64,000 bases of DNA, taken from positions 2,604,001-2,668,000 of the forward strand of contig NZ_LFBU01000001.1 of assembly GCF_001045555.1 (NCBI RefSeq). The letters run 5' to 3'. Every line of letters begins with the position of its first letter. Within the stretch, counting starts at the first letter, position 1. The notes below the pieces were generated by a model that saw nothing but the letters and a program-made list of their open reading frames with translations, ran no database searches and was not told where the DNA came from. This document shows positions 1 to 64,000 of the stretch, piece by piece. Origin of the DNA: Marinobacter subterrani (lineage in GTDB: Bacteria; Pseudomonadota; Gammaproteobacteria; Pseudomonadales; Oleiphilaceae). The position numbers and the translations under genes are program-made.

Positions 1-1114
1 CGGTTTCAGTGAAGAAGCCCGGGATAGCGGGCTGCGCAGCCATGTCTGCGGGCAGATCAACCTGAACCTGCCGGAACTGATTGACCGCAAACTCTGGCGC
101 TTCATGTGTCCGGCCTCAGGCTATACCTACCTCGCCATGCTGGAAGCCATTGAGCAGTCAGGCCTGACGGACAAGCACATCAAGGCTGACACCACCGGCA
201 TTATTTTCGGCCAGGGTGGTGCCTCTACCGTGGAACTGCTCGATTCCATCGACACCCACCGTGATCGTGGCATTCGCCGGGTTGGCCCCTACCGGGTGCC
301 CCGCACCATGGGCAGCGCCATCAATGCCTCCCTGGCAACCGGCTTCGGCATTCGCGGTGTCAACTACGGCATTACCTCGGCCTGCGCCACCAGCGCACAC
401 TCCATCGGCCATGCCGCAGACCTGATTGCCCTCGGCCGCCAGGACGTGATGTTCGCCGGCGGCGGTGAAGATATTCACTGGACGCTGAGCCTGCTGTTTG
501 ACGCCATGGGCGCCCTGTCCACCAAGTACAACGACACCCCGGAACTGGCTTCGCGCACCTACGATGCGAACCGGGACGGCTTCGTTATTTCCGGGGGCGG
601 CGGTGTTCTGGCCCTTGAGGCCCTGGAACACGCCGAAGCCCGGGGCGCGAACATCCTGGCGGAGATCGTTGGCTTCGGGGCCACCTCAGACGGCGCCGAC
701 ATGGTTGCGCCCAGCGGCGAAGGTGCCGTACGTTGCATGAAGCAGGCCATGAAGAATCTGGACGGTGATATCAGCTACATCAACACTCACGGCACCAGTA
801 CTCCGGCCGGCGACATCACCGAGCTGAAAGCGCTGAAAGAGACCTTTGGCGACAAGATCCCGCCGCTGAGCTCCACCAAACCCCTGTGCGGTCACGCCCT
901 GGGTGCGGCAGGCGTGCATGAGGCCATCTACAGCCTGATCATGCTGCGCGACGGCTTCATCGCCCCGTCGGCCAACATCCAGACACTCGATGAAGGCGCC
1001 GAGGGTTACCCGATCGTGCGGGAGCGCATGGATAACCAGAAGCTGGACCTGGTGATGAGCAACAGCTTCGGCTTCGGCGGCACCAACGCCTCGCTGGTGT
1101 TCAAGAAGTTCTGA
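1..1114 (+). CDS. fabB: 3-oxoacyl-ACP synthase I, 5' end outside window
   Basis: Elongating beta-ketoacyl-ACP synthase of type II fatty acid synthesis, in the branch needed for unsaturated fatty acids. The reading frame is open from base 2 with no start codon that fits the family, so the first ~35 codons lie before the window. The visible part carries the thiolase-fold catalytic set: the nucleophile Cys in [11 protein letters not shown], the first His in [10 protein letters not shown], the second His in CGHALGAAG, and the C-terminal [10 protein letters not shown] loop. It tracks E. coli FabB closely rather than FabF (for example [11 protein letters not shown] and [14 protein letters not shown]). 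A fabA gene usually lies just upstream, but that cannot be seen here. Confidence 0.96.
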
Positions 1115-1120
1115 ACCGGA

Positions 1121-1477
1121 TCAGGACAGCCTGACCGAACGGTATTCAGCCGGGGATGTCCCCATCCAGCGCTTGAAAGCCCGGCTGAATGCGCTTAACT
1201 CCGAAAACCCGAGCTGCTCGGCAATTTCCACCAGCGGCTTGGTCTTATCCTGCATGTAGGTCAGTGCCTGCCGGCGGCGAACGTCCTCAAGCAGACGGGC
1301 AAACGTCAGCCCCTCCCGCTTCAGTTTCTTGTGCAGCGTGTAACGACTCATGTGCAGCTGCGACGCCACCACTTCAACACCTACCTTGCCACGGGCAAGC
1401 TGTACGCTGATCAGGGAACTTACCCTGACGCTCAGCGAAGCCCGCGCCACCTCTGGCGTCAGAGGCTTTGATCCCAT
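1121..1477 (-). CDS. stand-alone AraC-family DNA-binding protein
   Basis: A 118-residue protein that is almost entirely the AraC/XylS double helix-turn-helix. The first HTH is around VEVVASQLHMSRYTLHKKL and the second around VEIAEQLGFSELSAFSRAF, ending in the family signature WMGTSPAEYR. Most relatives with this sequence style (OruR/ArgR type) have a ~200-residue N-terminal sensing domain. That domain is absent here, and only ~160 bp separate the start from the divergent trhP gene. I chose ATG 1477 because AAGGAG sits six bases upstream; longer readings up to 1534 have no comparable site. It may be a SoxS/MarA-like short activator or a remnant. Its 3' end converges on fabB with a 6-bp gap. 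Confidence 0.75.
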   Translation of the reverse strand: MGSKPLTPEVARASLSVRVSSLISVQLARGKVGVEVVASQLHMSRYTLHKKLKREGLTFARLLEDVRRRQALTYMQDKTKPLVEIAEQLGFSELSAFSRAFKRWMGTSPAEYRSVRLS

Positions 1478-1636
1478 CTCGAACTCCTTCTTCGTGTTGC
1501 CCTGGCCCATTCGGCCGAGGATGTGAGCGTACACATGTTAGCCGAAAACAATCAATACGACCTTTGCGCAGGGTCAAGGGAACGCCCGCCCACATCCGGC
1601 AGAATGGCCCGTTTCCAGACTCACCCGGAGCCCCCC

Positions 1637-2956
1637 ATGAACACCCCGGAACTGCTCGCCCCCGCAGGCACCCCTGAACACCTCGAAACCGCCTTCGCCT
1701 ATGGCGCCGATGCGGTATATGCCGGCCAGCCCCGCTATTCGCTGAGAGTAAGGAACAACAGTTTCAAAGACGTTGCAGCCCTGGGAGCCGGAATCGCCCG
1801 GGCCCACGAACTGGGCAAGCAGTTCTACCTTGTTTCCAACATAGCACCTCACAACGACAAGGTGCGCTCCTACCTGAAAGACCTGGCCCCGGTTCTGGAA
1901 CAAAAGCCCGACGCCCTGATTATGTCCGATCCCGGGCTCATCATGCTGGTAAGAGAGAAATGGCCGGACCAGCCCATCCACCTCTCGGTGCAGGCCAACG
2001 CCGTTAACTGGGCCACCGTTGAGTTCTGGCGCCGGCAGGGCATCAGCCGGGTCATCCTCTCCCGGGAACTGGCCCTCGACGAAATCCGCGAGATCCGCAA
2101 CCGGGTCCCAGGCATGGAACTGGAAGTCTTCGTACACGGCGCCCTGTGCATGGCCTACTCCGGCCGCTGCCTGCTGTCCGGCTACATGAACCACCGGGAC
2201 GCCAACCAGGGCGCCTGCACCAACGCCTGCCGCTGGAACTACAAGGAAGTCCGGCACAGCCACGACCAGACCGGCGACCTGATAGCCACCTGCGGCAGTG
2301 GCGGTGTGCAGGAAGTGGAACCAAAGGAAATCCTGCTGGAAGAGCCAAACCGCCCGGGCGGCTTCATCCCCGCCTACGAGGACGAACACGGCACCTACAT
2401 CATGAATTCGAAGGACCTTAGGGCAGTCCAGCACGTAGCAGAGCTGGCCAAAATGGGCGTCCACTCCCTGAAAATCGAGGGCAGAACCAAAAGCACCTAC
2501 TACGTCGCACGCACCACCCAGGTCTACCGCCGCGCCATCGACGAGGCAGTGCACGGCAAACCTTTCGACATGGGCCTGATGGACGAACTGGAAGCTCTCT
2601 CCAACCGCGGCTACACCGAAGGCTTCCTGCGCCGACACCTGCCCCGGGAATACCAGACCTACGAACAGGGCTCGTCGTTCCTCGGCACCCAGCAGGTGGT
2701 GGGAACGATCGTCGATATGGATGACCGGTGGCTGACCATCGACGTCAAGAACAAGTTTGCCCCCGGCGACCAACTGGAACTGGTCAACCCGGCCGGTAAC
2801 ACCCGTTTCTCAGCGGATATCATGGAAAACCGAAACGGCCAGGCCATGGACTATGCTCCGGGCAGCGGACATATCGTCCGCATTCCGAAACCGGCAAATC
2901 TTCCACGATCTCTGGAGCACAGTTACCTCACCAGAATCCTGCCTACCAGCGACTAG
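1637..2956 (+). CDS. trhP: tRNA hydroxylation protein TrhP (peptidase U32 family)
   Basis: A 439-residue U32-family protein, colinear with E. coli YegQ/TrhP, which with prephenate as precursor helps make 5-hydroxyuridine at tRNA wobble position 34. Visible hallmarks are ELLAPAGT at the N terminus, DAVYAGQPRYSLR, the HGALCMAYSGRCLLSGY block, the following cysteines in NQGACTNACRW, and MNSKDLRA with LKIEGRTKS. The cysteines are expected to hold a metal or Fe-S centre. The reading frame is open further upstream, but ATG 1637 aligns with the family N terminus. It reads away from the AraC-type gene and ends just before a long composite hairpin at 2970. Confidence 0.92.
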   Translation: MNTPELLAPAGTPEHLETAFAYGADAVYAGQPRYSLRVRNNSFKDVAALGAGIARAHELGKQFYLVSNIAPHNDKVRSYLKDLAPVLEQKPDALIMSDPGLIMLVREKWPDQPIHLSVQANAVNWATVEFWRRQGISRVILSRELALDEIREIRNRVPGMELEVFVHGALCMAYSGRCLLSGYMNHRDANQGACTNACRWNYKEVRHSHDQTGDLIATCGSGGVQEVEPKEILLEEPNRPGGFIPAYEDEHGTYIMNSKDLRAVQHVAELAKMGVHSLKIEGRTKSTYYVARTTQVYRRAIDEAVHGKPFDMGLMDELEALSNRGYTEGFLRRHLPREYQTYEQGSSFLGTQQVVGTIVDMDDRWLTIDVKNKFAPGDQLELVNPAGNTRFSADIMENRNGQAMDYAPGSGHIVRIPKPANLPRSLEHSYLTRILPTSD

Positions 2957-2969
2957 CAATTAGTATGAA

Positions 2970-3076
2970 GCGCCAGGCGGGAGTGCCTCCCAAAACCGTG
3001 CATGGCCATGGATGGCCATGCCGAGCCCCCACGGACGGGTTCACGGCGTGTTTTGGGAGGCACTCCCGCCTGGCGC
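2970..3076. repeat. composite intergenic hairpin, copy 1
   Basis: Perfect 27-bp inverted repeat (2970-2996 and 3050-3076) enclosing a 53-nt loop. Read on the minus strand, the loop contains the same ordered blocks as copies at 4919-5010 and 57392-57501: ACGC, GTGAA, CGTCC, TG, GCTCG, then a small inner hairpin centred on CATCCATG. Outer and inner stem sequences differ between copies but stay self-complementary. It lies between trhP and the suf promoter, in a 477-bp gene-free stretch (2957-3433). Confidence 0.85.
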
Positions 3077-3182
3077 CAACCTCGAAACTCCCAGTCCTGC
3101 AACAACCAGACTATCAGCCTCATTGCCAGCCCCTTAGTGCCCCAAAGGCTGATTAAGGTATAATCACGCCACGCACAAATTA

Positions 3183-3207
3183 ATACCTGACTAATTTACT
3201 CTGGTAT
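3183..3207 (+). promoter_or_regulatory. IscR type-1-like operator upstream of suf
   Basis: A 25-bp site beginning ATACCTGACT and ending TCTGGTAT. It matches the published E. coli IscR type-1 consensus (ATASYYGACTRWWWYAGTCRRSTAT) at 23 of 25 positions by eye. It overlaps the predicted suf promoter, a position suited to repression by holo-IscR when Fe-S clusters are plentiful. No iscR gene lies in this window, so the regulator would act from elsewhere. Confidence 0.7.
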
Positions 3208-3215
3208 TGTACAAT
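3187..3215 (+). promoter_or_regulatory. predicted sigma70 promoter of suf operon
   Basis: Candidate -35 CTGACT (3187-3192) and -10 TACAAT (3210-3215) with a 17-bp spacer, lying within and just past the IscR-like site. It would leave a ~210-nt leader before sufB. A second -10-like TATAAT at 3159-3164 lacks a convincing -35 partner. Confidence 0.5.
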
Positions 3216-3433
3216 CACCGACCAGAAGCGACGGATTCAGCCTGCTTTTATGCTTATTTATCAGCACCAGGCCACCAGAATCCGTCATCCAAAAAGCGAT
3301 TGCAGGGCGTACTCACCGGATGAGCGACCACTGCAACACCCAAACTGATGACATCCGATCGACAGCCCGCCTACGAGGCTGCCGGCGACACCAGGGGCGC
3401 AAGCCCACGATGAGAGAATACGGAGCGACGATC

Positions 3434-4882
<1,449 letters not shown>

Positions 4883-4918
4883 ACATCTTTGCCCCGCTGG
4901 CCTCGAGGAGGTCAGCAA

Positions 4919-5010
4919 GCGGGGGAGCTTTCCGGGATACGCTGTGAATACGTCCCTGTATGCTCGACAAAATCATCCATGATTTTGACGATCCCGGAAA
5001 GCTCCCCCGC
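4919..5010. repeat. composite intergenic hairpin, copy 2
   Basis: Perfect 20-bp outer stem (4919-4938 with 4991-5010) around a 52-nt loop holding ACGC, GTGAA, CGTCC, TG, GCTCG and an inner AAAATCATCCATGATTTT hairpin. Same architecture as the copies at 2970 and 57392. It sits in the 208-bp gap between sufB and sufC, followed at 5018-5034 by a small CCCGAA/TTCGGG stem without a T-run. It could lower or stabilise the downstream suf message. Confidence 0.85.
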
Positions 5011-5090
5011 TCACTGCCCCGAACGTTTTTCGGGCACCGAAAGGGTCTAAATTTACAGACAGAATTTCAGAGATAGAGAGAAGCCTACAA

Positions 5091-5876
5091 ATGCTGAGCA
5101 TCAAGAACCTGCACGCATCCGTTGAGGGCAAAGAAATCCTCAAGGGCATCAACCTGGAAATCAAGGCCGGGGAAGTTCACGCCATCATGGGCCCGAATGG
5201 CTCCGGTAAGAGCACCCTGTCGCAGGTGCTGGCAGGCAATGAGGCATTTGAAGTCACCGAGGGTGAAGTCACCCTGAACGGCGAGAACCTGCTGGAACTG
5301 GAAACCGAGGAACGCGCCCGCGAAGGTATCTTCCTGGCATTCCAGTACCCGGTTGAGATTCCGGGCGTCAGCAATCTGCAGTTTCTGCGCACCGCGGTGA
5401 ACGCCATGCGCCACCACAAGGGTGAAGGCGAGATGAACGCGGCCGAGTTCATGAAGCTGGCCAAAGAAGTTTCCAAACAGGTGGATCTGGACCCGGCGTT
5501 CCTCAAGCGGGGCGTCAACGAAGGTTTCTCCGGTGGCGAGAAGAAGCGGAACGAGATCATGCAGGCTCTGTTGCTCCAGCCCAAGCTGGCGATTCTGGAC
5601 GAGACGGATTCAGGGCTGGACATTGATGCCCTGCAGGTGGTCTCCAACGGTGTGAACGCCCTTCGGGCGGATGACCGGGCCATCCTGATGGTGACCCACT
5701 ACCAGCGCCTGCTGAACCACATTGTGCCGGATTACGTGCACGTGCTGGCGGGAGGCAGGATCGTGAAATCCGGCGGCCGTGAGCTGGCGCTGGAGCTGGA
5801 AGAACGCGGCTATGGCTGGCTCGGCATCAAGGATGAAGAAACAGCCGACAGCCCAGCTAACAGTTCTGCCAACTAA
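5091..5876 (+). CDS. sufC: Fe-S assembly ATPase SufC
   Basis: A 261-residue soluble ABC ATPase that drives conformational change in the SufBC2D scaffold. Walker A is GPNGSGKS at residues 34-41. The signature SGGEKKRNE begins at ~147, with the extra charged residues typical of SufC. Walker B is LAILDETDSGLD at ~167-175, and a switch His lies in VTHYQRLL. The fixed position between sufB and sufD confirms the call. The start ATG 5091 gives the standard N terminus MLSIKNLHA. Confidence 0.97.
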   Translation: MLSIKNLHASVEGKEILKGINLEIKAGEVHAIMGPNGSGKSTLSQVLAGNEAFEVTEGEVTLNGENLLELETEERAREGIFLAFQYPVEIPGVSNLQFLRTAVNAMRHHKGEGEMNAAEFMKLAKEVSKQVDLDPAFLKRGVNEGFSGGEKKRNEIMQALLLQPKLAILDETDSGLDIDALQVVSNGVNALRADDRAILMVTHYQRLLNHIVPDYVHVLAGGRIVKSGGRELALELEERGYGWLGIKDEETADSPANSSAN

Positions 5877-5891
5877 ACCGGAGCTCGCGGA

Positions 5892-7190
5892 ATGAAACCA
5901 GCACCCACTTTATCGACCGCGTTCCTGCACCCGGCCGGGCAGTCCCTGCCGGAGCCGCTGACTGCCCTGCGCAAGCAGCGCGGGACGGCTCTGGTGGATA
6001 TGCCGCTGCCGACGCGGAAAACCGAAAACTGGAAGTACTCCAGCAAGTATCTCAAGCTCACCGACGAGATGGCGATCTCCCTGCCGGCCGAAGGTAAAAC
6101 CGGCAGCAGCCTGGCGGTGCCCGGCTACAAGGTGGCGTTCCTGAACGGCGTGATGATGCCCGAGGCCAGCGAATACCCGGACCTGGACGGCATCCAGATC
6201 CAGAGCTTTGGCGATCTGAGCGACGACGAGGCCACCGAACTGGCCGGCCGGCTCGACAGCACGCTCGACCGTTATTCCGACAAGCGGGCGGTGCAGATGG
6301 CACGCCTCAATTCCGCCCGGTTTGAAGATGGCCTGCTGATTCGTCTCAGACCCGGTGCGGTGCTGGAGCAGCCCCTGTTCATCATTCATGAGACCAGCGC
6401 TGACGCCAGCGGCTCCGCCTACCCACGTATCTATGTGGATGCCGGCGCCAACAGCCAGATCACCCTGGTGGAAGAATACATTTCCAGCGGCACCGAGCCT
6501 GCGATGGTAAACACCGTCACCGAGCTCAATCTGGCAGAAGGCGCCAACGTCACCAGCATCCGCCTGAACATGGAAGGCGCGAATGTCCAGCATATTGGCT
6601 CTACCGGTGTCCTGCAGCAGCGCAGCTCCCGCTTCGAGAGCCACTGCGTCGGCTTTGGCGGCCCGTTGCGCCGGCATGATCTCCAGGTCAGCCTGGAAGG
6701 TGAAGGCGCCGAGTGCAGGCTCAACGGCGTGGTGGTAACCCAGGGCAAGCAGCACTACGACAACCACACCACCATCGAACACGTGGCGGGCCACTGCAAC
6801 AGCGAAGAGACCTATCGCAACATCGCGGCAGACCAGTCCCATGCGGTGTTCAACGGCCGGATTCATATCCACCGGGACGCCCAGAAGTCCAATGCGGATA
6901 TGAACAACAAGAACCTGTTGCTGTCCAATGGAGCAGAGATCGACACCAAGCCGGAACTGGAAATCTATGCCGACGATGTAAAGTGCGCCCACGGCGCCAC
7001 CATCGGCCAGCTTGACGAAACGTCCCTGTTCTACCTGGTGTCACGGGGTATCGGCCGGCGTGAAGCCAACGTGCTGCTTACCATGGCTTTTATCAATGAG
7101 CTGGTAGAGCAGATCCCGATTGAAGCGGTGCGGGAAACGGTCCAGGGCCGCCTGAACCACTTCTTCGATCAGACATTCCAGGAGGCGTAA
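5892..7190 (+). CDS. sufD: Fe-S assembly protein SufD
   Basis: A 432-residue SufD, the partner of SufB in the SufBC2D scaffold. It needs the N-terminal residues TRKTENWKYSS typical of the family and the C-terminal block YADDVKCAHGATIGQLDE. The His of that block corresponds to the residue at the SufB-SufD interface implicated in cluster formation. The central beta-helix is less conserved, as usual for SufD. It starts 15 bp after sufC and ends 6 bp before sufS, with GGAG-type sites in both gaps, so the genes are very likely co-transcribed. Confidence 0.96.
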   Translation: MKPAPTLSTAFLHPAGQSLPEPLTALRKQRGTALVDMPLPTRKTENWKYSSKYLKLTDEMAISLPAEGKTGSSLAVPGYKVAFLNGVMMPEASEYPDLDGIQIQSFGDLSDDEATELAGRLDSTLDRYSDKRAVQMARLNSARFEDGLLIRLRPGAVLEQPLFIIHETSADASGSAYPRIYVDAGANSQITLVEEYISSGTEPAMVNTVTELNLAEGANVTSIRLNMEGANVQHIGSTGVLQQRSSRFESHCVGFGGPLRRHDLQVSLEGEGAECRLNGVVVTQGKQHYDNHTTIEHVAGHCNSEETYRNIAADQSHAVFNGRIHIHRDAQKSNADMNNKNLLLSNGAEIDTKPELEIYADDVKCAHGATIGQLDETSLFYLVSRGIGRREANVLLTMAFINELVEQIPIEAVRETVQGRLNHFFDQTFQEA

Positions 7191-7196
7191 CCGGTT

Positions 7197-8450
<1,254 letters not shown>

Positions 8451-8463
8451 TGGAGGTGGAATC

Positions 8464-8817
8464 ATGACAGCCGAAGTCTTCACCCCGACCGTTGCCGTCA
8501 CCATGACGCCCAGCGCGGTCAAGCACGTGCGCAAGCAACTGGACAAGAAACCGGACGCCCACGGTATCCGGCTCGCCATCAAGAAGAGTGGCTGTTCAGG
8601 CTTCAAGTATGAAACCCACTGGGTGGATGAGCCTGCCGCCGACGACCGGGTGTTTCACATTGATGGCGTCGACGTTTTCGTCAAAGAGGAACATTTGCCG
8701 CTGGTAAACGGCATCGAGATCGACTTTGTCACCGAGGGCGTGAACTCCATGTTCCAGTTCCGCAACCCCAACGCCACCGCCGAATGCGGTTGCGGCGAGA
8801 GCTTTACCGTCGTCTGA
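8464..8817 (+). CDS. sufA: A-type Fe-S carrier, SufA/HesB family
   Basis: A 117-residue HesB/IscA-type carrier that receives clusters from SufBC2D and passes them to apo-proteins. The three conserved cysteines are present in SGCSGFKY and ECGCGESF at the C terminus. A reading from TTG 8443 would overlap sufS by 8 bp; ATG 8464 is preferred because GGAGGTGG precedes it. A REP-like hairpin (8822-8866) follows the stop codon at once. Confidence 0.93.
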   Translation: MTAEVFTPTVAVTMTPSAVKHVRKQLDKKPDAHGIRLAIKKSGCSGFKYETHWVDEPAADDRVFHIDGVDVFVKEEHLPLVNGIEIDFVTEGVNSMFQFRNPNATAECGCGESFTVV

Positions 8818-8821
8818 AAAT

Positions 8822-8866
8822 GGGGTCAGATGAAAATGGGGTCAGATGAAAAGTTCATCTGACCCC
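8822..8866. repeat. REP-like GGGGTCAGATGAA element, copy A
   Basis: A half-site at 8822-8834 is followed by a perfect 13-bp inverted repeat (8838-8850 and 8854-8866) with an AAG loop. It lies between sufA and sufT inside an apparently continuous operon. There is no T-run after the stem, so it may be a weak transcription or mRNA-stability element rather than a full terminator. The same unit recurs at 11979, 15843, 22130, 45278 and 58558. Confidence 0.9.
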
Positions 8867-8905
8867 GACTTAACAAACACAGCATTTAGCGAGGCCAGTC
8901 TGGGC

Positions 8906-9448
8906 ATGCAAGAACGGGAAGTGGTGCTGACCAAACGTGAGGTGGAAGCCCGCCTTGTTCCTTCCGGAACTGAAATCATGATTCCGTCGGACACCTTCGT
9001 GACCATCACGCAGTCACTGGGCGGCACCTTCACCGTCGCGGTTAACGGCAACCTTGCCCGGATCGAAGGCCGCGATGCCGACGCCCTCGGCAAGCAACCC
9101 CTGGAAAGCAGCTTCGAGACCCCGCAAGACGGCACCGTCAATGAGAACCAGGTCTGGGAAGCGATGCGCAATTGCTACGACCCGGAGATTCCGGTCAACG
9201 TGGTGGACCTCGGCCTGATCTACGAGTGCAAGATCGAGAATGGCACTCCGGAGGGCAACCACGTGTACGTCAAGATGACACTGACCGCCGCCGGTTGCGG
9301 TATGGGGCCGGTGATCACCGATGACGTCCGGCGCAAGCTGGAGCATGTGCCCAATGTCGACAAGGTAACCGTGGACCTGACTTTCGATCCGCCCTGGAGC
9401 AATGACATGCTCACCGACGAAGCCAAGCTTGAACTGGGAATGCTGTAA
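8906..9448 (+). CDS. sufT: SufT-type Fe-S assembly protein (DUF59)
   Basis: A 180-residue protein with a SufT N-terminal half and a C-terminal MIP18/DUF59 domain. The DUF59 part shows DPEIPVNVVDLGLIYE and the cysteine-bearing TAAGCGMGPVI motif. SufT-type proteins assist Fe-S maturation, most clearly when demand is high. A longer reading from 8846 would start inside the REP-like repeat and is not credible; ATG 8906 gives the family start MQEREVVLTKREV. Its stop codon abuts the sufE start. Confidence 0.9.
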   Translation: MQEREVVLTKREVEARLVPSGTEIMIPSDTFVTITQSLGGTFTVAVNGNLARIEGRDADALGKQPLESSFETPQDGTVNENQVWEAMRNCYDPEIPVNVVDLGLIYECKIENGTPEGNHVYVKMTLTAAGCGMGPVITDDVRRKLEHVPNVDKVTVDLTFDPPWSNDMLTDEAKLELGML

Positions 9449-9919
9449 ATGACTGCCAGCAAAGAAACCTTTCTGACCAACCCGCTCGGCAAAGACACCA
9501 CCCTGGAAGACGTCCTCGACGGCTTCGAGTTTCTGGACGACTGGGAAGAGCGCTACGCGTTCATCATCGATCTGGGCAAACAACTGCCCTCGTTCCCGGA
9601 TGACGCCCGCATTGAAGAAAACTACGTGCACGGCTGCCAGAGCCAGGTCTGGCTGATCCATTACTACGATGAAGCCAGCGGCAAGCTGTTCCTGTTGATC
9701 GACTCAGACGCCATGATTGTACGCGGCCTGGCCGCCATCATCCTGGTGGCCCTGAACGGCAAAACCCCGAGAGACCTGCTTGCAACCGACATCGACGAGC
9801 TGTTCGAGCAACTCGACCTGTTCCGCCACATTTCCCCCACCCGGGGTAACGGCCTGCGCGCCATGGTGGGGAAAATCCGCGATATTGCCGCCGCCGAGAT
9901 TGCCGGCGCCGGCAACTGA
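9449..9919 (+). CDS. sufE: sulfur acceptor protein SufE
   Basis: A 156-residue SufE, which accepts persulfide sulfur from SufS, stimulates its activity and transfers sulfur to SufB. The acceptor Cys sits in the diagnostic VHGCQSQVW motif near residue 60, with FLDDWEERYAFIIDLGK upstream and the C-terminal SPTRGNGLRAMV helix. It is last in the suf operon and converges on flgT with a 13-bp gap, in which I see no strong terminator. Confidence 0.96.
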   Translation: MTASKETFLTNPLGKDTTLEDVLDGFEFLDDWEERYAFIIDLGKQLPSFPDDARIEENYVHGCQSQVWLIHYYDEASGKLFLLIDSDAMIVRGLAAIILVALNGKTPRDLLATDIDELFEQLDLFRHISPTRGNGLRAMVGKIRDIAAAEIAGAGN

Positions 9920-9932
9920 AGGGCTCGCTGGC

Positions 9933-11144
9933 CTACCAGAGAATGGCGATGTCATCCCGCTGGATATTCACCAAACCACCGAGCTGCTGCATGCTTCCAC
10001 GGCTGAACCGGGGCTGAACCTTTTCGAGGGTCACCGATACATGGCTGTCCTGCAGCTCAGGTGCGTCACCCAGCGAATCAAAATAGCTCGCACTGCGATA
10101 CAGCTTCAGCTCGTCCCCTGGCCGGAGCCCGGCAGTGGCCCCTGATTCCAGAGTCACCGAGTAGCCATCCACCCGTGCGATGCGAGTCATGAACGGCTGA
10201 CAGACCAGGGCCTCGGTGACGGCCGCCGCCATCGCCTCGACAACACCACTGACTGATTGGCCATAGGCGGTTTTCTGAAACCCTGCCGAGCCGAAACCGG
10301 CGACGCCTCCCGGGCCGGCATTCCAGTCCGCCACGGTTTCAAACCGCTGCCGGTAGACCGGCGCGCCACTGAAGCCATCAAACACTATCAGATCTGCCGC
10401 AAACCGGCGGCGCTGATCCACTGTGCCAAGCCCGCGCTGCATTCTGTCGAGTACCGACGTGCCCCAGGCGGACGGATCGGCAACACCCAGATCCCGGATA
10501 ACCCCGGTTACCACAAACTGCACGCCCATTTCCCGGGCGAGCTGCAAGACGTTGGTCAGCCGGTTGTCGCCCTGCTGCACCGTCGGCGCGTTCAACAGGT
10601 CGGAAAACATCCTGGAGGTAGTCGCACCAAAAACCTGAAACCCACCCTGCTCTATCAGCGCCTGCTGGAGCTGCTGCGGCAAAATCTCGCCGGCATCGTC
10701 AAGCCCTCCGATCCTGGCCTGGTCCGGATGCAGCAGCGGAAAGCCGGTAACAGCAACCCGCTTTTTCAGCCGACTCGCCTCACCGGCACTGCACTGGTCG
10801 CGGCTCTCGCTGATATCGCCACGCACCACCACCCGGAGCAAATTGCCGCTCTGGTATTCATCGATGATCCGGACGTTTCTTGCCCGCGTGTTGGAGGCCA
10901 GGCGAACCTGTGATTCGGTAATCACGCCATTTTCCATGGTATCGCGGGTGCTCACCTGGGCTTCATACTGCAGCGACAGATCCCTGATCGCAGCCTTGCG
11001 GGCCTCCGCACGGGCAGCCTCCAGATCTCCGTTATAGATGCTGGCGTGGCCCACACCTTCCAGAACGACAGCCTGCGCCCCGGTCACGTACACCAGCGAA
11101 ACAGCCAGAACCCACAGTAATAGTGATGACGACAAGCGCTTCAT
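9933..11144 (-). CDS. flgT: flagellar H-ring assembly protein FlgT
   Basis: A 403-residue secreted protein with a signal peptide ending near VTGAQA (residues 1-25). The mature part follows Vibrio FlgT: an N-terminal domain (VLEGVGHASIYNGDLEAARAEA), a TolB-like middle domain (KRVAVTGFPL onward), and a C-terminal domain with GDELKLYR. FlgT builds the periplasmic H-ring that anchors sodium-type polar motors and supports the flagellar base. It starts 9 bp downstream of the flgP-like lipoprotein gene, forming a two-gene unit apart from any main flagellar cluster. In some polar flagellates FlgT also links to MotX/MotY. Confidence 0.85.
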   Translation of the reverse strand: MKRLSSSLLLWVLAVSLVYVTGAQAVVLEGVGHASIYNGDLEAARAEARKAAIRDLSLQYEAQVSTRDTMENGVITESQVRLASNTRARNVRIIDEYQSGNLLRVVVRGDISESRDQCSAGEASRLKKRVAVTGFPLLHPDQARIGGLDDAGEILPQQLQQALIEQGGFQVFGATTSRMFSDLLNAPTVQQGDNRLTNVLQLAREMGVQFVVTGVIRDLGVADPSAWGTSVLDRMQRGLGTVDQRRRFAADLIVFDGFSGAPVYRQRFETVADWNAGPGGVAGFGSAGFQKTAYGQSVSGVVEAMAAAVTEALVCQPFMTRIARVDGYSVTLESGATAGLRPGDELKLYRSASYFDSLGDAPELQDSHVSVTLEKVQPRFSRGSMQQLGGLVNIQRDDIAILW

Positions 11145-11153
11145 AACTTTTGA

Positions 11154-11696
11154 TCACTCAAGGTAATACAGGGAATCGACGCCCTTGCTCTGGATATCAC
11201 CAACGCTGTCATTCTCCTGCGGCAGGGGGATCGGGCAAAGATCCCGAACCTGACTGTCGGCGACCCTGGCAACGCAGGCCCGGAAGCGTGGCTCGAGCTT
11301 CAGTTCCATGACGGTTTCAAACACCCCGTCGCTGTGCTCATTAACCGCGACCAGCTTGGCGCCGCGAATATAGCTGTCGACATAGGTGCGGAAGGTGTCG
11401 TTGCGCAGCACAAAGTCGTTCACGGTCGAACTGCCGTAAACCACGGTTCCGTATACCCGTTCAACCAGGTTGCGGTAAGCGTCGAGCTGGGACGCCCGGC
11501 GGGCCATCAGACGCTTGCGGGTGTTCGAGCGGTCGGCACCGACATCCTCGTAGGTCCCCAGCCCGCTGACCCGAACGGTGATCGGCTCCAGCAGGGTGTC
11601 CGCCCGATTACCGTCACCGCCCCGGTAACTGCCAACCGGCGCACAGGCAGCAAGGCTCGCCACCAGCAAAGGGATGAGTATCCAGCGAAGGGTCAT
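11154..11696 (-). CDS. flgP: FlgP-like outer-membrane lipoprotein (LPP20 family)
   Basis: A 180-residue lipoprotein with signal peptide and lipobox LAAC, so an outer-membrane lipid anchor is expected. The LPP20-like core includes ARRASQLDAYRNLVERVYGTVVYG followed by RGAKLVAV. FlgP forms a basal disk under the outer membrane in Vibrio and Campylobacter. I chose ATG 11696 because GGAG lies seven bases upstream; a start at 11720 lacks one. A separate flgO was not found next to it. Confidence 0.75.
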   Translation of the reverse strand: MTLRWILIPLLVASLAACAPVGSYRGGDGNRADTLLEPITVRVSGLGTYEDVGADRSNTRKRLMARRASQLDAYRNLVERVYGTVVYGSSTVNDFVLRNDTFRTYVDSYIRGAKLVAVNEHSDGVFETVMELKLEPRFRACVARVADSQVRDLCPIPLPQENDSVGDIQSKGVDSLYYLE

Positions 11697-11732
11697 TGCG
11701 TGTCTCCAGAAAATCGTCATTTCCGGTTTCCA

Positions 11733-11748
11733 TGAAAAAATTGCGCCA
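11733..11748 (-). promoter_or_regulatory. possible sigma54 promoter for flgP-flgT
   Basis: On the minus strand the site reads TGGCGC, five bases, then TTTCA, against the sigma54 consensus TGGCAC-N5-TTGCA. The -24 GG is kept, but the G of the -12 GC is replaced by T. It lies ~37 bp before the flgP start. Sigma54 control of flagellar middle genes is common in polar flagellates, so the site is plausible but weak. Confidence 0.35.
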
Positions 11749-11978
11749 GTTTTGATAACCCGCTGATATTCAACATAACGGCCGAAATCAGCTCATCCGG
11801 CAAATGCGCGGGCGGCAAAAACCTGCCTCCGTTTACACATTAAAAACAAACCGTTACCCCTTGTGTCATGTACCGCAAAAGCAACCAAACAGGATAGGGC
11901 TTCACCTTTCAGTAAAGCGCGGCCCCTGCTCAAAATCGGCTGAGCACGCGATCAGCCGCTGAAAATGGGGTTGAAAAT

Positions 11979-12007
11979 GGGGTCAGATGAAAAGTTCATC
12001 TGACCCC
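11979..12007. repeat. REP-like element, copy B
   Basis: Perfect 13-bp inverted repeat GGGGTCAGATGAA with an AAG loop, in the 462-bp divergent gap between flgP and cca (11697-12158). It is preceded by a decayed half (GAAAATGGGG). Confidence 0.9.
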
Positions 12008-12086
12008 GATCTCGCCTCCCGTCTCTGCCGCCCCTCACCCGCGAATTTGCGAACCTTCTACTCAAGTCGGATAATCCGCTGAATCC

Positions 12087-12116
12087 GGGGTCCGATGAAA
12101 GCCATCATCTGACCCC
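12087..12116. repeat. degenerate REP-like element, copy B2
   Basis: GGGGTCCGATGA pairs with TCATCTGACCCC across a six-base loop, with one mismatch (C opposite A) against the other copies. It lies 42 bp before the cca start. Apart from copies B and B2 and the possible sigma54 site, I see nothing else in this gap. Confidence 0.75.
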
Positions 12117-12158
12117 ACTTTCACGCACCAATCATAGAACCGGGAAAAAGACCTCTTC

Positions 12159-13280
12159 ATGCAGACCTATCTGGTTGGCGGCGCTGTTCGCGATGAATTA
12201 CTCGGCCTTGCGGTCAAGGACCGGGACTGGGTCGTGGTGGGCGCTACGCCAGAGGAAATGCTTGCCCGGGGTTTCAAACAGGTGGGGGCCGACTTTCCTG
12301 TGTTCCTGCACCCTCGAAGCCGCGAGGAATATGCCCTGGCCCGTACCGAGCGGAAGCAGGGGCACGGCTACCACGGGTTCACCGTTTACAGTGCGCCGGA
12401 TGTCACCCTGGAAGACGATCTCAAACGCCGTGATCTGACCATCAATGCCATGGCCAGGTCCGAGGGCGGCGAACTGGTGGATCCGTTCCACGGCCTGGCG
12501 GACCTCAAAAATCGCACGCTGCGCCACGTCTCCGGGGCCTTTGCCGAGGACCCCCTGAGAATCCTGCGAACCGCGCGGTTTGCCGCGCGTTTCCAACCTC
12601 TTGGCTTCACCGTGTGCGACCAGACCATGAACCTGATGCGCAAAATGGTCGATGACGGCGAGGTCGACCACCTGGTGCCTGAGCGGGTCTGGCAGGAAGT
12701 ACAGCGGGCCCTGCACGAGCAGGCACCGGACGCCTTCTTTGAGGTGCTCAGGGACTCCGGCGCGCTTGCCGTTCTGATTCCGGAACTGGACGCAAACGGG
12801 ATATTTACCCCAGCGATGCAGGCGCTTCGCTGCATACAAAAAGTCTCGGAGACCAGCACGGAGGAGCGGTTTGCCGCCCTTCTCTCGCCGCTGGCAGAAG
12901 ACCAGGCCCGTTTACGGGCAAAAGCCCTGAAGGCGCCCAACGACAGCCAGAACCTCGCGCGCCTGGCCACCGCTTTCCGTGCCAGACTTCAGAACATGCA
13001 CTCCGGGACGCCCGATGCCGGTTGTTTGCTCGGGCTGCTCGATGAAGCGGATTTCTGGCGCCGCCCGGCGCGTTTCTCGCAGTTGCTTCGGGTACTCGGG
13101 TGTGCAGTCCGGGACGCCGACGAAAGCCTTGAACGGCTTCGCACAGCTTCCCGCGCCGCCAGTGGTGTTGATCCGAAAGCGCTTCTGGCCAAGGGTTACG
13201 AGGGCAAAGCTCTCGGCGAGGTGATCCGGACCGAGCGCCTGACCCGTATCGACCAGGCCATACACCGATCCGAACCATGA
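12159..13280 (+). CDS. cca: CCA tRNA nucleotidyltransferase lacking the HD domain
   Basis: A 373-residue class II tRNA nucleotidyltransferase that builds or repairs the 3' CCA end of tRNAs. The N-terminal GGAVRDELLG and KDRDWVVVG carry the flexible loop glycines and the two catalytic aspartates. LEDDLKRRDLTINAMA and DPLRILRTARFAARF are the next family blocks. E. coli Cca has ~412 residues with a C-terminal HD phosphohydrolase domain; no HD-type metal motif is visible here, so the phosphatase activities are probably absent. It is followed after 21 bp by a pteridine reductase gene. Confidence 0.93.
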   Translation: MQTYLVGGAVRDELLGLAVKDRDWVVVGATPEEMLARGFKQVGADFPVFLHPRSREEYALARTERKQGHGYHGFTVYSAPDVTLEDDLKRRDLTINAMARSEGGELVDPFHGLADLKNRTLRHVSGAFAEDPLRILRTARFAARFQPLGFTVCDQTMNLMRKMVDDGEVDHLVPERVWQEVQRALHEQAPDAFFEVLRDSGALAVLIPELDANGIFTPAMQALRCIQKVSETSTEERFAALLSPLAEDQARLRAKALKAPNDSQNLARLATAFRARLQNMHSGTPDAGCLLGLLDEADFWRRPARFSQLLRVLGCAVRDADESLERLRTASRAASGVDPKALLAKGYEGKALGEVIRTERLTRIDQAIHRSEP

Positions 13281-13301
13281 TCCGAACCATGAGGAGTCCC
13301 G

Positions 13302-14048
13302 ATGTCCGCTGATGCCCCCGTTGCCCTGATCACCGGTTCAGCCCACCGCCTCGGCGCCCAGACAGCCACAACCCTGCACCAGCGAGGCTGGAATGTGGTG
13401 ATTCATTATCGCAGCAGGGAGCAACAGGCGACAGAATTGGTCGAAAGCTTCAACCGAGATCGCCCGGACTCGGCCTGTGCGATTCAGGCAGATCTCAGCG
13501 TCACAAACCAGATCTACTCCCTTGCCGATGACGCCATTGGCTGCTGGGACCGGCTGGATGCACTCGTCAACAACGCCTCGGTGTTCTACCCCCACCCCAC
13601 CGAGTCGGCCACCGGGGAAGACTGGGACACCATCATGCACACTAACCTGCGTGCCCCCTTCTTTCTGCTGCAGGCCTGCCTTCCGGCGCTTCGGGAAAAC
13701 GGCGGCAGTGTCGTCAACATGATCGACATCTACAGCGAAAAGCCCCTTGCCGACCACCCTCTTTACTGCGCCGGCAAGGCCGGTCTGGCGTCACTGACAC
13801 GCTCCTGGGCCAAGGACCTGGCACCGGATGTGCGGGTAAACGGCGTCTCACCAGGCGCCATTCTCTGGCCCGAGGGAGACGGTAAAATGGACCGGGATCA
13901 GCAGCAGGCCATACTCGACAAGACGCCGCTCAAACGCACCGGCGAGCCGGACGACATCGCCCGAACCATTGCCTTCCTGATCTGCGATGCGCCATTCATT
14001 ACCGGGCAGATCGTCTCGGTCGATGGTGGCCGCAGCCTGAATATGTAG
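13302..14048 (+). CDS. pteridine reductase (short-chain dehydrogenase)
   Basis: A 248-residue NADPH-dependent SDR. The nucleotide-binding motif TGSAHRLG has the TGxxxRLG form of pteridine reductases (PTR1/FolM type) instead of the usual TGxxxGxG. Further motifs are NNAS, the D-x-YSEKP segment with catalytic YCAGK, and NGVSPGAI. The likely role is to reduce dihydropterins or dihydrofolate, supporting folate metabolism. It probably shares a transcript with cca (21-bp gap). Confidence 0.85.
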   Translation: MSADAPVALITGSAHRLGAQTATTLHQRGWNVVIHYRSREQQATELVESFNRDRPDSACAIQADLSVTNQIYSLADDAIGCWDRLDALVNNASVFYPHPTESATGEDWDTIMHTNLRAPFFLLQACLPALRENGGSVVNMIDIYSEKPLADHPLYCAGKAGLASLTRSWAKDLAPDVRVNGVSPGAILWPEGDGKMDRDQQQAILDKTPLKRTGEPDDIARTIAFLICDAPFITGQIVSVDGGRSLNM

Positions 14049-14177
14049 CCAGCCAGCCGACGCTTCCAGCCTGAGGGTTTTGGCCAGGTGCAGCTTTGGG
14101 GATACAATGCCGGCAGCTTTCAATCCTGCATGCACGAGCCCCAACCTTCTCGTGCACCCCTTATCCGGAGAATGCCC

Positions 14178-15356
14178 ATGCGTGATGTCGTTATTGTTGC
14201 TGCCCGCCGTACTGCTATCGGAACCTTTGGCGGAGGTCTTGCCAGCCTGAGCGCAGACCAGCTGGGAACTGCCGTCATAAAGGCCCTGCTGGAAGAAACC
14301 GGGGTCGCAGGCGACCAGATCAATGAAGTGGTGCTTGGCCAGGTCCTCACCGCCGGCTGCGGCCAGAACCCGGCTCGCCAGTCCGCCATCAATGCCGGCA
14401 TTCCGGCATCGGTACCCGCCATGACCATCAACAAGGTCTGTGGCTCCGGCCTGAAAGCGGTTCATATGGCGGTACAGGCCATCCGCTGTGGCGATGCCGA
14501 GATGATGATCGCAGGCGGCCAGGAAAGCATGAGTCAGGCGCCTCATGTACTGCCCAACAGCCGCAACGGTCAACGGATGGGCAACTGGTCCATGGTCGAT
14601 ACCATGATCAAGGACGGCCTGTGGGACGCGTTTAACGATTACCACATGGGCATTACTGCCGAGAACATTGTCGAGAAATACGGCATCAGCCGGAAAGAGC
14701 AGGACGAATTTGCCGCCGCCTCGCAGCAGAAAGCCTCTGCCGCTCGCGAAGCCGGCTATTTCGATGGCCAGATTGTCCCTGTCTCCATTCCCCAGCGCAA
14801 AGGCGACCCGATTGTGGTTGACCGCGACGAAGGCCCGCGCGATGGCGTGACTGCCGAAGGACTGGGCAACCTCCGCGCAGCCTTCAAGAAGGATGGCACG
14901 GTCACTGCTGGCAATGCCTCATCGCTGAATGATGGTGCCGCTGCCGTGATGGTCTGCAGTGCCGAGAAGGCCAAAGAACTGGGGCTGGCTCCGCTGGCCA
15001 CTATCAAGGCTCACGCCAACGCCGGTGTGGATCCAGGCATCATGGGGACCGGCCCGATTCCCGCCAGCCAACGCTGCCTGAAGCGCGCCGGCTGGAGTGT
15101 TGACGATCTGGATCTGGTGGAAGCCAACGAAGCCTTCGCCGCCCAGGCCATTTCCGTAAATCGCGATATGGGTTGGGATATCAGCAAGGTGAACGTAAAC
15201 GGTGGTGCCATTGCCCTGGGCCACCCCATCGGCGCATCCGGCTGCCGCATCCTGGTCTCCCTGCTGCATGAAATGGTTCGCCGTGACGTTCACAAGGGCC
15301 TCGCGACCCTGTGCATCGGTGGCGGCATGGGTGTTGCCCTGGCCGTCGAGCGCTGA
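14178..15356 (+). CDS. acetyl-CoA C-acetyltransferase (thiolase)
   Basis: A 392-residue biosynthetic-type thiolase that condenses two acetyl-CoA to acetoacetyl-CoA or runs in reverse. The nucleophile Cys is in VCGSGLK at residue 88, the His in GHPIGASG near 348, and the second Cys in CIGGGMG near 378. The frame is open upstream to 14088, but ATG 14178 has CCGGAG upstream and gives the family start MRDVVIVAA. No phaB or acyl-CoA genes adjoin it, so its pathway (polyhydroxybutyrate, ketone or isoleucine metabolism) is unclear. Confidence 0.93.
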
Positions 15357-15361
15357 GTTTC

Positions 15362-15826
15362 ATGCTCCACGTTGTGCTGTACGAGCCGGAGATACCGCCG
15401 AATACCGGCAATATCATCCGGCTGTGCGCCAACACCGGTTGCCAGTTGCACCTGATTGAACCGCTGGGGTTTAGCCTGGAAGACAAACAGATGCGGCGGG
15501 CCGGGCTGGATTACAGTGAGTACGCCACTGTCAAGGTTCATCAGGACTACCAGAGCTTTCTGGCCAGCGAGCAGCCCGGACGGCTGTTCGGGCTGACCAC
15601 CAAGGGCAGCCACCCCTACCATGAAGTGAGCTACCAGGATGGGGACTACCTGATGTTCGGCCCGGAAACCCGGGGCCTGCCTGCCGACATCCGGGAAAGC
15701 CTGGCACCCGGCCATCGCCTGCGGGTGCCCATGCGCCCCGAGAGCCGGAGCCTGAATCTCTCCAATACCGCCGCGGTAGTGGTTTACGAAGCCTGGCGAC
15801 AGCTGGGATTCAGCGGCGCGTTATAA
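15362..15826 (+). CDS. trmL: tRNA (cytidine/uridine-34 2'-O)-methyltransferase TrmL
   Basis: A 154-residue SPOUT methyltransferase that 2'-O-methylates the wobble base of tRNA-Leu isoacceptors. It starts with [21 protein letters not shown], closely matching E. coli TrmL (157 aa). The SAM-binding knot motifs are [10 protein letters not shown] and [22 protein letters not shown] 15362 lies 5 bp after the thiolase stop codon. It ends at a REP-like element shared with the convergent secB gene. Confidence 0.93.
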
Positions 15827-15842
15827 AATCGGGGTTGAAACA

Positions 15843-15899
15843 GGGGTCAGATGAAAATGGAGTGGAAAATGGGGTCAGATGAAAACTTCATCTGACCCC
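15843..15899. repeat. REP-like element, copy C
   Basis: A half-site at 15843-15855, a decayed middle, then a full hairpin at 15871-15899 (13-bp arms, AAC loop) followed by ATTTTT. It sits between the convergent trmL and secB genes, and with its T-rich flank could end transcription from the left. Confidence 0.9.
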
Positions 15900-15908
15900 A
15901 TTTTTACT

Positions 15909-16412
15909 TCAGTGAGTCTGCTGTTCTTCCTTTGCCTCGCCTGCCGCCTCTTCCTGCTTGCGCTTCAGCGCCTGGGCATAGATGGCGTCGAAGTTTACCG
16001 GTGCCAGCATCAGGGCCGGGAAGCTGCCCTTGTTGACCACACCGTCGATGGCTTCACGGGCGTAGGGGAACAGAATCGTCGGGCAGTAGGCGCCGAGCAT
16101 CTGGCCCAGTTGCTGGCCTTCAATGCCCTGCACCAGGAATACACCGCCCTGCTGAATTTCGACGATGTAAGCAACCTTCTCGCCCACTTTGGCGGTTACT
16201 GTCAGCGAAAGCACGACCTCGTACTGGTTGTCGCTCACTTTGTTGTGGGAGGTGTTGAGGTCGAGGTTGACCTGCGGCTTCCACTGCTCCTGAAACACCA
16301 CCGGAGAATTGGGGGATTCAAAAGACAGGTCCTTCACATAGATCCGCTGAAGGGCGAACTGGGGTTGGTTCTGGTTGTCACTGCCTGCTGCGGCTTGCTG
16401 ATTCTCAGCCAT
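15909..16412 (-). CDS. secB: protein-export chaperone SecB
   Basis: A 167-residue SecB, the tetrameric chaperone that keeps preproteins unfolded and delivers them to SecA. It shows FALQRIYVKDLSFESPNSP, the strand block VVLSLTVTAKVG, and the CPTILFPYARE segment. The C terminus is acidic and glutamine-rich, as expected for the SecA-docking tail. It is preceded on the same strand by the rhodanese-like gene after a 134-bp gap; in many relatives grxC lies in that gap, but no glutaredoxin is seen here. Confidence 0.96.
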   Translation of the reverse strand: MAENQQAAAGSDNQNQPQFALQRIYVKDLSFESPNSPVVFQEQWKPQVNLDLNTSHNKVSDNQYEVVLSLTVTAKVGEKVAYIVEIQQGGVFLVQGIEGQQLGQMLGAYCPTILFPYAREAIDGVVNKGSFPALMLAPVNFDAIYAQALKRKQEEAAGEAKEEQQTH

Positions 16413-16546
16413 GTTCAGTCCTTTCGTTCTCGATCATGGGCTCATGGCCCGTTGTTATGGAGTGTGCTGCCGGAACATTCTACGTTGGGGCCGGGCCGGC
16501 TTATGTGAAACAGTGCGGCAGAATGACCTTCAGATCAAGGGCCGCT

Positions 16547-16963
16547 CTACTTCTTCACCAGCGGAAGATTGCTGGCTCTCCAGTCAGCAACGCCACCATT
16601 GAGGCGTACGACATTGCTGAAGCCTTCCGCGTTCAGTTGTTTGACCGCCATGGCCGAGTGCTGGCCCATTTTGTCGGCAACGATAATCTGCTTGTCCTTG
16701 AACTTGCTCAGTTCGTTCACCCGGCTCTTGAGGCTGTTCAACGGAATATTGATGGAACCAGTAATCCGGCCCTCGCCGAATTCCTTGCGGTCGCGGATAT
16801 CCACCACGATGGCCTCGTCCCTGTTGATCAGGTTGACCGCACCCTGGGCCGAGATCTTGGCACCGCCACGGCGGGACTCCAGAAAAAGGATGGCCAGGAG
16901 AAAGGCCACGAACAGCGACACGAGAATGTAGTGGTTAACGACAAATTCAAACAACCGGTCCAT
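16547..16963 (-). CDS. membrane-anchored rhodanese-like protein without cysteine (YibN-like)
   Basis: A 138-residue protein with one N-terminal transmembrane helix (~residues 11-28) and a rhodanese fold: VDIRDRKEFGEGRITGSINIP, then LNGGVADWRASNLPL at the C terminus. The active-site loop reads VADKMGQHS where rhodaneses normally have Cys, and the whole protein contains no cysteine. Sulfur transfer by the standard mechanism is therefore unlikely. The position next to secB and divergent from gpmI matches YibN of other gammaproteobacteria. Confidence 0.85.
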   Translation of the reverse strand: MDRLFEFVVNHYILVSLFVAFLLAILFLESRRGGAKISAQGAVNLINRDEAIVVDIRDRKEFGEGRITGSINIPLNSLKSRVNELSKFKDKQIIVADKMGQHSAMAVKQLNAEGFSNVVRLNGGVADWRASNLPLVKK

Positions 16964-17107
16964 GAATTTACCCTGATAATGAGTTTGGCGGGATTATACA
17001 CAGCCTGCTCCCCGGACAGAAGGTGACGAAACTGGCCAGTAAATGCGAAAATAGATAAACTCCATTTTCGTTTTAGTAAATTTACTAACATTTTGCTTCC
17101 GGACTGA

Positions 17108-18658
17108 ATGATGACTGCAATGCGCAAGCCGACTGCACTGATTATCCTGGACGGCTGGGGCTATCGCGACCCGGCTGAAGACAACGCAATCAGCAACGCC
17201 AACACCCCGTTCTGGGACAAACTCTGGCAGAACCAGCCCAAAACCCTGATCAACACCTCGGGCATGTTTGTCGGCCTGCCACAGGGTCAGATGGGTAACT
17301 CGGAAGTCGGCCACATGAACCTTGGCGCAGGGCGGGTGGTTTATCAGAGCCTGACCCGGATTGACAAGGATCTTGAAGACGGCAACTTCCAGAACAACGA
17401 AGTGCTTTGTGCCGCGATTGATAAAGCCGTTCAGAACGGACGGGCGGTTCACCTGATGGGCCTGATGTCCCCCGGCGGGGTCCACAGCCATGAGGATCAT
17501 ATTCTGGCCGCCGCCGACCTGGCTGCTGCCCGTGGCGCCAGGGAAGTTTACATCCACGCCTTCCTGGATGGTCGTGACATGCCTCCGCGCAGCGCCAAGG
17601 CCTCCCTGGAGAAAGCCGCAGCCAGGCTGAAGAATCTCGGCGTTGGCCGCGTTGCCTCCATCGTTGGCCGTTACTACGCCATGGACCGCGACAACCGCTG
17701 GGATCGGGTTGAAGCCGCCTACAACCTGATGACCCAGGGTACCGCCGAGTACGCTGCCGCCGATCCGGTTTCCGGCCTCGAACAGGCATACGAGCGTGGT
17801 GAAAACGATGAATTCGTCACCCCGACCCGCATTCACGCACCGGGGGAACCGGAAGGCACCATCAACGACGGCGATGCGGTTCTGTTCATGAATTTCCGGG
17901 CCGACCGCGCCCGGGAAATGACCCGGACCTTCGTCGAGAAGGACTTCGATGGCTTTCAGCGGCGCAAGCACCCTGAACTGGCGGATTTTGTGACGCTGAC
18001 TGAATACGCTGCAGACATCAAAGCCGCCTGTGCCTATCCGCCCGAGCAGCTTACCAACGGTCTTGGCGAATACATGGCCGACCAAGGCAAGACCCAGCTC
18101 CGGATTGCCGAAACCGAGAAGTACGCTCACGTCACCTTCTTCTTTAATGGTGGCCTGGAAACGCCCTTCAAAGGCGAAGACCGGATTCTGGTGCCCTCTC
18201 CGAAGGTCGCCACCTACGACCTTCAACCGGAGATGAGCGCACCGGAGGTAACCGACAAACTGGTGGAGGCCATCAGGAGTGGCAAATACGACCTGATTGT
18301 CTGCAATTACGCCAACGGCGACATGGTTGGCCATACCGGCAAACTGGACGCTGCTATCAAGGCCGCCGAGTGTCTTGATGAGTGTGTCCGGCGAGTGGTT
18401 GAAGCACTGGATGAGGTGGGTGGTGAAGCCCTGATCACCGCCGATCATGGAAACTGCGAGCAGATGACCGATCCGAGCTCCGGCCAGGTTCATACCTCGC
18501 ACACCATCGGGCCCGTACCGCTGGTTTACACCGGCCATCGCAAGGTTGCCCTGGCGGATGACGGCAGCTTGAGCGACGTGGCACCTTCGCTGCTGGCACT
18601 GATGGGGCTGGCGCCGCCCAAGGAAATGACCGGGCACAGCCTGGTCAGGATCGGTTGA
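17108..18658 (+). CDS. gpmI: 2,3-bisphosphoglycerate-independent phosphoglycerate mutase
   Basis: A 516-residue cofactor-independent, manganese-dependent mutase interconverting 3- and 2-phosphoglycerate. The alkaline-phosphatase-fold metal sites are seen in LDGWGYRD at the N terminus and [10 protein letters not shown] near residue 440. The phosphorylated Ser lies in [12 protein letters not shown], and [12 protein letters not shown] carries a metal-binding His. Two ATGs (17108, 17111) are possible. Its stop codon overlaps the envC start, giving a gpmI-envC-ctpA-yibQ order that is widespread in gammaproteobacteria. Confidence 0.96.
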
Positions 18659-19812
18659 CCCAGGCCCGGAACCAACCGTTGCTACGCTCCGTTATTCTGG
18701 CGCTCGCCCTTGCCCTGGGCGCAGCGCCCGTGCACGCCCAGCAGGAGGTCACGCCAGCTCAGATTGAAGACCTCAAGGAACGCATTGAGGACATCAATGA
18801 CTGGCTGGCTGATGCCGAGGATGACCGCTCCGCCCTGGAACAACAGCTTGCCGAGACCGAGCGCACCATCAGCCGGCTGGCGAGGGAACGCCGCTCCCTG
18901 CGCGAGAAGGCGGAACAACAGCAACAGCGGCTCCGGGAACTGGAGAAAGAGGAGCAGGAGCTTACCCGCACACTTGACCGCCAGCGGGAAAGCCTCAAGA
19001 AGCAGATCCGGGCCGCGTGGATGGAGGGTGACGCGCCGGCTGTTAAAGTTCTGCTGAATGAGATTGACCCGGACAGGATTGCCCGGACCATGACCTACTA
19101 CGAGTACCTCAGCAAGGACACGGTCACCCGCCTGGAGGCGTTCAGCGAAAGCCTGAAGAAGCTCAAGAATACCCGGGATGCCGTTCAGGCAACACGAGTG
19201 GAGCTGGCCCGCACCGAGGAAAGCGTTGCCAGGCGCCAGCAGGAACTGGCGGCATCCAGAAAACAGCGGCAGCAGACTCTCGCCGCCCTCAATGCCGACA
19301 TCAAGAGCCGGCTCAGCGAACGGGAAGAACTGGAGTCTGACCGAAAGCGGCTGGAAAAACTCCTTGCCGAAGTGCAGCAGGCGATCAACAACATTCCCTC
19401 GCCCAATGAATCCCGCCCTTTCGCCTCACTGCGTGACAAACTGCCCTGGCCGGCAAAGGGGAAGGTCCTGAGCGGCTATGGAGACAGCTACGCCGATGGC
19501 AAGTTACGGCGTACCGGCCTGCTCATCCGTACCGGGGAGGAGGCGGAAATCCGCGCGATTCATTATGGCCGCGTGGTCTTTGCCAATTGGCTTCGGGGCT
19601 TTGGCCTGATCACCATCATTGATCATGGGGATGGCTACATGACACTCTATGGCCACAGCAGCAGCCTGTTTACCAGTCCCGGAGACTGGGTAACAGCCGG
19701 CGAACCCATCGCCCTGGCGGGGCGAACCGGCGGCACAGATTCGCCGGCCCTGTATTTTGAGATCCGACATAACGGCAAACCCGACAATCCGAACCGGTGG
19801 CTGGCCGACTGA
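18655..19812 (+). CDS. envC: murein hydrolase activator EnvC
   Basis: A 385-residue periplasmic protein that activates the amidases AmiA/AmiB at the division septum. Order of parts: signal peptide ending APVHAQ, a long coiled coil (~35-255, rich in E, R, Q and L heptads), then a C-terminal LytM (M23) domain. That domain looks catalytically dead: [12 protein letters not shown] and LYFEIRHNG stand where active enzymes have the metal ligands of HxxxD and HxH. The start is TTG 18655, overlapping gpmI by 4 bp with AGGA just upstream; no in-frame ATG precedes the signal peptide. Confidence 0.9.
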
Positions 19813-19909
19813 CCGGCCTCCGAAGGGCTGACAAATGCCCCGGGTGGCGCCATACTGTCCGAAATCAGGAAAACCAGTCCAACTATCGGAATAAAAACGG
19901 GATATGTGA

Positions 19910-21313
19910 ATGAAACGGGTCAGAAACACACTCCATGCCTTTCCATTACGCAGCATTGCCCTCGCTACCTGTTTCGCCACCGCATCCGGGCTGGCCTGGG
20001 CCCAGGAGCAAAACCCCGCCACCGAAAAACTGCTCGAAGGCATCCAGAACGGCGAACGGGTTGAGATCACCCTGCCGGATCCGGAAAAGCAGCTGCCCCT
20101 GGACGATCTCCGGAAATTTACCGAGGTGTTCAGCCGCATAAAGGATGCCTATGTGGAAGAGGTCGACGATCGCCAGCTGCTCGAAAGCGCTATCAAGGGC
20201 ATGCTGTCGGATCTGGACCCGCATTCCACCTACCTGGCTCCCAAGGATTACGAAGACCTGGAGGAAAGCACCTCCGGAGAGTTTGGCGGCCTGGGTATTG
20301 AAGTGGGCATGGAAAATGGTTTCGTAAAGGTCATCGCCCCTATCGATGACACCCCGGCACAGAAAGCGGGCGTGCAGGCGGGCGACCTGATTATCAAGCT
20401 CAACGAGAAGCCGGTAAAAGGCATGAGCCTGGAAGAAGCTGTGCAGCTGATGCGCGGCAAGCCGGGCACCATCCTCACGCTGACCATCATGCGCGAGGGC
20501 GAGACGGGCCCCATCGAGATCAAAGTCGAGCGGGATATCATCAAGGTCACCAGCGTGAAATCCCGCATGCTGGAAAACGGCTACGGCTATGTCCGGATTA
20601 CCCAGTTCCAGGCCGATACCGGCTCACAGTTCAGAGATGCGCTCAAAAAACTTGAAAACAAACACGGCGGCAACCTTGATGGCCTGGTGATTGATCTGCG
20701 CAACAACCCGGGTGGCGTCCTGCAGGCGGCCGTGGAAACAGCGGATGTACTGCTTGATGAGGGGCTGATTGTCTACACCGAAGGCCGCATCCAGAGCTCG
20801 CGCCTGCGTTTCAGTGCCACTGAAGGCGATGTCATGGAAGGCACACCGATTGTGGTGTTGATTAACGGTGGCTCTGCCTCGGCTTCCGAAATTCTCGCCG
20901 GCGCCCTTCAGGACCATGAACGCGCCGTGATCATGGGCACCAAATCCTTCGGCAAGGGCAGCGTTCAGACGGTCATCCCCCTGGATGAAAACCACGCCAT
21001 CAAGATGACCACCGCGCGCTACTATACGCCGAATGGTCGCTCTATCCAGGCAACGGGCATCAAACCGGATATTGAAGTGCGCCCGGCCGAGCTCAAAGAG
21101 CTGGACAGCAAGCCGTTCTTCACCGAGGCCGACCTTACCGGGCACCTCAAGGGCAAGAACGAGAAAAAGCAGGACCAGGAAGCACCGGCGCCAGACGACA
21201 CCGCCTCTCTGGCGGAGCAGGATTACCAACTGCGCTCGGCGCTCAACCTGCTCAAGGGCATCCATATTCTGAACCCGCAGGACAAAGCCAAGGCTCAAGG
21301 AAGCGGCCAGTGA
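19910..21313 (+). CDS. ctpA: C-terminal processing peptidase (S41A)
   Basis: A 467-residue periplasmic serine protease. A signal peptide (to about AWAQ) is followed by a PDZ domain near residues 120-190 (GLGIEVGMENGFVKV, GVQAGDLIIKLNE). The peptidase domain has the catalytic Ser in NGGSASASEILAGAL and Lys in KSFGKGSVQT. Such enzymes trim C termini of envelope proteins and murein hydrolases, which suits its place between envC and yibQ. The charged tail (KGKNEKKQDQEAP) is low in complexity. Confidence 0.94.
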   Translation: MKRVRNTLHAFPLRSIALATCFATASGLAWAQEQNPATEKLLEGIQNGERVEITLPDPEKQLPLDDLRKFTEVFSRIKDAYVEEVDDRQLLESAIKGMLSDLDPHSTYLAPKDYEDLEESTSGEFGGLGIEVGMENGFVKVIAPIDDTPAQKAGVQAGDLIIKLNEKPVKGMSLEEAVQLMRGKPGTILTLTIMREGETGPIEIKVERDIIKVTSVKSRMLENGYGYVRITQFQADTGSQFRDALKKLENKHGGNLDGLVIDLRNNPGGVLQAAVETADVLLDEGLIVYTEGRIQSSRLRFSATEGDVMEGTPIVVLINGGSASASEILAGALQDHERAVIMGTKSFGKGSVQTVIPLDENHAIKMTTARYYTPNGRSIQATGIKPDIEVRPAELKELDSKPFFTEADLTGHLKGKNEKKQDQEAPAPDDTASLAEQDYQLRSALNLLKGIHILNPQDKAKAQGSGQ

Positions 21314-22125
21314 GGGCAGTAAGCTTCCTGCTGGCGTGCGCCCTCTCGGCGACCACCAGCCTGGCAGCGGCAGAGCCTGAGCAACAGGCCCTGCCCCCGA
21401 CCATCGCCATCATCATTGATGACATGGGCCACGACCTTCACGAGGGTAAGCGACTGATCAGCCTGGATCAGCCACTGACCCTGGCTTTCCTGCCATACCG
21501 CAGGTATACCGACACCCTGGCCCGGCTTGCCCACCAGCACAACAAGGAAATCATGCTGCACGCGCCGATGGCCAACACCCACGATTTCGGGCTGGGGCCG
21601 GGGGGCCTGACCACCGATATGGACGAGCAGAGCATGGTGACCACGCTCCGCCGCGCGCTCCGCTCCATTCCATTTGTCCAGGGCGTGAATAATCATATGG
21701 GCAGCCTGCTCACCCAGCAACTGCAGCCGATGGACTGGGTAATGAAGGAGCTCTTCCGTTACCCGGTGTATTTTGTCGACAGCCGAACGATTGCTTCAAC
21801 CGTTGCCGGAGATGTGGCTGCTGCGTACCGGATTCCCACTCTTTCCCGGGACGTGTTTCTCGACCATGAACAAACCGAGGAATTCGTCGACAGGCAGTTC
21901 AAACTGCTGATCCAGCGCGCGCGGGAGAACGGCAGCGCCATCGGAATTGGCCATCCCCATAAAGTCACGGTGGACTATCTTGAGAAGCACCTGCCCGAGT
22001 TGGATGAGCAGGGCATCGCCATTGCCACAGTGAGCGGCCTGTGGGCCATGCGTAACAGCAATCGGGAGATGTTTGCCGAGGGAGAGAAGCAGGCCATTCA
22101 GCCAGCCTTTGCAAAGAAGCAATGA
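21310..22125 (+). CDS. yibQ: divergent polysaccharide deacetylase (YibQ family)
   Basis: A 271-residue periplasmic protein starting with GTG 21310, which overlaps ctpA by 4 bp, and a signal peptide ending near SLAAA. The NodB-like fold of the divergent polysaccharide deacetylase family is seen in IAIIIDDMG, LHAPM, NNHMGS, DSRTIA and IGIGHPH, which hold the expected Asp/His metal ligands. The substrate is unknown. It is last in the gpmI-envC-ctpA-yibQ unit and meets the his operon at a bidirectional terminator. Confidence 0.87.
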   Translation: MRAVSFLLACALSATTSLAAAEPEQQALPPTIAIIIDDMGHDLHEGKRLISLDQPLTLAFLPYRRYTDTLARLAHQHNKEIMLHAPMANTHDFGLGPGGLTTDMDEQSMVTTLRRALRSIPFVQGVNNHMGSLLTQQLQPMDWVMKELFRYPVYFVDSRTIASTVAGDVAAAYRIPTLSRDVFLDHEQTEEFVDRQFKLLIQRARENGSAIGIGHPHKVTVDYLEKHLPELDEQGIAIATVSGLWAMRNSNREMFAEGEKQAIQPAFAKKQ

Positions 22126-22164
22126 AAAAGGGGTCAGATGAAAAACTTCATCTGACCCCTTTTT
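22125..22164. terminator. bidirectional terminator built from a REP-like unit
   Basis: A 13-bp GGGGTCAGATGAA stem (22130-22142 with 22147-22159) flanked by five A residues on the left and five T residues on the right extends the pairing to 18 bp. It gives a U-run in either direction between the convergent yibQ and hisF. It is the clearest case here of the REP-like repeat serving as an intrinsic terminator. Confidence 0.85.
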
Positions 22165-22167
22165 CAC

Positions 22168-22944
22168 TCACTGGTCTCGGACTTCTATACCCTGCGCCTT
22201 CATAAACGCCTTGGCTTCCGGAATCGTATGCTGGCCAAAATGGAAGATTGACGCCGCCAGCACCGCATCGGCCCCGCCACGGGTGACGCCATCGGCCAGG
22301 TGCTGCAACTCGCCAACGCCGCCGGAGGCGATCACCGGCACAATCACCGCATCACTGATGGCCCTGGTCAGCCCCAGATCGAATCCGATCTTGGTGCCGT
22401 CACGGTCCATACTGGTCAGCAGCAATTCGCCAGCGCCCATTTCCACCATCTTGCGGGCCCATTCGACGGCGTCCAGCCCGGTCGGCTTGCGGCCACCGTG
22501 GGTAAAAATCTCCCAGCGGGGTTCCTCGCCTTCCTCGCTGACCCGCTTGGCATCAATGGCCACCACAATGCACTGGCTGCCGAAACGGTCCGCTGCCTCG
22601 CGCACGAATTCCGGATTGAACACGGCTGCCGTATTAATGGAAACCTTGTCGGCACCGGCATTCAGCAGCTTGCGGATATCATCCACGGTGCGCACGCCAC
22701 CGCCCACGGTGAGCGGGATGAACACTTCGGCCGCCATCCGCTCGACGGTTTCATAGGTGGTGTCCCGGCTTTCATGACTGGCGGTGATGTCGAGGAAGGT
22801 AATCTCGTCAGCACCCTGGTCGTTGTAGCGGCGGGCCACTTCCACCGGGTCACCGGCATCCCGGATATCCACGAAGTTCACGCCTTTGACCACGCGGCCT
22901 TTGTCAACATCGAGACAGGGAATGATGCGTTTTGCCAGAGCCAT
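22168..22944 (-). CDS. hisF: imidazole glycerol phosphate synthase, cyclase subunit
   Basis: A 258-residue (beta/alpha)8 barrel. With HisH it turns PRFAR plus ammonia into IGP and AICAR in histidine biosynthesis. Catalytic aspartates are in [12 protein letters not shown] (residue ~11) and VVAIDAKRV (~130). ATG 22944 gives the family start [12 protein letters not shown]; an in-frame extension to 22971 is unlikely. It lies 7 bp downstream of hisA, last in hisBHAF. Confidence 0.97.
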
Positions 22945-22951
22945 GCTTTGC

Positions 22952-23689
22952 TTACCCCTTAAGGCTGTCACAGAAGGCCTGGGCCTCGGCTACATCGAGG
23001 GTGCCTTCGTAGATGGCACGGCCGGTAATGGCGCCGAGAATGCCCTTGTCGGCCACGGTGGCGAGTCGCCTGAGGTCGTCCATGTTGGTAACGCCTCCGG
23101 AGGCGATTACAGGGATACCGCCCTCTTCCGCCAGCGAAGCGGTGGCTTCCACGTTCACGCCCTGCATCATGCCGTCACGGCTGATATCGGTGTAGACGAT
23201 GGCTTCCACGCCATCATTGGCAAAGCGTTTGGCCAGGTCGGTGGCCATCACTTCAGAGACTTCGGCCCAGCCGTCGGTGGCCACCCGGCCGTCTTTGGCG
23301 TCGAGGCCAACGATGATATGGCCCGGGAATTTCTTGCACATTTCGGTGACAAATTCCGGCTCTTTGACGGCTTTGGTGCCAATGATGACCCACTGCACGC
23401 CGGCTTTCAGATAGGCTTCAATGGTCTCCGCAGAGCGGATGCCACCGCCGATCTGAATCGGCAGATCCGGGTATTTGCGGGCGATGGCCTGGACGATCTC
23501 GCCGTTAACGGGTTCGCCGGCAAAGGCGCCGTTCAGGTCGACCAGGTGCAGGCGGCGGGCGCCGGCTTCCACCCAGCGGGTGGCCATGTCGACGGGATCG
23601 TCACCAAACACCGTGGAGTCGTCCATCCGGCCCTGCCGCAGGCGTACGCATTTGCCGTCTTTCAGATCGATCGCGGGAATTATCAGCAT
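22952..23689 (-). CDS. hisA: ProFAR isomerase HisA
   Basis: A 245-residue barrel isomerase converting ProFAR to PRFAR in histidine biosynthesis. The general base Asp is in [14 protein letters not shown] and the general acid Asp in [11 protein letters not shown]. The phosphate-binding [11 protein letters not shown] is near the C terminus. Its first codons overlap the end of hisH by 7 bp, suggesting translational coupling. Confidence 0.97.
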
Positions 23690-24324
23690 TTTCCAGTCCA
23701 GTTTGTAAAATTCTCAAGCAACTGCAAACCTGCCCGGGCACTTTTCTCCGGGTGGAATTGCACAGCAAAAATATTGTCTCTCGCCACCGCAGCCGCCAGA
23801 TCAACCCCGTAGTGGGTACGGCCGGCCATATCGACATTGCCCTCGGCTTCGGCGTAAAAACTGTGCACGAAGTAAAAACGGTCAGCATCAGGAATGTTTT
23901 GCCACAGAGGGTGATCAACGGTTTGATGTACCTGGTTCCAGCCCATATGTGGCACTTTCAGGCGTTCGCCGTTTTCGGTGAGGTGGTCACCAAAATAGCG
24001 CACTTCCGAAGGGAACAGGCCAATGCAGTCAACGCCACCGTTTTCTTCGCTGCGGGACATCAGGGCCTGCATGCCAACACAGATGCCGAGGAAAGGCCGG
24101 TCTTTCGAGACTTCACGTACCAGGGTATCAACGCCCAGGCGGCGGATTTCGGCCATGCAGTCGCGGATGGCGCCGACGCCGGGCAAAATCACCCGGTCGG
24201 CTTCGCGGATTTTGTCGGCGTTGTCGGTGACCAGTACGGTGGTGTCCGGGGCGACGTGCTCTACCGCTTTTTTGGCAGAGTGAAGGTTGCCCATGCCGTA
24301 GTCGATTATGGCAACGGTTTTCAT
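23683..24324 (-). CDS. hisH: imidazole glycerol phosphate synthase, glutaminase subunit
   Basis: A 213-residue class I glutamine amidotransferase feeding ammonia to HisF. The nucleophile Cys is in [10 protein letters not shown], and the His-Glu pair is in VQFHPEKS near the C terminus. The oxyanion-strand region [11 protein letters not shown] is standard. It lies between hisB (57-bp gap) and hisA (7-bp overlap) on the minus strand. Confidence 0.97.
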
Positions 24325-24381
24325 GGTTGTTGCGGTGTCCTCGGGTGACCGGTTACAGCGAGTCTTTCTAAAACAAGCGGG

Positions 24382-24975
24382 TTATAGCGAACCCTTGGTT
24401 GACGGAGTAATACCCGCCATGCGCTCGTCCATTTCGATGGCCATGCGCAGGGCACGGCCGAAGGCCTTGAACACGGTTTCAATCTGATGATGGGTGTTCT
24501 TGCCCTTCAGGTTGTCAATGTGCAGGGTCACCATGGAGTGGTTCACGAAGCCGTGGAAGAACTCCTCGAACAGGTCGACATCGAAGCCTCCCACAGCGCC
24601 TCGGGTGTAGGGTACATCCATCATCAGGCCGGGCCGGCCAGACAGGTCGATGACCACCCGGGAGAGGGCTTCATCCAGCGGCACATAGGCGTGGCCATAG
24701 CGGCGGATGCCTGTTTTGTCGCCCACGGCCTGTTTGAAGGCTTGGCCCAGGGTGATGCCGATGTCTTCCACCGTGTGGTGGTCATCAATGTGCAGGTCGC
24801 CCTTCGAGACGATGTTCAGATCCACCAGGCCATGGCGGGCGATCTGGTCCATCATGTGCTCCAGGAAAGGCACACCGGTGTCGAAACTGGATTTGCCGGT
24901 ACCGTCGAGATCGATCTCAACGGTAATCTGGGTTTCAAGGGTATTTCGTTCTACCCGAGCCTTGCGTTCGGCCAT
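24382..24975 (-). CDS. hisB: imidazoleglycerol-phosphate dehydratase
   Basis: A 197-residue monofunctional HisB dehydratase that converts IGP to imidazole acetol phosphate. Manganese-binding motifs are [11 protein letters not shown] and the equivalent HSMVTLHID / GKNTHHQIE pairs. The phosphatase domain of the E. coli bifunctional enzyme is absent, as in pseudomonads. ATG 24975 is chosen because it gives [12 protein letters not shown] and the extra upstream codons have no family match. First gene of hisBHAF here; no attenuator-like His codon run was seen upstream. Confidence 0.96.
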
Positions 24976-25091
24976 GGGGACTCCGTGACAATTGGGCGGC
25001 AGCACGCCGGAAAAATTCGATCCGGCGATTATACCTTTTATGTCCGCCTGAGTCCCACAACCGGTTTAATCGCTTCGATAGCGCAATGCGG

Positions 25092-25553
25092 TTAAAACGC
25101 CTTCTTGAGGTTATTCATATAGGTATCCACGAGGCCGTTGAACTCGTGCTTGATTACCGGGCTGATTGCCAGTTTCAGCAGGCTCGGCAGCGGCAGGGTC
25201 AGCTCGGCACTGGTGTGGAATTTCACGGCAGTGGCCTTGTCGCCTTTCGCCTTGATGGCCCAGGAGCCGCGCACAACGCCGTTGCCCTCCCCCTTCACCG
25301 GTTCCCAGGTAATCTTGCCGGCCTCTTTGTCTGAGGAATATTTGCAGGCATACACAGACTGGATCGCGTGCTTGTCGACGCCGACTTTCTCCATTTCCCA
25401 GCGGTAGGCGTTATCGCCCAGATCGGTCAGTTTGTGGACCTTGGGAAAGTGGCTGGCCGAGCGCGGCACATCCGCCAGCAGATCAAACACCTCGTCGTAG
25501 CTCCCCGGTATTTCAAGTTCCCGGTTCAGCTCAATCGCAACGGTAATAGCCAC
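25092..25553 (-). CDS. SRPBCC (START-like) family protein
   Basis: A protein of ~153 residues resembling the polyketide-cyclase/START-like superfamily: an N-terminal strand-helix PGSYDEVFDLLADVPRSASHFP, central antiparallel strands, and a long C-terminal helix SLLKLAISPVIKHEFNGLVDTYMNNLKK. Such proteins bind lipids or hydrophobic ligands in a helix-grip cavity; the ligand is unknown. I chose GTG 25553 because AAGGAG lies six bases upstream; the TTG two codons earlier abuts that site directly. It follows the his genes' strand but is separated from hisB by 116 bp. Confidence 0.8.
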   Translation of the reverse strand: MAITVAIELNRELEIPGSYDEVFDLLADVPRSASHFPKVHKLTDLGDNAYRWEMEKVGVDKHAIQSVYACKYSSDKEAGKITWEPVKGEGNGVVRGSWAIKAKGDKATAVKFHTSAELTLPLPSLLKLAISPVIKHEFNGLVDTYMNNLKKAF

Positions 25554-25747
25554 AGCCAACTCCTTTTAGTGTTTATAGGTTTCAATGTAGTCAGAAAATA
25601 AAGGACATGCATTCTGGCCCAACACTACCGCATTGTCATACTCCCGCGCTGTTAATTTGTTAACCCTGCGTTATCCTTTAGGTTATTCGCGCCAGGATTC
25701 GCCTCGAATGCCTGCAAGCTCCCAACGTCAGGAAGGAAGCCTTAAAC

Positions 25748-27949
25748 ATGAAAGCCGTACGTTATGTACTGATCGCCATCGTTGCGCTGATCATCCTCGC
25801 CGTGGCCGCCGTTGCCATCGCCATGGCCGTGATCAACCCCAACGACTACAAGCCCCAGATCGAACAGGCTGTTGAGAAGCAGACCAACCTCGACCTGATC
25901 CTCGAGGGTGATATTGGCTGGTCTTTCCTTCCTTTGGGCCTGGAGCTCAATAACGTTGCGGCCAACCTGGAGGGCGAACGCCTGGTTGCCATGGAGAAGC
26001 TGGTGGCACAGGTAGATTTCTGGTCGCTGATTGCCATGTCCCCTCAGGTGGACACCTTTGTACTGGATGGCCTGGACGCCCGCCTGGTGGTGAATGAGCA
26101 GGGCGTGGGCAACTGGACCCGGATCATGCCCGAACCTGCCAAAGGCGGTGAAAAGCAAGCCGCAGGCGCCGAAACCGCGCAGGCCCCGGAGCCAGCCGGA
26201 CAACCGGTTGAGCAGGCCGGCGGCGCAGAGCCGCTGAACTTCAACGTGGAAAACGTCCAGGTCAGCAATGCCGAGGTAAAATACATCGACAAAACCACCG
26301 GCCAGACCGTCACCCTGGAAGACTTCACCCTCAGCGCCAGCGATATCTCTCCTGGCTCCCAGTTCCCGCTGAACGTGGGGTTCCGTGTGGTCACGACTGA
26401 CCCGGTGTTTGAGGTGGATGGCACGATCGATGCCAAACTTGGTCTCAACGAGGCCCTGAACGAGTTTTCGGTGGCGGGCCTGAAGGCAGTATTTGACATG
26501 ACCGGTGCGCCCTTCGGCACCAAAACCGTTACCGCCGAACTGGCCGGCTCCGCCAGCGCCAACCTGGAGAACGAAACCGCCACCCTGAGCAATTTCAGCG
26601 CCAGCCTGGCCAATCTGACCCTGAACACCACGCTGAACGTGAAAGGTTTTGGTGACAAACCGGCAATCGACGGCACCCTGGCCATCAACGAGTTCTCCCT
26701 GAAGGCTCTGATGGAAAACCTGGGGCAGCCGCCTATCGAAACCCGTGATCCGGACGTACTCAAGGCACTGGCCTTCTCTACCGGCATCGGCGGCCCGGCC
26801 GGCAAGGTCGAGTTGAGCGATGTGAACCTGAAACTCGACGACACCACGTTCACCGGTTCCGGCAGTTACACCCTCGCCAACGGCGGCGTTGTGTTCAACC
26901 TGCAGGGCGACAAACTGAATGCCGATCGCTACCTGCCGCCAAAAGTGGAGGTAACCGCCGCAGAAACCGTAGAAACCGATGCCGCCAAGGCACCAACAGA
27001 GTCTGCAGCGGCTGCGGCTCCCGAGGCCGACCTGCTGCCACTGGAGACCCTGCGCTCCCTGTTGCTGGATATCGATTTCGGGCTTGGCCAGCTGATCGTC
27101 AGTAACCTGTCCATTAACGAGATCAAGGCCAGCACCACCGCCAAAAATGGCCTCCTGAAAGTGGATGAGTTCAGCGGCAAGCTGTACGAAGGCAGCTTCG
27201 GCGCCAATGCCACCATCGACGCCAGAACCGACAACCCCAAGTGGACCGTGGCTTCAGACGTTTCCAACGTGCAAACCCTGCCACTGCTCGCCGATCTGGC
27301 GGAAGTGACCATGCTCGCCGGCGGCGCCAACCTGAAAGTGAACGCCTCCACCACCGGCAATCGCATGTCCGCCCTGCGCAGCAACGCCGATGGCAAGGTG
27401 AGCTTCAACCTGGCAGAGGGTGAGTTCCGCAAGTTGAACCTCACCCGCATGGCCTGCCAGGGCATTGCCCTGGTCAACCAGGAGGAACTGACGACCACAG
27501 ACTGGGGCGCCACCACACCCTTCAATGACATGCGAGGCACCTTCGACATCAATGGCAACATCCTGAACAACACCGACCTGGTGGCCTCACTCGCTGGCAT
27601 GAAACTGGAGGGTGAGGGAACCGTCGACCTGAGGCAGAACCTGCTGGACTATGAGGCCGGGCTTCGCATTGTCGGAGAGATTCACCGGGATAACGCCTGT
27701 CGGGTGACCGAATACGTAAAAAATGCGGTGATACCGGTGGAGTGCCGCGGCAACTTCTCTGAAGAGCCGGCCAGCCTGTGCTCCTTCGACGGCTCCCGCT
27801 TCCGGGACACCCTGCAGGCCATTGCCAAGAACGCTGCCCGGGCCAAAGTCGAAGAGAAAGTGGACGAGGCCAAAGCCAAAGCTGAGGAAAAGGTAAAGGA
27901 AAAGCTCCAGGACGAATTGGGCGACAAACTCAAAGGCCTGTTCAACTGA
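25748..27949 (+). CDS. AsmA family envelope protein
   Basis: A 733-residue AsmA-type protein with an N-terminal membrane helix (~residues 6-30, YVLIAIVALIILAVAAVAIA) followed by the family block NPNDYKPQIEQAVEKQTNLDL and LGLELNNVAANL. The large periplasmic part is rich in beta-strands. AsmA-like proteins form bridge-like lipid-transfer structures between inner and outer membranes. The C terminus is an Ala/Lys/Glu-rich coiled stretch (KVEEKVDEAKAKAEEKVKEK). Its stop codon overlaps the mutY start by one base. Confidence 0.87.
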   Translation: MKAVRYVLIAIVALIILAVAAVAIAMAVINPNDYKPQIEQAVEKQTNLDLILEGDIGWSFLPLGLELNNVAANLEGERLVAMEKLVAQVDFWSLIAMSPQVDTFVLDGLDARLVVNEQGVGNWTRIMPEPAKGGEKQAAGAETAQAPEPAGQPVEQAGGAEPLNFNVENVQVSNAEVKYIDKTTGQTVTLEDFTLSASDISPGSQFPLNVGFRVVTTDPVFEVDGTIDAKLGLNEALNEFSVAGLKAVFDMTGAPFGTKTVTAELAGSASANLENETATLSNFSASLANLTLNTTLNVKGFGDKPAIDGTLAINEFSLKALMENLGQPPIETRDPDVLKALAFSTGIGGPAGKVELSDVNLKLDDTTFTGSGSYTLANGGVVFNLQGDKLNADRYLPPKVEVTAAETVETDAAKAPTESAAAAAPEADLLPLETLRSLLLDIDFGLGQLIVSNLSINEIKASTTAKNGLLKVDEFSGKLYEGSFGANATIDARTDNPKWTVASDVSNVQTLPLLADLAEVTMLAGGANLKVNASTTGNRMSALRSNADGKVSFNLAEGEFRKLNLTRMACQGIALVNQEELTTTDWGATTPFNDMRGTFDINGNILNNTDLVASLAGMKLEGEGTVDLRQNLLDYEAGLRIVGEIHRDNACRVTEYVKNAVIPVECRGNFSEEPASLCSFDGSRFRDTLQAIAKNAARAKVEEKVDEAKAKAEEKVKEKLQDELGDKLKGLFN

Positions 27950-29016
27950 TGCCCGACAGCTTCGCCGAAAAGCTGCTGCACTGGTACGACAGCCATGGCC
28001 GGCATGACCTGCCATGGCACCACAACCGGGACGCCTACCGGGTGTGGGTCTCGGAAATCATGCTGCAGCAAACCCAGGTCATCACCGTTATCCCCTACTT
28101 TGAAGCGTTCATGGAACGTTTCCCGGACGTCCATGCCCTGGCCGAAGCCCCGGTGGATGATGTGCTCAGCCACTGGTCCGGCCTGGGTTATTACGCTCGG
28201 GCCCGCAACCTGCAGAAAGCCGCGCAAACGGTGGTTCGCGATTTCGATGGCGAGTTTCCACAAACCCGGGAAGAGCTTGAATCACTCACCGGGATCGGCC
28301 GCTCCACCGCAGCCGCCATACTGGCCCAGGCCTTCGGCATTCGCGCCGCCATACTGGATGGCAACGTGAAACGGGTACTGGCCCGTTACCACGCCATTCC
28401 CGGGTGGCCCGGCCAGACCGCCGTACTCAACCAACTGTGGCAAAGGGCCGAAGAACACACCCCGGAACACCGGGTGCGTGACTACACCCAGGGCATTATG
28501 GATCTGGGCGCCATAGTGTGTACCCGCAGCCGTCCGGCCTGTGACAGCTGCCCTCTACAAGAGGGCTGCAAGGCTTACGCCCAGGGTGAAACATTACTCT
28601 ACCCCGGCTCCAAACCGAAGAAAGCCAAACCGGAAAAGACCACGTGGATGGTAATCCTTGAAGACCGGGAAGGCCGCATCCTTCTGGAGCGCCGCCCGCC
28701 AAGCGGTATCTGGGGCGGCCTCTGGAGCCTTCCGGAACTTGACCCGGCCTACGGGGTAGACGAACTTCAGGAAGCATGCGAGCAGAGCCTGGGGCTGGAT
28801 TGCGCAGAGCCGGAGCTGATCAGCGGCTTTCGGCACACCTTCTCCCATTACCACCTGCACATTCAGCCAGCCCGCCTGAGCGTAACGGGCGGAGCCAACA
28901 CCGTTGCAGACAAGGATCACCTGAGGTGGCTGCATCGGCATGAAGCGCTGAATCTCGGGCTACCGGCACCGATTCGCTCGCTGCTCACCGAACCGGAGCA
29001 AGCCGTCCTGCTTTGA
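27949..29016 (+). CDS. mutY: adenine DNA glycosylase MutY
   Basis: A 355-residue base-excision repair enzyme that removes adenine opposite 8-oxoguanine. The catalytic Glu is in SEIMLQQTQV and the helix-hairpin-helix is LTGIGRSTAAAI with Asp in LDGNVKRVLARY. The [4Fe-4S] cluster cysteines follow the C-x6-C-x2-C-x5-C pattern in CTRSRPACDSCPLQEGC. The C-terminal third is the NUDIX-like domain that reads 8-oxoG. yggX follows, as in many gammaproteobacteria. Confidence 0.97.
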   Translation: MPDSFAEKLLHWYDSHGRHDLPWHHNRDAYRVWVSEIMLQQTQVITVIPYFEAFMERFPDVHALAEAPVDDVLSHWSGLGYYARARNLQKAAQTVVRDFDGEFPQTREELESLTGIGRSTAAAILAQAFGIRAAILDGNVKRVLARYHAIPGWPGQTAVLNQLWQRAEEHTPEHRVRDYTQGIMDLGAIVCTRSRPACDSCPLQEGCKAYAQGETLLYPGSKPKKAKPEKTTWMVILEDREGRILLERRPPSGIWGGLWSLPELDPAYGVDELQEACEQSLGLDCAEPELISGFRHTFSHYHLHIQPARLSVTGGANTVADKDHLRWLHRHEALNLGLPAPIRSLLTEPEQAVLL

Positions 29017-29091
29017 GATGGCCCGCTTGCGCCTTCAGTCGCAACGATCTGTTATCATCACCGCCAGTACCATTTGCCAACAGGAGCCACC

Positions 29092-29364
29092 ATGAGCCGT
29101 ACCGTTTTCTGCCGCAAGTACCAGAAAGAACTGGAAGGCCTGGACTTCCCGCCCATGCCCGGCGCCCGCGGCCAGGACATTTTCGAGAACATCTCCAAAC
29201 AGGCCTGGGAAGAATGGCAGGCCCAGCAGACCATGCTGATCAACGAAAAACACCTGAGCCTGATGGAGCCGAACACCCGCAAATACCTGCAGGCGCAGAT
29301 GGAACACTTCTTCAACAACGAACCTTTCGACAAGGCCGAAGGCTATGTTCCGCCGGAACAATAG
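29092..29364 (+). CDS. yggX: oxidative-damage protection protein YggX
   Basis: A 90-residue YggX-family protein (E. coli YggX, 91 aa), linked to iron handling and protection of Fe-S clusters from oxidation. It shows [38 protein letters not shown] and the C-terminal [16 protein letters not shown] 29092 has CAGGAG seven bases upstream. It is paired with mutY (75-bp gap), a conserved neighbourhood for genes countering oxidative damage. Confidence 0.96.
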
Positions 29365-29425
29365 CGCCGTATTGATCAAAGCCTGAGCACGCCTGAAAAG
29401 ATTCAGAAATTTTTCCGGCTCAGCC

Positions 29426-29454
29426 TTGACTCAAAACATCGAAACCGGTTTAAT
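29426..29454 (+). promoter_or_regulatory. tRNA-Phe promoter
   Basis: TTGACT (29426-29431) and TTTAAT (29449-29454) separated by 17 bp, 31 bp before the mature tRNA 5' end. A GCGCCCC G+C-rich discriminator follows, as expected for a stable-RNA promoter. Confidence 0.7.
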
Positions 29455-29485
29455 AGCGCCCCGTTGCACAGCAGACGCGCAACAT

Positions 29486-29561
29486 GCCCGGATAGCTCAG
29501 TTGGTAGAGCAGGGGATTGAAAATCCCCGTGTCGGTGGTTCGATTCCGCCTCCGGGCACCA
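29486..29561 (+). tRNA. tRNA-Phe (anticodon GAA), phage integration target
   Basis: A 76-nt cloverleaf: acceptor GCCCGGA pairing with TCCGGGC, D arm AGCTCAGTTGGTAGAGC-like, anticodon stem GGGGA/TCCCC with loop TTGAAAA (anticodon GAA), T arm GGTGG-TTCGATT-CCGCC, and encoded ACCA. From the anticodon stem onward (29514) the sequence is duplicated at 42290. The 3' half of this gene, and the terminator behind it, therefore come from the integrated element. Confidence 0.98.
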
Positions 29562-29569
29562 AGATTCAA
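29514..29569 (+). repeat. attL: 56-bp direct repeat inside tRNA-Phe
   Basis: Bases 29514-29569 are identical to 42290-42345. The repeat begins in the anticodon stem and runs past the CCA end. This is the class of tRNA site used by many tyrosine recombinases. The integrase gene lies about 0.5 kb inside this end. Confidence 0.95.
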
Positions 29570-29575
29570 CGACTT

Positions 29576-29594
29576 AGCCCGCTTCGTGTGGGCT
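29576..29594 (+). terminator. tRNA-Phe terminator, element-derived copy
   Basis: AGCCCGC, loop TTCGT, GTGGGCT, then TTGTTGTTT. It is a slightly diverged version of the hairpin at 42352-42371, so the element restored both the tRNA end and its terminator on integration. Confidence 0.8.
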
Positions 29595-29638
29595 TTGTTG
29601 TTTCTGGTGTCCATGAAGTGTCCACAGAGATCTCAGGA

Positions 29639-29818
29639 TCACTTCAGAGACTTCGGGCCTTCCCTGTAGTGGCCTGTTATGCCACCGAATTCGTCGATGA
29701 CTCTGTGCTCCGCGTCTACCCATTCTTCACGATCATCAAAGTCACCAGATTCACGATACTTTTCCAAGGCATCTGACCTCTCAACTTCAAGATCGTAAAT
29801 CGTCTTATCACTACTCAT
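29639..29818 (-). CDS. small hypothetical protein at prophage left end
   Basis: A 59-residue acidic protein (MSSDKTIYDLEVERSDAL...), rich in Asp/Glu and predicted helical, with no recognised domain. ATG 29818 has GAGG five bases upstream, which makes it likely to be a real gene despite its size. It is the last minus-strand gene before attL and the tRNA terminator. Function unknown; an accessory or anti-repressor role would be a guess. Confidence 0.5.
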   Translation of the reverse strand: MSSDKTIYDLEVERSDALEKYRESGDFDDREEWVDAEHRVIDEFGGITGHYREGPKSLK

Positions 29819-29854
29819 AACCACCTCTTTATTCCGTTGCTCAGCGCCACCAAA

Positions 29855-30049
29855 TCAACCATACGGGCTTTGATTGGTAGGCTTAAGTGAAACACCAAGT
29901 TCAGAAGCCCTGGAATAAACAGCTGACTCTGTCCTTCCAAGCTTGAGACCAATGACTCGAGTCGGGGTGTTTTCTCTTGCTAGCTTCCTCAACTGCGCAT
30001 CATCTGCAGAAGTCCATGCATTTCCGGAATTACGCGTAGATTTACTCAT
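29855..30049 (-). CDS. small SANT/Myb-like DNA-binding protein
   Basis: A 64-residue protein whose middle, AWTSADDAQLRKLARENTPTRVIGLKLGRTESAVYSRASELGVSLKP, matches the three-helix SANT/Myb-like pattern seen in small bacterial proteins (W-T-x-x-D-D start, R-T-x-x-A-V recognition helix). ATG 30049 gives MSKSTRNSGN; a frame open to 30121 adds codons with no support. It lies between the integrase gene and the left attachment site, a place where phages often carry regulators. Likely DNA-binding, target unknown. Confidence 0.65.
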   Translation of the reverse strand: MSKSTRNSGNAWTSADDAQLRKLARENTPTRVIGLKLGRTESAVYSRASELGVSLKPTNQSPYG

Positions 30050-30117
30050 CGTCTTCGCCCTCATGAAATCGCACATATAGTGGCCAGACAACAAAACATG
30101 CCCACATATAGACATTA

Positions 30118-31083
30118 TCACACTGGCGAAAATTTGACCACCGCATCAAAATGGCTTGGGCTGAGATGGGCATATCTCATCGTCAATTTAATATCAGAGT
30201 GGCCGAGGATTTTCTGGAGAGTGAGAATGTCTCCGCCCTTCATGATGAAGTGGCTGGCGAACGTGTGCCGGCATACGTGAGTAAGCTGGCCCTTGGGTAA
30301 GTCTATCCCGGCCCTTTCGATTGCTTTCCGGAATGCAGCGCTGCAGCTGACGAATGGCAATTCTTCTATTAGCTCGCCATAGAGCTGCTTCGAGATTGGG
30401 ACGCTCCTGGACTTGCCGGACTTTGTGTAGTTGTAGGTGACCCGGTGAGGCGTGAAGTTTGACCTGGTTACGCCTTCCGCTTCCGACCACCTGGCGCCAG
30501 TGGCCATTGCCAATCGGGTGACGTGGTAAAGGCTGGGGTTGGAGGATGCTTTGCACTCTTCCAGGAGGCGGGTAATTTGTTCCTGGGAGAGAAACGCCAG
30601 TTCCTGTTCATCCAGCTTGAACTTCCGAAGCTTTTTTAACGGGTTTTCGTATGCCCATTCGCCTTGCCGGATCAGCTCGTTAAAGACTGCGCTCAGGTAC
30701 GTATGTTCGTGATTCAAGGTGTTCTCCCCTACCCCATCCTTTTCCATTCTGAGACGGCGATAAGTGGCGAAATCCGATACCTTGAACGACGTTGCCCTTG
30801 GGTTGCGTAGCCGATCGGCCATCGCATCCAGTTTGCGCTTTCGCATTTCTCCATCTTTCAGAGTGTGGCCGTGGGCGTCGTACCACTGCTGAATGAGATC
30901 CTTCAGACGCCGGCGATCCTTAGAAGGATTCCAGACCTGGTCTTCGGACTTCCGAAGCAGCAGGTGTTGTTCATAGCGCTTGGCTTCGGCCTTGCTGTCA
31001 AAGCTTTTTCTAATGCGTTTGGATCCGCGCCCATCCTGGCGGATATCGACCTGCCATCGTCCCGACGGTAGCTTCCTGATCAT
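30118..31083 (-). CDS. int: tyrosine recombinase (phage integrase)
   Basis: A 321-residue integrase. The N-terminal arm-binding region is RKLPSGRWQVDIRQDGRGSKRIRKSF, followed by a SAM-like core-binding domain. The catalytic domain has the Arg in ATGARWSEAEG, the HxxR box in HVCRHTFASHF, and the tail HSDIKLTMRYAHLSP with the Tyr nucleophile. It presumably acts at the tRNA-Phe attL/attR. Its start overlaps the replication-initiator stop by 4 bp, so integrase is the last gene of the phage operon, as in Pf4 (PA0728). Confidence 0.95.
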   Translation of the reverse strand: MIRKLPSGRWQVDIRQDGRGSKRIRKSFDSKAEAKRYEQHLLLRKSEDQVWNPSKDRRRLKDLIQQWYDAHGHTLKDGEMRKRKLDAMADRLRNPRATSFKVSDFATYRRLRMEKDGVGENTLNHEHTYLSAVFNELIRQGEWAYENPLKKLRKFKLDEQELAFLSQEQITRLLEECKASSNPSLYHVTRLAMATGARWSEAEGVTRSNFTPHRVTYNYTKSGKSRSVPISKQLYGELIEELPFVSCSAAFRKAIERAGIDLPKGQLTHVCRHTFASHFIMKGGDILTLQKILGHSDIKLTMRYAHLSPSHFDAVVKFSPV

Positions 31084-32345
31084 GCGGCCACCTTGGTCAG
31101 TAGTCGTCGTTTTATCAGTCCATCCTGGACGAGCTGGAACAGCTCGTTTTCATAGATCTCCCGTCGTCGGTAGTAGGCGCACAGGTCCTCCCAGAGTCCG
31201 GATTTCTTGAGGCAGTCCCAAGCCTGGCGTGGGTTAAAACGGTTGCGTGCATAAATGGACAAGAGATTGCCAAAGGCCAGGGAGACGTTCTTTTCGTTGC
31301 CGCAACCGGGTTCCTTTTTTGCGCGTTTGTACATGAGATCCGGGGCGCTGTAGCCGAAGCCGATGTCTTCGCGGAGCTTGGTCCAGATGGGGTGTACCCA
31401 TTCCCGTTTTACCTCGTAGCGGTTGCCCTGGAGGGCGTATTGCCAGAGGCCGGTCAGGTGCGGTACCGCGTCCATGTAGGTATAGATGGGCTTCATGTTG
31501 GGCGTGCCCTGGGAGATCTCGTTCACGATCCGGTGATGGAAGCGGATTTCCAGGCGCCAGACGGGCTTGTCCGGGTCATAGCAGGTGTCCGGAAAGCAGT
31601 CGTCGTTACTGGCGCATTCCCAGATGGATTCCATGAAGGCGCGCTTGTCAGAAACGTCGATCTCTTTGGATTTGTCGTAGAGGCAGACTTGCAAACTGTT
31701 AGCCTTTCCGAAGGTGTAGGTTTCGCCTCGTCCGTTGACCGTTGAGCCTTCCAGGCCCTGGAAGTGGAAGTCGCTCATACCGTTGTGGACACTGATGGTT
31801 CGGGCCCGGGTGACAAAGTGCTGGGCGAAGTCCTGCGGGGGTTCCCAGCCCTGGAAGTCCACGGCCAGGTGTAACGCGATGCCGACCGGTTTGATGTTTG
31901 TCAGGAAGTGCATGCCCCACTCGGCCAGCTCGTCGTGGATCTGCTGGCTGGAGCGTTCGTAGAGCCACCTGGGGGAGGTTTCTATCTTGACGTGCGTGCC
32001 AAGGGTGTCGGCTTCGGCGTAGAAGTTCTGAAGCAGGATGGTTAGGCCGTATTCCCGGTTTTGCAGGATGTACTTGAAGCCACCGCGTCTGCCGGACTGA
32101 AGCCGGAACGGGATGTTCTTGATGGTGAGGGTGGCGTCGTAGCCGGATTCGTATTCCGTGGCGATGTCCGCGAGGATTTCCGGTTTCAGTCGTCCCTGGA
32201 ACAATTGCCGGACGGTATCAACGCCGGTCCAGAGGACATTGACGTTTTTCAGGTTCACCTGTTGGCCTTCGGGACCGATAAACAGGTTCCCTTTGCCGAT
32301 TTCACCGGTTTCTACATCGATGCGTTCAAAGTCTTTGATTTTCAT
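31080..32345 (-). CDS. rolling-circle replication initiator (Pf/Rep_trans-like)
   Basis: A 421-residue protein that fits the phage replication-initiator (Rep_trans-like) pattern: LHLAVDFQGW (family form xDLAVDF), LQVCLYDKSKEI (Y-DK motif) and VWRLEIRFHHRIV. It would nick the replicative form and start rolling-circle synthesis of viral ssDNA. The size and the place between zot and the integrase match PA0727 of Pf4. The canonical first Asp of the RxDLAVD motif appears as His here (ALHLAVDF), a change worth noting. ATG 32345 is well defined. Confidence 0.8.
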   Translation of the reverse strand: MKIKDFERIDVETGEIGKGNLFIGPEGQQVNLKNVNVLWTGVDTVRQLFQGRLKPEILADIATEYESGYDATLTIKNIPFRLQSGRRGGFKYILQNREYGLTILLQNFYAEADTLGTHVKIETSPRWLYERSSQQIHDELAEWGMHFLTNIKPVGIALHLAVDFQGWEPPQDFAQHFVTRARTISVHNGMSDFHFQGLEGSTVNGRGETYTFGKANSLQVCLYDKSKEIDVSDKRAFMESIWECASNDDCFPDTCYDPDKPVWRLEIRFHHRIVNEISQGTPNMKPIYTYMDAVPHLTGLWQYALQGNRYEVKREWVHPIWTKLREDIGFGYSAPDLMYKRAKKEPGCGNEKNVSLAFGNLLSIYARNRFNPRQAWDCLKKSGLWEDLCAYYRRREIYENELFQLVQDGLIKRRLLTKVAA

Positions 32346-32435
32346 CCGTGGCTCACTGTGGTTCTAAGTGGTTAAAAATCGACTACCGTCGTTTTCTATG
32401 AGACGTGTTACAGGGACGTCTCTTGCGGTGGCGGC

Positions 32436-32471
32436 GGCGCGTGGCGGTCGCTCCGCTCGCGCTCACGCGCC
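32436..32471. other. GC-rich hairpin over the 3' end of zot
   Basis: GGCGCGTG (32436-32443) pairs with CACGCGCC (32464-32471) around a 20-nt loop. A second stem GAGACGT/ACGTCTC lies at 32400-32422. Both fall in the 117-bp gap between zot and the replication gene, with the first reaching into the zot stop codon. They may slow transcription, or be a replication or packaging structure; the sequence alone does not decide. Confidence 0.5.
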
Positions 32472-33626
32472 GTCGCCCTCCTGCTCTGGCATCACGGTTT
32501 GCAGGTAGGAGGAGCGGGGTTGTTCCTCTTCCTGGATCCGCTGGGGCTCCCGGTAGCTGTAGTAGGTGACGAGCTTGCCCTGGATGACGCAGTAGGGTTC
32601 CCCGGTCTTGAGGAAGGTTGCGCAGTTCCTGGAATGGATTTTCCGGGTGCCGCGTTCGCCCCAGATCCAGTAGATGTCGTTGACCTGGCCGACGATCCGC
32701 CATTGATCGGACAGGGGAAGCCAGCCGGGTTCGATTTCGTGTTTGACCTGGTACGGCGCCCTGCCCTCCAGATTGGCTTTGACCGCCCGGGTTGCCCTTA
32801 GTGTTTGGGCGCTTCGGGTGGTGGTGATCGGTTGCGGGCTGGCGCCGGGTGTTGTTTGATGGCCGGACGGGGTTGTGGGGTCTGTGGGCTCTTCAGCGTT
32901 GAAGTAGCCGATGACCTGGTAGACGCCGAAGACCATGATGGCGATGGCCACGGGGATACCGACTTTGATGAGCGGGTGTTTAAGAACGTTGGCGCGGTCG
33001 TCGGCCTTTTCTTCCATGCCGGCGGCGAAGTCGGTTTTGTTGCGGGTGTGACTCTTGTAGTACTGGTAGATCTCGGGCTTGTAGGAGCCGTAGAGCTGGC
33101 GCATGGGTTTGCCGGGTTTCTGGCCGGTGGCGGCGCCCATAAAGACATCCACCCGGTATTTGTTCTTCTGGCCGATGGCGGTGAGTTTCACGGCTCGGTA
33201 GGTTTCTTCGACCAGGCCCCGGACGAAGGCGCAGAGCTGGGCCAGGTCCTGGGTGACGAGGACGATTTCGTTGGTGCGTCCATCCGGGCCGACGTTGTGG
33301 CGGTGTTCGGTGAAGAACTCTTTCTGGCATTGCGGGATGTTGGTGGCTTTCATGCCGCTTTTCCAGAATCGCCAGGCTTCGTCGATGATCCAGATGACGC
33401 CGGCCGGGTGGCGTTCCAGGTCGAAGAAGGTGGGGTCGTCTTCCGCTTCTTTGTTGTCGAACAGGGTGACGTTGCCCTGGGGATAGTCGTCGCTGAGTCG
33501 TCCGAGCTTGAGCGGGATGTTGGTGATGATGTGTCTGCCGGCTTCCAGGGACGGGATGACGACGTTTTCGACGACGCCGTAGCTCTTTCCCGATCCTGGC
33601 AGGCCTGAGTATCCAACGATGGACAT
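32463..33626 (-). CDS. zot: Zot/pI-type phage assembly ATPase
   Basis: A 387-residue inner-membrane assembly protein of filamentous phages. Walker A is GLPGSGKS (residues 8-15) and Walker B GVIWIIDEA (~76-84). A single membrane helix follows at ~220-242 (KVGIPVAIAIMVFGVYQVIGYF), then a periplasmic tail with two cysteines (RNCATFLKTGEPYCVI). It would drive virion extrusion together with a host secretin. The place between the pVI-like and replication genes equals PA0726 of Pf4. The name Zot refers to the family and does not imply a toxin here. Confidence 0.93.
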   Translation of the reverse strand: MSIVGYSGLPGSGKSYGVVENVVIPSLEAGRHIITNIPLKLGRLSDDYPQGNVTLFDNKEAEDDPTFFDLERHPAGVIWIIDEAWRFWKSGMKATNIPQCQKEFFTEHRHNVGPDGRTNEIVLVTQDLAQLCAFVRGLVEETYRAVKLTAIGQKNKYRVDVFMGAATGQKPGKPMRQLYGSYKPEIYQYYKSHTRNKTDFAAGMEEKADDRANVLKHPLIKVGIPVAIAIMVFGVYQVIGYFNAEEPTDPTTPSGHQTTPGASPQPITTTRSAQTLRATRAVKANLEGRAPYQVKHEIEPGWLPLSDQWRIVGQVNDIYWIWGERGTRKIHSRNCATFLKTGEPYCVIQGKLVTYYSYREPQRIQEEEQPRSSYLQTVMPEQEGDGA

Positions 33627-33647
33627 GGTTGACTCTGACCTCTTTTT

Positions 33648-33911
33648 TTATCCGATGAACGGGATTCGTCGGAGGATGAAACGGGCGGTGAGCGCGGTCA
33701 TCATGGCGGTCAGGCCGTAGTCGAATTCGAAGACGGTGAGGAAGTACAGCAGCTGGCCGCCCAGGCCGTTGAAGATGCTTTGCAGGTCGGCGATCTGGAT
33801 TTCAGGTATCCAGGTGAGCATGAGCTCCACCGCATCGACCAGGAGGCCGAACAGTTGGCGCGGTACCCAGAGAATGATGCTGATCAGTGCGTCGATGAGT
33901 TTCTGGATCAT
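33648..33911 (-). CDS. pVI-like minor coat protein (DUF2523 type)
   Basis: An 87-residue hydrophobic protein with three likely membrane segments (LIDALISIILWVPRQLFGLLVDAVELML, LLYFLTVFEFDY, GLTAMMTALTARFIL). Size, topology and place between the pIII-like and Zot genes match the gene VI/DUF2523 proteins of inoviruses, which sit at the virion end carrying the adhesin. ATG 33911 is used; the frame is open to 34058 but that would run deep into the pIII-like gene. Confidence 0.8.
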   Translation of the reverse strand: MIQKLIDALISIILWVPRQLFGLLVDAVELMLTWIPEIQIADLQSIFNGLGGQLLYFLTVFEFDYGLTAMMTALTARFILRRIPFIG

Positions 33912-33913
33912 GG

Positions 33914-35179
33914 TCAGGCCCTCAGGAAGACGAAGACGGCGGCGATGGTCCATACGGCGATGAAGAGCATGGAGAGCAGGCCGCGGTTCTGGTTGAGTAT
34001 CTGGCAGTGGCTGTCGATCGGCATGGCCGACCAGTAGTCGGTAGCCGGGATGGTCCACACCGGGCAGGTGTTGTTGCTGGCGATGTTGGGGATGGTGGTC
34101 ACCGCCTGGATGGTCGGGTGGTTGCTGATGCTGTTCTGCAGGCGCTGGCTGCTTTCGGTGAACGTAGGCGCATCGCCGAGGCCGTCGGTGTTGTAGCCAT
34201 CAGCCGGGCCGTCGAGTTTGGTGTTGATCTGTTCGAGGGTCTGGTTGGCGGTGCCCAGGCCTTCGTTCAGGTTCTCGTTCACGCTGTCGAGGGCTTCGCC
34301 GACTTTGTCCAGGCGGTTGTTGGTGCCCTCGAGCTTGGTGTTGGTGTCGCTGATGCCGTCCCGGACTTTATCCAGCCCCTTATCGACGCTGGTGGGGTCG
34401 TTGGCCCGGTCGTACTCGTCGGGCTGGCCGTCACCGTCGGTGTCGGTGTTGGGCTCTTCCGGGGTTTCCGGCTCTTCCGGGGCGTCGTTGACGGATTCGC
34501 AGACGAAGCCGTATTCGTCGATGACCAGGGCGCCGTCTTTTGGGCATGTCGGGGGGCCGTATTCGTCCGGGATGCAAGCCGGGATTCCGTTGACCACACC
34601 AAAGGAGCCACCTTCGCATTGCATGTTGGAAGTGCAGAGGTTGTGCTTGGTGGCGCCGTTGCCGATGAAGCCTTTGTAGTCGGGGGAATCGGCGTTGCAT
34701 TCGTCGGCGTTGTCGCCGGTGTCCTGGAGGCAGACGCCGTTCAGTTGGCCATTGGGGCAATCAAGGACACAGCGGCCGTATTCGGCGTCGTAGATCTGGC
34801 CGTTTTCGTAGCATTCTTCAGGTTGTTGTGGGGCGCGGCATTCGCCAGTGTCCGGATCGATGAATTTTGGAGCTAAACAAGGCTGAGGCATATCAGAGGT
34901 ACAGGTATTACCAGATGAAGCCGAGCAATCAACAGCGTCCGCAGGAAGATCACCGCTCCAGACATAACCATTATGGCGGTCATAGCTGGTATAGCCGGGG
35001 CCGACATAAGCCGGCACACCTTCTGATTCCCACCTATCCAAAAAATCATTAATCGTAGAAGCGGGGCACGGATTAGGTCCGTATACACAAAGGGTAGTGT
35101 AATGAACCCAATTGGCAGAAGCGGTAGAGGCAAACAGGCAGAGCCCCAGGATCAGACATCCTTGAACAAGTAGACGCAC
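33914..35179 (-). CDS. pIII-like adsorption protein (CoaA/TspB-like)
   Basis: A 421-residue exported protein: signal peptide to about ASTASA, a cysteine-rich N-terminal receptor-binding region (~14 Cys), an acidic linker with a calcium-loop-like DTDGDGQPDEYD near residue 245, a helical repeat-like region (LDKVRDG..., LDKVGEALDSVNENLNEG), and a C-terminal membrane helix (LSMLFIAVWTIAAVFVFLRA). This is the layout of inovirus receptor-binding proteins; Pf4 CoaA occupies the same slot. The start is GTG 35179, with GGGGG seven bases upstream, overlapping the 24-residue gene before it. Confidence 0.85.
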   Translation of the reverse strand: MRLLVQGCLILGLCLFASTASANWVHYTTLCVYGPNPCPASTINDFLDRWESEGVPAYVGPGYTSYDRHNGYVWSGDLPADAVDCSASSGNTCTSDMPQPCLAPKFIDPDTGECRAPQQPEECYENGQIYDAEYGRCVLDCPNGQLNGVCLQDTGDNADECNADSPDYKGFIGNGATKHNLCTSNMQCEGGSFGVVNGIPACIPDEYGPPTCPKDGALVIDEYGFVCESVNDAPEEPETPEEPNTDTDGDGQPDEYDRANDPTSVDKGLDKVRDGISDTNTKLEGTNNRLDKVGEALDSVNENLNEGLGTANQTLEQINTKLDGPADGYNTDGLGDAPTFTESSQRLQNSISNHPTIQAVTTIPNIASNNTCPVWTIPATDYWSAMPIDSHCQILNQNRGLLSMLFIAVWTIAAVFVFLRA

Positions 35180-35226
35180 AACGCGACCCCCATCATGAAG
35201 AATGTCCAGTCCCAGAGCTCTGCCAT
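35152..35226 (-). CDS. 24-residue pVII/pIX-like virion protein candidate
   Basis: A very short gene encoding MAELWDWTFFMMGVALCVYL plus four residues. It is one hydrophobic helix with a polar start and a KD end, typical of the 24-35-residue tip proteins of filamentous phages. ATG 35226 is preceded by AAGGGGGC four bases away, an unusually good ribosome site. The gene overlaps the start of the pIII-like gene by 28 nt and follows the major coat gene directly. Family assignment rests on size, topology and position only. Confidence 0.6.
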   Translation of the reverse strand: MAELWDWTFFMMGVALCVYLFKDV

Positions 35227-35236
35227 TTCTGCCCCC

Positions 35237-35479
35237 TTACTTGAGCATGCTCAGGAGCAGGCGGGCGCCTTTGCGGACGACGTAGAAGCCGGCCAGTACA
35301 CCCACAATCGCGGTGACGGCGGTGATTTCACCGCTGAAGTCGATGGCACCGGTGACGGTGGTCCAGTCGGCGGCGTTGGCGGCGGTAGCGCCGAACAGGG
35401 ATACCAGGGAGGTACCTGCCATGGCGGACAGGCGGCGGAATTTGCGAGCCTTGGCGGCTTCGTATTTCAGTGCGTTCAT
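35237..35479 (-). CDS. major coat protein (pVIII/CoaB-like)
   Basis: An 80-residue precursor. A basic N terminus and signal peptide end at TAANA, leaving a ~44-residue mature protein: an acidic/amphipathic start (ADWTTVTGAIDFSGEI), a membrane helix (TAVTAIVGVLAGFYVV) and a basic C terminus (RKGARLLLSMLK). That layout equals Pf1/Pf4 major coat protein (46 residues, basic end facing the DNA). ATG 35479 is used because the upstream in-frame codons lack any leader character. Confidence 0.88.
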   Translation of the reverse strand: MNALKYEAAKARKFRRLSAMAGTSLVSLFGATAANAADWTTVTGAIDFSGEITAVTAIVGVLAGFYVVRKGARLLLSMLK

Positions 35480-35484
35480 AGTGT

Positions 35485-35694
35485 TTACCTCAGCATTTTC
35501 AGGACTTGACGGCCGCCCCATGCGACCGCCATGAGTGGCAAGGTCACGGTGAAGCCCTGGAAGAGGGCTTCGGTGATCATTGCCGGGGTGTACTCGACGG
35601 GGATCGTGTACACCACCTGGGTGATAGCGCCGGCGCAGTCCCAGCCTGTGGCTGTCATTGTCCAGTCGCCGTCACACAGGATTGCTTTGCTCAC
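35485..35694 (-). CDS. small membrane protein of the phage structural block
   Basis: A 69-residue protein starting at GTG 35694, with AAGGAG eight bases upstream. It has two cysteines in the first 20 residues and a hydrophobic helix (AMITEALFQGFTVTLPLMAVAWGG) before a basic end. The position just upstream of the major coat gene matches PA0721/PA0722 of Pf4, small proteins of uncertain virion role. No specific family recognised. Confidence 0.7.
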   Translation of the reverse strand: MSKAILCDGDWTMTATGWDCAGAITQVVYTIPVEYTPAMITEALFQGFTVTLPLMAVAWGGRQVLKMLR

Positions 35695-35720
35695 CGGTCA
35701 GTCTCCTTTTCTCTGCCCGG

Positions 35721-36017
35721 TTAAGCGGATTTCTTGATGGGTTCCTGGGGCTTGAGCTCCAGGGCCTTGAAGGTGATCTTGCCGCCCTGCCCGGCTTTCA
35801 TCTGGGCCTTGACGGTGAACATGGCCGGGAGGCGTTCGGCGTGATTGCGCAGCTGGTCGATGTGTTTCCAGTCGCACGCGATTTTCATGACTTCGTTGCC
35901 GACTCGGTTGTCGTCGTCGGCTTCGGCTGGGGAGTAGGCCCACAGGGAACCGCCCCGGTTGCCGTCGATGTCGTAGCGGGTGGCGCCGATGATCATGAGG
36001 TTCAGGTAGTTTTCCAT
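35721..36017 (-). CDS. putative ssDNA-binding protein (gene V position)
   Basis: A 98-residue protein (MENYLNLMIIGATRYDIDG...) rich in predicted beta-strands with a Lys-containing C terminus. The position first in the structural block and the size fit the helix-destabilising protein that coats viral ssDNA (PA0720 in Pf4). There is no obvious sequence match to Pf1 or Ff gene V, so the assignment is positional. ATG 36017 has GAGGACACGCA just upstream. Confidence 0.5.
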   Translation of the reverse strand: MENYLNLMIIGATRYDIDGNRGGSLWAYSPAEADDDNRVGNEVMKIACDWKHIDQLRNHAERLPAMFTVKAQMKAGQGGKITFKALELKPQEPIKKSA

Positions 36018-36350
36018 TGCGTGTGTCCTCTGGTTTTGGTTTCGGGTGTTGCTGTTGCTTGGGTTGTGATTCCCGGGTGCTCCGGGAGGCTTAAAACTGG
36101 GTTCTGCGACCCCTTACGGGGCGGGCTCTACTCGCTGCGCTCCTGGGCACTAAGGTGCCCACCCTTACGGGTGACGATCCCTGTCGCCTGCCGCGCTCCG
36201 CTTGCCTCTTGTGCTCATGGTTCGGAATCAAGGGGCGGCCGTCCTCCCCCGACATCCTCACCACTCCGGATGCGCACTGTGGACCAGCCAGAGCCCGCCA
36301 CAAGGCCAGGGGGCCTGCGGCCCTGGCGCTGCGCGCCAGCCTTGTAACGG
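36018..36350. other. gene-free phage region with clustered hairpins; candidate origin/packaging signal
   Basis: A 333-bp GC-rich stretch between the early and structural blocks. Short stems with related loops occur in a row: CCCC-TTAC-GGGG (36110-36121), GGGCAC-TAAG-GTGCCC (36145-36160) and ACCC-TTAC-GGGT (36161-36172). A 7-bp GCCAGGG/CCCTGGC stem follows at 36305-36327. Filamentous phages keep their replication origins and packaging hairpin in such an intergenic region. The choice among origin, packaging signal and attenuator is inference. Confidence 0.45.
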
Positions 36351-36617
36351 TCACTGTCCGGCCCCCTTTTCGTGCGCGAGTGGTGACGATGACGGGGGCG
36401 GACTCGAAGGCTTTTCAGGGGGTTGGTCCTGAGTGCCAAAGGTCGGGCAGCCAGCCTCCAGCCATGCGGTCAGGACGGAACCTCCGAGGGTCCAGAGGTC
36501 GGTGCCTCGCTGGATGGCTTCCTGTTGGAGCTGGAGGTAGATGGAGGACGGGGCGCAGACATAGAAACGGCGCTCTTTGTCTTCCACCTGGTCTTTTCGT
36601 GGTGGGATATGGCTCAT
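36351..36617 (-). CDS. hypothetical phage protein, 88 residues
   Basis: An 88-residue protein with a compact N-terminal part (RRFYVCAPSSIYLQLQQEAIQRGTDLWTLGGSVLTAWLEAG) that could be a strand-helix-helix, ribbon-helix-helix-like fold, and a Pro/Ser-rich disordered tail. A DNA-binding role is possible but not shown. It overlaps the upstream gene by 4 bp (ATGA), as do all genes in this early block, pointing to translational coupling. Confidence 0.6.
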   Translation of the reverse strand: MSHIPPRKDQVEDKERRFYVCAPSSIYLQLQQEAIQRGTDLWTLGGSVLTAWLEAGCPTFGTQDQPPEKPSSPPPSSSPLAHEKGAGQ

Positions 36618-36943
36618 GGTTGCGTCTCCGTGACGGTGGGAAGATCCAGGTGGCCGCAGTCCCAGGCGTCCCGCAGTTGTATAAGGCGGTCAAAGGCCGG
36701 GCTGTGATGGCCGCTGGCTTCCAGTTCGTGGATCAGGGCGTCGGTGAAGCCGGCTTTGCAGCGGGCCATATAGTCGCACGGGTAGTCGGTGCGGACTTCC
36801 TGCAGGTGGCTCAGGCGCTGCAGGAGATTGTCAAAAAGGCCTTCCAGAGCCTGGGCAGTGAGCGCAGAGGACGGACGAGGGCCCTGGAAGGCAAAACTGG
36901 CCGTATTGATGGCTTTGCTGGTGTCGTGGCGGTGGTATCTCAT
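36614..36943 (-). CDS. hypothetical phage protein, 109 residues
   Basis: A 109-residue, mainly helical protein (LTAQALEGLFDNLLQRLSHLQEV, ALIHELEAS) with His-rich ends and two cysteines. No family recognised. It sits in a chain of early genes linked by 4-bp ATGA overlaps on both sides. Confidence 0.6.
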   Translation of the reverse strand: MRYHRHDTSKAINTASFAFQGPRPSSALTAQALEGLFDNLLQRLSHLQEVRTDYPCDYMARCKAGFTDALIHELEASGHHSPAFDRLIQLRDAWDCGHLDLPTVTETQP

Positions 36944-37269
36944 GTCGGGACCCCCATGCCGTCGAGCTTGTACCGGGGAAATTTAGGGTGGTCTATGCAA
37001 CCGAGTTCCAGCCAGATCGGGTTGAAGTACTGGAGGCTCTTATCCAGGAATTGCTGGAACACTTCCTCTTCGGTGGCATACATGGGCACTTTCATCGGAA
37101 GGCCGTAACGCCAGCCGCAGGGAACAGACACGAAGTACTCCACTTCGTTATTGCGGAAGTCCCGATAGCCGGTGCGGTTAAATTGCAGGTACACGCGATT
37201 GTGTATCCGGGCAAAGGCACCGGGAGCCGTGGCATTGTCGAACAGGTCCAGGGTTTCGGCGGTATTCAT
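36940..37269 (-). CDS. hypothetical phage protein, 109 residues
   Basis: A 109-residue protein (MNTAETLDLFDNATAPGAF...) with aromatic-rich strands (VYLQFNRTGYRDFRNNEVEYFVSVPCGW) and a helix EEEVFQQFLDKSL. No family recognised. ATG 37269 is chosen because it overlaps the preceding stop as ATGA, like its neighbours. Confidence 0.6.
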   Translation of the reverse strand: MNTAETLDLFDNATAPGAFARIHNRVYLQFNRTGYRDFRNNEVEYFVSVPCGWRYGLPMKVPMYATEEEVFQQFLDKSLQYFNPIWLELGCIDHPKFPRYKLDGMGVPT

Positions 37270-37895
37270 GCGGCGGCCCCTTCTGACTTTACCGTCCACA
37301 CCCAGTTCCAGGCAGTGGCACCGTGGTAGGAGTCGCCGCCAATCGCGAGGTATTGGTTACCGCGACGGTCTACGGCTATACAGCACGGCTCCCATTCTTC
37401 AGGGCTTCGAAGTTCATTCATCCAGCCCGAGACCTGACCTTGAAACAGGACGACCACGCCTCGGCCCTGGAGCTGGGGGCGCTCGTCCAGGTACTTGCTT
37501 GCCAATTGGCGGTTCTGGGCGGCCAGTGCCGGGTCCACCGGAGACTGGGTGGCTTTGGATGCGTGTTCCGGGGCAGGTTTGATGGTCAGGCCCTGGAAGG
37601 GTTTAAAGGCTTGACCCAAGGCCCAGGCTTCGAAATCCACAACGGTGTGCTGGAGCGTGAAACGGGACAGGGCGTTTACCCAGTCCATGGTGTAGTTGTA
37701 GAGGCCGTCGTCCAGGCCGCTGAAGGCGGCAGCCATGCCTAACAGCTTGGTGATGCTGTCGCAGTACAGTTCCCATTGGCCGCTCTTGTAGAAGTCGAGA
37801 GCGCCTGTCACGACCACCCGGATTTCCTGGAACTTCTGCTCGCGAAGGTCCGGCGCGATCAGGCCGGGAAAGTGGTTGTGAAGATCCCAAGTCAT
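37266..37895 (-). CDS. hypothetical phage protein, 209 residues
   Basis: A 209-residue protein starting MTWDLHNHFPG. The first ~110 residues look helical (VVVTGALDFYKSGQWELYCDSITKLLGM); a Pro/Gln-rich linker follows, then a strand-rich C-terminal part (GRGVVVLFQGQVSGWMNEL ... CCIAVDRRGNQYLAIGGD). No family recognised. ATG 37895 overlaps the upstream gene by 4 bp; the frame is open to 38105 but that region codes for the excisionase-like protein in another frame. Confidence 0.65.
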   Translation of the reverse strand: MTWDLHNHFPGLIAPDLREQKFQEIRVVVTGALDFYKSGQWELYCDSITKLLGMAAAFSGLDDGLYNYTMDWVNALSRFTLQHTVVDFEAWALGQAFKPFQGLTIKPAPEHASKATQSPVDPALAAQNRQLASKYLDERPQLQGRGVVVLFQGQVSGWMNELRSPEEWEPCCIAVDRRGNQYLAIGGDSYHGATAWNWVWTVKSEGAAA

Positions 37896-38125
37896 TGCCA
37901 GTCCTCCTGGTCCAGGGCCTGCTGAGACAGGGCGGCAATGTTGACCATGCGCACCCGACCGATCTTGAGTGAAGGCAGATGTCCTTTTTCGATCTGGCCC
38001 CTGACCTGCCCTTCCGTTAAGCCCGTTAGCTGGGCGTCGCGGTCCTGGGTCATGACGGGGGTTGCGATCAGAATGATTTGCTTTTGCTCGTCCACTGTTT
38101 TGCACTCTGCTACACTGAAATCCAC
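37892..38125 (-). CDS. excisionase-like small DNA-binding protein
   Basis: Up to 77 residues. The C-terminal 50 (LTGLTEGQVRGQIEKGHLPSLKIGRVRMVNIAAL) has the winged-helix excisionase/MerR-like pattern: a helix-turn-helix, then a G-R-V-R-M-V wing binding DNA. First gene of the minus-strand phage operon and next to the repressor-like gene, where excisionase or Cro-like control proteins sit in Pf phages. The start is unsure: GTG 38125 is the outer limit, and internal starts have poor ribosome sites. Confidence 0.6.
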   Translation of the reverse strand: MDFSVAECKTVDEQKQIILIATPVMTQDRDAQLTGLTEGQVRGQIEKGHLPSLKIGRVRMVNIAALSQQALDQEDWQ

Positions 38126-38131
38126 TTATTC

Positions 38132-38188
38132 ACTCAGTAACTTCGACTAAGTACTGAGTACTTTTTACTTACTCTAGCAGAGTGAGTA
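38132..38188. promoter_or_regulatory. lysogeny-switch operators between phage operon and repressor
   Basis: Two dyads in the 86-bp divergent gap. The first is ACTCAGTA (38132-38139) with TACTGAGT (38152-38159). The second is a 23-bp near-perfect palindrome with arms TACTTACTCT and AGAGTGAGTA around AGC (38166-38188, one mismatch). Both share ACTC/GAGT half-sites. They are placed to control both the excisionase-first operon and the repressor gene. Confidence 0.65.
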
Positions 38189-38211
38189 CATTTTACTATT
38201 TTAAGTTAACT

Positions 38212-38478
38212 ATGATCAGAGAACGGATAATAGAAATCTTCGATGTACTCGACCTGACCTCCAAGCGAATGGAGGAGCTGACCGGGATCGACCGGTATAA
38301 ATGGGGAAACATTCGAGGGAAAAAACAGAAGGTGAACGAAGATTACCTGGAAGCTCTAAACCAGGTATTCCCGCAGTTTTCCTTCTGGATCATGACAGGA
38401 CAAACAATCCCGGAAGCCGGACAAATTAGTCCGGAGATGGAGAAAGCACGGAAAGAGAACAGCCTGAAAACAGGATAG
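38212..38478 (+). CDS. putative prophage repressor (Cro/CI-like)
   Basis: An 88-residue protein. It begins IRERIIEIFDVLDLTSKRMEELTGIDRYKWGNIRGKKQKVNEDYLEAL, which has the lambda-repressor-like HTH pattern in which the second helix reads TSKRMEELTGI and the recognition helix RYKWGNIRGK. It is the only plus-strand phage gene and faces the operon across palindromic operators, so it is the likely immunity repressor. ATG 38212 is used; an extension to 38182 would run through the operator. Confidence 0.7.
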   Translation: MIRERIIEIFDVLDLTSKRMEELTGIDRYKWGNIRGKKQKVNEDYLEALNQVFPQFSFWIMTGQTIPEAGQISPEMEKARKENSLKTG

Positions 38479-38820
38479 GTTTCAGCCTGGCGGCAAGAAT
38501 CGCCAGTTCCTGGTATGGAGACCGACGAGGGGAACGACAAGAACAAAAGGGCTAGCCGTCGTAGTGTGTGGTGACGGCTTCAGGCGACAACAAATCAACC
38601 GAATAGAACTAAGGAAATCGGAATTGTAAATCAGCTGACAACAGTTTAGATTTTAACCATGAATTAAAAACTGTAGACCGGAAACCAAGTTGGTCAGATG
38701 AAAATCACTAATAAAGGCTCTAAACGAATAACGATAAAAAACCTAATACTTATATTTTAATAAATTTTCAAGCCTCAAAAATTGAAACAAATCAGAGACT
38801 CTAAAATTTATAAACAAAAG
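38479..38820. other. gene-free junction between phage core and AT-rich cargo
   Basis: No credible gene. A 7-bp hairpin AGCCGTC/GACGGCT (38554-38560, 38573-38579) lacks a T-run. Base composition turns strongly AT-rich after ~38580. Bases 38692-38705 (GGTCAGATGAAAAT) match 14 consecutive bases of the host REP-like repeat. Confidence 0.5.
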
Positions 38821-39810
38821 TCACTGAAACTTGATTTGATACTTATAAAAAATCTTTTCAAACTCCAAGAACCATTCTGTACGAACAATATCGCCGAGAC
38901 AACTGTCATCGTCAATCAAGTTCAACAAACGCTTTCTATCCAAAAGAACATTACCACTTACACCCCTAATATTTTTCCACTGGCCAGTAGAATCCCGATA
39001 GCAGATAGGAATGAACACAACATTAAGTGGATTCTGTGATAACGAGAAAAAAGGTCTAAAACTCTCTGGGTGAGCTTCGAATGTTTTAGACGGCCAATCA
39101 TCTTCTCTAGCAGCACACTGACCAAAGAATGCCATAGTGCTGGGGGCCTCGTCTGGAAAAGGATAAACCCCAACAACATCCAGCCCACCATCTCCTGCGT
39201 GGCTCTGATCTCTACAATACTCTTCGTGAACACTTAAAGCCTTTAGCAACCCACCAAGACAAATCAAAGCTTCTCTAGCATCTGTGCCAAAAACAGTTTT
39301 ACGATCATTTGAATTCGCGTCAAAATTAAATATCGACCACTCCCCAGGGAGCATGAAGCGACTAGCCAGCACACATATTTCGGTGAAACAAGCGGCCCAC
39401 TTCCCTCTGTGGGATCTTTGAAACGACCGCAACCTGGAACAAGCTAAAAGAAAGGTATAAGCCCGATGCGAATTTTCGAGTTGAGGCTTCAAGCGAATAC
39501 TCCTACCTGAAACCAGAAAGGGATAGGAGGCCCCGAAATGCGCTTCCCGGAACTCAAAATGAGTCCAGAGATCCTCAATTCGCCTCTGTTTATGAAGCTT
39601 TTTCTCCGCATCGTCTTCTAGAGAATCGAGTTCTTCCTCGTCCTTGATTTCTTCAGGATGAATAGCACTATCGCGAATCAAATCGTCTACATCTGCGGGC
39701 GTGTAACCAACGTAAGCGCCACCAGAAACCAAGAGGATCAACTCAACGACATCTGCTAGCAAATGAGGAGTACCGGGATGTAACTCTCCAAGCTCAAAAC
39801 GCATCGTCAT
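38821..39810 (-). CDS. nuclease-like protein of a methyltransferase-ParB-nuclease cargo
   Basis: A 329-residue protein with no name I can assign. The C-terminal half has GDGGLDVVGVYPF (Asp207, Asp211) followed by FFGQCAAREDDW (Gln231), and an upstream helix with Glu144 (FTEICVLASRF). This order, Glu ... D-GGLD ... GQxx, resembles Mrr-like PD-(D/E)xK restriction nucleases that use a Q-x-K third motif, but the lysine position is not kept. I recall this GQCA-x-x-x-x-W motif from uncharacterised proteins beside methyltransferases; that is memory, not a search. It overlaps the ParB-like gene by 17 bp and is AT-rich. Confidence 0.55.
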   Translation of the reverse strand: MTMRFELGELHPGTPHLLADVVELILLVSGGAYVGYTPADVDDLIRDSAIHPEEIKDEEELDSLEDDAEKKLHKQRRIEDLWTHFEFREAHFGASYPFLVSGRSIRLKPQLENSHRAYTFLLACSRLRSFQRSHRGKWAACFTEICVLASRFMLPGEWSIFNFDANSNDRKTVFGTDAREALICLGGLLKALSVHEEYCRDQSHAGDGGLDVVGVYPFPDEAPSTMAFFGQCAAREDDWPSKTFEAHPESFRPFFSLSQNPLNVVFIPICYRDSTGQWKNIRGVSGNVLLDRKRLLNLIDDDSCLGDIVRTEWFLEFEKIFYKYQIKFQ

Positions 39811-40951
39811 CCTCAGACGCTTGTCTTTGCTTATCTTTTAAGGTATTCCCAATTAACTTGATATTTTCTCGCATACTTCGAGCCAATTCCAAGAGCTCAT
39901 CCTCATATCTTACATGCGCGACAACAGAGGCAGCTTGAGATATAAGAGCTTCGGCTTCATACAAAGACTGTTTCAAGTCCTCAGTCACGCCCTCAGTTTG
40001 CCTGTGAGCGTATTCAAGGCTTGCGCCATCTATCAATATCTTCGTTGCTTTTTCGTTCTTTAGAACATGCGAAAGCTGCCTGATATTTCTTGACTCACCT
40101 AAAACACTCTTACCATTTTCCTTCTTCTCATATATCCACCTACAAAGCTGATATAAGTTACGAACATCTATAACACCTTGATTTATTATCGGATGGACTG
40201 GAAAAAAATCGCCGTTATCATCCTCTTCACAAATCCCAACATAACGACCAATATTACTGTCATTTATGGCCGTCATTAGTACGCCAAACTTTATAGATGA
40301 CTCACTTAAACCAGGAATTCCAAAATAGCCGTTTTCCTCAATGACTCTATACGCAGCCAATGCATCCAAGTTACGCTTTATATGATCGTAACGGGAACCG
40401 ATTTGCTTCGCCACAAACCTGTAACGATCTTCGGGAGAGTCAGCCTCACTGGAGAGAACAAACAATTCAAATATATACCTAGCTTTTGCAAGAGGCTCCC
40501 ACTCTTTAACACCAGTAATGTGCCTATAACCTAAATAAGGTATTACTGCCTCACGAGAGTCACGCACAATAACCGGGATGGTGCTAGGACGATGAATCGC
40601 ATTATCGTATATTTCACGTAGTCTTAAACCCGGATGCTCAATTATATCTATATCTTGAAGTATTTTAACTGCGGTCAATCGCCGATTACCCTCAACAACC
40701 ACGTATTTTTGAGTATCATCACCGCCTTCTTTTTCTGAGCCAGAAGGATGCGGAACAGCGATAACCGGCTCGCCGGCAAAGTAGCCGTTTTGAGCAATAG
40801 CGCTTACCAAGTCTTCAATACTTGTCTGGGACGCCATATAGCCCAAGATTTCCCGATCCGTTCTCTCTATAGACTCAGGTAGCCTCGGATTCCTCGGATC
40901 AAGCAAGAGGTCATTGATATCAACATATTGAATCTCATGATCTTGAGACAT
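39794..40951 (-). CDS. ParB/sulfiredoxin-fold protein, cargo gene
   Basis: A 385-residue protein. The N-terminal ~110 residues follow the ParB/Srx fold: VDINDLLLDPRNPRLP, a helix IEDLVSAIAQNGYF, EPVIAVP and VVVEGNRRLTAVKIL (EGNRR at 87-91, the nucleotide-binding box of the family). The rest is helical, with an HTH-like stretch (RFVAKQIGSRYDHIKRNLDALAAYRVI) and a C-terminal coiled segment. Chromosome-partition ParB is unlikely, as no ParA adjoins it. ParB-fold proteins of this type occur in restriction and defence loci as CTP/ATP-dependent or DNA-loading factors; its role here is inferred from its neighbours. Confidence 0.75.
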   Translation of the reverse strand: MSQDHEIQYVDINDLLLDPRNPRLPESIERTDREILGYMASQTSIEDLVSAIAQNGYFAGEPVIAVPHPSGSEKEGGDDTQKYVVVEGNRRLTAVKILQDIDIIEHPGLRLREIYDNAIHRPSTIPVIVRDSREAVIPYLGYRHITGVKEWEPLAKARYIFELFVLSSEADSPEDRYRFVAKQIGSRYDHIKRNLDALAAYRVIEENGYFGIPGLSESSIKFGVLMTAINDSNIGRYVGICEEDDNGDFFPVHPIINQGVIDVRNLYQLCRWIYEKKENGKSVLGESRNIRQLSHVLKNEKATKILIDGASLEYAHRQTEGVTEDLKQSLYEAEALISQAASVVAHVRYEDELLELARSMRENIKLIGNTLKDKQRQASEDDDAF

Positions 40952-40974
40952 AAGGAAACGATCCCACGAACGAA

Positions 40975-41913
40975 TTAATTAATTATATCAACTATTTTTC
41001 GACTGACAGACTCGAAGAGTTGAGGAGGAACAGCATTGCCCACGACTCTATACTTTTCCCGCAATGATGCCGTTTCAGGAAAAACCATTGACTTAGGAAA
41101 CCCCTGGAGCCTCGCCGCCTCTCTGAAAGAAAAGCGTCTTGCAGGCCGATCTTCGGACCAAACCCACTTATCAGTGTGAATTCGCGTAAGGCTCGGACTG
41201 ACAGGGTGCAGGGGCATATGACGAGGGTGACTGACTATAGTTTTGCTCGTTTCGCCCCAGTCTCTTCTTCTGTTTCTAGATAGGTAATACCAGTGAAAAG
41301 GCTCCGTCCAATACTCCCCTTCAGGCCAATCGGGTAAATCACCTATAGCTTCCCTTATCGTTACGTACCCACTCTGTTTCTTCGGACCGTGGGTCGCCTC
41401 GGGAAAAACGAAGGGGCAGCCAATGTCAGAGCGAAGGCCGACAATGAGAATTCTTTTTCGCTCCTGCGGAGTTCCGTAATCCGCCGAGTTCATTATTTCC
41501 CAAGACACCCGATAACCACAAAAGCGAAACTGTGTGATCTGGGCACGCAGAAGATGAGAAAAATCCGCTCTTTGCATTCCAGAAACGTTCTCGACAACAA
41601 AGGCTTTGGGCTTTATTTCTTTAAGTGCCCTTACGAATTGCCGGTAAAGGTAATTGACTTTACGATCAGCCTTTCTGGCGCCACCTTGGCTAAACCCTTG
41701 GCACGGATAACAACCAACTAAAAGATCAGCTTTCGGAAAGGATTCTATATCAGCGACATCATTTACCTGATAATCCGTTTCGGGAAGGTTTGCGAGGTAC
41801 ACGTCTCTCGCGTATGGCAGAACATCGTTCGCAAACTTTACTTCCACACCGGCCTGGTGAAGTCCAAAGTCTGAACCTCCACAACCAGTAAACAGTGAAA
41901 CCGCCGTAACCAT
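40975..41913 (-). CDS. DNA (cytosine-5-)-methyltransferase, cargo gene
   Basis: A 312-residue C5-cytosine methyltransferase, complete by motif: I SLFTGCGGSDFGL (SAM binding), IV GCYPCQGFSQGG (catalytic Cys), VI VVENVSGM (Glu), VIII QERKRILIVGL, IX with the FSFREAARLQGFP block, and X VVGNAVPPQLF. The target-recognition region between VIII and IX is ~100 residues, which predicts one short recognition site. First gene of a three-gene, AT-rich minus-strand unit at the right end of the prophage, with a 23-bp gap to the ParB-like gene. It probably protects host and phage double-stranded DNA from a partner nuclease. Confidence 0.92.
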   Translation of the reverse strand: MVTAVSLFTGCGGSDFGLHQAGVEVKFANDVLPYARDVYLANLPETDYQVNDVADIESFPKADLLVGCYPCQGFSQGGARKADRKVNYLYRQFVRALKEIKPKAFVVENVSGMQRADFSHLLRAQITQFRFCGYRVSWEIMNSADYGTPQERKRILIVGLRSDIGCPFVFPEATHGPKKQSGYVTIREAIGDLPDWPEGEYWTEPFHWYYLSRNRRRDWGETSKTIVSHPRHMPLHPVSPSLTRIHTDKWVWSEDRPARRFSFREAARLQGFPKSMVFPETASLREKYRVVGNAVPPQLFESVSRKIVDIIN

Positions 41914-42289
41914 GGATAAGCGCCCTAAACCTATGATATTTCGATATTATAGACTACAACCGCCAAAACGGCCAGTCCGAGACAGGTAGCGTAGGCGAGA
42001 CCAGCATACGGAATAAACGGCAAAACCGAAACTTGAATTCAAAAAAGCGAATATTGGGCAAAAACGTCAACACCAGTCCAGTGTTTCTGATTAAGCAGAC
42101 GACGTTAGAGGTTGACTCAGCATCAGCGGACTTTGAAGCGTTCTGGCACCGAATACCGTGGAACATTTAGATGCACCGGTGTCCTCAGAGTGTCCACGCC
42201 CTTGCGCTTTTAAGTGGTTATGTGTGGCACTGTTTTTCCGTAAGTACCTGATTGTGCAACCATGTGGAATTTTATGACGGTCTAGCATA
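41914..42289. other. gene-free right end of the prophage
   Basis: A 376-bp AT-rich stretch between the methyltransferase start and attR. A TATAAT-like -10 on the minus strand (about 41946-41951), ~33 bp before the methyltransferase start, may belong to its promoter; no clear -35 was seen. The open frames here have no protein-like character. Confidence 0.4.
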
Positions 42290-42345
42290 GGATTGAAAAT
42301 CCCCGTGTCGGTGGTTCGATTCCGCCTCCGGGCACCAAGATTCAA
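42290..42345 (+). repeat. attR: 56-bp direct repeat (3' part of tRNA-Phe)
   Basis: Identical to 29514-29569. It is the displaced 3' half of the original host tRNA-Phe, starting in the anticodon stem and lacking the 5' half, so it is not a working tRNA gene. Confidence 0.95.
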
Positions 42346-42351
42346 TAACTT

Positions 42352-42371
42352 AGCCCGCCCTTGTGCGGGCT
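42352..42371 (+). terminator. original host tRNA-Phe terminator, now orphaned
   Basis: Perfect 7-bp stem AGCCCGC/GCGGGCT with loop CCTTGT followed by TTTGTTGTTT. It matches the hairpin behind the restored tRNA at 29576 apart from loop and stem substitutions, and also separates the attR side from convergent dgkA. Confidence 0.8.
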
Positions 42372-42392
42372 TTGTTGTTTCTCGGGCTGCAT

Positions 42393-42782
42393 CTACACAA
42401 GAATAACCAGCCACGCCACCACAATCATCACGAGCCCCACGAACTGGGCCGCACTTCCCATGTCCTTGGCATCTTTGGACAGCGGGTGAAGGTCCAGGGA
42501 AACGCGGTCCACCGTGTTTTCAATGGCGGTGTTCAGCAGCTCGATTGCCAGCGACAACAGGGGAACCACCATCAGAATGGCGCGCTCGGCCCGGGTAATA
42601 TCGAGCGAAAGTGCAATAGGCTGCAGGATAACGTTAATCAGCACCAGCTGCCGAAACGCGGCTTCTTTGAGGAATGCCGCTTTGAAGCCCATCATGGAAT
42701 AGCTGGTGGCCCGCAGAATGCGGAGCACACCTTTCTGACCTTTCAGGGAGGATGCATTCCCGGAGTTGAGTAAATCAGACAT
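42393..42782 (-). CDS. dgkA: diacylglycerol kinase
   Basis: A 129-residue integral membrane kinase that phosphorylates diacylglycerol for phospholipid recycling. Three membrane segments are visible, and the catalytic signature LLNTAIENTVDRV (family ExxN-T-A-I-E-x-x-x-D) is intact. The N terminus LKGQKGVLRILRATSYSMMGFKAAF is the amphipathic surface helix. It is the first host gene after the prophage and was the original neighbour of tRNA-Phe. Confidence 0.94.
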   Translation of the reverse strand: MSDLLNSGNASSLKGQKGVLRILRATSYSMMGFKAAFLKEAAFRQLVLINVILQPIALSLDITRAERAILMVVPLLSLAIELLNTAIENTVDRVSLDLHPLSKDAKDMGSAAQFVGLVMIVVAWLVILV

Positions 42783-42828
42783 AAACGATGAAAACTCTAT
42801 AGAGGAAGGATTTTCGTAACACCACCCA

Positions 42829-42984
42829 TCAGGCAGCCTTGCGAAAATCCTCCATCCGAACGGTCTTGTCGCGCTGGCGGCGGTACCTGGTTTTATCCTC
42901 GACCACTCGCATCTGATATTTGGGAGTCTTCAGATCACGCTTGATAGCGCTTTCCTGTATGGGCTTTGCCCGCTTTCTGGCCAT
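42829..42984 (-). CDS. small basic protein, possibly ribosome-rescue factor ArfA
   Basis: A 51-residue, very basic protein (MARKRAKPIQESAIKRDLKT...) with a clear AGGAGA ribosome site before ATG 42984. The pattern of a short polar start, AIKRDLKTPKYQMRVVEDK, then a basic YRR tail resembles ArfA proteins, which recruit RF2 to stalled ribosomes. The K-G-K-G-S-Y motif of E. coli ArfA is replaced by DKTRYRRQ, so the assignment is tentative. It lies 46 bp upstream of dgkA on the same strand. Confidence 0.5.
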   Translation of the reverse strand: MARKRAKPIQESAIKRDLKTPKYQMRVVEDKTRYRRQRDKTVRMEDFRKAA

Positions 42985-43172
42985 GGGATGTCTCCTTGTG
43001 GCAGGTTTTAACAACTGAACCCGGATTCTATCAGGTTATAGAACTATTTTTCCGCCGGCATTATCCGCAATACCGCTCACTCAGCCAGCGCATTTATACC
43101 TATTGCCGGAACCTGTGGCACCATTGATTCTTGTGTCGCCGGAACGGCGGTTAATCATGAGGAGTTACTGAG

Positions 43173-44141
43173 ATGTTAATGGCCATCGGGGCAATTATTG
43201 CGGGTCTGGTGCTGCTGGTATGGAGTGCCGACAGGTTCGTGGAAGGCTCTGCAACCACCGCCAATCATTTCGGCATGCCGCCCCTGCTGATCGGTATGAT
43301 CGTAGTCGGCTTTGGCACCTCGGCGCCAGAGATGGCAGTGTCCGCCCTGGCCGCATCCCAGGGCAATCCAGGGCTGGCGCTGGGCAATGCCTATGGTTCG
43401 AACATCACCAATATTGCGCTGATTCTCGGCATTACCGCGTTGTTGGCGCCGATCGCGGTGCATTCCCAGGTGATGCGCAAGGAACTGCCCATTCTGATTC
43501 TGGTGACCGTATTTGCCGGCTGGCAGCTCTGGGACGGCGAGCTGTCCCGCCTGGATGCCATTGGCCTGATCGTGGTTTTCATGGCGCTGCTTGGCTGGAG
43601 CATCTACCAGGGTATCAGGCAGCCCGGAGACACCATGGCCAGTGAGATGACCGATGAGCTTAACGCCCACGCCATGCCACTGCGCAAGGCAATACTGTGG
43701 CTGGTGGTTGGTCTGCTTCTGCTGATCGCCAGTTCCCGCATTCTGGTTTGGGGGGCGGTAGACCTGGCAACCGCATTCGGCATCAGTGATCTGGTCATCG
43801 GGCTGACCATCGTAGCGGTTGGCACATCCCTTCCCGAGCTGGCGTCATCGGTGATCGCGGCCCGCAAGGGCGAGCATGATCTGGCCCTTGGCAATATTCT
43901 GGGCTCCAATCTGTTCAACACCCTGGCGGTGGTAAGTATTGCCGGTTTGATAGCACCGATGCCGGTCGCGCCGGAGGTACTCGCCCGGGACTTCCCGATC
44001 ATGGCAACGCTCACCCTGGTTCTGTTCGCAATGTGTTACGGGTTCCGTGGGCCGGGGCGTATCAACCGGTTTGAGGGTTCCGTCCTGCTGCTTGCCTTCG
44101 CGGCTTATACGGTGTATCTCTTGGGATTTTCTGGGGCGTAA
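43173..44141 (+). CDS. calcium/sodium antiporter (CaCA family, YrbG-like)
   Basis: A 322-residue exchanger with ten or so membrane helices in two inverted halves. The paired alpha-repeat motifs are VGFGTSAPEMAVS (N-terminal half) and VAVGTSLPELASS (C-terminal half), each followed by a G-N-x-x-G-S-N segment (LGNAYGSNITNIALI and LGNILGSNLFNTLAV). These hold the ion-binding acidic residues. Likely exports calcium or another cation in exchange for sodium or protons. A GAGGAG site precedes ATG 43173. Confidence 0.92.
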   Translation: MLMAIGAIIAGLVLLVWSADRFVEGSATTANHFGMPPLLIGMIVVGFGTSAPEMAVSALAASQGNPGLALGNAYGSNITNIALILGITALLAPIAVHSQVMRKELPILILVTVFAGWQLWDGELSRLDAIGLIVVFMALLGWSIYQGIRQPGDTMASEMTDELNAHAMPLRKAILWLVVGLLLLIASSRILVWGAVDLATAFGISDLVIGLTIVAVGTSLPELASSVIAARKGEHDLALGNILGSNLFNTLAVVSIAGLIAPMPVAPEVLARDFPIMATLTLVLFAMCYGFRGPGRINRFEGSVLLLAFAAYTVYLLGFSGA

Positions 44142-44144
44142 GTT

Positions 44145-44765
44145 ATGTCACTGGCAGCCTGGCTCACTTTCCTTGTCGCAGCTGTACTGATCAGCGTTTC
44201 CCCCGGTGCAGGGGCGATCAATACCATGAGTAATGGCATGCGTTACGGTGTTCGCCGTTCGTTACCGGCGATCATGGGGTTGCAGCTTGGTTTCGGAATC
44301 CAGATTCTCCTGGTGGGTGCCGGGCTGGGCGCCATCGTTGCCTCCTCGAACCTCGCCCTGTCGGTCATCAAGTGGCTGGGTGTTGCCTACCTGATCTGGC
44401 TGGGCATCTCCAAATGGCGCGAGCCGGTGATGGAATCGATGGAGGATGACCGCCAGCCGGTTAGTGGACAAAAGCGGTTCTGGAACGCGGTGTTCGTGAA
44501 CCTGACCAACCCCAAGGCCACGGTTTTTCTGGTCGCCCTTTTCCCCCAGTTCCTGGTGGCTGATGCGCCCCATGGCCCTCAATTGATCACGATGGGGACC
44601 ACACTGATTCTGGTGGATTGCCTGGTCATGCTTGGCTATGCCCTGCTCGCCAGCCAGCTGTTCCGGTTCATGACTACGGCCCGGCACCAGCAGCAGATGA
44701 ACCGGGTGTTTGGCGGCCTGTTCGTCACCGCCGCCGTGGCACTGGCCAGCTTCAAGCGCAGCTAA
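44145..44765 (+). CDS. LysE/RhtB-family amino acid exporter
   Basis: A 206-residue membrane protein with about six helices. The family signature near the N terminus is VSPGAGAINTMSNGMRYGVRRS, followed by GLQLGFGIQILLVGAGLGAI, VAYLIWLGISKW and FVNLTNPKATVFLVALFPQF. Such proteins export amino acids such as homoserine lactone, threonine or lysine; the substrate cannot be told from sequence. It begins 3 bp after the exchanger stop codon, so the two are co-transcribed. Confidence 0.9.
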   Translation: MSLAAWLTFLVAAVLISVSPGAGAINTMSNGMRYGVRRSLPAIMGLQLGFGIQILLVGAGLGAIVASSNLALSVIKWLGVAYLIWLGISKWREPVMESMEDDRQPVSGQKRFWNAVFVNLTNPKATVFLVALFPQFLVADAPHGPQLITMGTTLILVDCLVMLGYALLASQLFRFMTTARHQQQMNRVFGGLFVTAAVALASFKRS

Positions 44766-44772
44766 GGTCTCG

Positions 44773-45213
44773 TTAACCCAGGATGCATTCCCGGCTCAGT
44801 TTCTGGCTTAGTGTCCGGCGCTGTCGCCTGAGCATATTGCCCCTGTCGTTGCTGTAGCCGGCGCGCAATCGGGACTGAATATGATCCAGCTTGCGCCGGT
44901 ATCCTGCGCAGGTTTTCTTCAGCTTGGCGTCAGCCCGGTCTTGCCTGCTTTTTCCCGGCTCCGGCCTCTCGGAGGACGACAGCAGCTCATTCACTTCCTC
45001 TCGAATGCCAGAAATGCGCCTGCCCTGCCTGAGGTTTTCCGCCATCGGCACGGTGACAGGTTCCTGCAACTGAACCTGGCTGTGGGGAATTTCCCCGGGT
45101 GGATAATCGGAAAAGTGCGCTATGCCCCGGCTGTCTATCCAGGTGTAGACCTCAGCGTGGGCCGCTGCGGCAATCGAAAAGAATAAAATGAGGCTCGCCA
45201 TGATCCTTGGCAT
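44773..45213 (-). CDS. DUF4124-containing secreted protein
   Basis: A 146-residue protein with a signal peptide (RIMASLILFFSIAAAAHA) followed by EVYTWIDSRGIAHFSDYPPG, the diagnostic short DUF4124 motif (Y-x-W-x-D-x-x-G-x-x-x-F-S-D). The remainder is charged and probably helical, ending in two cysteine-containing segments. Function unknown; DUF4124 proteins are periplasmic and common in gammaproteobacteria. ATG 45213 has AGGGAG upstream. It converges on the LysE-type gene with a 7-bp gap. Confidence 0.8.
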   Translation of the reverse strand: MPRIMASLILFFSIAAAAHAEVYTWIDSRGIAHFSDYPPGEIPHSQVQLQEPVTVPMAENLRQGRRISGIREEVNELLSSSERPEPGKSRQDRADAKLKKTCAGYRRKLDHIQSRLRAGYSNDRGNMLRRQRRTLSQKLSRECILG

Positions 45214-45277
45214 ACGATTCCACTCCCTGTGGGTCGGTAAATTGCCGGGGCAGTCTAACAAAAAGAATCATGAAGTT

Positions 45278-45322
45278 GGGGTCAGATGAAAACGGGGTCA
45301 GATGAAAAGTTCATCTGACCCC
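45278..45322. repeat. REP-like element, copy E
   Basis: A half-site at 45278-45290, then a perfect 13-bp hairpin at 45294-45322 (loop AAG) followed by GTTTTC. It lies between the DUF4124 gene start and the end of glcF, and could end the glc transcript from the right. Confidence 0.9.
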
Positions 45323-45339
45323 GTTTTCAGACCCGTTTC

Positions 45340-46551
45340 TCAGGTCCGGTCCAGGAGCTCGATCCAGTGCTGTACCGGCACCGGGGATTTGGTTTCGAGG
45401 TGCATCTGGCAACCGATGTTGGCGGTTACGATGCGATCGGGGTTATCGATGGTCAGGGCCTTGAGCTTGTTGCCAAGCAGCTTCTGGCTCATCTCCGGCT
45501 GGGTGACCGAGTAGGTTCCCGCAGAGCCGCAGCACAGGTGCTTGTCCCTGGTGGCTGCCAGGTTGATCCCGGCCCTGGTCAGCACCTGCTCGACCACGCC
45601 GCTCTGCTTCATGGCGTGTTGCAGGGTGCAGGGGCAGTGGAAGGCCACCTTGCCCGGGTTGCCTTGCAACTTGAGCTTTTCCAGGTCCTGTTTCAGCAGG
45701 AAGGCACCCAGGTCGATACAAAGCTCACTGACCTTCTGCGCCTTGGCAGCATAGACCGGATCGTCCTTCAGCAGGTGACCGTAGTCCTGAACCATGGCAC
45801 CGCAGCCGGACGCGGTCATGATAATCGCTTCGGCACCGGCATCAATGGCGGGCCACCAGGCATCAATATTCTGACGCATTCTTTCCAGGCCCTTCTCGTG
45901 CTCGGAAAGATGGTAATTGACCGCGCCGCAACAGCCGGCTTCAGGTGCTTCGACCATGGTGATGCCGAGCCGGTCCAGTACCCGTGCGGCGGCTGCGTTG
46001 GTATTGGGTGTGGCGGAAGGCTGCACGCAACCGGCCAGTGCCAGTACGATCCGGCTGTGGCTGGCGGCCGGCCAAGGGCTCGCCTGTTTTCTGGGCGGCA
46101 CCTTGGTGCGCAGTTTTTCCGGCAGCACCGGGCGGAATATCTGCCCCATTCGGAGCAGTAAGCCGAACAACTGGCTGTTCGGAATCACCCGGGCCAGGGC
46201 CCAGCGCAGCCATTTGTCTTTCGGTTTGCGGGGCAGCTCCTGATCGATCAGGCCGCGACTGATGTCCACCAGCCGGCCATACTGGACCCCGGAAGGACAG
46301 GTGGTCTCGCAGCTGCGACAAGTCAGGCAGCGATCCAGATGCTCCCGGGTTTTCTCGGTCACTTCTGCTCCTTCCAGGAACATTTTCATCAGGTAGATCC
46401 GGCCCCGGGGGCCATCACGCTCGTCGTTCAGTTCCTGATAGGTCGGGCAGGTTGCAGTACAGAAACCACAATGCACACAGGCCCGCAGGATGGACTCGGC
46501 TTCCTGGCCTTCCTTGGTGTTGGCAAATTGTTGAACCAGATTCGTTTGCAT
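45340..46551 (-). CDS. glcF: glycolate oxidase Fe-S subunit
   Basis: A 403-residue subunit of membrane-linked glycolate dehydrogenase. Two ferredoxin-type [4Fe-4S] motifs are near the N terminus: CVHCGFCTATCPTY and CLTCRSCETTCPSG. Two cysteine-rich CCG domains follow (EAPEAGCCGAVNYH and KHLCCGSAGTYS). It passes electrons from the flavin subunits to the quinone pool. Last of the glcD-glcE-glcF run, 2 bp after glcE. Confidence 0.96.
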   Translation of the reverse strand: MQTNLVQQFANTKEGQEAESILRACVHCGFCTATCPTYQELNDERDGPRGRIYLMKMFLEGAEVTEKTREHLDRCLTCRSCETTCPSGVQYGRLVDISRGLIDQELPRKPKDKWLRWALARVIPNSQLFGLLLRMGQIFRPVLPEKLRTKVPPRKQASPWPAASHSRIVLALAGCVQPSATPNTNAAAARVLDRLGITMVEAPEAGCCGAVNYHLSEHEKGLERMRQNIDAWWPAIDAGAEAIIMTASGCGAMVQDYGHLLKDDPVYAAKAQKVSELCIDLGAFLLKQDLEKLKLQGNPGKVAFHCPCTLQHAMKQSGVVEQVLTRAGINLAATRDKHLCCGSAGTYSVTQPEMSQKLLGNKLKALTIDNPDRIVTANIGCQMHLETKSPVPVQHWIELLDRT

Positions 46552-46553
46552 AA

Positions 46554-47621
46554 TTACAACCAGCTGTATAAACGACCGGGATTGAAGATGTTATCCGGAT
46601 CGAAGGCATTTTTGAGTCGACGCTGAATAGCCTTCAGAGCGTCCGGCTGGTGGTGCATCACCTCGCCGCTGCGATCACCTCCCCGGAACAGGCTGACCTG
46701 GCCCCCGGCAGCGCGGGCGGCGGGTTCAAGATCCTTCAGCTCACCGGCACCCCGGAACCAGCGCTGGGAACCTGCCCAGTCGATGAACCAGTTGCCTTCC
46801 AGCTTCGGCGTAGCCGCCGTTGACCCCACAGAGAAGCGCCACAGGGGCACGTCATTACCGGCAAAAAATTCATGCTGCATGTCCTGCACCTGTTGCCAGA
46901 ACTGGTCGCCCTGCTCCATCACCTCACCGGACCACTTTCCGGCGGTCGCTTCGACCGCGGATTTTGCTCCGGATAGGCGCAGGTACACCTTGCCATCCAC
47001 CCAGCAGGCGGCGGTAATGGGTTTGGGCTCGGCGGCGCGGCTGTTCATGTAATGAATCACCTCGTCCATGCCCATGTCCTGCACCAGGGTCAGCGAGGCA
47101 GCTGGTTTTGGCATCACTTTCATGCTGATTTCAGTGATGAGACCCAGGGTGCCCAAGGCGCCAGCATGAAGGCGTGATACATCATAGCCTGCCACGTTTT
47201 TCATCACCTGGCCGCCAAAGCGAAGGTGTTCGCCCTTGCCATTGAGCAGCCGTATACCCAGCACCTGGTCCCTCACCGAGCCAGCCCATGGGCGTCCCGG
47301 CCCAGAAAGGTTACAGGCCAGGGTGCCGCCGATGGTCGAAGCTGCGCCAAAATGCGGCGGCTCGAAATGCAGGCACTGGCCCTGTTCGGCGAGAGTGGCC
47401 TCGATTTCGCTCAGCGAAGTTCCGGCCCGCACGGTCAGCACCAGCTCCACCGGGTGATACTCCACGATACCAGTATGCTCGCCCACGTTGAGGGTTGCGG
47501 CATCCGGCGCGGCATCACGGCCCATGAAGGCCTTGCTGTCACCGCCGACAATGTTGAGTTTGTGCCCGCTGTCCCGGGCCTGGAGCACCTGCTCTTTCAG
47601 TTGTTGGTAACTATCAGCCAT
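46554..47621 (-). CDS. glcE: glycolate oxidase FAD-binding subunit
   Basis: A 355-residue FAD-binding PCMH-type subunit. The N-terminal region has LNIVGGDSKAFMG and VRAGTSLSEIEATLAEQG; the flavin-binding GAASTIGGTLACNLSGPGRP and VMKNVAGYDVSRLHAGALGTLGLI are as in GlcE. Partner of GlcD in glycolate oxidation to glyoxylate. ATG 47621 overlaps glcD by 8 bp. Confidence 0.95.
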   Translation of the reverse strand: MADSYQQLKEQVLQARDSGHKLNIVGGDSKAFMGRDAAPDAATLNVGEHTGIVEYHPVELVLTVRAGTSLSEIEATLAEQGQCLHFEPPHFGAASTIGGTLACNLSGPGRPWAGSVRDQVLGIRLLNGKGEHLRFGGQVMKNVAGYDVSRLHAGALGTLGLITEISMKVMPKPAASLTLVQDMGMDEVIHYMNSRAAEPKPITAACWVDGKVYLRLSGAKSAVEATAGKWSGEVMEQGDQFWQQVQDMQHEFFAGNDVPLWRFSVGSTAATPKLEGNWFIDWAGSQRWFRGAGELKDLEPAARAAGGQVSLFRGGDRSGEVMHHQPDALKAIQRRLKNAFDPDNIFNPGRLYSWL

Positions 47622-49086
47622 GGGCGGCTTCCGTATGGTCATGCGTGTGTAATTTGTGTTCAAGGGAGCGGTATTCCTGGCAGAACTTCAGCGCAGGCAC
47701 GCCCTTGCCCGGGTTGAGAATGCCGGCGGGGTCGAAGGCCGCTTTCACGTCGTGAAACTGCTGCAGCTCCTCGTCGTTGAACTGCACGGCCATCTGGCGG
47801 ATTTTCTCCACGCCAACGCCATGCTCACCGGTAATGCAGCCCCCCACTTCCACACACATTTCCAGGATGCGTGACCCGAAGGCCTCGGTGCGCTCGAATT
47901 CGCCGGGCACGTTGGCATCAAACAGGATCAGCGGGTGCAGGTTACCGTCGCCGGCGTGGAACACGTTGGCCACACGCAGGCCAAATTCCTCGGACATCTT
48001 CTCCATTTCCGTGAGAACGTGGGCGATCTCACGACGGGGAATAGTGCCGTCCATGCAGTAATAGTCCGGCGAGATCCGGCCCACCGCCGGAAACGCAGAC
48101 TTGCGCCCTTTCCACAAAAGCGCTCGCTCTTCCTCGCTCTGGGACGTACGCACCGACGTTGCTCCGAGCTTGCGGAACACTTCCTCGGCCTGGGCAATGT
48201 GCTCATGCACCTCTTCCTCGGTACCATCCACTTCGCACAGGAGCAGCGCCTTGGCATCCCGCGGATAGCCGGCCTGGGCGAAGTCATCCGCCGCGACAAT
48301 CGCGTGGCCGTCCATCATTTCCAGACCACCGGGGATGATGCCGTGGGCAATGATGCCACCCACGGCGTCCCCGCCTTTCTGGACATCATCAAAACCCGCC
48401 ATGACCACCCGGGCCACTTCCGGCTTGGGCAGAAGCTTTACCTTCACTTCGGTTACCACACCGAGCAGGCCCTCCGAGCCTGTCAGCAGCGCCAGCAGAT
48501 CCATGCCGCAGCTGTCCAGCCCGTCGCTGCCCACATTAACCACATCACCCTCAGCAGTGACCATTTCAACGCTGAGGATGTTGTGAACGGTCAGACCGTA
48601 CTTGAGGCAGTGCACGCCACCGGAATTCTCCGCCACATTGCCACCGATGGTGCAGGCAATCTGGGAGGAGGGGTCCGGGCCGTAGTACAGGCCGTACTGG
48701 GCCGCCTCTTCGCTGATAGCGAGGTTGCGCACCCCGGGCTGAAGCCGCGCCGTTCGTGCCAACGGATCAATCTTGATGATGCGATTGAACTTGGCCAGCG
48801 ACAGAACAACGCCCTCTTTATTGGGCATGGCACCGGCACTGAGTCCGGTTCCGGCACCACGGGCCACTACAGGTACTGCATTCTCGTTGCAGATGCGCAT
48901 GACCCGCTGCACCTGCTCGACGGTCTCTGGCAGAACCACCAGCAACGGCATCTCGCAATACATGGACATGCCGTCGCATTCGTAGGGCTTCATGGTCTCG
49001 TCATCGGTGATGACGTAGTCCGGGTCAATGAACGCCCGGAACTGTTCCGCCAGCTCGACTTTGCTGACTTTCGGCTTGGTAGTCAT
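47614..49086 (-). CDS. glcD: glycolate oxidase catalytic subunit
   Basis: A 490-residue FAD-linked oxidase. The flavin site shows VVARGAGTGLSAGAMP and CTIGGNVAENSGGVHCLKYG; the C-terminal cap has VFHAGDGNLHPLILFD and CITGEHGVGVEKIRQM, typical of GlcD and D-lactate-type dehydrogenases. The neighbours GlcE, GlcF and GlcG support glycolate as substrate. Starts 56 bp after glcG. Confidence 0.95.
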   Translation of the reverse strand: MTTKPKVSKVELAEQFRAFIDPDYVITDDETMKPYECDGMSMYCEMPLLVVLPETVEQVQRVMRICNENAVPVVARGAGTGLSAGAMPNKEGVVLSLAKFNRIIKIDPLARTARLQPGVRNLAISEEAAQYGLYYGPDPSSQIACTIGGNVAENSGGVHCLKYGLTVHNILSVEMVTAEGDVVNVGSDGLDSCGMDLLALLTGSEGLLGVVTEVKVKLLPKPEVARVVMAGFDDVQKGGDAVGGIIAHGIIPGGLEMMDGHAIVAADDFAQAGYPRDAKALLLCEVDGTEEEVHEHIAQAEEVFRKLGATSVRTSQSEEERALLWKGRKSAFPAVGRISPDYYCMDGTIPRREIAHVLTEMEKMSEEFGLRVANVFHAGDGNLHPLILFDANVPGEFERTEAFGSRILEMCVEVGGCITGEHGVGVEKIRQMAVQFNDEELQQFHDVKAAFDPAGILNPGKGVPALKFCQEYRSLEHKLHTHDHTEAAHG

Positions 49087-49142
49087 AGCATTCTCTGGGT
49101 TTGAATTACGTCAGGTGTGACAGTCATCAACCGCGTTTTGTT

Positions 49143-49565
49143 TCAACGTTTCTTTTCAAAATGGTCGATGCCAGCCTGGGCACAGTCCATATCCTGCTGG
49201 GGGGTACCGGAACTGATTCCGATACCGCCCACCACTTCACCGTCAACAATCACCGGCAGGCCACCACCCACGGAACTGATGCGCCCGCCCACTTCGGTGT
49301 GAATACCGAAGGCCAGGCTTCCGGGCACATTCACCTTGTTGTAGTCGTGGGTCGCCTTCTTGGCCGCGGCGGCCGTAAAAGCCTTGTCCTGGGCGATGGT
49401 TACGCTGGTTATCTTGCCGCCATCCATACGCTCGAAAGCGACCAGGTTGCCGGATTCATCAACGATGGCAATGCACATGGGCACGCCGATCTCACGCGCC
49501 TTCTCGGCGGCGCCTTCGATGAGAATCCTTGCCTCAGCCAGATCCAGCCGGTTGATTGTCAACAT
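49143..49565 (-). CDS. glcG: GlcG-like protein (DUF336/haem-binding family)
   Basis: A 140-residue GlcG/HbpS-like protein: LDLAEARILIEGAAEKAREIGVPMCIAIVDESGNLVAFERMDG at the start and GGLPVIVDGEVVGGIGISSGTPQQD near the end. Its biochemical role in glycolate metabolism is unsettled. It lies between the TRAP permease gene and glcD on the same strand, as in the E. coli glc operon where glcG follows glcF. Confidence 0.88.
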   Translation of the reverse strand: MLTINRLDLAEARILIEGAAEKAREIGVPMCIAIVDESGNLVAFERMDGGKITSVTIAQDKAFTAAAAKKATHDYNKVNVPGSLAFGIHTEVGGRISSVGGGLPVIVDGEVVGGIGISSGTPQQDMDCAQAGIDHFEKKR

Positions 49566-49584
49566 AACAATTTACTCCTCTGTT

Positions 49585-51123
49585 TTAGCCGTAAACGAGA
49601 TTGGGCAGCCAGGTTACAACACTCGGTATCAGTATGCAGATGAACAGCCCGAATGCCTGGATAGCCAGGAACACCAGGGAAGACTTGAAAATCGTTCCCA
49701 TGCTGATCTCCGGCGGGCAAACACCGCGAATGTAGAACAGGGCATAACCAAAAGGCGGGCTCAGGAACGACATCTGCATGTTCACCAGGTAGAGCACACC
49801 GAACCAGAGCACCACATCCTCACCCGGAACCGCCGGGAAGCCTAGCAAGCCCGGGAAAGACAGGCTCTCGACGATGGGAATGAAAATGGGCACCGCCAGC
49901 AGCAGGATACCCACCCAGTCAAGGAACATACCCAGCACCACCAGCAGCACCATCAACAGGAACAGCACGCTGTAGGCTGAGAGGCCAATACCCAGGATGG
50001 ATTCCGTGATGAAGTCCTGGCCACCCTGCAGGATGTAGAAACCTACGAACACCGAGGCCCCGAACATGATCCACAGAACCATGGCGGAGGCCTTGGCGGT
50101 GGTCACTGAAGCGTCACGCAGGGTTGCGATGGAGAACACCTTGTGCTTCATGGCCACCAGAATGGCGCCGAAGGAGCCGATACCGGCCGCTTCCACCGGC
50201 GTAGCGACGCCACCGAACAGCAGGCCGAGCACCAGGAACACCAGAATCAGCGGCGCAATCAGGTCCTTCAGAAGCAACATCTTGTCTTTGAAGCCGATGC
50301 GCTCCTCCTCCGGTACCGGTGGTCCCAGCTTGGGGTTCAGCCAGGAACGAAAGCCCACATAGAGCACGTAAAGACTGGAGAGCAGGATGCCGGGAATTAC
50401 CGATCCCAGATAGAGTTCACCGACCGACTGCTGGGCAACCACGGCATAAAGGATGGCCAGGATCGAGGGCGGGATCAGGATGCCCAGGGTACCGCCGGCC
50501 ATGATCGACCCGAGGGCGATCTTGTGGTCGTAACCCCGCTTGAGCATCGCGGGCAGTGCGATGATGCCCATGGTGACCACGGCCGCACCGATAACACCCA
50601 CCATGGCTGCAAGGATAGTCGAGGCAATGATGGTGGCAATGGCCAGACCACCACCGAGGCCACCCATCCACTTGTAGACCACGTTGAACATCTCTTCGAT
50701 CAGCCCGGCCCGCTCAAGCATGGATGCCATGAAGATGAACAGGGGTATCGCCGCCAGATCCGAGTTGGTCATCATCGGGAAAATACGGCTGGGAATGATA
50801 TTCAGCATGAGCGAATCGCCCACGAGATAGACGAAGGCCACCCCGAGACCACCGGTCACGAAGGCCAGCGGCAGGCCCATCATCAGAGCCACCAGCAGCG
50901 AGCCGAACATCAGGTAGGTCAGCGTACTGATCTTGATGCCCGCCAGACTCCCGGCAAGCTTGAACAGGAAATGCTCGTCGCTGAACGGGTCGTAGAACAG
51001 AATGTTGATGATCTCCACCAACATGATAAACGCCAGAACGGCCGTGGCGATGATCATCAACCAGGTGCCCAGCTTGCCGGTGATATTACCGGTATTTTGG
51101 GTATTCACAGTGCCTGAACTCAT
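49585..51123 (-). CDS. dctM: TRAP transporter large permease
   Basis: A 512-residue DctM-type permease with about 12 membrane helices (family usually ~430 residues, so this is a longer variant). Recognisable blocks are LVALMMGLPLAFVTGGLGVAF, ATIIASTILAAMVGVIGAAVVTMG, GSIMAGGTLGILIPPSI and FLDWVGILLLAVPIFIPI. It moves a carboxylate substrate with sodium, using the DctP protein to deliver it. Start overlaps dctQ by 4 bp. Confidence 0.93.
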   Translation of the reverse strand: MSSGTVNTQNTGNITGKLGTWLMIIATAVLAFIMLVEIINILFYDPFSDEHFLFKLAGSLAGIKISTLTYLMFGSLLVALMMGLPLAFVTGGLGVAFVYLVGDSLMLNIIPSRIFPMMTNSDLAAIPLFIFMASMLERAGLIEEMFNVVYKWMGGLGGGLAIATIIASTILAAMVGVIGAAVVTMGIIALPAMLKRGYDHKIALGSIMAGGTLGILIPPSILAILYAVVAQQSVGELYLGSVIPGILLSSLYVLYVGFRSWLNPKLGPPVPEEERIGFKDKMLLLKDLIAPLILVFLVLGLLFGGVATPVEAAGIGSFGAILVAMKHKVFSIATLRDASVTTAKASAMVLWIMFGASVFVGFYILQGGQDFITESILGIGLSAYSVLFLLMVLLVVLGMFLDWVGILLLAVPIFIPIVESLSFPGLLGFPAVPGEDVVLWFGVLYLVNMQMSFLSPPFGYALFYIRGVCPPEISMGTIFKSSLVFLAIQAFGLFICILIPSVVTWLPNLVYG

Positions 51124-51833
51124 GCTTTCTGCTCCCGGCCAAGATGGATAAACAGCGCGATGTCTTTAATCAATTTGGACATCCCTGCCAACAGAATCAG
51201 AACCGAACCCAGCAGCATCATGCCTTTCACCGGCCAGTACTGGATGCCCCAGGTTTCAACGGTTCGTTCATCCATCGAGTAGGAGTTCTGGAAAAACGTC
51301 CAGGACGTGATCACCAGTGCGAAGGCAAACATGAAGAAGAACATGGAGGTGAAGATATCCATGCCAATCCGGCCTCGCACCGGCAGGAAGTTGTACACCA
51401 CATCCACACGAACGTGCGCGCCATGCAGCAGGGCAAACGCCCCCGCCAACAGGTATTGCATACCGAACAGCAGGAAGCTGGCCTCATGCACCCAGATCGT
51501 GGGCTGGTTGAAAAGGTAACGCATGATCACTTCGAAGAAGTAGAACACCACGGCGTTTACCGTCCAGAAGGAAATGAAAATGCCGGATTTCTCGCTGATC
51601 CAGTCCACAGCCATGGTGAACCAGTTCACCTCATGGCTGTAATCAATTTTCTGCTGCAGCTCATCCTCTATTTGCTTGAGCTTCGCATTGGCCTCAGCGT
51701 TCTTGTCAGCTGCCTGCACGCCGCGGCCGGTCGCCCACCGGTCCCAAGCCATCATCAACAGCGGCATGATGGCCAGCCAGCCCCAATAGAACCAGTGGGG
51801 CATCACGAAGCCGAATTCACTCAAATCAGACAT
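51120..51833 (-). CDS. dctQ: TRAP transporter small permease
   Basis: A 237-residue DctQ-type subunit with four membrane helices in the C-terminal part (FWTVNAVVFYFFEVIMRYLFNQPTIWVHEASF, LLAGAFALLHGAHVRVDVVYNF). The N-terminal ~80 residues add an extra helix and a charged stretch (ADKNAEANAKLKQIEDELQQKIDYSHEVN), making it longer than typical. It pairs with DctM; a stem-loop separates it from dctP. Confidence 0.9.
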   Translation of the reverse strand: MSDLSEFGFVMPHWFYWGWLAIMPLLMMAWDRWATGRGVQAADKNAEANAKLKQIEDELQQKIDYSHEVNWFTMAVDWISEKSGIFISFWTVNAVVFYFFEVIMRYLFNQPTIWVHEASFLLFGMQYLLAGAFALLHGAHVRVDVVYNFLPVRGRIGMDIFTSMFFFMFAFALVITSWTFFQNSYSMDERTVETWGIQYWPVKGMMLLGSVLILLAGMSKLIKDIALFIHLGREQKA

Positions 51834-51856
51834 GTTGTTACCACCTGAATCGCGGC

Positions 51857-51907
51857 GCGGGGAAGGGAGAAAGCGCTTACTGCGTAGCGCTCCCTGCCCT
51901 TCCCCGC
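51857..51907 (-). promoter_or_regulatory. stem-loop between dctP and dctQ
   Basis: An 11-bp perfect stem GCGGGGAAGGG/CCCTTCCCCGC (51857-51867, 51897-51907) whose 29-nt loop contains an inner AGCGCT/AGCGCT pair. On the minus strand it follows the dctP stop codon. Such hairpins between binding-protein and permease genes often protect upstream mRNA or attenuate read-through, so more binding protein than permease is made. Confidence 0.7.
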
Positions 51908-51933
51908 TTATTGTTTATTGTTGATATGAAGGC

Positions 51934-53061
51934 TTACAGGCCCTTGATGTCTTCCTCGTCGATGTAACCGACGGTTTCGTTCATCATGTATTCCAGTTGC
52001 AGATCCAGAACCCTCTTGGCGTCTGGGTCCTTGTTGGCCCAGTTGAACCAGATGGGAATGGCCGCTTTCCGGAATTCCACCAGATCCGACTGGCTCAGGC
52101 GGGTGACCACATCGCCGTCAGCCTTGAACTTCTCCATCGCTTCAATGTTGCGCTTCTGGATGGTGAGGTAATGGCGCTGGGAATAGTTACGTACTTCTTC
52201 CTCAACAAGCTTCTGGAGTTTCGGGTCCAGCGCATTCCAGGCCCGCAGGTTCACGGTCAGGTCCATCAGATCCACTGGTTGGTAGATAGACATAACCCCT
52301 GGAGGTCCGAACATGATGTAGTCAGTCACCTGGGAGAAGCCCAGTTCGTAGTTCACCGCCGGGCCAACGTAGTCAGCCGCATCAATGGTGCCTTTCTCCA
52401 GCGCCGGGAAAATGTCCGAGCCCGGCAGGCTCACGGTGGACACACCGAACTGCTGGAACACTTCCGCCACCATGCCGCCTGGCACACGCATTTTCAGGCC
52501 TTTAAGGTCTTCAAGGCTGTTGATCGGCTTTTTGGAGTGGATAATGTTGGCATCGTGCTGGATCGGTCCAACGTAGAACAGACCGTATTTCTTGTAGATG
52601 TCCCGCGCCACCTCCAGCATGCCCATGGAATAGAACATGGTATCCCACTGGTGAGGCTGGTCGGGACCGGCCGGGTAGGATGACAGGAAGACTGTCGCGG
52701 GAATCTTGCCGGACCAGTAAAGGGTAAACGGGTTCATGCCCTGCAGAACGCCGTTACGGACCGCCTCGAACAGTGCGTTATTGTCGGCTGCAACCGACTT
52801 GGCCGGGAACGGCTTGATGATCAGCTCGCCGCCGGATTTTTCCTTCATGCTGTTGGCCCATTCTTCGAACAGGTCGTAGCCTACTGTGCCCGCATCCCAT
52901 ACCGACTGGATCTTCCAGGTGGTTGCCGCCTGGGCCTGGCCTGCACCCATCAGCATCGCGCCGGCGAAGGCTGCGCCTACCGCCGCTGTCTTGAGGAAAC
53001 TTCTGCGAGGTGGAGTCTCGCCTGTGTCACATAAATTCCGGATGTTATTCTTCGAATTCAT
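51934..53061 (-). CDS. dctP: TRAP transporter substrate-binding protein
   Basis: A 375-residue periplasmic binding protein with a twin-arginine signal (PPRRSFLKTAAVGAAFAGAM ... AQAA), so Tat export of a folded protein is likely. The DctP-fold blocks are KIQSVWDAGTVGYDLFEEWA, GLKMRVPGGMVAEVFQQFG, and EKGTIDAADYVGPAVNYELGF, a layout close to TakP/lactate-type TRAP binding proteins for 2-oxo and 2-hydroxy acids. With the glc genes behind it, glycolate or a related 2-hydroxy acid is the likely ligand. First gene of the minus-strand operon. Confidence 0.9.
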   Translation of the reverse strand: MNSKNNIRNLCDTGETPPRRSFLKTAAVGAAFAGAMLMGAGQAQAATTWKIQSVWDAGTVGYDLFEEWANSMKEKSGGELIIKPFPAKSVAADNNALFEAVRNGVLQGMNPFTLYWSGKIPATVFLSSYPAGPDQPHQWDTMFYSMGMLEVARDIYKKYGLFYVGPIQHDANIIHSKKPINSLEDLKGLKMRVPGGMVAEVFQQFGVSTVSLPGSDIFPALEKGTIDAADYVGPAVNYELGFSQVTDYIMFGPPGVMSIYQPVDLMDLTVNLRAWNALDPKLQKLVEEEVRNYSQRHYLTIQKRNIEAMEKFKADGDVVTRLSQSDLVEFRKAAIPIWFNWANKDPDAKRVLDLQLEYMMNETVGYIDEEDIKGL

Positions 53062-53171
53062 CGAAACGTCTCCGTTGGCATTGTTGTTATGAGCGTCATA
53101 GCAACACCGGCGCTCGCCGGCATTACACTGATATTCGTAGGCAAACGGGATTTAGTCCAGTTTCAAGACCA

Positions 53172-53184
53172 CTGGTCTGACCAG
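53172..53184. promoter_or_regulatory. FadR-type operator 1
   Basis: CTGGTCTGACCAG, a perfect 13-bp dyad containing TGGTNNNACCA, the consensus of FadR-subfamily GntR regulators. It lies 111 bp upstream of the dctP start in the divergent gap with the regulator gene. Confidence 0.7.
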
Positions 53185-53289
53185 TTTTTGAAGTATCAAA
53201 AATGGACGAAATACTCGGAATCGGCCATATTTAACGGGCTCGGACGCGTAACGGTTGGCAGATTATCCAACAACAATCAGAACCACTGA

Positions 53290-53301
53290 CTGGTCAGACC
53301 A
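53290..53301. promoter_or_regulatory. FadR-type operator 2
   Basis: CTGGTCAGACCA, a second TGGTNNNACCA site, 118 bp from operator 1 and 23 bp before the regulator start. It suggests autoregulation, or looping between two bound dimers. Confidence 0.65.
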
Positions 53302-53323
53302 CAGAGCATACACAGGCACCCAA

Positions 53324-54082
53324 ATGGCAATCTCCCAGGAAATCTCATACCGGCTGGAACGGCTAATCCTTGATGGCGGGCTCGCTCCGGAGCAAAAGAT
53401 ACCCTCCGAACGGCAACTGGCAGCGCGGCTGGGCGTTTCCCGGGCGGTCATTCGCGAAGCCCTGCATGAACTTCAAGGTCGGGGGGTCATCGAGACCCGT
53501 CATGGCAAAGGATCGTTCGTGTCCAGCATGGTGCCCGGCTCCAACGACATTGCAGAACAGGGCCCACTCATGCACCTGTTCGAGGGCCACCCCCGGACCC
53601 TGTTCGATCTTCTCGAGGTACGGGAGCAGCTCGAGGGCCAGGCCGCCTGCCTGGCTGCGCAGCGGGCCACCCGGCTCGACCGGCACCGGATCACCAAGGC
53701 ATTCCGGGCTCTGGAAGAGACCGATCCCCTGAGCAACGCCCGGCCAGATCACGGGTTTCACCTGGCGATCGTGGAAGCTTCTCACAACCCGATTCTGGTA
53801 CACGTACTCAACAGCCTGAAAAAGATGATGCTGTTGACCGTCCAGGCGTCGGTTGCCAACCTGAACCCGCGGGAGGAGATGCGTAAGAAAATTGTCCGCC
53901 AGCACCGGCAGTTATATGAAGCGGTGATTTCTGGCAAGGCCGCCAGCGCCCAGAAAGCGGCCATGGCCCATGTGCGGTTTGTCAGCGAAGCCATGCGGGA
54001 AATGGAAAAGGAAGGCAGTACCCTCATCCGCCTGCCCCTCGGGGCCGAGGCCGGATCCCAGTATCCACAGGCCATGGCCTGA
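53324..54082 (+). CDS. glcC: FadR-subfamily GntR regulator of the glycolate locus
   Basis: A 252-residue regulator: winged HTH at residues ~10-75 (KIPSERQLAARLGVSRAVIREALHELQGRGVIETRHGKGSFV) and a C-terminal FCD ligand domain (LLEVREQLEGQAACLAAQ ... FHLAIVEASHNPILVHVLNSL) whose His/Asp residues bind a metal and carboxylate. GlcC of E. coli has this layout and responds to glycolate. The divergent position to dctPQM-glcGDEF and the two flanking operators support local control. ATG 53324 is chosen; the frame is open to 53255 but that would cross operator 2. Confidence 0.85.
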   Translation: MAISQEISYRLERLILDGGLAPEQKIPSERQLAARLGVSRAVIREALHELQGRGVIETRHGKGSFVSSMVPGSNDIAEQGPLMHLFEGHPRTLFDLLEVREQLEGQAACLAAQRATRLDRHRITKAFRALEETDPLSNARPDHGFHLAIVEASHNPILVHVLNSLKKMMLLTVQASVANLNPREEMRKKIVRQHRQLYEAVISGKAASAQKAAMAHVRFVSEAMREMEKEGSTLIRLPLGAEAGSQYPQAMA

Positions 54083-54237
54083 AGATGCCAAAAAACTTGC
54101 TTTGATCACTCATTTGCCCACAATGATGTGCAGCGAACGGCTGTAAATTGCGGTAAAACACCCTCCTCAGGGTATTGATTTCCGAATACACAGTCCGTAA
54201 AACATGCGCCTTTGAATTTCAGCTTCGGGAGTCACCC

Positions 54238-55008
54238 ATGGCGGACCAAGCGCCTTTGATCTGCAGGGACGTACACAAGACCTTTGATCAACTTGAGGTT
54301 CTCAAGGGTATTTCACTGGAGACCCGCAAAGGCGACGTGGTTTCCCTGATCGGAAGCTCCGGCTCCGGCAAGAGTACCTTCCTGCGTTGCATTAACCTTC
54401 TGGAAACGCCCACCTCCGGCGACATTATCGTGCACGGCGACCCAATCCGGTTCACCACCAACCGCAAGGGCGAGCGCATCCCGGAAGACAACAAACAGGT
54501 TGAGCTGATCCGGGCCAAGCTGTCCATGGTGTTTCAAAGCTTCAACCTCTGGTCCCACATGACCGTGCTCGAGAACATCATCGAGGCCCCGGTCCATGTC
54601 CTCAAGGTGCCGAAAAAGGAAGCCATTGAACGCGCCGAAGCCTACCTGAACAAGGTCGGCATCTACGAGCGAAAGGACTACTACCCGGCGCAGATGTCCG
54701 GCGGCCAGCAGCAGCGCGCCGCCATTGCCCGCGCCCTGGCCATGGAACCGGAAGTGATGCTGTTCGACGAACCCACCTCGGCCCTCGACCCGGAGCTGGT
54801 GGGCGAGGTTTTGAAGGTCATGCAGGGCCTGGCCGAAGAAGGCCGCACCATGATAGTGGTGACCCACGAGATGGCGTTTGCCCGGGATGTGTCCAGTCAG
54901 GTCCTGTTCTTGCATCAGGGCGTGATCGAGGAGCAGGGAACGCCCGATAAGGTGTTTGACCACCCCGATTCGGAACGCATGAAGCAGTTCCTGGCTCCCA
55001 ACTTCTGA
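54238..55008 (+). CDS. aotP: ABC transporter ATPase for basic amino acids
   Basis: A 256-residue polar-amino-acid-type ATPase. Walker [11 protein letters not shown]-loop [18 protein letters not shown], signature [16 protein letters not shown], Walker [15 protein letters not shown], and switch His in VTHEMAFA are all intact. Close in style to HisP/AotP, which import histidine, lysine, arginine or ornithine. ATG 54238 has GGGAG seven bases upstream. First of an aotP-J-Q-M-like run leading to astE. Confidence 0.88.
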
Positions 55009-55110
55009 CACTCGGTGCTATCTTGAACCGGTGTGGACAGGAAAATGTCGGATAAACCAATATCCACAGAAAAATAAAGCCCACAAGGCAAACAACTGGA
55101 GAAGTGACAC

Positions 55111-55863
55111 ATGAAGAAACTGATTGTTGCAGCAAGCTGCGTCCTCGCCCTGATCGCCGGCGCCGCGCACGCCCAGGAGCGCAACCTGCGCATTGCGTTC
55201 GACGTGCCCTACGAGCCATTTGAATACAAGGCCGATAACGGTGAACTGACCGGTTTTGAAGTCGAACTGGCCGAAGCCATGTGTAAGGAAATGAAGGCAA
55301 ACTGCGAATTCGTCATCCAGGCATGGGACGGCATGATTCCGGGCCTGCTGGCGCGCAAGTTTGATCTGATCATGTCCTCCATGTCCATTACCGACGAGCG
55401 CGCGGAGCGTGTTCTGTTCTCCGAGCCGTACTACAACACTCCGGGTGGCTGGTTCGCCCGTGACGGCTTCAGCACCGACGTGACCGACATGGACGCGATG
55501 AAAGGCAAAGTGGTAGGCGTTCAGCGTGGCACCACCATGGACACCTACGTTACTGAAAACATGGGCGGCATTGTCACCATCAAACGTTATACCACCGCGG
55601 ACGACATGGTACTGGACCTTGAGGGCGAGCGCCTGGACGTGGTCTTCGTGGACTATCCGGTCGGCGAGCAGACCATCCTGACCAAAGAGGGTTTCCAGGA
55701 AGTGGGTGAGCAAGTGAAGCTCGGCCAGGGTGTCGGTGTTGCCATGCGCAAGCGTGATACCGATCTGGCCAAGGACGTCAACGCAGCCCTGGCGACGCTG
55801 AAAGAAAACGGCACCTACGACGAGATCATGAAGAAGTACTTCAATTACGACATCAAGATGTAA
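55111..55863 (+). CDS. aotJ: basic amino acid-binding protein
   Basis: A 250-residue periplasmic SBP of the LAO-binding type with signal peptide ending AGAAHAQ. Ligand-binding landmarks are FDVPYEPFEYKADNGELTGFEVELAEAMC, the disulfide pair CKEMKANC, and SSMSITDERAERVLFSEPYY, as in HisJ/ArgT/AotJ. The ligand is likely arginine or ornithine given the downstream astE. A 103-bp gap separates it from the ATPase gene. Confidence 0.87.
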   Translation: MKKLIVAASCVLALIAGAAHAQERNLRIAFDVPYEPFEYKADNGELTGFEVELAEAMCKEMKANCEFVIQAWDGMIPGLLARKFDLIMSSMSITDERAERVLFSEPYYNTPGGWFARDGFSTDVTDMDAMKGKVVGVQRGTTMDTYVTENMGGIVTIKRYTTADDMVLDLEGERLDVVFVDYPVGEQTILTKEGFQEVGEQVKLGQGVGVAMRKRDTDLAKDVNAALATLKENGTYDEIMKKYFNYDIKM

Positions 55864-55931
55864 CTCCCTGCTCAGGGGCGGCCTTTCGGGGCCGCTCCTG
55901 ATTACCGGACCTTCGATTACCGGGCACTCCC

Positions 55932-56636
55932 ATGATTGATCTGAAAGGCTATGGACCGGAACTGCTGGACGGGGCGGTGGTCACCCTCGAACTTGCGCTT
56001 CTCTCCCTGGTTCTTGCATTGGCCCTTGGCCTGATAGGCGCGTCTGCCAAACTTTCCGGCAACCGCCTGGCCACTGGCATTGCCACCACCTACACCACAC
56101 TGATCCGGGGTGTTCCCGACCTGGTGATGATGATGCTGTTCTATTACGGCGGCCAGATGGTTGTTAACATGATTTCGGATTTCCTCTGGGCCCAGTATGG
56201 TATCGACTTTTTCTTTCAGTTTGATCCCTTTCTCTCAGGCACCATCACGATCGGGCTGATCTATGGCGCCTACATGACAGAAACTTTCCGGGGGGCTTTC
56301 CTGGCGGTGGATTCCGGCCAGATAGAAGCAGCCCGGGCCTACGGTTTTACCCGGATGCACACTTTCCGCCGCATCATGGTTCCACAGATGATGCGCCATG
56401 CCCTTCCCGGCATCGGCAATAACTGGCAGGTGCTGCTCAAAACCACGGCCCTGGTCTCCATTATCGGCCTGACCGACATGGTGCGCGTGGCCGAGGAGGC
56501 CGCCAAGGCCGAGCGCATGCCGTTTCATTTTTTCATCCCGGTGGCGTTTGTCTATCTTTCGCTGACAGCCATTTCCGAGCTGTTTATCAAGTGGCTCGAC
56601 AAACGCGCCAATGTCGGCGTGGTCCAGGAGGGGTAA
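55932..56636 (+). CDS. aotQ: basic amino acid ABC permease (HisQ/AotQ-like)
   Basis: A 234-residue inner-membrane permease with five helices. It shows the HisQ-type start KGYGPELLDGAVVTLELALLSL, TTYTTLIRGVPDLVMMMLFYYGG, and the coupling-helix EAA motif QIEAARAYGFTRMHTFRRIMVP that contacts the ATPase. It pairs with the permease 3 bp downstream. Confidence 0.88.
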   Translation: MIDLKGYGPELLDGAVVTLELALLSLVLALALGLIGASAKLSGNRLATGIATTYTTLIRGVPDLVMMMLFYYGGQMVVNMISDFLWAQYGIDFFFQFDPFLSGTITIGLIYGAYMTETFRGAFLAVDSGQIEAARAYGFTRMHTFRRIMVPQMMRHALPGIGNNWQVLLKTTALVSIIGLTDMVRVAEEAAKAERMPFHFFIPVAFVYLSLTAISELFIKWLDKRANVGVVQEG

Positions 56637-56639
56637 GGA

Positions 56640-57374
56640 ATGCCTGAATTTATCCCTGACTTTATTATCCAGTGGCTGAACCAGAACGAAATATTCACCG
56701 CCATGACCCTTATGGAATACTGGAAGGGCCTGGTGAACACGGTTCAACTGGTGTTCCTGTCGCTGATTATCGGCCTGTTCTGTGCAGTGCCACTGGCCGT
56801 TCTTCGTACGATGAAAAACCCGTTCATCTCCGGCCCCGTGTGGCTGTATACCTATCTGTTCCGCGGCACGCCGCTGCTGATTCAGCTCTACATCATCTAT
56901 TACGGCATTGCCCAGATTCCTGGCATCCAGGACACCTTCTGGTGGGAAATCTTCCGGGAACCCTTCTACCCGGCCCTGCTGGCCTTTGTTCTGAACACCG
57001 CCGCCTACACCACGGAGATCATCCGGGGGGCAATTGTCTCGACACCCCACGGAGAGATTGAGGCCGCCAAGGCCTATGGCATGAACTGGTTCATGCGGAT
57101 GCGGCGTATCGTGCTGCCCAGTGCCGCCCGGCGGGCGGTTCAGGCGTATTCCAACGAAGTGATTTTCATGCTGCACTCCAGTGCCATCGCCAGTGTGGTT
57201 ACCATCGTTGACCTCACCGGGGCGGCAAGGAACATCTATTCGCGGTTCTATGCGCCATTTGACGCCTTCATCTTCGTGGCGCTGTGCTACATGGTGCTGA
57301 CCTTTATACTGGTGTTTGTGTTCCGCAAACTGGAAAACCATTTGCTGAAGCACCAGAGGCCGGTTACCTCCTGA
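56640..57374 (+). CDS. aotM: basic amino acid ABC permease (HisM/AotM-like)
   Basis: A 244-residue permease, second of the pair. Key blocks are YWKGLVNTVQLVFLSLIIGL, YTYLFRGTPLLIQLYIIYYG, TAAYTTEIIRGAIVSTPHGEIEAAKAYGM (EAA coupling motif), and EVIFMLHSSAIASVVTIVDLTGAAR. It ends 17 bp before a composite hairpin. Confidence 0.88.
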   Translation: MPEFIPDFIIQWLNQNEIFTAMTLMEYWKGLVNTVQLVFLSLIIGLFCAVPLAVLRTMKNPFISGPVWLYTYLFRGTPLLIQLYIIYYGIAQIPGIQDTFWWEIFREPFYPALLAFVLNTAAYTTEIIRGAIVSTPHGEIEAAKAYGMNWFMRMRRIVLPSAARRAVQAYSNEVIFMLHSSAIASVVTIVDLTGAARNIYSRFYAPFDAFIFVALCYMVLTFILVFVFRKLENHLLKHQRPVTS

Positions 57375-57391
57375 TTCGGACTTCGGTGCCC

Positions 57392-57501
57392 GGGCAGGCA
57401 GGGTATTGCCTCCCGGGAGACGCTACAAGCACGTCCATGTGCGCTTGACTGAAGCCATCCATGGCTTCAGACACTCCCGGGAGGCAATACCCTGCCCGCC
57501 C
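57392..57501. repeat. composite intergenic hairpin, copy 3
   Basis: A 28-bp outer stem (57392-57419 with 57474-57501, one G-T wobble) around a 54-nt loop with ACGC, CGTCC, TG, GCTTG and an inner CTGAAGCCATCCATGGCTTCAG hairpin. Same architecture as 2970 and 4919, with different but self-complementary stems. It lies between the transporter operon and astE. Confidence 0.85.
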
Positions 57502-57523
57502 CCAGACATTGCTCGGGGATTCT

Positions 57524-58585
57524 ATGCAGGTGCGATACGACCTTTTCGGAACATCATTTGACTGGCTGTCTCACACCCTCGACAACGCCGGCTTGGACCT
57601 TCCGGAAGCCCAAACCCATCTTCCGGATGGAACCGGCATATGCCGCAAAGCCGTCGGGGTTCTGGACATCGTTCCGCCCGCCGGCCGTGATAACCCGAAC
57701 AATGACGCCATCATTGTCTCTGCAGGCGTGCACGGCAATGAGACCGCGCCGATTGAGGTGCTGAATGGCCTGGTCTCCGAACTGCTCGCCGGAGAGTGGC
57801 AAGCCGCCTGCCCGTTGCTGCTGATTCTGGGTAACCCACCGGCGATGGTCGCCGGGGAGCGATTTACCGAGGTAAACCTGAACCGGCTGTTCAGTGGCGC
57901 CCACGGGCGAGACGAGTATGACGGGCTCGCGGAAGCAGCCCGGGCGCGATTCCTCGAAGAGGTTTGCGGGCAGTTTGCCGCCGCCAACCCGGGGCCTTTA
58001 TCCCATTACGATCTGCACACGGCTATCCGGCCTTCCCATCGGGAGCGGTTTGCGCTCTATCCCTTTGTCGCCGGCCGGCAGGTTCCCGCAGAGCAGTGTG
58101 ATTTCCTGCTGGAGGCAGAGGTAGACACCCTGCTGCTTCAGCACAAATTCGGCACGACCTTTTCCTCGTTTTCCTCGTCTTCGCTGAACGCGGAGAGCTT
58201 TACCGTGGAGCTGGGCAAGGTGCGCCCCTTCGGGCAGAACGATCTGACGCGCTTTGCCGGTATCCGGAACGCCTTGCAACGTCGCTTCCGGGGCCGGCGT
58301 GCACCGGCGCGAAAGCCGCCGTTCGACCAGCTGACGGTATTCGAAGTCGTCCATGAGATTCTCAATACCGGCAAGGACTTCCGGTTCCACATCCCCGACG
58401 ATGTGGCCAACTTCACCGAATACCGGCCCGGCACCGTGATCTGGGAAGACGAAGACACCTGCTACCGGGTAGGGTCTGCGCCTGAAGCCATTGTGTTTCC
58501 CAACCGGGATGTTCCGGTGGGCCAGCGGGTTGGCCTGATGATCCGTGCGAAGAAATTGGGGTCAGATGAAAATGGGGTCAGATGA
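57524..58585 (+). CDS. astE: succinylglutamate desuccinylase with repeat-encoded C terminus
   Basis: A 353-residue zinc carboxypeptidase-fold enzyme, the last step of the AST arginine pathway (N-succinylglutamate to glutamate and succinate). Zinc ligands are in SAGVHGNETAPIE and HYDLHTAIRPS; the catalytic Glu is in FTVELGKVRPFG. The family is usually ~320-335 residues. The extra end LGSDENGVR and the stop codon come from a REP-like repeat that starts at 58558. ATG 57524 lies 22 bp after a composite hairpin. Confidence 0.93.
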   Translation: MQVRYDLFGTSFDWLSHTLDNAGLDLPEAQTHLPDGTGICRKAVGVLDIVPPAGRDNPNNDAIIVSAGVHGNETAPIEVLNGLVSELLAGEWQAACPLLLILGNPPAMVAGERFTEVNLNRLFSGAHGRDEYDGLAEAARARFLEEVCGQFAAANPGPLSHYDLHTAIRPSHRERFALYPFVAGRQVPAEQCDFLLEAEVDTLLLQHKFGTTFSSFSSSSLNAESFTVELGKVRPFGQNDLTRFAGIRNALQRRFRGRRAPARKPPFDQLTVFEVVHEILNTGKDFRFHIPDDVANFTEYRPGTVIWEDEDTCYRVGSAPEAIVFPNRDVPVGQRVGLMIRAKKLGSDENGVR

Positions 58586-58618
58586 AAAGTTCATCTGACC
58601 CCATTTTCATCTGACCCC
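58558..58618. repeat. double REP-like element, copy F, reading into astE
   Basis: Two GGGGTCAGATGAA units (58558-58570, 58574-58586) face two inverted units (58590-58602, 58606-58618), giving a 61-bp near-palindrome. The first two units are translated as the end of astE in this window. It separates astE from the convergent RND pump gene. Confidence 0.9.
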
Positions 58619-58635
58619 GTTTTCAGGTTTCCACT

Positions 58636-61600
58636 TCATGCCGGTGCGTTCGCCGGCTCCGGCACCTTCTCGCGAATCACCTGAACACACACCGCCGGGA
58701 TCACCAGCAGGGTCAGCGCGGTGGACGCCAGCAGGCCGGAGATAATGGCCCAGGCCATCGGTGGCCAGAGTGTGGAGCTGGAGAACGCCAGGGGCAGCAA
58801 GCCGGCCACGGTGGTGGCGGTGGTCAGCAGGATCGGGCGGGTGCGCTGCTCCACTGCACTGCGCACGGCATCCCGAATCGTGCTTCCTTTTTCCAGCTCC
58901 CGGTCCATCACATCCAGCAGTACGATGGCGTTGTTCACCACAATACCCACCAGGGCGATCACACCAAGCAACGACTGAAAGCCAAAGGGCGACCCGGACA
59001 GCACGAGCCCGGGGAAAATGCCAACGGTCGCCAGCGGTACTGTAAGCAATATGATTCCTACCCGGCGAAAGGAATTGAATTGCAGCAGCAGGAAGAACAA
59101 CAGCAAAAGAATGCCAATGGGTGCCGCCGTCAGTATCGCGCCGTTGGCCTCACCGGAGCCTTCGGCATCGCCGCCCATCTCCAGGCGGGTGCCGGGCGGC
59201 AGGGGCGTTTTTTCAAGCGCAGCGTCAAGCCCGTCAAGGGCCTGGCTGAAGCTGTAGCCGGTTTCCAGGTTGGCGGTGACCGTATTCATGCGTACGCCGT
59301 CCCTCAGGTAGCGAACCGCTGGCTCCCAGGTGGTCTCCACGCTGGCAATCGCTGCCATCGGCACAGCATCGCCACGATCGTTGTAGATGTTGACGGACAG
59401 CAGGCGGGACAGGGATAGCGAGGTGCCTTCACGGGACCTGAGCACCAGGGGAATGGGGTCGTCTTCCTGCCGGTAACGCTCAGCGACAATGCCGAAGCTC
59501 TGGCCGTAGAGGCTGCGGGCAACGTCGGCCCGGGTCAGGCCGTAGCGGGCGGCGCTGGCGTCGTCCACGTTGATCGCGATGCTGGGCACGCCAATGTCCA
59601 GATCATGGCGGACATCCACCGTACCTTCAACGGCCCGCAGGATGCTGAACACCTGCTCGACCGCCCTGGCCCGGGCGTCCTCGCTGGCGTGATAGACGCG
59701 CACCACCACGGGAGCAGCCCTGGGTGGCCCCTGCCCCAGAACACCGACAGTCACATCCAGCTCCGGCATCTGCTCCTGCACATGGTCGCGGATCCAGCGG
59801 ATCATCCCGGTGGTATCTTCCAGGGTGGACGTGGTCACCACCAGCCGGGCCCGGTTGGGCGCCTGGGGTGCCCGCTGGAGGTTGTAGTAGAAAGCAGGCC
59901 CGGTGTAGCCCACGAACCGGTGCACTTCCAGGGCATCGGGCCGGGTTCGAATTGCTTTCTCAAGCCTTGCCGTTGCTTCGGCGGTACGGGACTGATCGGT
60001 GCCCTCCGGCAAATACACTTCCACGATGACTCTGGGCCGATCGGCATTCGGAAAGAACTGCTGGGCCATGAACGGTGTCATGGCGAGACTGAGCGCCACC
60101 AACATGGCGCCGGTGATAATGATCCGGCCAGGATACCGGGCCACCAGGCCGCCCAGGTACCGGGCCAGGCCGATCAACCGGTCTGCGCCGGCATTGCGCC
60201 TCGGCTTGAGAAACTTCGCCGCCAGCAAGGGAACCGCGGAGATGGCCAGCAGGTAGCTCACTGAAAGCGTCAGCATGATCATCACCGGCACGCCCCGGGT
60301 AAAATCGGCAGCACCGCCCTTGGACATCAGCAGCGGCGCAAACGCCGCCAGCGTGGTTCCAGTGGACGCCCCAAGAGGGCCAGCCAGTTCACTGACCGCC
60401 GTGCGCAGCGCATCCAGCCGGCGCATGCCCTCATCCAGATGTCCCTGGATGTTCTCCACGATTACAATGGCGTTGTCGATCAGGATGCCCAGGGAAATCA
60501 CCATGCCGATAACGGCAATCTGGTGCAGAACACCACCGCCGAGATCGTAGAGGCCGACGCTGATCAGGGCCACCATGGGCAGAATGGAGGCGACCAGCAG
60601 GCCCATGCGCAGTCCCATACCGGTGAACACCACTACCACAATAATCAGCACAGAGAACACCAGGCTCCAGGCCAGGCTGTCCAGCCTTTCCTCTACCTTG
60701 TCAGGCTGGAAGAACATTTCCCGGATGTCGTAGGGCTGGAAATCACTGCGAATCCGGTCCACTCGCTGCCGTACCCGCTCGCCAAACCGGATGGCATCGG
60801 TGGTACCCTCTTCCATCACTATTGAAACCAGCACCACCCGCTCACCATCAAACCAGGTTTCGGGCTGGCGGGGCTCCGCCGGGCCTCGCCAGACCTCGGC
60901 CGCTGCCGCAAGCGGTACCTGCGAACCATCGGGCAGTTCAATGGGCGTGGCCCGAATGGCATCGATATCGGCGAATTCGCTGTTGGGCAGCACCGACAAC
61001 CGGCGACCGTTCACCACCACGAAGCCACCGGGAATGGTCTGATTGCGCATGGCCAGGGTATCCATCACCCGGGCCGGCGCAATTCCCAGGCGAAACAACG
61101 CGGCATCATCCAGAGCCACGGTGATCTGCTCGTCGGCATCGCCTTCCAGCTCAATCCGGGACACGCCGGGAATGTCCGACAGGTTCTGCTTGAGCCGCTC
61201 GGCCACTTCCGACAATTCTGTCACCGATGGTGAGCCAGCCACCGCCAGGACAATGGCGGGAATATTGATCAGGCGGTCATTGAGCACCATCCGGCCCACA
61301 TCGTTCGGGAAATCCTGCTTTGCCCGATTCATGGCCTGGCGCACGCGATCCCAGGCCGGGTCTGTGTCGTAGATGGTGTCGTTCAGGCGCAGCCGGACGA
61401 TGGCCACGCCGGTACGCGCGGTTGCCTGGGAGAAGTCCACTTCCTCCACCTGGCGGAGTTCGTCCACCAGCGGTTGCAGCACCAGCCGCTCCACCGCATC
61501 AGCGCTGGCGCCCGGGTAGCTAATGCTGATCAGCCCTGCCCGGTAGGGGAATGAGGGGTCTTCCTGGCGCGGCATGGTGATGTACGCGGCAACCCCCAGA

Positions 61601-61662
61601 AGGCAGAGCATGGTGACCACCATGCCCAGAAGACGCTGGCAGTTGAGCAGCCGGCGAGTCAT
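58636..61662 (-). CDS. RND-family efflux transporter
   Basis: A 1008-residue inner-membrane proton-driven pump of the AcrB/HAE superfamily with about 12 membrane helices and two large periplasmic loops. TM1 is followed by EDPSFPYRAGLISISYPGASADAVERLVLQPL. TM4 contains the proton-relay pair as LGILIDNAIVIVENI, and the second half repeats with VVNNAIVLLDVMDREL. Closest in layout to pumps paired with lipoprotein adaptors. The start overlaps the adaptor stop by one base. No outer-membrane factor gene is present, so a host TolC-like channel is probably used. Confidence 0.92.
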   Translation of the reverse strand: MTRRLLNCQRLLGMVVTMLCLLGVAAYITMPRQEDPSFPYRAGLISISYPGASADAVERLVLQPLVDELRQVEEVDFSQATARTGVAIVRLRLNDTIYDTDPAWDRVRQAMNRAKQDFPNDVGRMVLNDRLINIPAIVLAVAGSPSVTELSEVAERLKQNLSDIPGVSRIELEGDADEQITVALDDAALFRLGIAPARVMDTLAMRNQTIPGGFVVVNGRRLSVLPNSEFADIDAIRATPIELPDGSQVPLAAAAEVWRGPAEPRQPETWFDGERVVLVSIVMEEGTTDAIRFGERVRQRVDRIRSDFQPYDIREMFFQPDKVEERLDSLAWSLVFSVLIIVVVVFTGMGLRMGLLVASILPMVALISVGLYDLGGGVLHQIAVIGMVISLGILIDNAIVIVENIQGHLDEGMRRLDALRTAVSELAGPLGASTGTTLAAFAPLLMSKGGAADFTRGVPVMIMLTLSVSYLLAISAVPLLAAKFLKPRRNAGADRLIGLARYLGGLVARYPGRIIITGAMLVALSLAMTPFMAQQFFPNADRPRVIVEVYLPEGTDQSRTAEATARLEKAIRTRPDALEVHRFVGYTGPAFYYNLQRAPQAPNRARLVVTTSTLEDTTGMIRWIRDHVQEQMPELDVTVGVLGQGPPRAAPVVVRVYHASEDARARAVEQVFSILRAVEGTVDVRHDLDIGVPSIAINVDDASAARYGLTRADVARSLYGQSFGIVAERYRQEDDPIPLVLRSREGTSLSLSRLLSVNIYNDRGDAVPMAAIASVETTWEPAVRYLRDGVRMNTVTANLETGYSFSQALDGLDAALEKTPLPPGTRLEMGGDAEGSGEANGAILTAAPIGILLLLFFLLLQFNSFRRVGIILLTVPLATVGIFPGLVLSGSPFGFQSLLGVIALVGIVVNNAIVLLDVMDRELEKGSTIRDAVRSAVEQRTRPILLTTATTVAGLLPLAFSSSTLWPPMAWAIISGLLASTALTLLVIPAVCVQVIREKVPEPANAPA

Positions 61663-62741
61663 CAGCGCACCTCCACGGCATCACCGTCTGCCAGCCGGGT
61701 CATGCCGGCGTAGACCACCTGATCCCCCGGGGCCAGTTCAGCGGAACTGACCACAACCCGCTCACCCACAACCCGGTCTACGATCACCGGAATCCGGTTG
61801 GCCAGGCTGTCACGAACCCGAAAAACACTCGTGCCATCGGCATGACGGACCACCGACAGCAGCGGAACCGTGATTTCCGCTTCGCGCACCGGCGTAATGC
61901 CCACCTCGACCGGCTCCCCCGGCTCCAGGGTGTTGGCCGGCACGCTCACCAGCACGGGATGCAGCTCGCCGCGAATGGCACCGGCCTGGGCAATCTCGAC
62001 CACGGTTCCGGGTTGCGCCGGCAGGCTGCGATCCCGTGCCGACCAGACCGGCAGGCTCTGCGCCAGTTGTACCTGATCCAGCAGATACGCCGGCACCCGT
62101 ACTTCCACCTCCCGGCCTTCCGGGGAAGACAGACGCATCACAGGCTGACCGGCGGCAACAAATTCATCCGGCTCCACCAGCAGGGCCTCGACCCGGCCGG
62201 AGAATGGCGCCTGCAGGGTACTTTCCGCCAGCATTTGCGTGGCCTCCGCCAGCGCCGCGCGGGCCGTGGCAACACTGGCACTCAGCGAATCGCGCTGGGC
62301 TGCCAGACGCTCAAGGGACTGTTCGGATACCATGCCACGCTCGTGCAACTGGCTGGAACGCTCCCACTCACGCTTTGCCTGCTCGTACCGGGTGGTCAGC
62401 TCCGCCAGCCTGGCCCTGGCAGAATCCCGTGCCGGCTCCAGGGCCGGATTGTAAACCCGGGCCAGGACCTCTCCGGCGTGAACCTGCTGACCCAGCTCCA
62501 CCGCCCTTTCCTTCAGGGTGCCACTGACCTGAAAGGTCAGGGTTGCCCGCTGGGTGGCACGGACAATGCCGGAAAACCGCAGCGGCTGGTCCTGGCTTTC
62601 GCCACCGGTCACCTCGGACACGCGCACGGATACCGCCTCTCGGGCGGGCTCCGTCGACACGTCACTGGCTTTACAGCCAGCCAGGAGCAGTGCCAGGAAC
62701 AGGAAGGAAACCAGGGTCATGGGCGTACGAAGTGGGTTCAT
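61662..62741 (-). CDS. RND periplasmic adaptor (membrane fusion lipoprotein)
   Basis: A 359-residue HlyD/AcrA-type adaptor with lipoprotein signal (LALLLAGCKAS, lipobox LAGC). Order: first barrel half (LRFSGIVRATQRATLTFQVSGTL), lipoyl half (GQQVHAGEVLARVYNPALEP), a coiled-coil hairpin (~residues 100-170), second lipoyl half (LQAPFSGRVEALLVEPDEFV), and a C-terminal barrel. First gene of the two-gene pump operon, opposite the TetR gene. Confidence 0.9.
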   Translation of the reverse strand: MNPLRTPMTLVSFLFLALLLAGCKASDVSTEPAREAVSVRVSEVTGGESQDQPLRFSGIVRATQRATLTFQVSGTLKERAVELGQQVHAGEVLARVYNPALEPARDSARARLAELTTRYEQAKREWERSSQLHERGMVSEQSLERLAAQRDSLSASVATARAALAEATQMLAESTLQAPFSGRVEALLVEPDEFVAAGQPVMRLSSPEGREVEVRVPAYLLDQVQLAQSLPVWSARDRSLPAQPGTVVEIAQAGAIRGELHPVLVSVPANTLEPGEPVEVGITPVREAEITVPLLSVVRHADGTSVFRVRDSLANRIPVIVDRVVGERVVVSSAELAPGDQVVYAGMTRLADGDAVEVR

Positions 62742-62806
62742 GATTTATCCTTTCATCCATGCTCATAGTGTTGGCGAGGCCCGGTCCGTAGGCGCCCCGA
62801 TGATTG

Positions 62807-62845
62807 TTATCGACATAATGTCATTCTTTGACATTTTGTCAATAA
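62807..62845. promoter_or_regulatory. TetR-type operator between pump and regulator
   Basis: A 39-bp near-palindrome whose outer ends are TTATCGACA and TGTCAATAA. It contains two smaller dyads, GACATAATGTC (62812-62822, perfect) and GACATTTTGTC (62830-62840). It lies 66 bp before the adaptor start and 62 bp before the TetR start, suited to control of both. Confidence 0.75.
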
Positions 62846-62906
62846 TCGGGTTTGATCCGGTTTCAGGTATCATGTGCAGGCCGTTGCCACCTAACCGGAT
62901 GATTGA

Positions 62907-63542
62907 ATGAGCGAACCGCTGAAGACCCGCCGGGAGCGGGAAAAACAGGCCCGTTACGACACCATTCTGGATGCCGCCGAGCTGGTGTTCTCAGAGAAGG
63001 GTTATGAGCGAACCTCGATGGACGACATTGCCCGCACCGCCAGCCTCAGCCGGGCGCTGCTGTACGTGTACTTCAAGGACAAGGCGGCGATTCAGCGGGG
63101 CATCATGCTCCGGGCCGGGCACAGCCTGTTCCGCCGCTTTGAACAGGCGCGGCAGACCACCGATACCGGCCTGGCGCAGATCCGGGCCATGGGGGAATCC
63201 TATTACCGCTTCTATCTGGAAGAGCCCGACTACTTCTCGGCCCTGACCAAGGCCTCGACAGCCATGGCCGAGGCCGACGAGAGCCAGGCCGAGGAGATGC
63301 TGTGCTCAAAATCAGACCTGATGGCGCTGATGGTGGGGGCGATTGAACTGGGCCTGGCGGACGGCACCATGAACCGGAGCCGGATTACCGACCCGGTACT
63401 GACCGCACTGTACCTGAGGGGCGCACTCCATGGTGCGATTCTGCTGTGCCAGTCCGAGATGGGCGACGGCGACCCGGAATTTCCCGCCGAGCAGTTGATC
63501 CGGCACACCATGGATATGCTGACGTCGTCGATTGCCGCCTAG
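62907..63542 (+). CDS. TetR-family repressor of the RND pump
   Basis: A 211-residue TetR-type regulator. HTH at ~residues 12-60: [44 protein letters not shown], the standard F-x-E-K-G-Y ... T-x-x-D-I-A pattern. The C-terminal ligand domain is helical ([18 protein letters not shown]). Divergent from the pump operon across a 39-bp palindrome, so local repression is likely. Overlaps the convergent astB end by 4 bp. Confidence 0.9.
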
Positions 63543-64000
63543 AGCTGGAAATCGTAGATCGAACCGAGCCCGAGAATACCGGTCAGTTCGTCCAGGGCCT
63601 TGCGAACCTCCTGCAGCAGCATGGGGTCTGCCAGGTCATCCTGGCCCAGCTCATCCCGGTAATGGGCTTCCACCCAGGTGGTGAGGCGGTCATAAAGCTC
63701 ATCGGTGAGAATCACGCCCCGGTGCATGGCCTTGAGTTCATCATCATCCAGAGCCACCCGTAACCGAAGGCACGCCGGGCCACCGCCGTTGCGCATCGAT
63801 TGTTTGACGTCGAACACTTCCACCGAGGTAATCGGCCCTCCGGATTTCACCAGATCGTCCAGATACCGGCTCACCGAAGCCACTTCGCGGCACTCACCGG
63901 GCACCGCCAGCAGCATGCCGTCGGGCGTGTTCAGCAACTGGCTGTTGAACAGGTAGGAGGCCACCGCATCCTCAATGGGTACCTCGTCCCGGCTCACTCG
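63539..64000 (-). CDS. astB: N-succinylarginine dihydrolase, 5' part outside window
   Basis: C-terminal ~153 codons of AstB, second enzyme of the AST pathway (succinylarginine to succinylornithine, CO2 and ammonia). The frame is open at the right edge, so the rest of the gene lies beyond 64000. The signature [15 protein letters not shown], with the catalytic Cys in GGPACLR, and the preceding SYLFNSQLL block identify it. The GSIYDF end matches the family C terminus. Together with astE 5 kb away it marks a broken-up ast locus. Confidence 0.93.

Follow-up and report, generated by a model that had tools for sequence, protein, structure and literature searches.

A C5-cytosine methyltransferase, a ParB-type protein and a predicted nuclease as a putative restriction-modification-like module in a filamentous prophage of Marinobacter subterrani

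Three adjacent genes in a filamentous prophage of M. subterrani were analyzed within a window of 64,000 nucleotides (contig NZ_LFBU01000001.1, positions 2,604,001 to 2,668,000; all positions below are those of the window). They encode a C5-cytosine DNA methyltransferase (MTase), a ParB-type protein (ParB) and a protein here termed X. The best explanation is that the trio, as cargo of the prophage, serves as a restriction-modification-like module against phages, in which the MTase would mark self DNA, ParB would license X and X would cut unmarked DNA; the probability of this reading is put at about 0.6. That the three genes constitute a functional unit is almost certain. The defence reading is based on linkage, folds, a putative active site, a hotspot of P2-like phages, the joint exchange of ParB and X, and the pairing of ParB-X with three classes of MTase. 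No description or name of the trio was found in PADLOC 2023 or in the literature searched (mostly without subscription papers and supplementary tables). A preliminary description of this DNA had seen no standard restriction-modification layout in the trio, which does, however, have known kin in PD-lambda-5. As a whole, that description holds in outline, with the gene order and the absence of known kin corrected.

The features are collected in Table 1. All three genes are intact and co-directional, in the leftward order MTase, ParB, X, and the coordinates confirmed the 23-bp gap between MTase and ParB and the 17-bp overlap between ParB and X that had been given for them. The block is AT-rich, as had also been stated: the GC fraction was 0.41–0.49 in windows over the trio vs. 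0.55–0.63 over 30.5–38 kb. Neither the promoter-like sites (8; shuffles 5.6, sd 2.2) nor the terminator-like sites (2; shuffles 4.1) were relied on. Among 16 scanned proteins of the region, there was no Pfam match to a helicase-translocase, specificity or Mod subunit; the former statement that no helicase or specificity subunit is present was thus borne out.

Table 1. Coordinates of the prophage, the three genes and their motifs in the window
Feature	Position	Strand	Basis or remark
attL: 3' part of tRNA-Phe and flank	29503..29582	.	direct repeat D1 and tRNA
Prophage tyrosine integrase	30118..31083	-	Pfam Int_N and Phage_integrase
Zot-like assembly protein of filamentous phage	32463..33626	-	Pfam Zot 1.9e-26; phrog_197
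Phage regulator adjoining cargo, opposite strand	38182..38478	+	phrog_147 transcriptional regulator, E 4e-21
Protein X, predicted PD-(D/E)XK-type nuclease	38821..39810	-	329 aa; phrog_3984 (unknown function)
Putative X active-site stretch: D207, D211, Q231, C232, W239, K242	39085..39192	-	conservation
ParB-type protein	39794..40951	-	385 aa; ParB NTPase-type fold, HTH region, helical C-terminus
EGNRR nucleotide-pocket motif, ParB residues 87–91	40679..40693	-	sequence
C5-cytosine DNA MTase, M.HaeIII-like	40975..41913	-	312 aa
MTase target recognition region, ca. residues 196–246 (SRNRRRDW...RHMPLHPVSP)	41176..41328	-	M.HaeIII alignment
Cys71 of PCQ motif, MTase	41701..41703	-	sequence
attR	42279..42358	.	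direct repeat D1, 93%

The trio lies inside a mobile element because it is flanked by an 80-nt direct repeat (93% identity) that overlaps tRNA-Phe. The repeat bounds an element of 12.8 kb integrated in tRNA-Phe, and the trio is situated at the attR end. Identification of the element as a filamentous prophage holds, with Pfam matches for an integrase and a Zot-like protein and a PHROG match for a coat-like one, in agreement with the earlier placement of the trio as cargo near attR; a replication-initiation match was below the Pfam cut-off (16 vs. 29.6 bits). Vibrionaceae filamentous prophages with defence genes have been described, with complete systems in 8.5% of variable loci (PMC11630473; here and below, statements from cited papers pertain to the parts available), and the vehicle is therefore not new.

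The MTase matched Pfam DNA_methylase with an E of 7e-64, as the claim of an intact C5 enzyme required; this was its only Pfam match up to an E of 1, and it does not belong to the D12 class. It aligned with M.HaeIII (1dct) across residues 4–307 (E 1.7e-44). By homology, it is a site-specific DNA MTase, and Cys71 of the PCQ motif is presumably the catalytic residue, as in C5 MTases. M.HaeIII methylates GGCC. The motifs of its target domain, SRNR-x-R-x-W and HP-x-x-P, are present in the window MTase, and SRxR and HPxSP were retained in 29/29 aligned homologues, several of which are near-identical to one another. Because the target region is M.HaeIII-like throughout this alignment, GGCC, or a site containing GGCC, is predicted for the window enzyme. 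Two C5 partners outside the alignment differ in this respect: that of locus L122 has a similar target motif, and that of L132 does not.

Structural modeling placed ParB among proteins with a ParB N-domain and HTH fold, resembling ParB, Noc and KorB. The EGNRR motif, noted previously, is at residues 87–91 and is invariant in 26 aligned ParB sequences (the alignment being numbered without Met); the distant ParB of L122 carries EGNCR instead. In other ParB folds, the arginine of such a motif is required for NTP binding (PMC12704722). The window ParB may be a CTP-binding, closing clamp. A ParB match at 94% was found in a record named Marinobacter vinifirmus. The ParB profile had matches in 30 of 369 genomes of the class, only three of which contain X; most of the others were matched over part of the N-terminal region, which is what further members of the ParB fold would be expected to give.

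The AlphaFold model of X (pLDDT 95) most resembled PD-(D/E)XK nucleases, with MspJI and AspBHI as the best structural neighbours. With all of X compared, the match to MspJI was confined to residues 269–440, i.e. its C-terminal region; enzymes of many other specificities followed within 1–2 Z units, and no sequence match between X and MspJI or AspBHI was found. In 20 diverse homologues, D207, D211, Q231 and W239 are invariant, and C232 and K242 are conserved in at least 90%. The aspartates D207 and D211, singled out earlier together with a nuclease-like motif, are thus conserved, and X is predicted to be a PD-(D/E)XK-type nuclease by a fold comparison that is not decisive. The idea that K242 and the canonical Q-x-K lysine trade positions was dropped, as a single homologue (L008, whose gene is also that of locus L133) was behind it. 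A Foldseek search of X against viral models returned nothing at 0.001, and X had no match in the PADLOC library. A search with X alone in the genome contigs gave nine pattern matches and zero relatives; by its PHROG profile, X was found in 0/57 relatives, 36 of which are of the same genus.

The search for conserved adjacency that had been proposed at the outset was carried out, and the three families were found side by side elsewhere. In 24 viral contigs collected with the X profile (the X-anchored set), a C5 MTase adjoined X in all 24, and ParB was immediately upstream of X in 23, the remaining contig (L062) being cut by its end at that point. A ParB-anchored set, which overlaps the former in contigs, comprised 41 viral loci; 39 were newly fetched, and the other two (L049, L060) are complete in the X-anchored set. 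X was present in 38 of these 39 (L103 is cut by the contig end) and a C5 MTase in 36 (L097, L103 and L128 are so cut). Among named phages, X and ParB matched in the same 11/11 records, some of them duplicates. In bacterial genomes, X occurred in 3/369 of the class and 5/398 of the phylum, amounting to seven distinct genomes, and ParB and an MTase adjoined X in all seven. This co-occurrence is far beyond chance. Pairwise identities over 28 loci were correlated at 0.95 for ParB-X, 0.71 for ParB-MTase and 0.74 for X-MTase; these values are kept as descriptive only because the pairs are not independent.

The class of the MTase varies among the seven genomes. A PD-Lambda-5_B-type D12 MTase adjoins ParB-X in three (G388, G579 and G652; E 7e-101, 8e-121 and 7e-86, respectively), and an N6/N4-type MTase does so in G483 (Pfam 3e-17 over a short stretch; PADLOC MTase_II 1e-28). 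In G531, the reading frame that encodes the MTase is short, at 223 aa. In L133, the ParB-X copy is within a type I restriction operon. Two loci, L004 and L148, have ParB-X and no MTase by C5, D12 or N4 queries in ca. 5 kb of flank.

Each of the 24 X-anchored viral loci has ParB first, X second and a convergent MTase third; the window trio, with its C5 MTase first and its three genes co-directional, is unlike every one of them. Other arrangements were an upstream co-directional D12 MTase (L133) and a downstream co-directional MTase (L122, L132 and L143). A ParB-type factor between modifier and possible effector had been called unusual: it is so even within the family, and it is not the usual order, which is mostly ParB-X with a convergent MTase. 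When marker queries were run on as much as 8 kb of flanking sequence, 21/24 X-anchored loci matched a P2-type terminase, portal or gpA; L040 and L048 matched only a P2-type tail gene, and L042 matched none of the markers. The window's Zot, Rep and coat queries had no match in these 24 loci, i.e. no inovirus was found by these markers. In P2-like prophages, the trio is located between the portal and replication genes. The portal-gpA gap is a defence hotspot of P2-like phages (PMC9122126, PMC9519451), for which 169 systems are counted in PMC9122126; near the portal gene, the P2-like phage KL3 carries a set of EcoRII-C endonuclease, Vsr and methylase (PMC3091744).

A natural exchange was observed at this site. 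Up to position 5943 of L150 (whose ParB starts at 6001 or 6133, depending on the annotation), E. coli W and O145:H28 RM12581 share 97.7% identity in their P2-like prophages, and from the MTase stop codon onward 95.7%; between these two stretches, blastn gave no match across ParB-X. In the phage records that match this pair at 100%, the MTases are 98% identical, the ParB proteins 35% and the X proteins 27% (global alignment); in the 28-locus comparison, the values for ParB and X were lower, at 32% and 22%. ParB and X were exchanged together as a cassette beside a constant MTase, which fits two alternative restriction halves that obey one mark. Of 5426 complete E. coli genomes, 139 matched one version at a locus coverage of 80% or more (103 the Wphi-type, 36 the O145/12474III-type), with genes that are not necessarily intact.

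In tests with ten phages, PD-lambda-5, the nearest validated relative, had an effect on plating or plaque size for all except one, and it is presented there as an RM+Abi system in compacted prophage form (PMC9519451); the main text of that paper does not contain the word ParB. The window ParB matched PD-Lambda-5_A of PADLOC with an E of 4e-19 over residues 7–159, with no match shown past residue 189, and hhalign gave 99.9% over 211 columns (ParB profile positions 36–265). Judged by these alignments, component A and the ParB half are homologues. The two systems share a ParB-type N-terminal NTPase and HTH region, an adjacent DNA MTase and a prophage setting. However, the match to component A covers the N-terminal part only and not its full length: component A is a single protein with its own C-terminal part, all but one of its profiles have at least 428 positions vs. 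385 residues in the window ParB, and the effector of the trio is separate. X did not match PD-lambda-5_A proteins (hhalign probability under 1%), and the MTase of PD-lambda-5 is of the D12 class, whereas that of the window is C5. Its defining parts set the window trio apart from PD-lambda-5, but recognition probably works alike in the two. The findings fit a defence system related to PD-lambda-5 with another effector and, in the window, another MTase. In the class sample, an ORF with a D12-type start (PLRYPGGK) was beside 10 of the 13 ParB-fold proteins printed, an arrangement shared with PD-lambda-5, L014/L137 being the only such pair confirmed by profile. Because ParB-X pairs occur with C5, D12 or N6/N4 MTases, the scheme is modular: a ParB reader, an effector (a fused C-terminus or X) and an MTase from any one of three classes.

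Other known systems resemble the trio in part. As in Type II R-M, a C5 MTase with an M.HaeIII-type target region is linked to a putative nuclease; a Type II system has one restriction enzyme, whereas the trio has the two-protein ParB-X, which varies beside a constant MTase. GmrSD, BrxU and SspE also tie a ParB/Srx-type NTPase module to a nuclease (PMC10952713), but GmrSD_N (DUF262) scored 14 bits vs. a cut-off of 33.2, DUF1524 was not matched and the trio has its own MTase. Fusions of ParB-CTPase and MTase likewise join a ParB fold to DNA methylation in phages, while the trio consists of separate genes and is not described in the available part of that paper (PMC12704722). Of the library entries, the PADLOC candidate PDC-M38A (715 positions) matched the window ParB over the greatest length (residues 29–364, E 5.7e-17); its second half is not X. 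A ParB-X fusion had been considered for it, its length being about that of ParB plus X; this was dropped, as it matched in 231/398 genomes and 8/14 controls. The matches came mostly through the second half and frequently lay close to contig starts, a pattern expected of a housekeeping gene; our guess is that this half is DnaN-like.

In the favored reading, the MTase would place 5-methylcytosine, probably in GGCC, on the DNA of its host cell as a self mark; ParB would be reader and switch, binding DNA by its HTH region and set by nucleotide, and would deliver or license X, which would cut DNA without the mark. Four parts of this reading are our inference: that ParB-X acts on unmodified DNA, that ParB is a nucleotide-gated clamp which loads and slides, that the site is GGCC and that phages are held off. 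The likeliest competitor, which is nevertheless doubtful, is an addiction or abortive-infection system: ParB-X would attack the host chromosome on loss of methylation or on sensing a phage and kill or arrest the cell, with the MTase as antidote. The RM+Abi designation of PD-lambda-5 and the small two-gene effector beside an MTase on a mobile element agree with this, but X had no hhalign match to PD-lambda-5_A proteins, and ParB-X pairs without a detected MTase exist. Modification-dependent (type IV-like) restriction, in which X would cut modified phage DNA and the MTase would have another role, would account for MspJI and AspBHI being nearest to X; it is improbable, given the confinement of that match to one region of MspJI, the many other specificities that score almost as well and a resident m5C MTase that would make self a target.

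The homology to ParB and the frequent protection of phage DNA by phage MTases (PMC3091744) would also accord with phage DNA handling, in which the MTase shields the phage from host enzymes and ParB-X aids its maintenance or regulation. The phage DNA on either side of the swapped ParB-X remains 96–98% identical, and ParB-X is therefore not a phage core function; with one copy in a type I restriction operon, we regard this reading, too, as having little probability. A partition system of an extrachromosomal prophage is already disfavoured and very improbable: the ParB annotation and the putative partition systems carried by about a fourth of P2-like phages in the portal-gpA hotspot (PMC9122126) speak for it, but no ParA-like Pfam match was present among the 16 proteins of the region, no ParA is annotated beside the named phage copies, and X accompanies ParB wherever the flank of a close homologue is uncut.

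As a more tentative extension of the restriction-modification-like reading, a ParB-type nucleotide-gated clamp might replace the helicase or specificity machinery: ParB would load at unmodified target sites, slide or accumulate and hand DNA to an interchangeable nuclease beside a plug-in MTase (C5, D12 or N6/N4), with PD-lambda-5 as the fused-effector member. It is realistically possible that a new restriction mechanism has its clearest example in the trio. It would provide a common frame for itself and PD-lambda-5, whose mechanism appears to be explained nowhere in the literature searched, and the natural swap between the prophages of E. coli W, a strain with a safe designation for laboratory work (PMC3032704), and O145 offers a ready test of how the mark is recognised by a restriction half. 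The ParB clamp, whose known roles lie mainly in the segregation of chromosomes and the regulation of genes, would be linked to the discrimination of self from non-self.

Two pairs of the ParB-type gene and X, the gene of the predicted PD-(D/E)XK-type nuclease, lie convergently on a faecal phage scaffold (L148), in which three queries found no methyltransferase. At another locus (L133), ParB and X accompany a D12 methyltransferase, and all three are enclosed by an apparent type I restriction operon.

Homologues of the window ParB were also encountered apart from X. One (L135) is split in two by a repeated ORF resembling an insertion element, and X was not found nearby. More distant homologues (L134 and L136) are followed by other proteins of ~250–300 aa that had no X match and are perhaps further effector types. 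The PADLOC candidate defence protein PDC-M38A (715 positions; loci L064–L067) combines a ParB part with a second half, and in a genome search the latter matched very many genomes, often near contig starts; our guess is that this half is perhaps a DnaN-like clamp.

Coordinates of the window features and homologous loci
Feature	Position	Content or match
ParB C-terminal end	39794-39810	DDDAF
Small protein	37892-38125	Cox-like excisionase/repressor match (phrog_575, E 3e-7)
Divergent phage regulator	38182-38478	
L148	MT835579.1 10138-21163	
L133	G388:C5:169000-184000	HsdM, HsdS, Schlafen/AlbA-type protein, HsdR-like protein
L135	G193:C1:1249000-1265000	
L134	G388:C13	
L136	G664:C12	

Beside the cargo, the divergent phage regulator faces the small protein, whose top PHROG match was phrog_1864, annotated as of unknown function.

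The window ParB terminates in an acidic tail with Phe as its last residue. Sequence comparison revealed DDDF or DEDF at this end in many close homologues, and the acidic tail with terminal Phe was missing from distant members. Such a tail resembles the C-terminal tip of SSB; it might act as a docking peptide, either for X or for a host protein.
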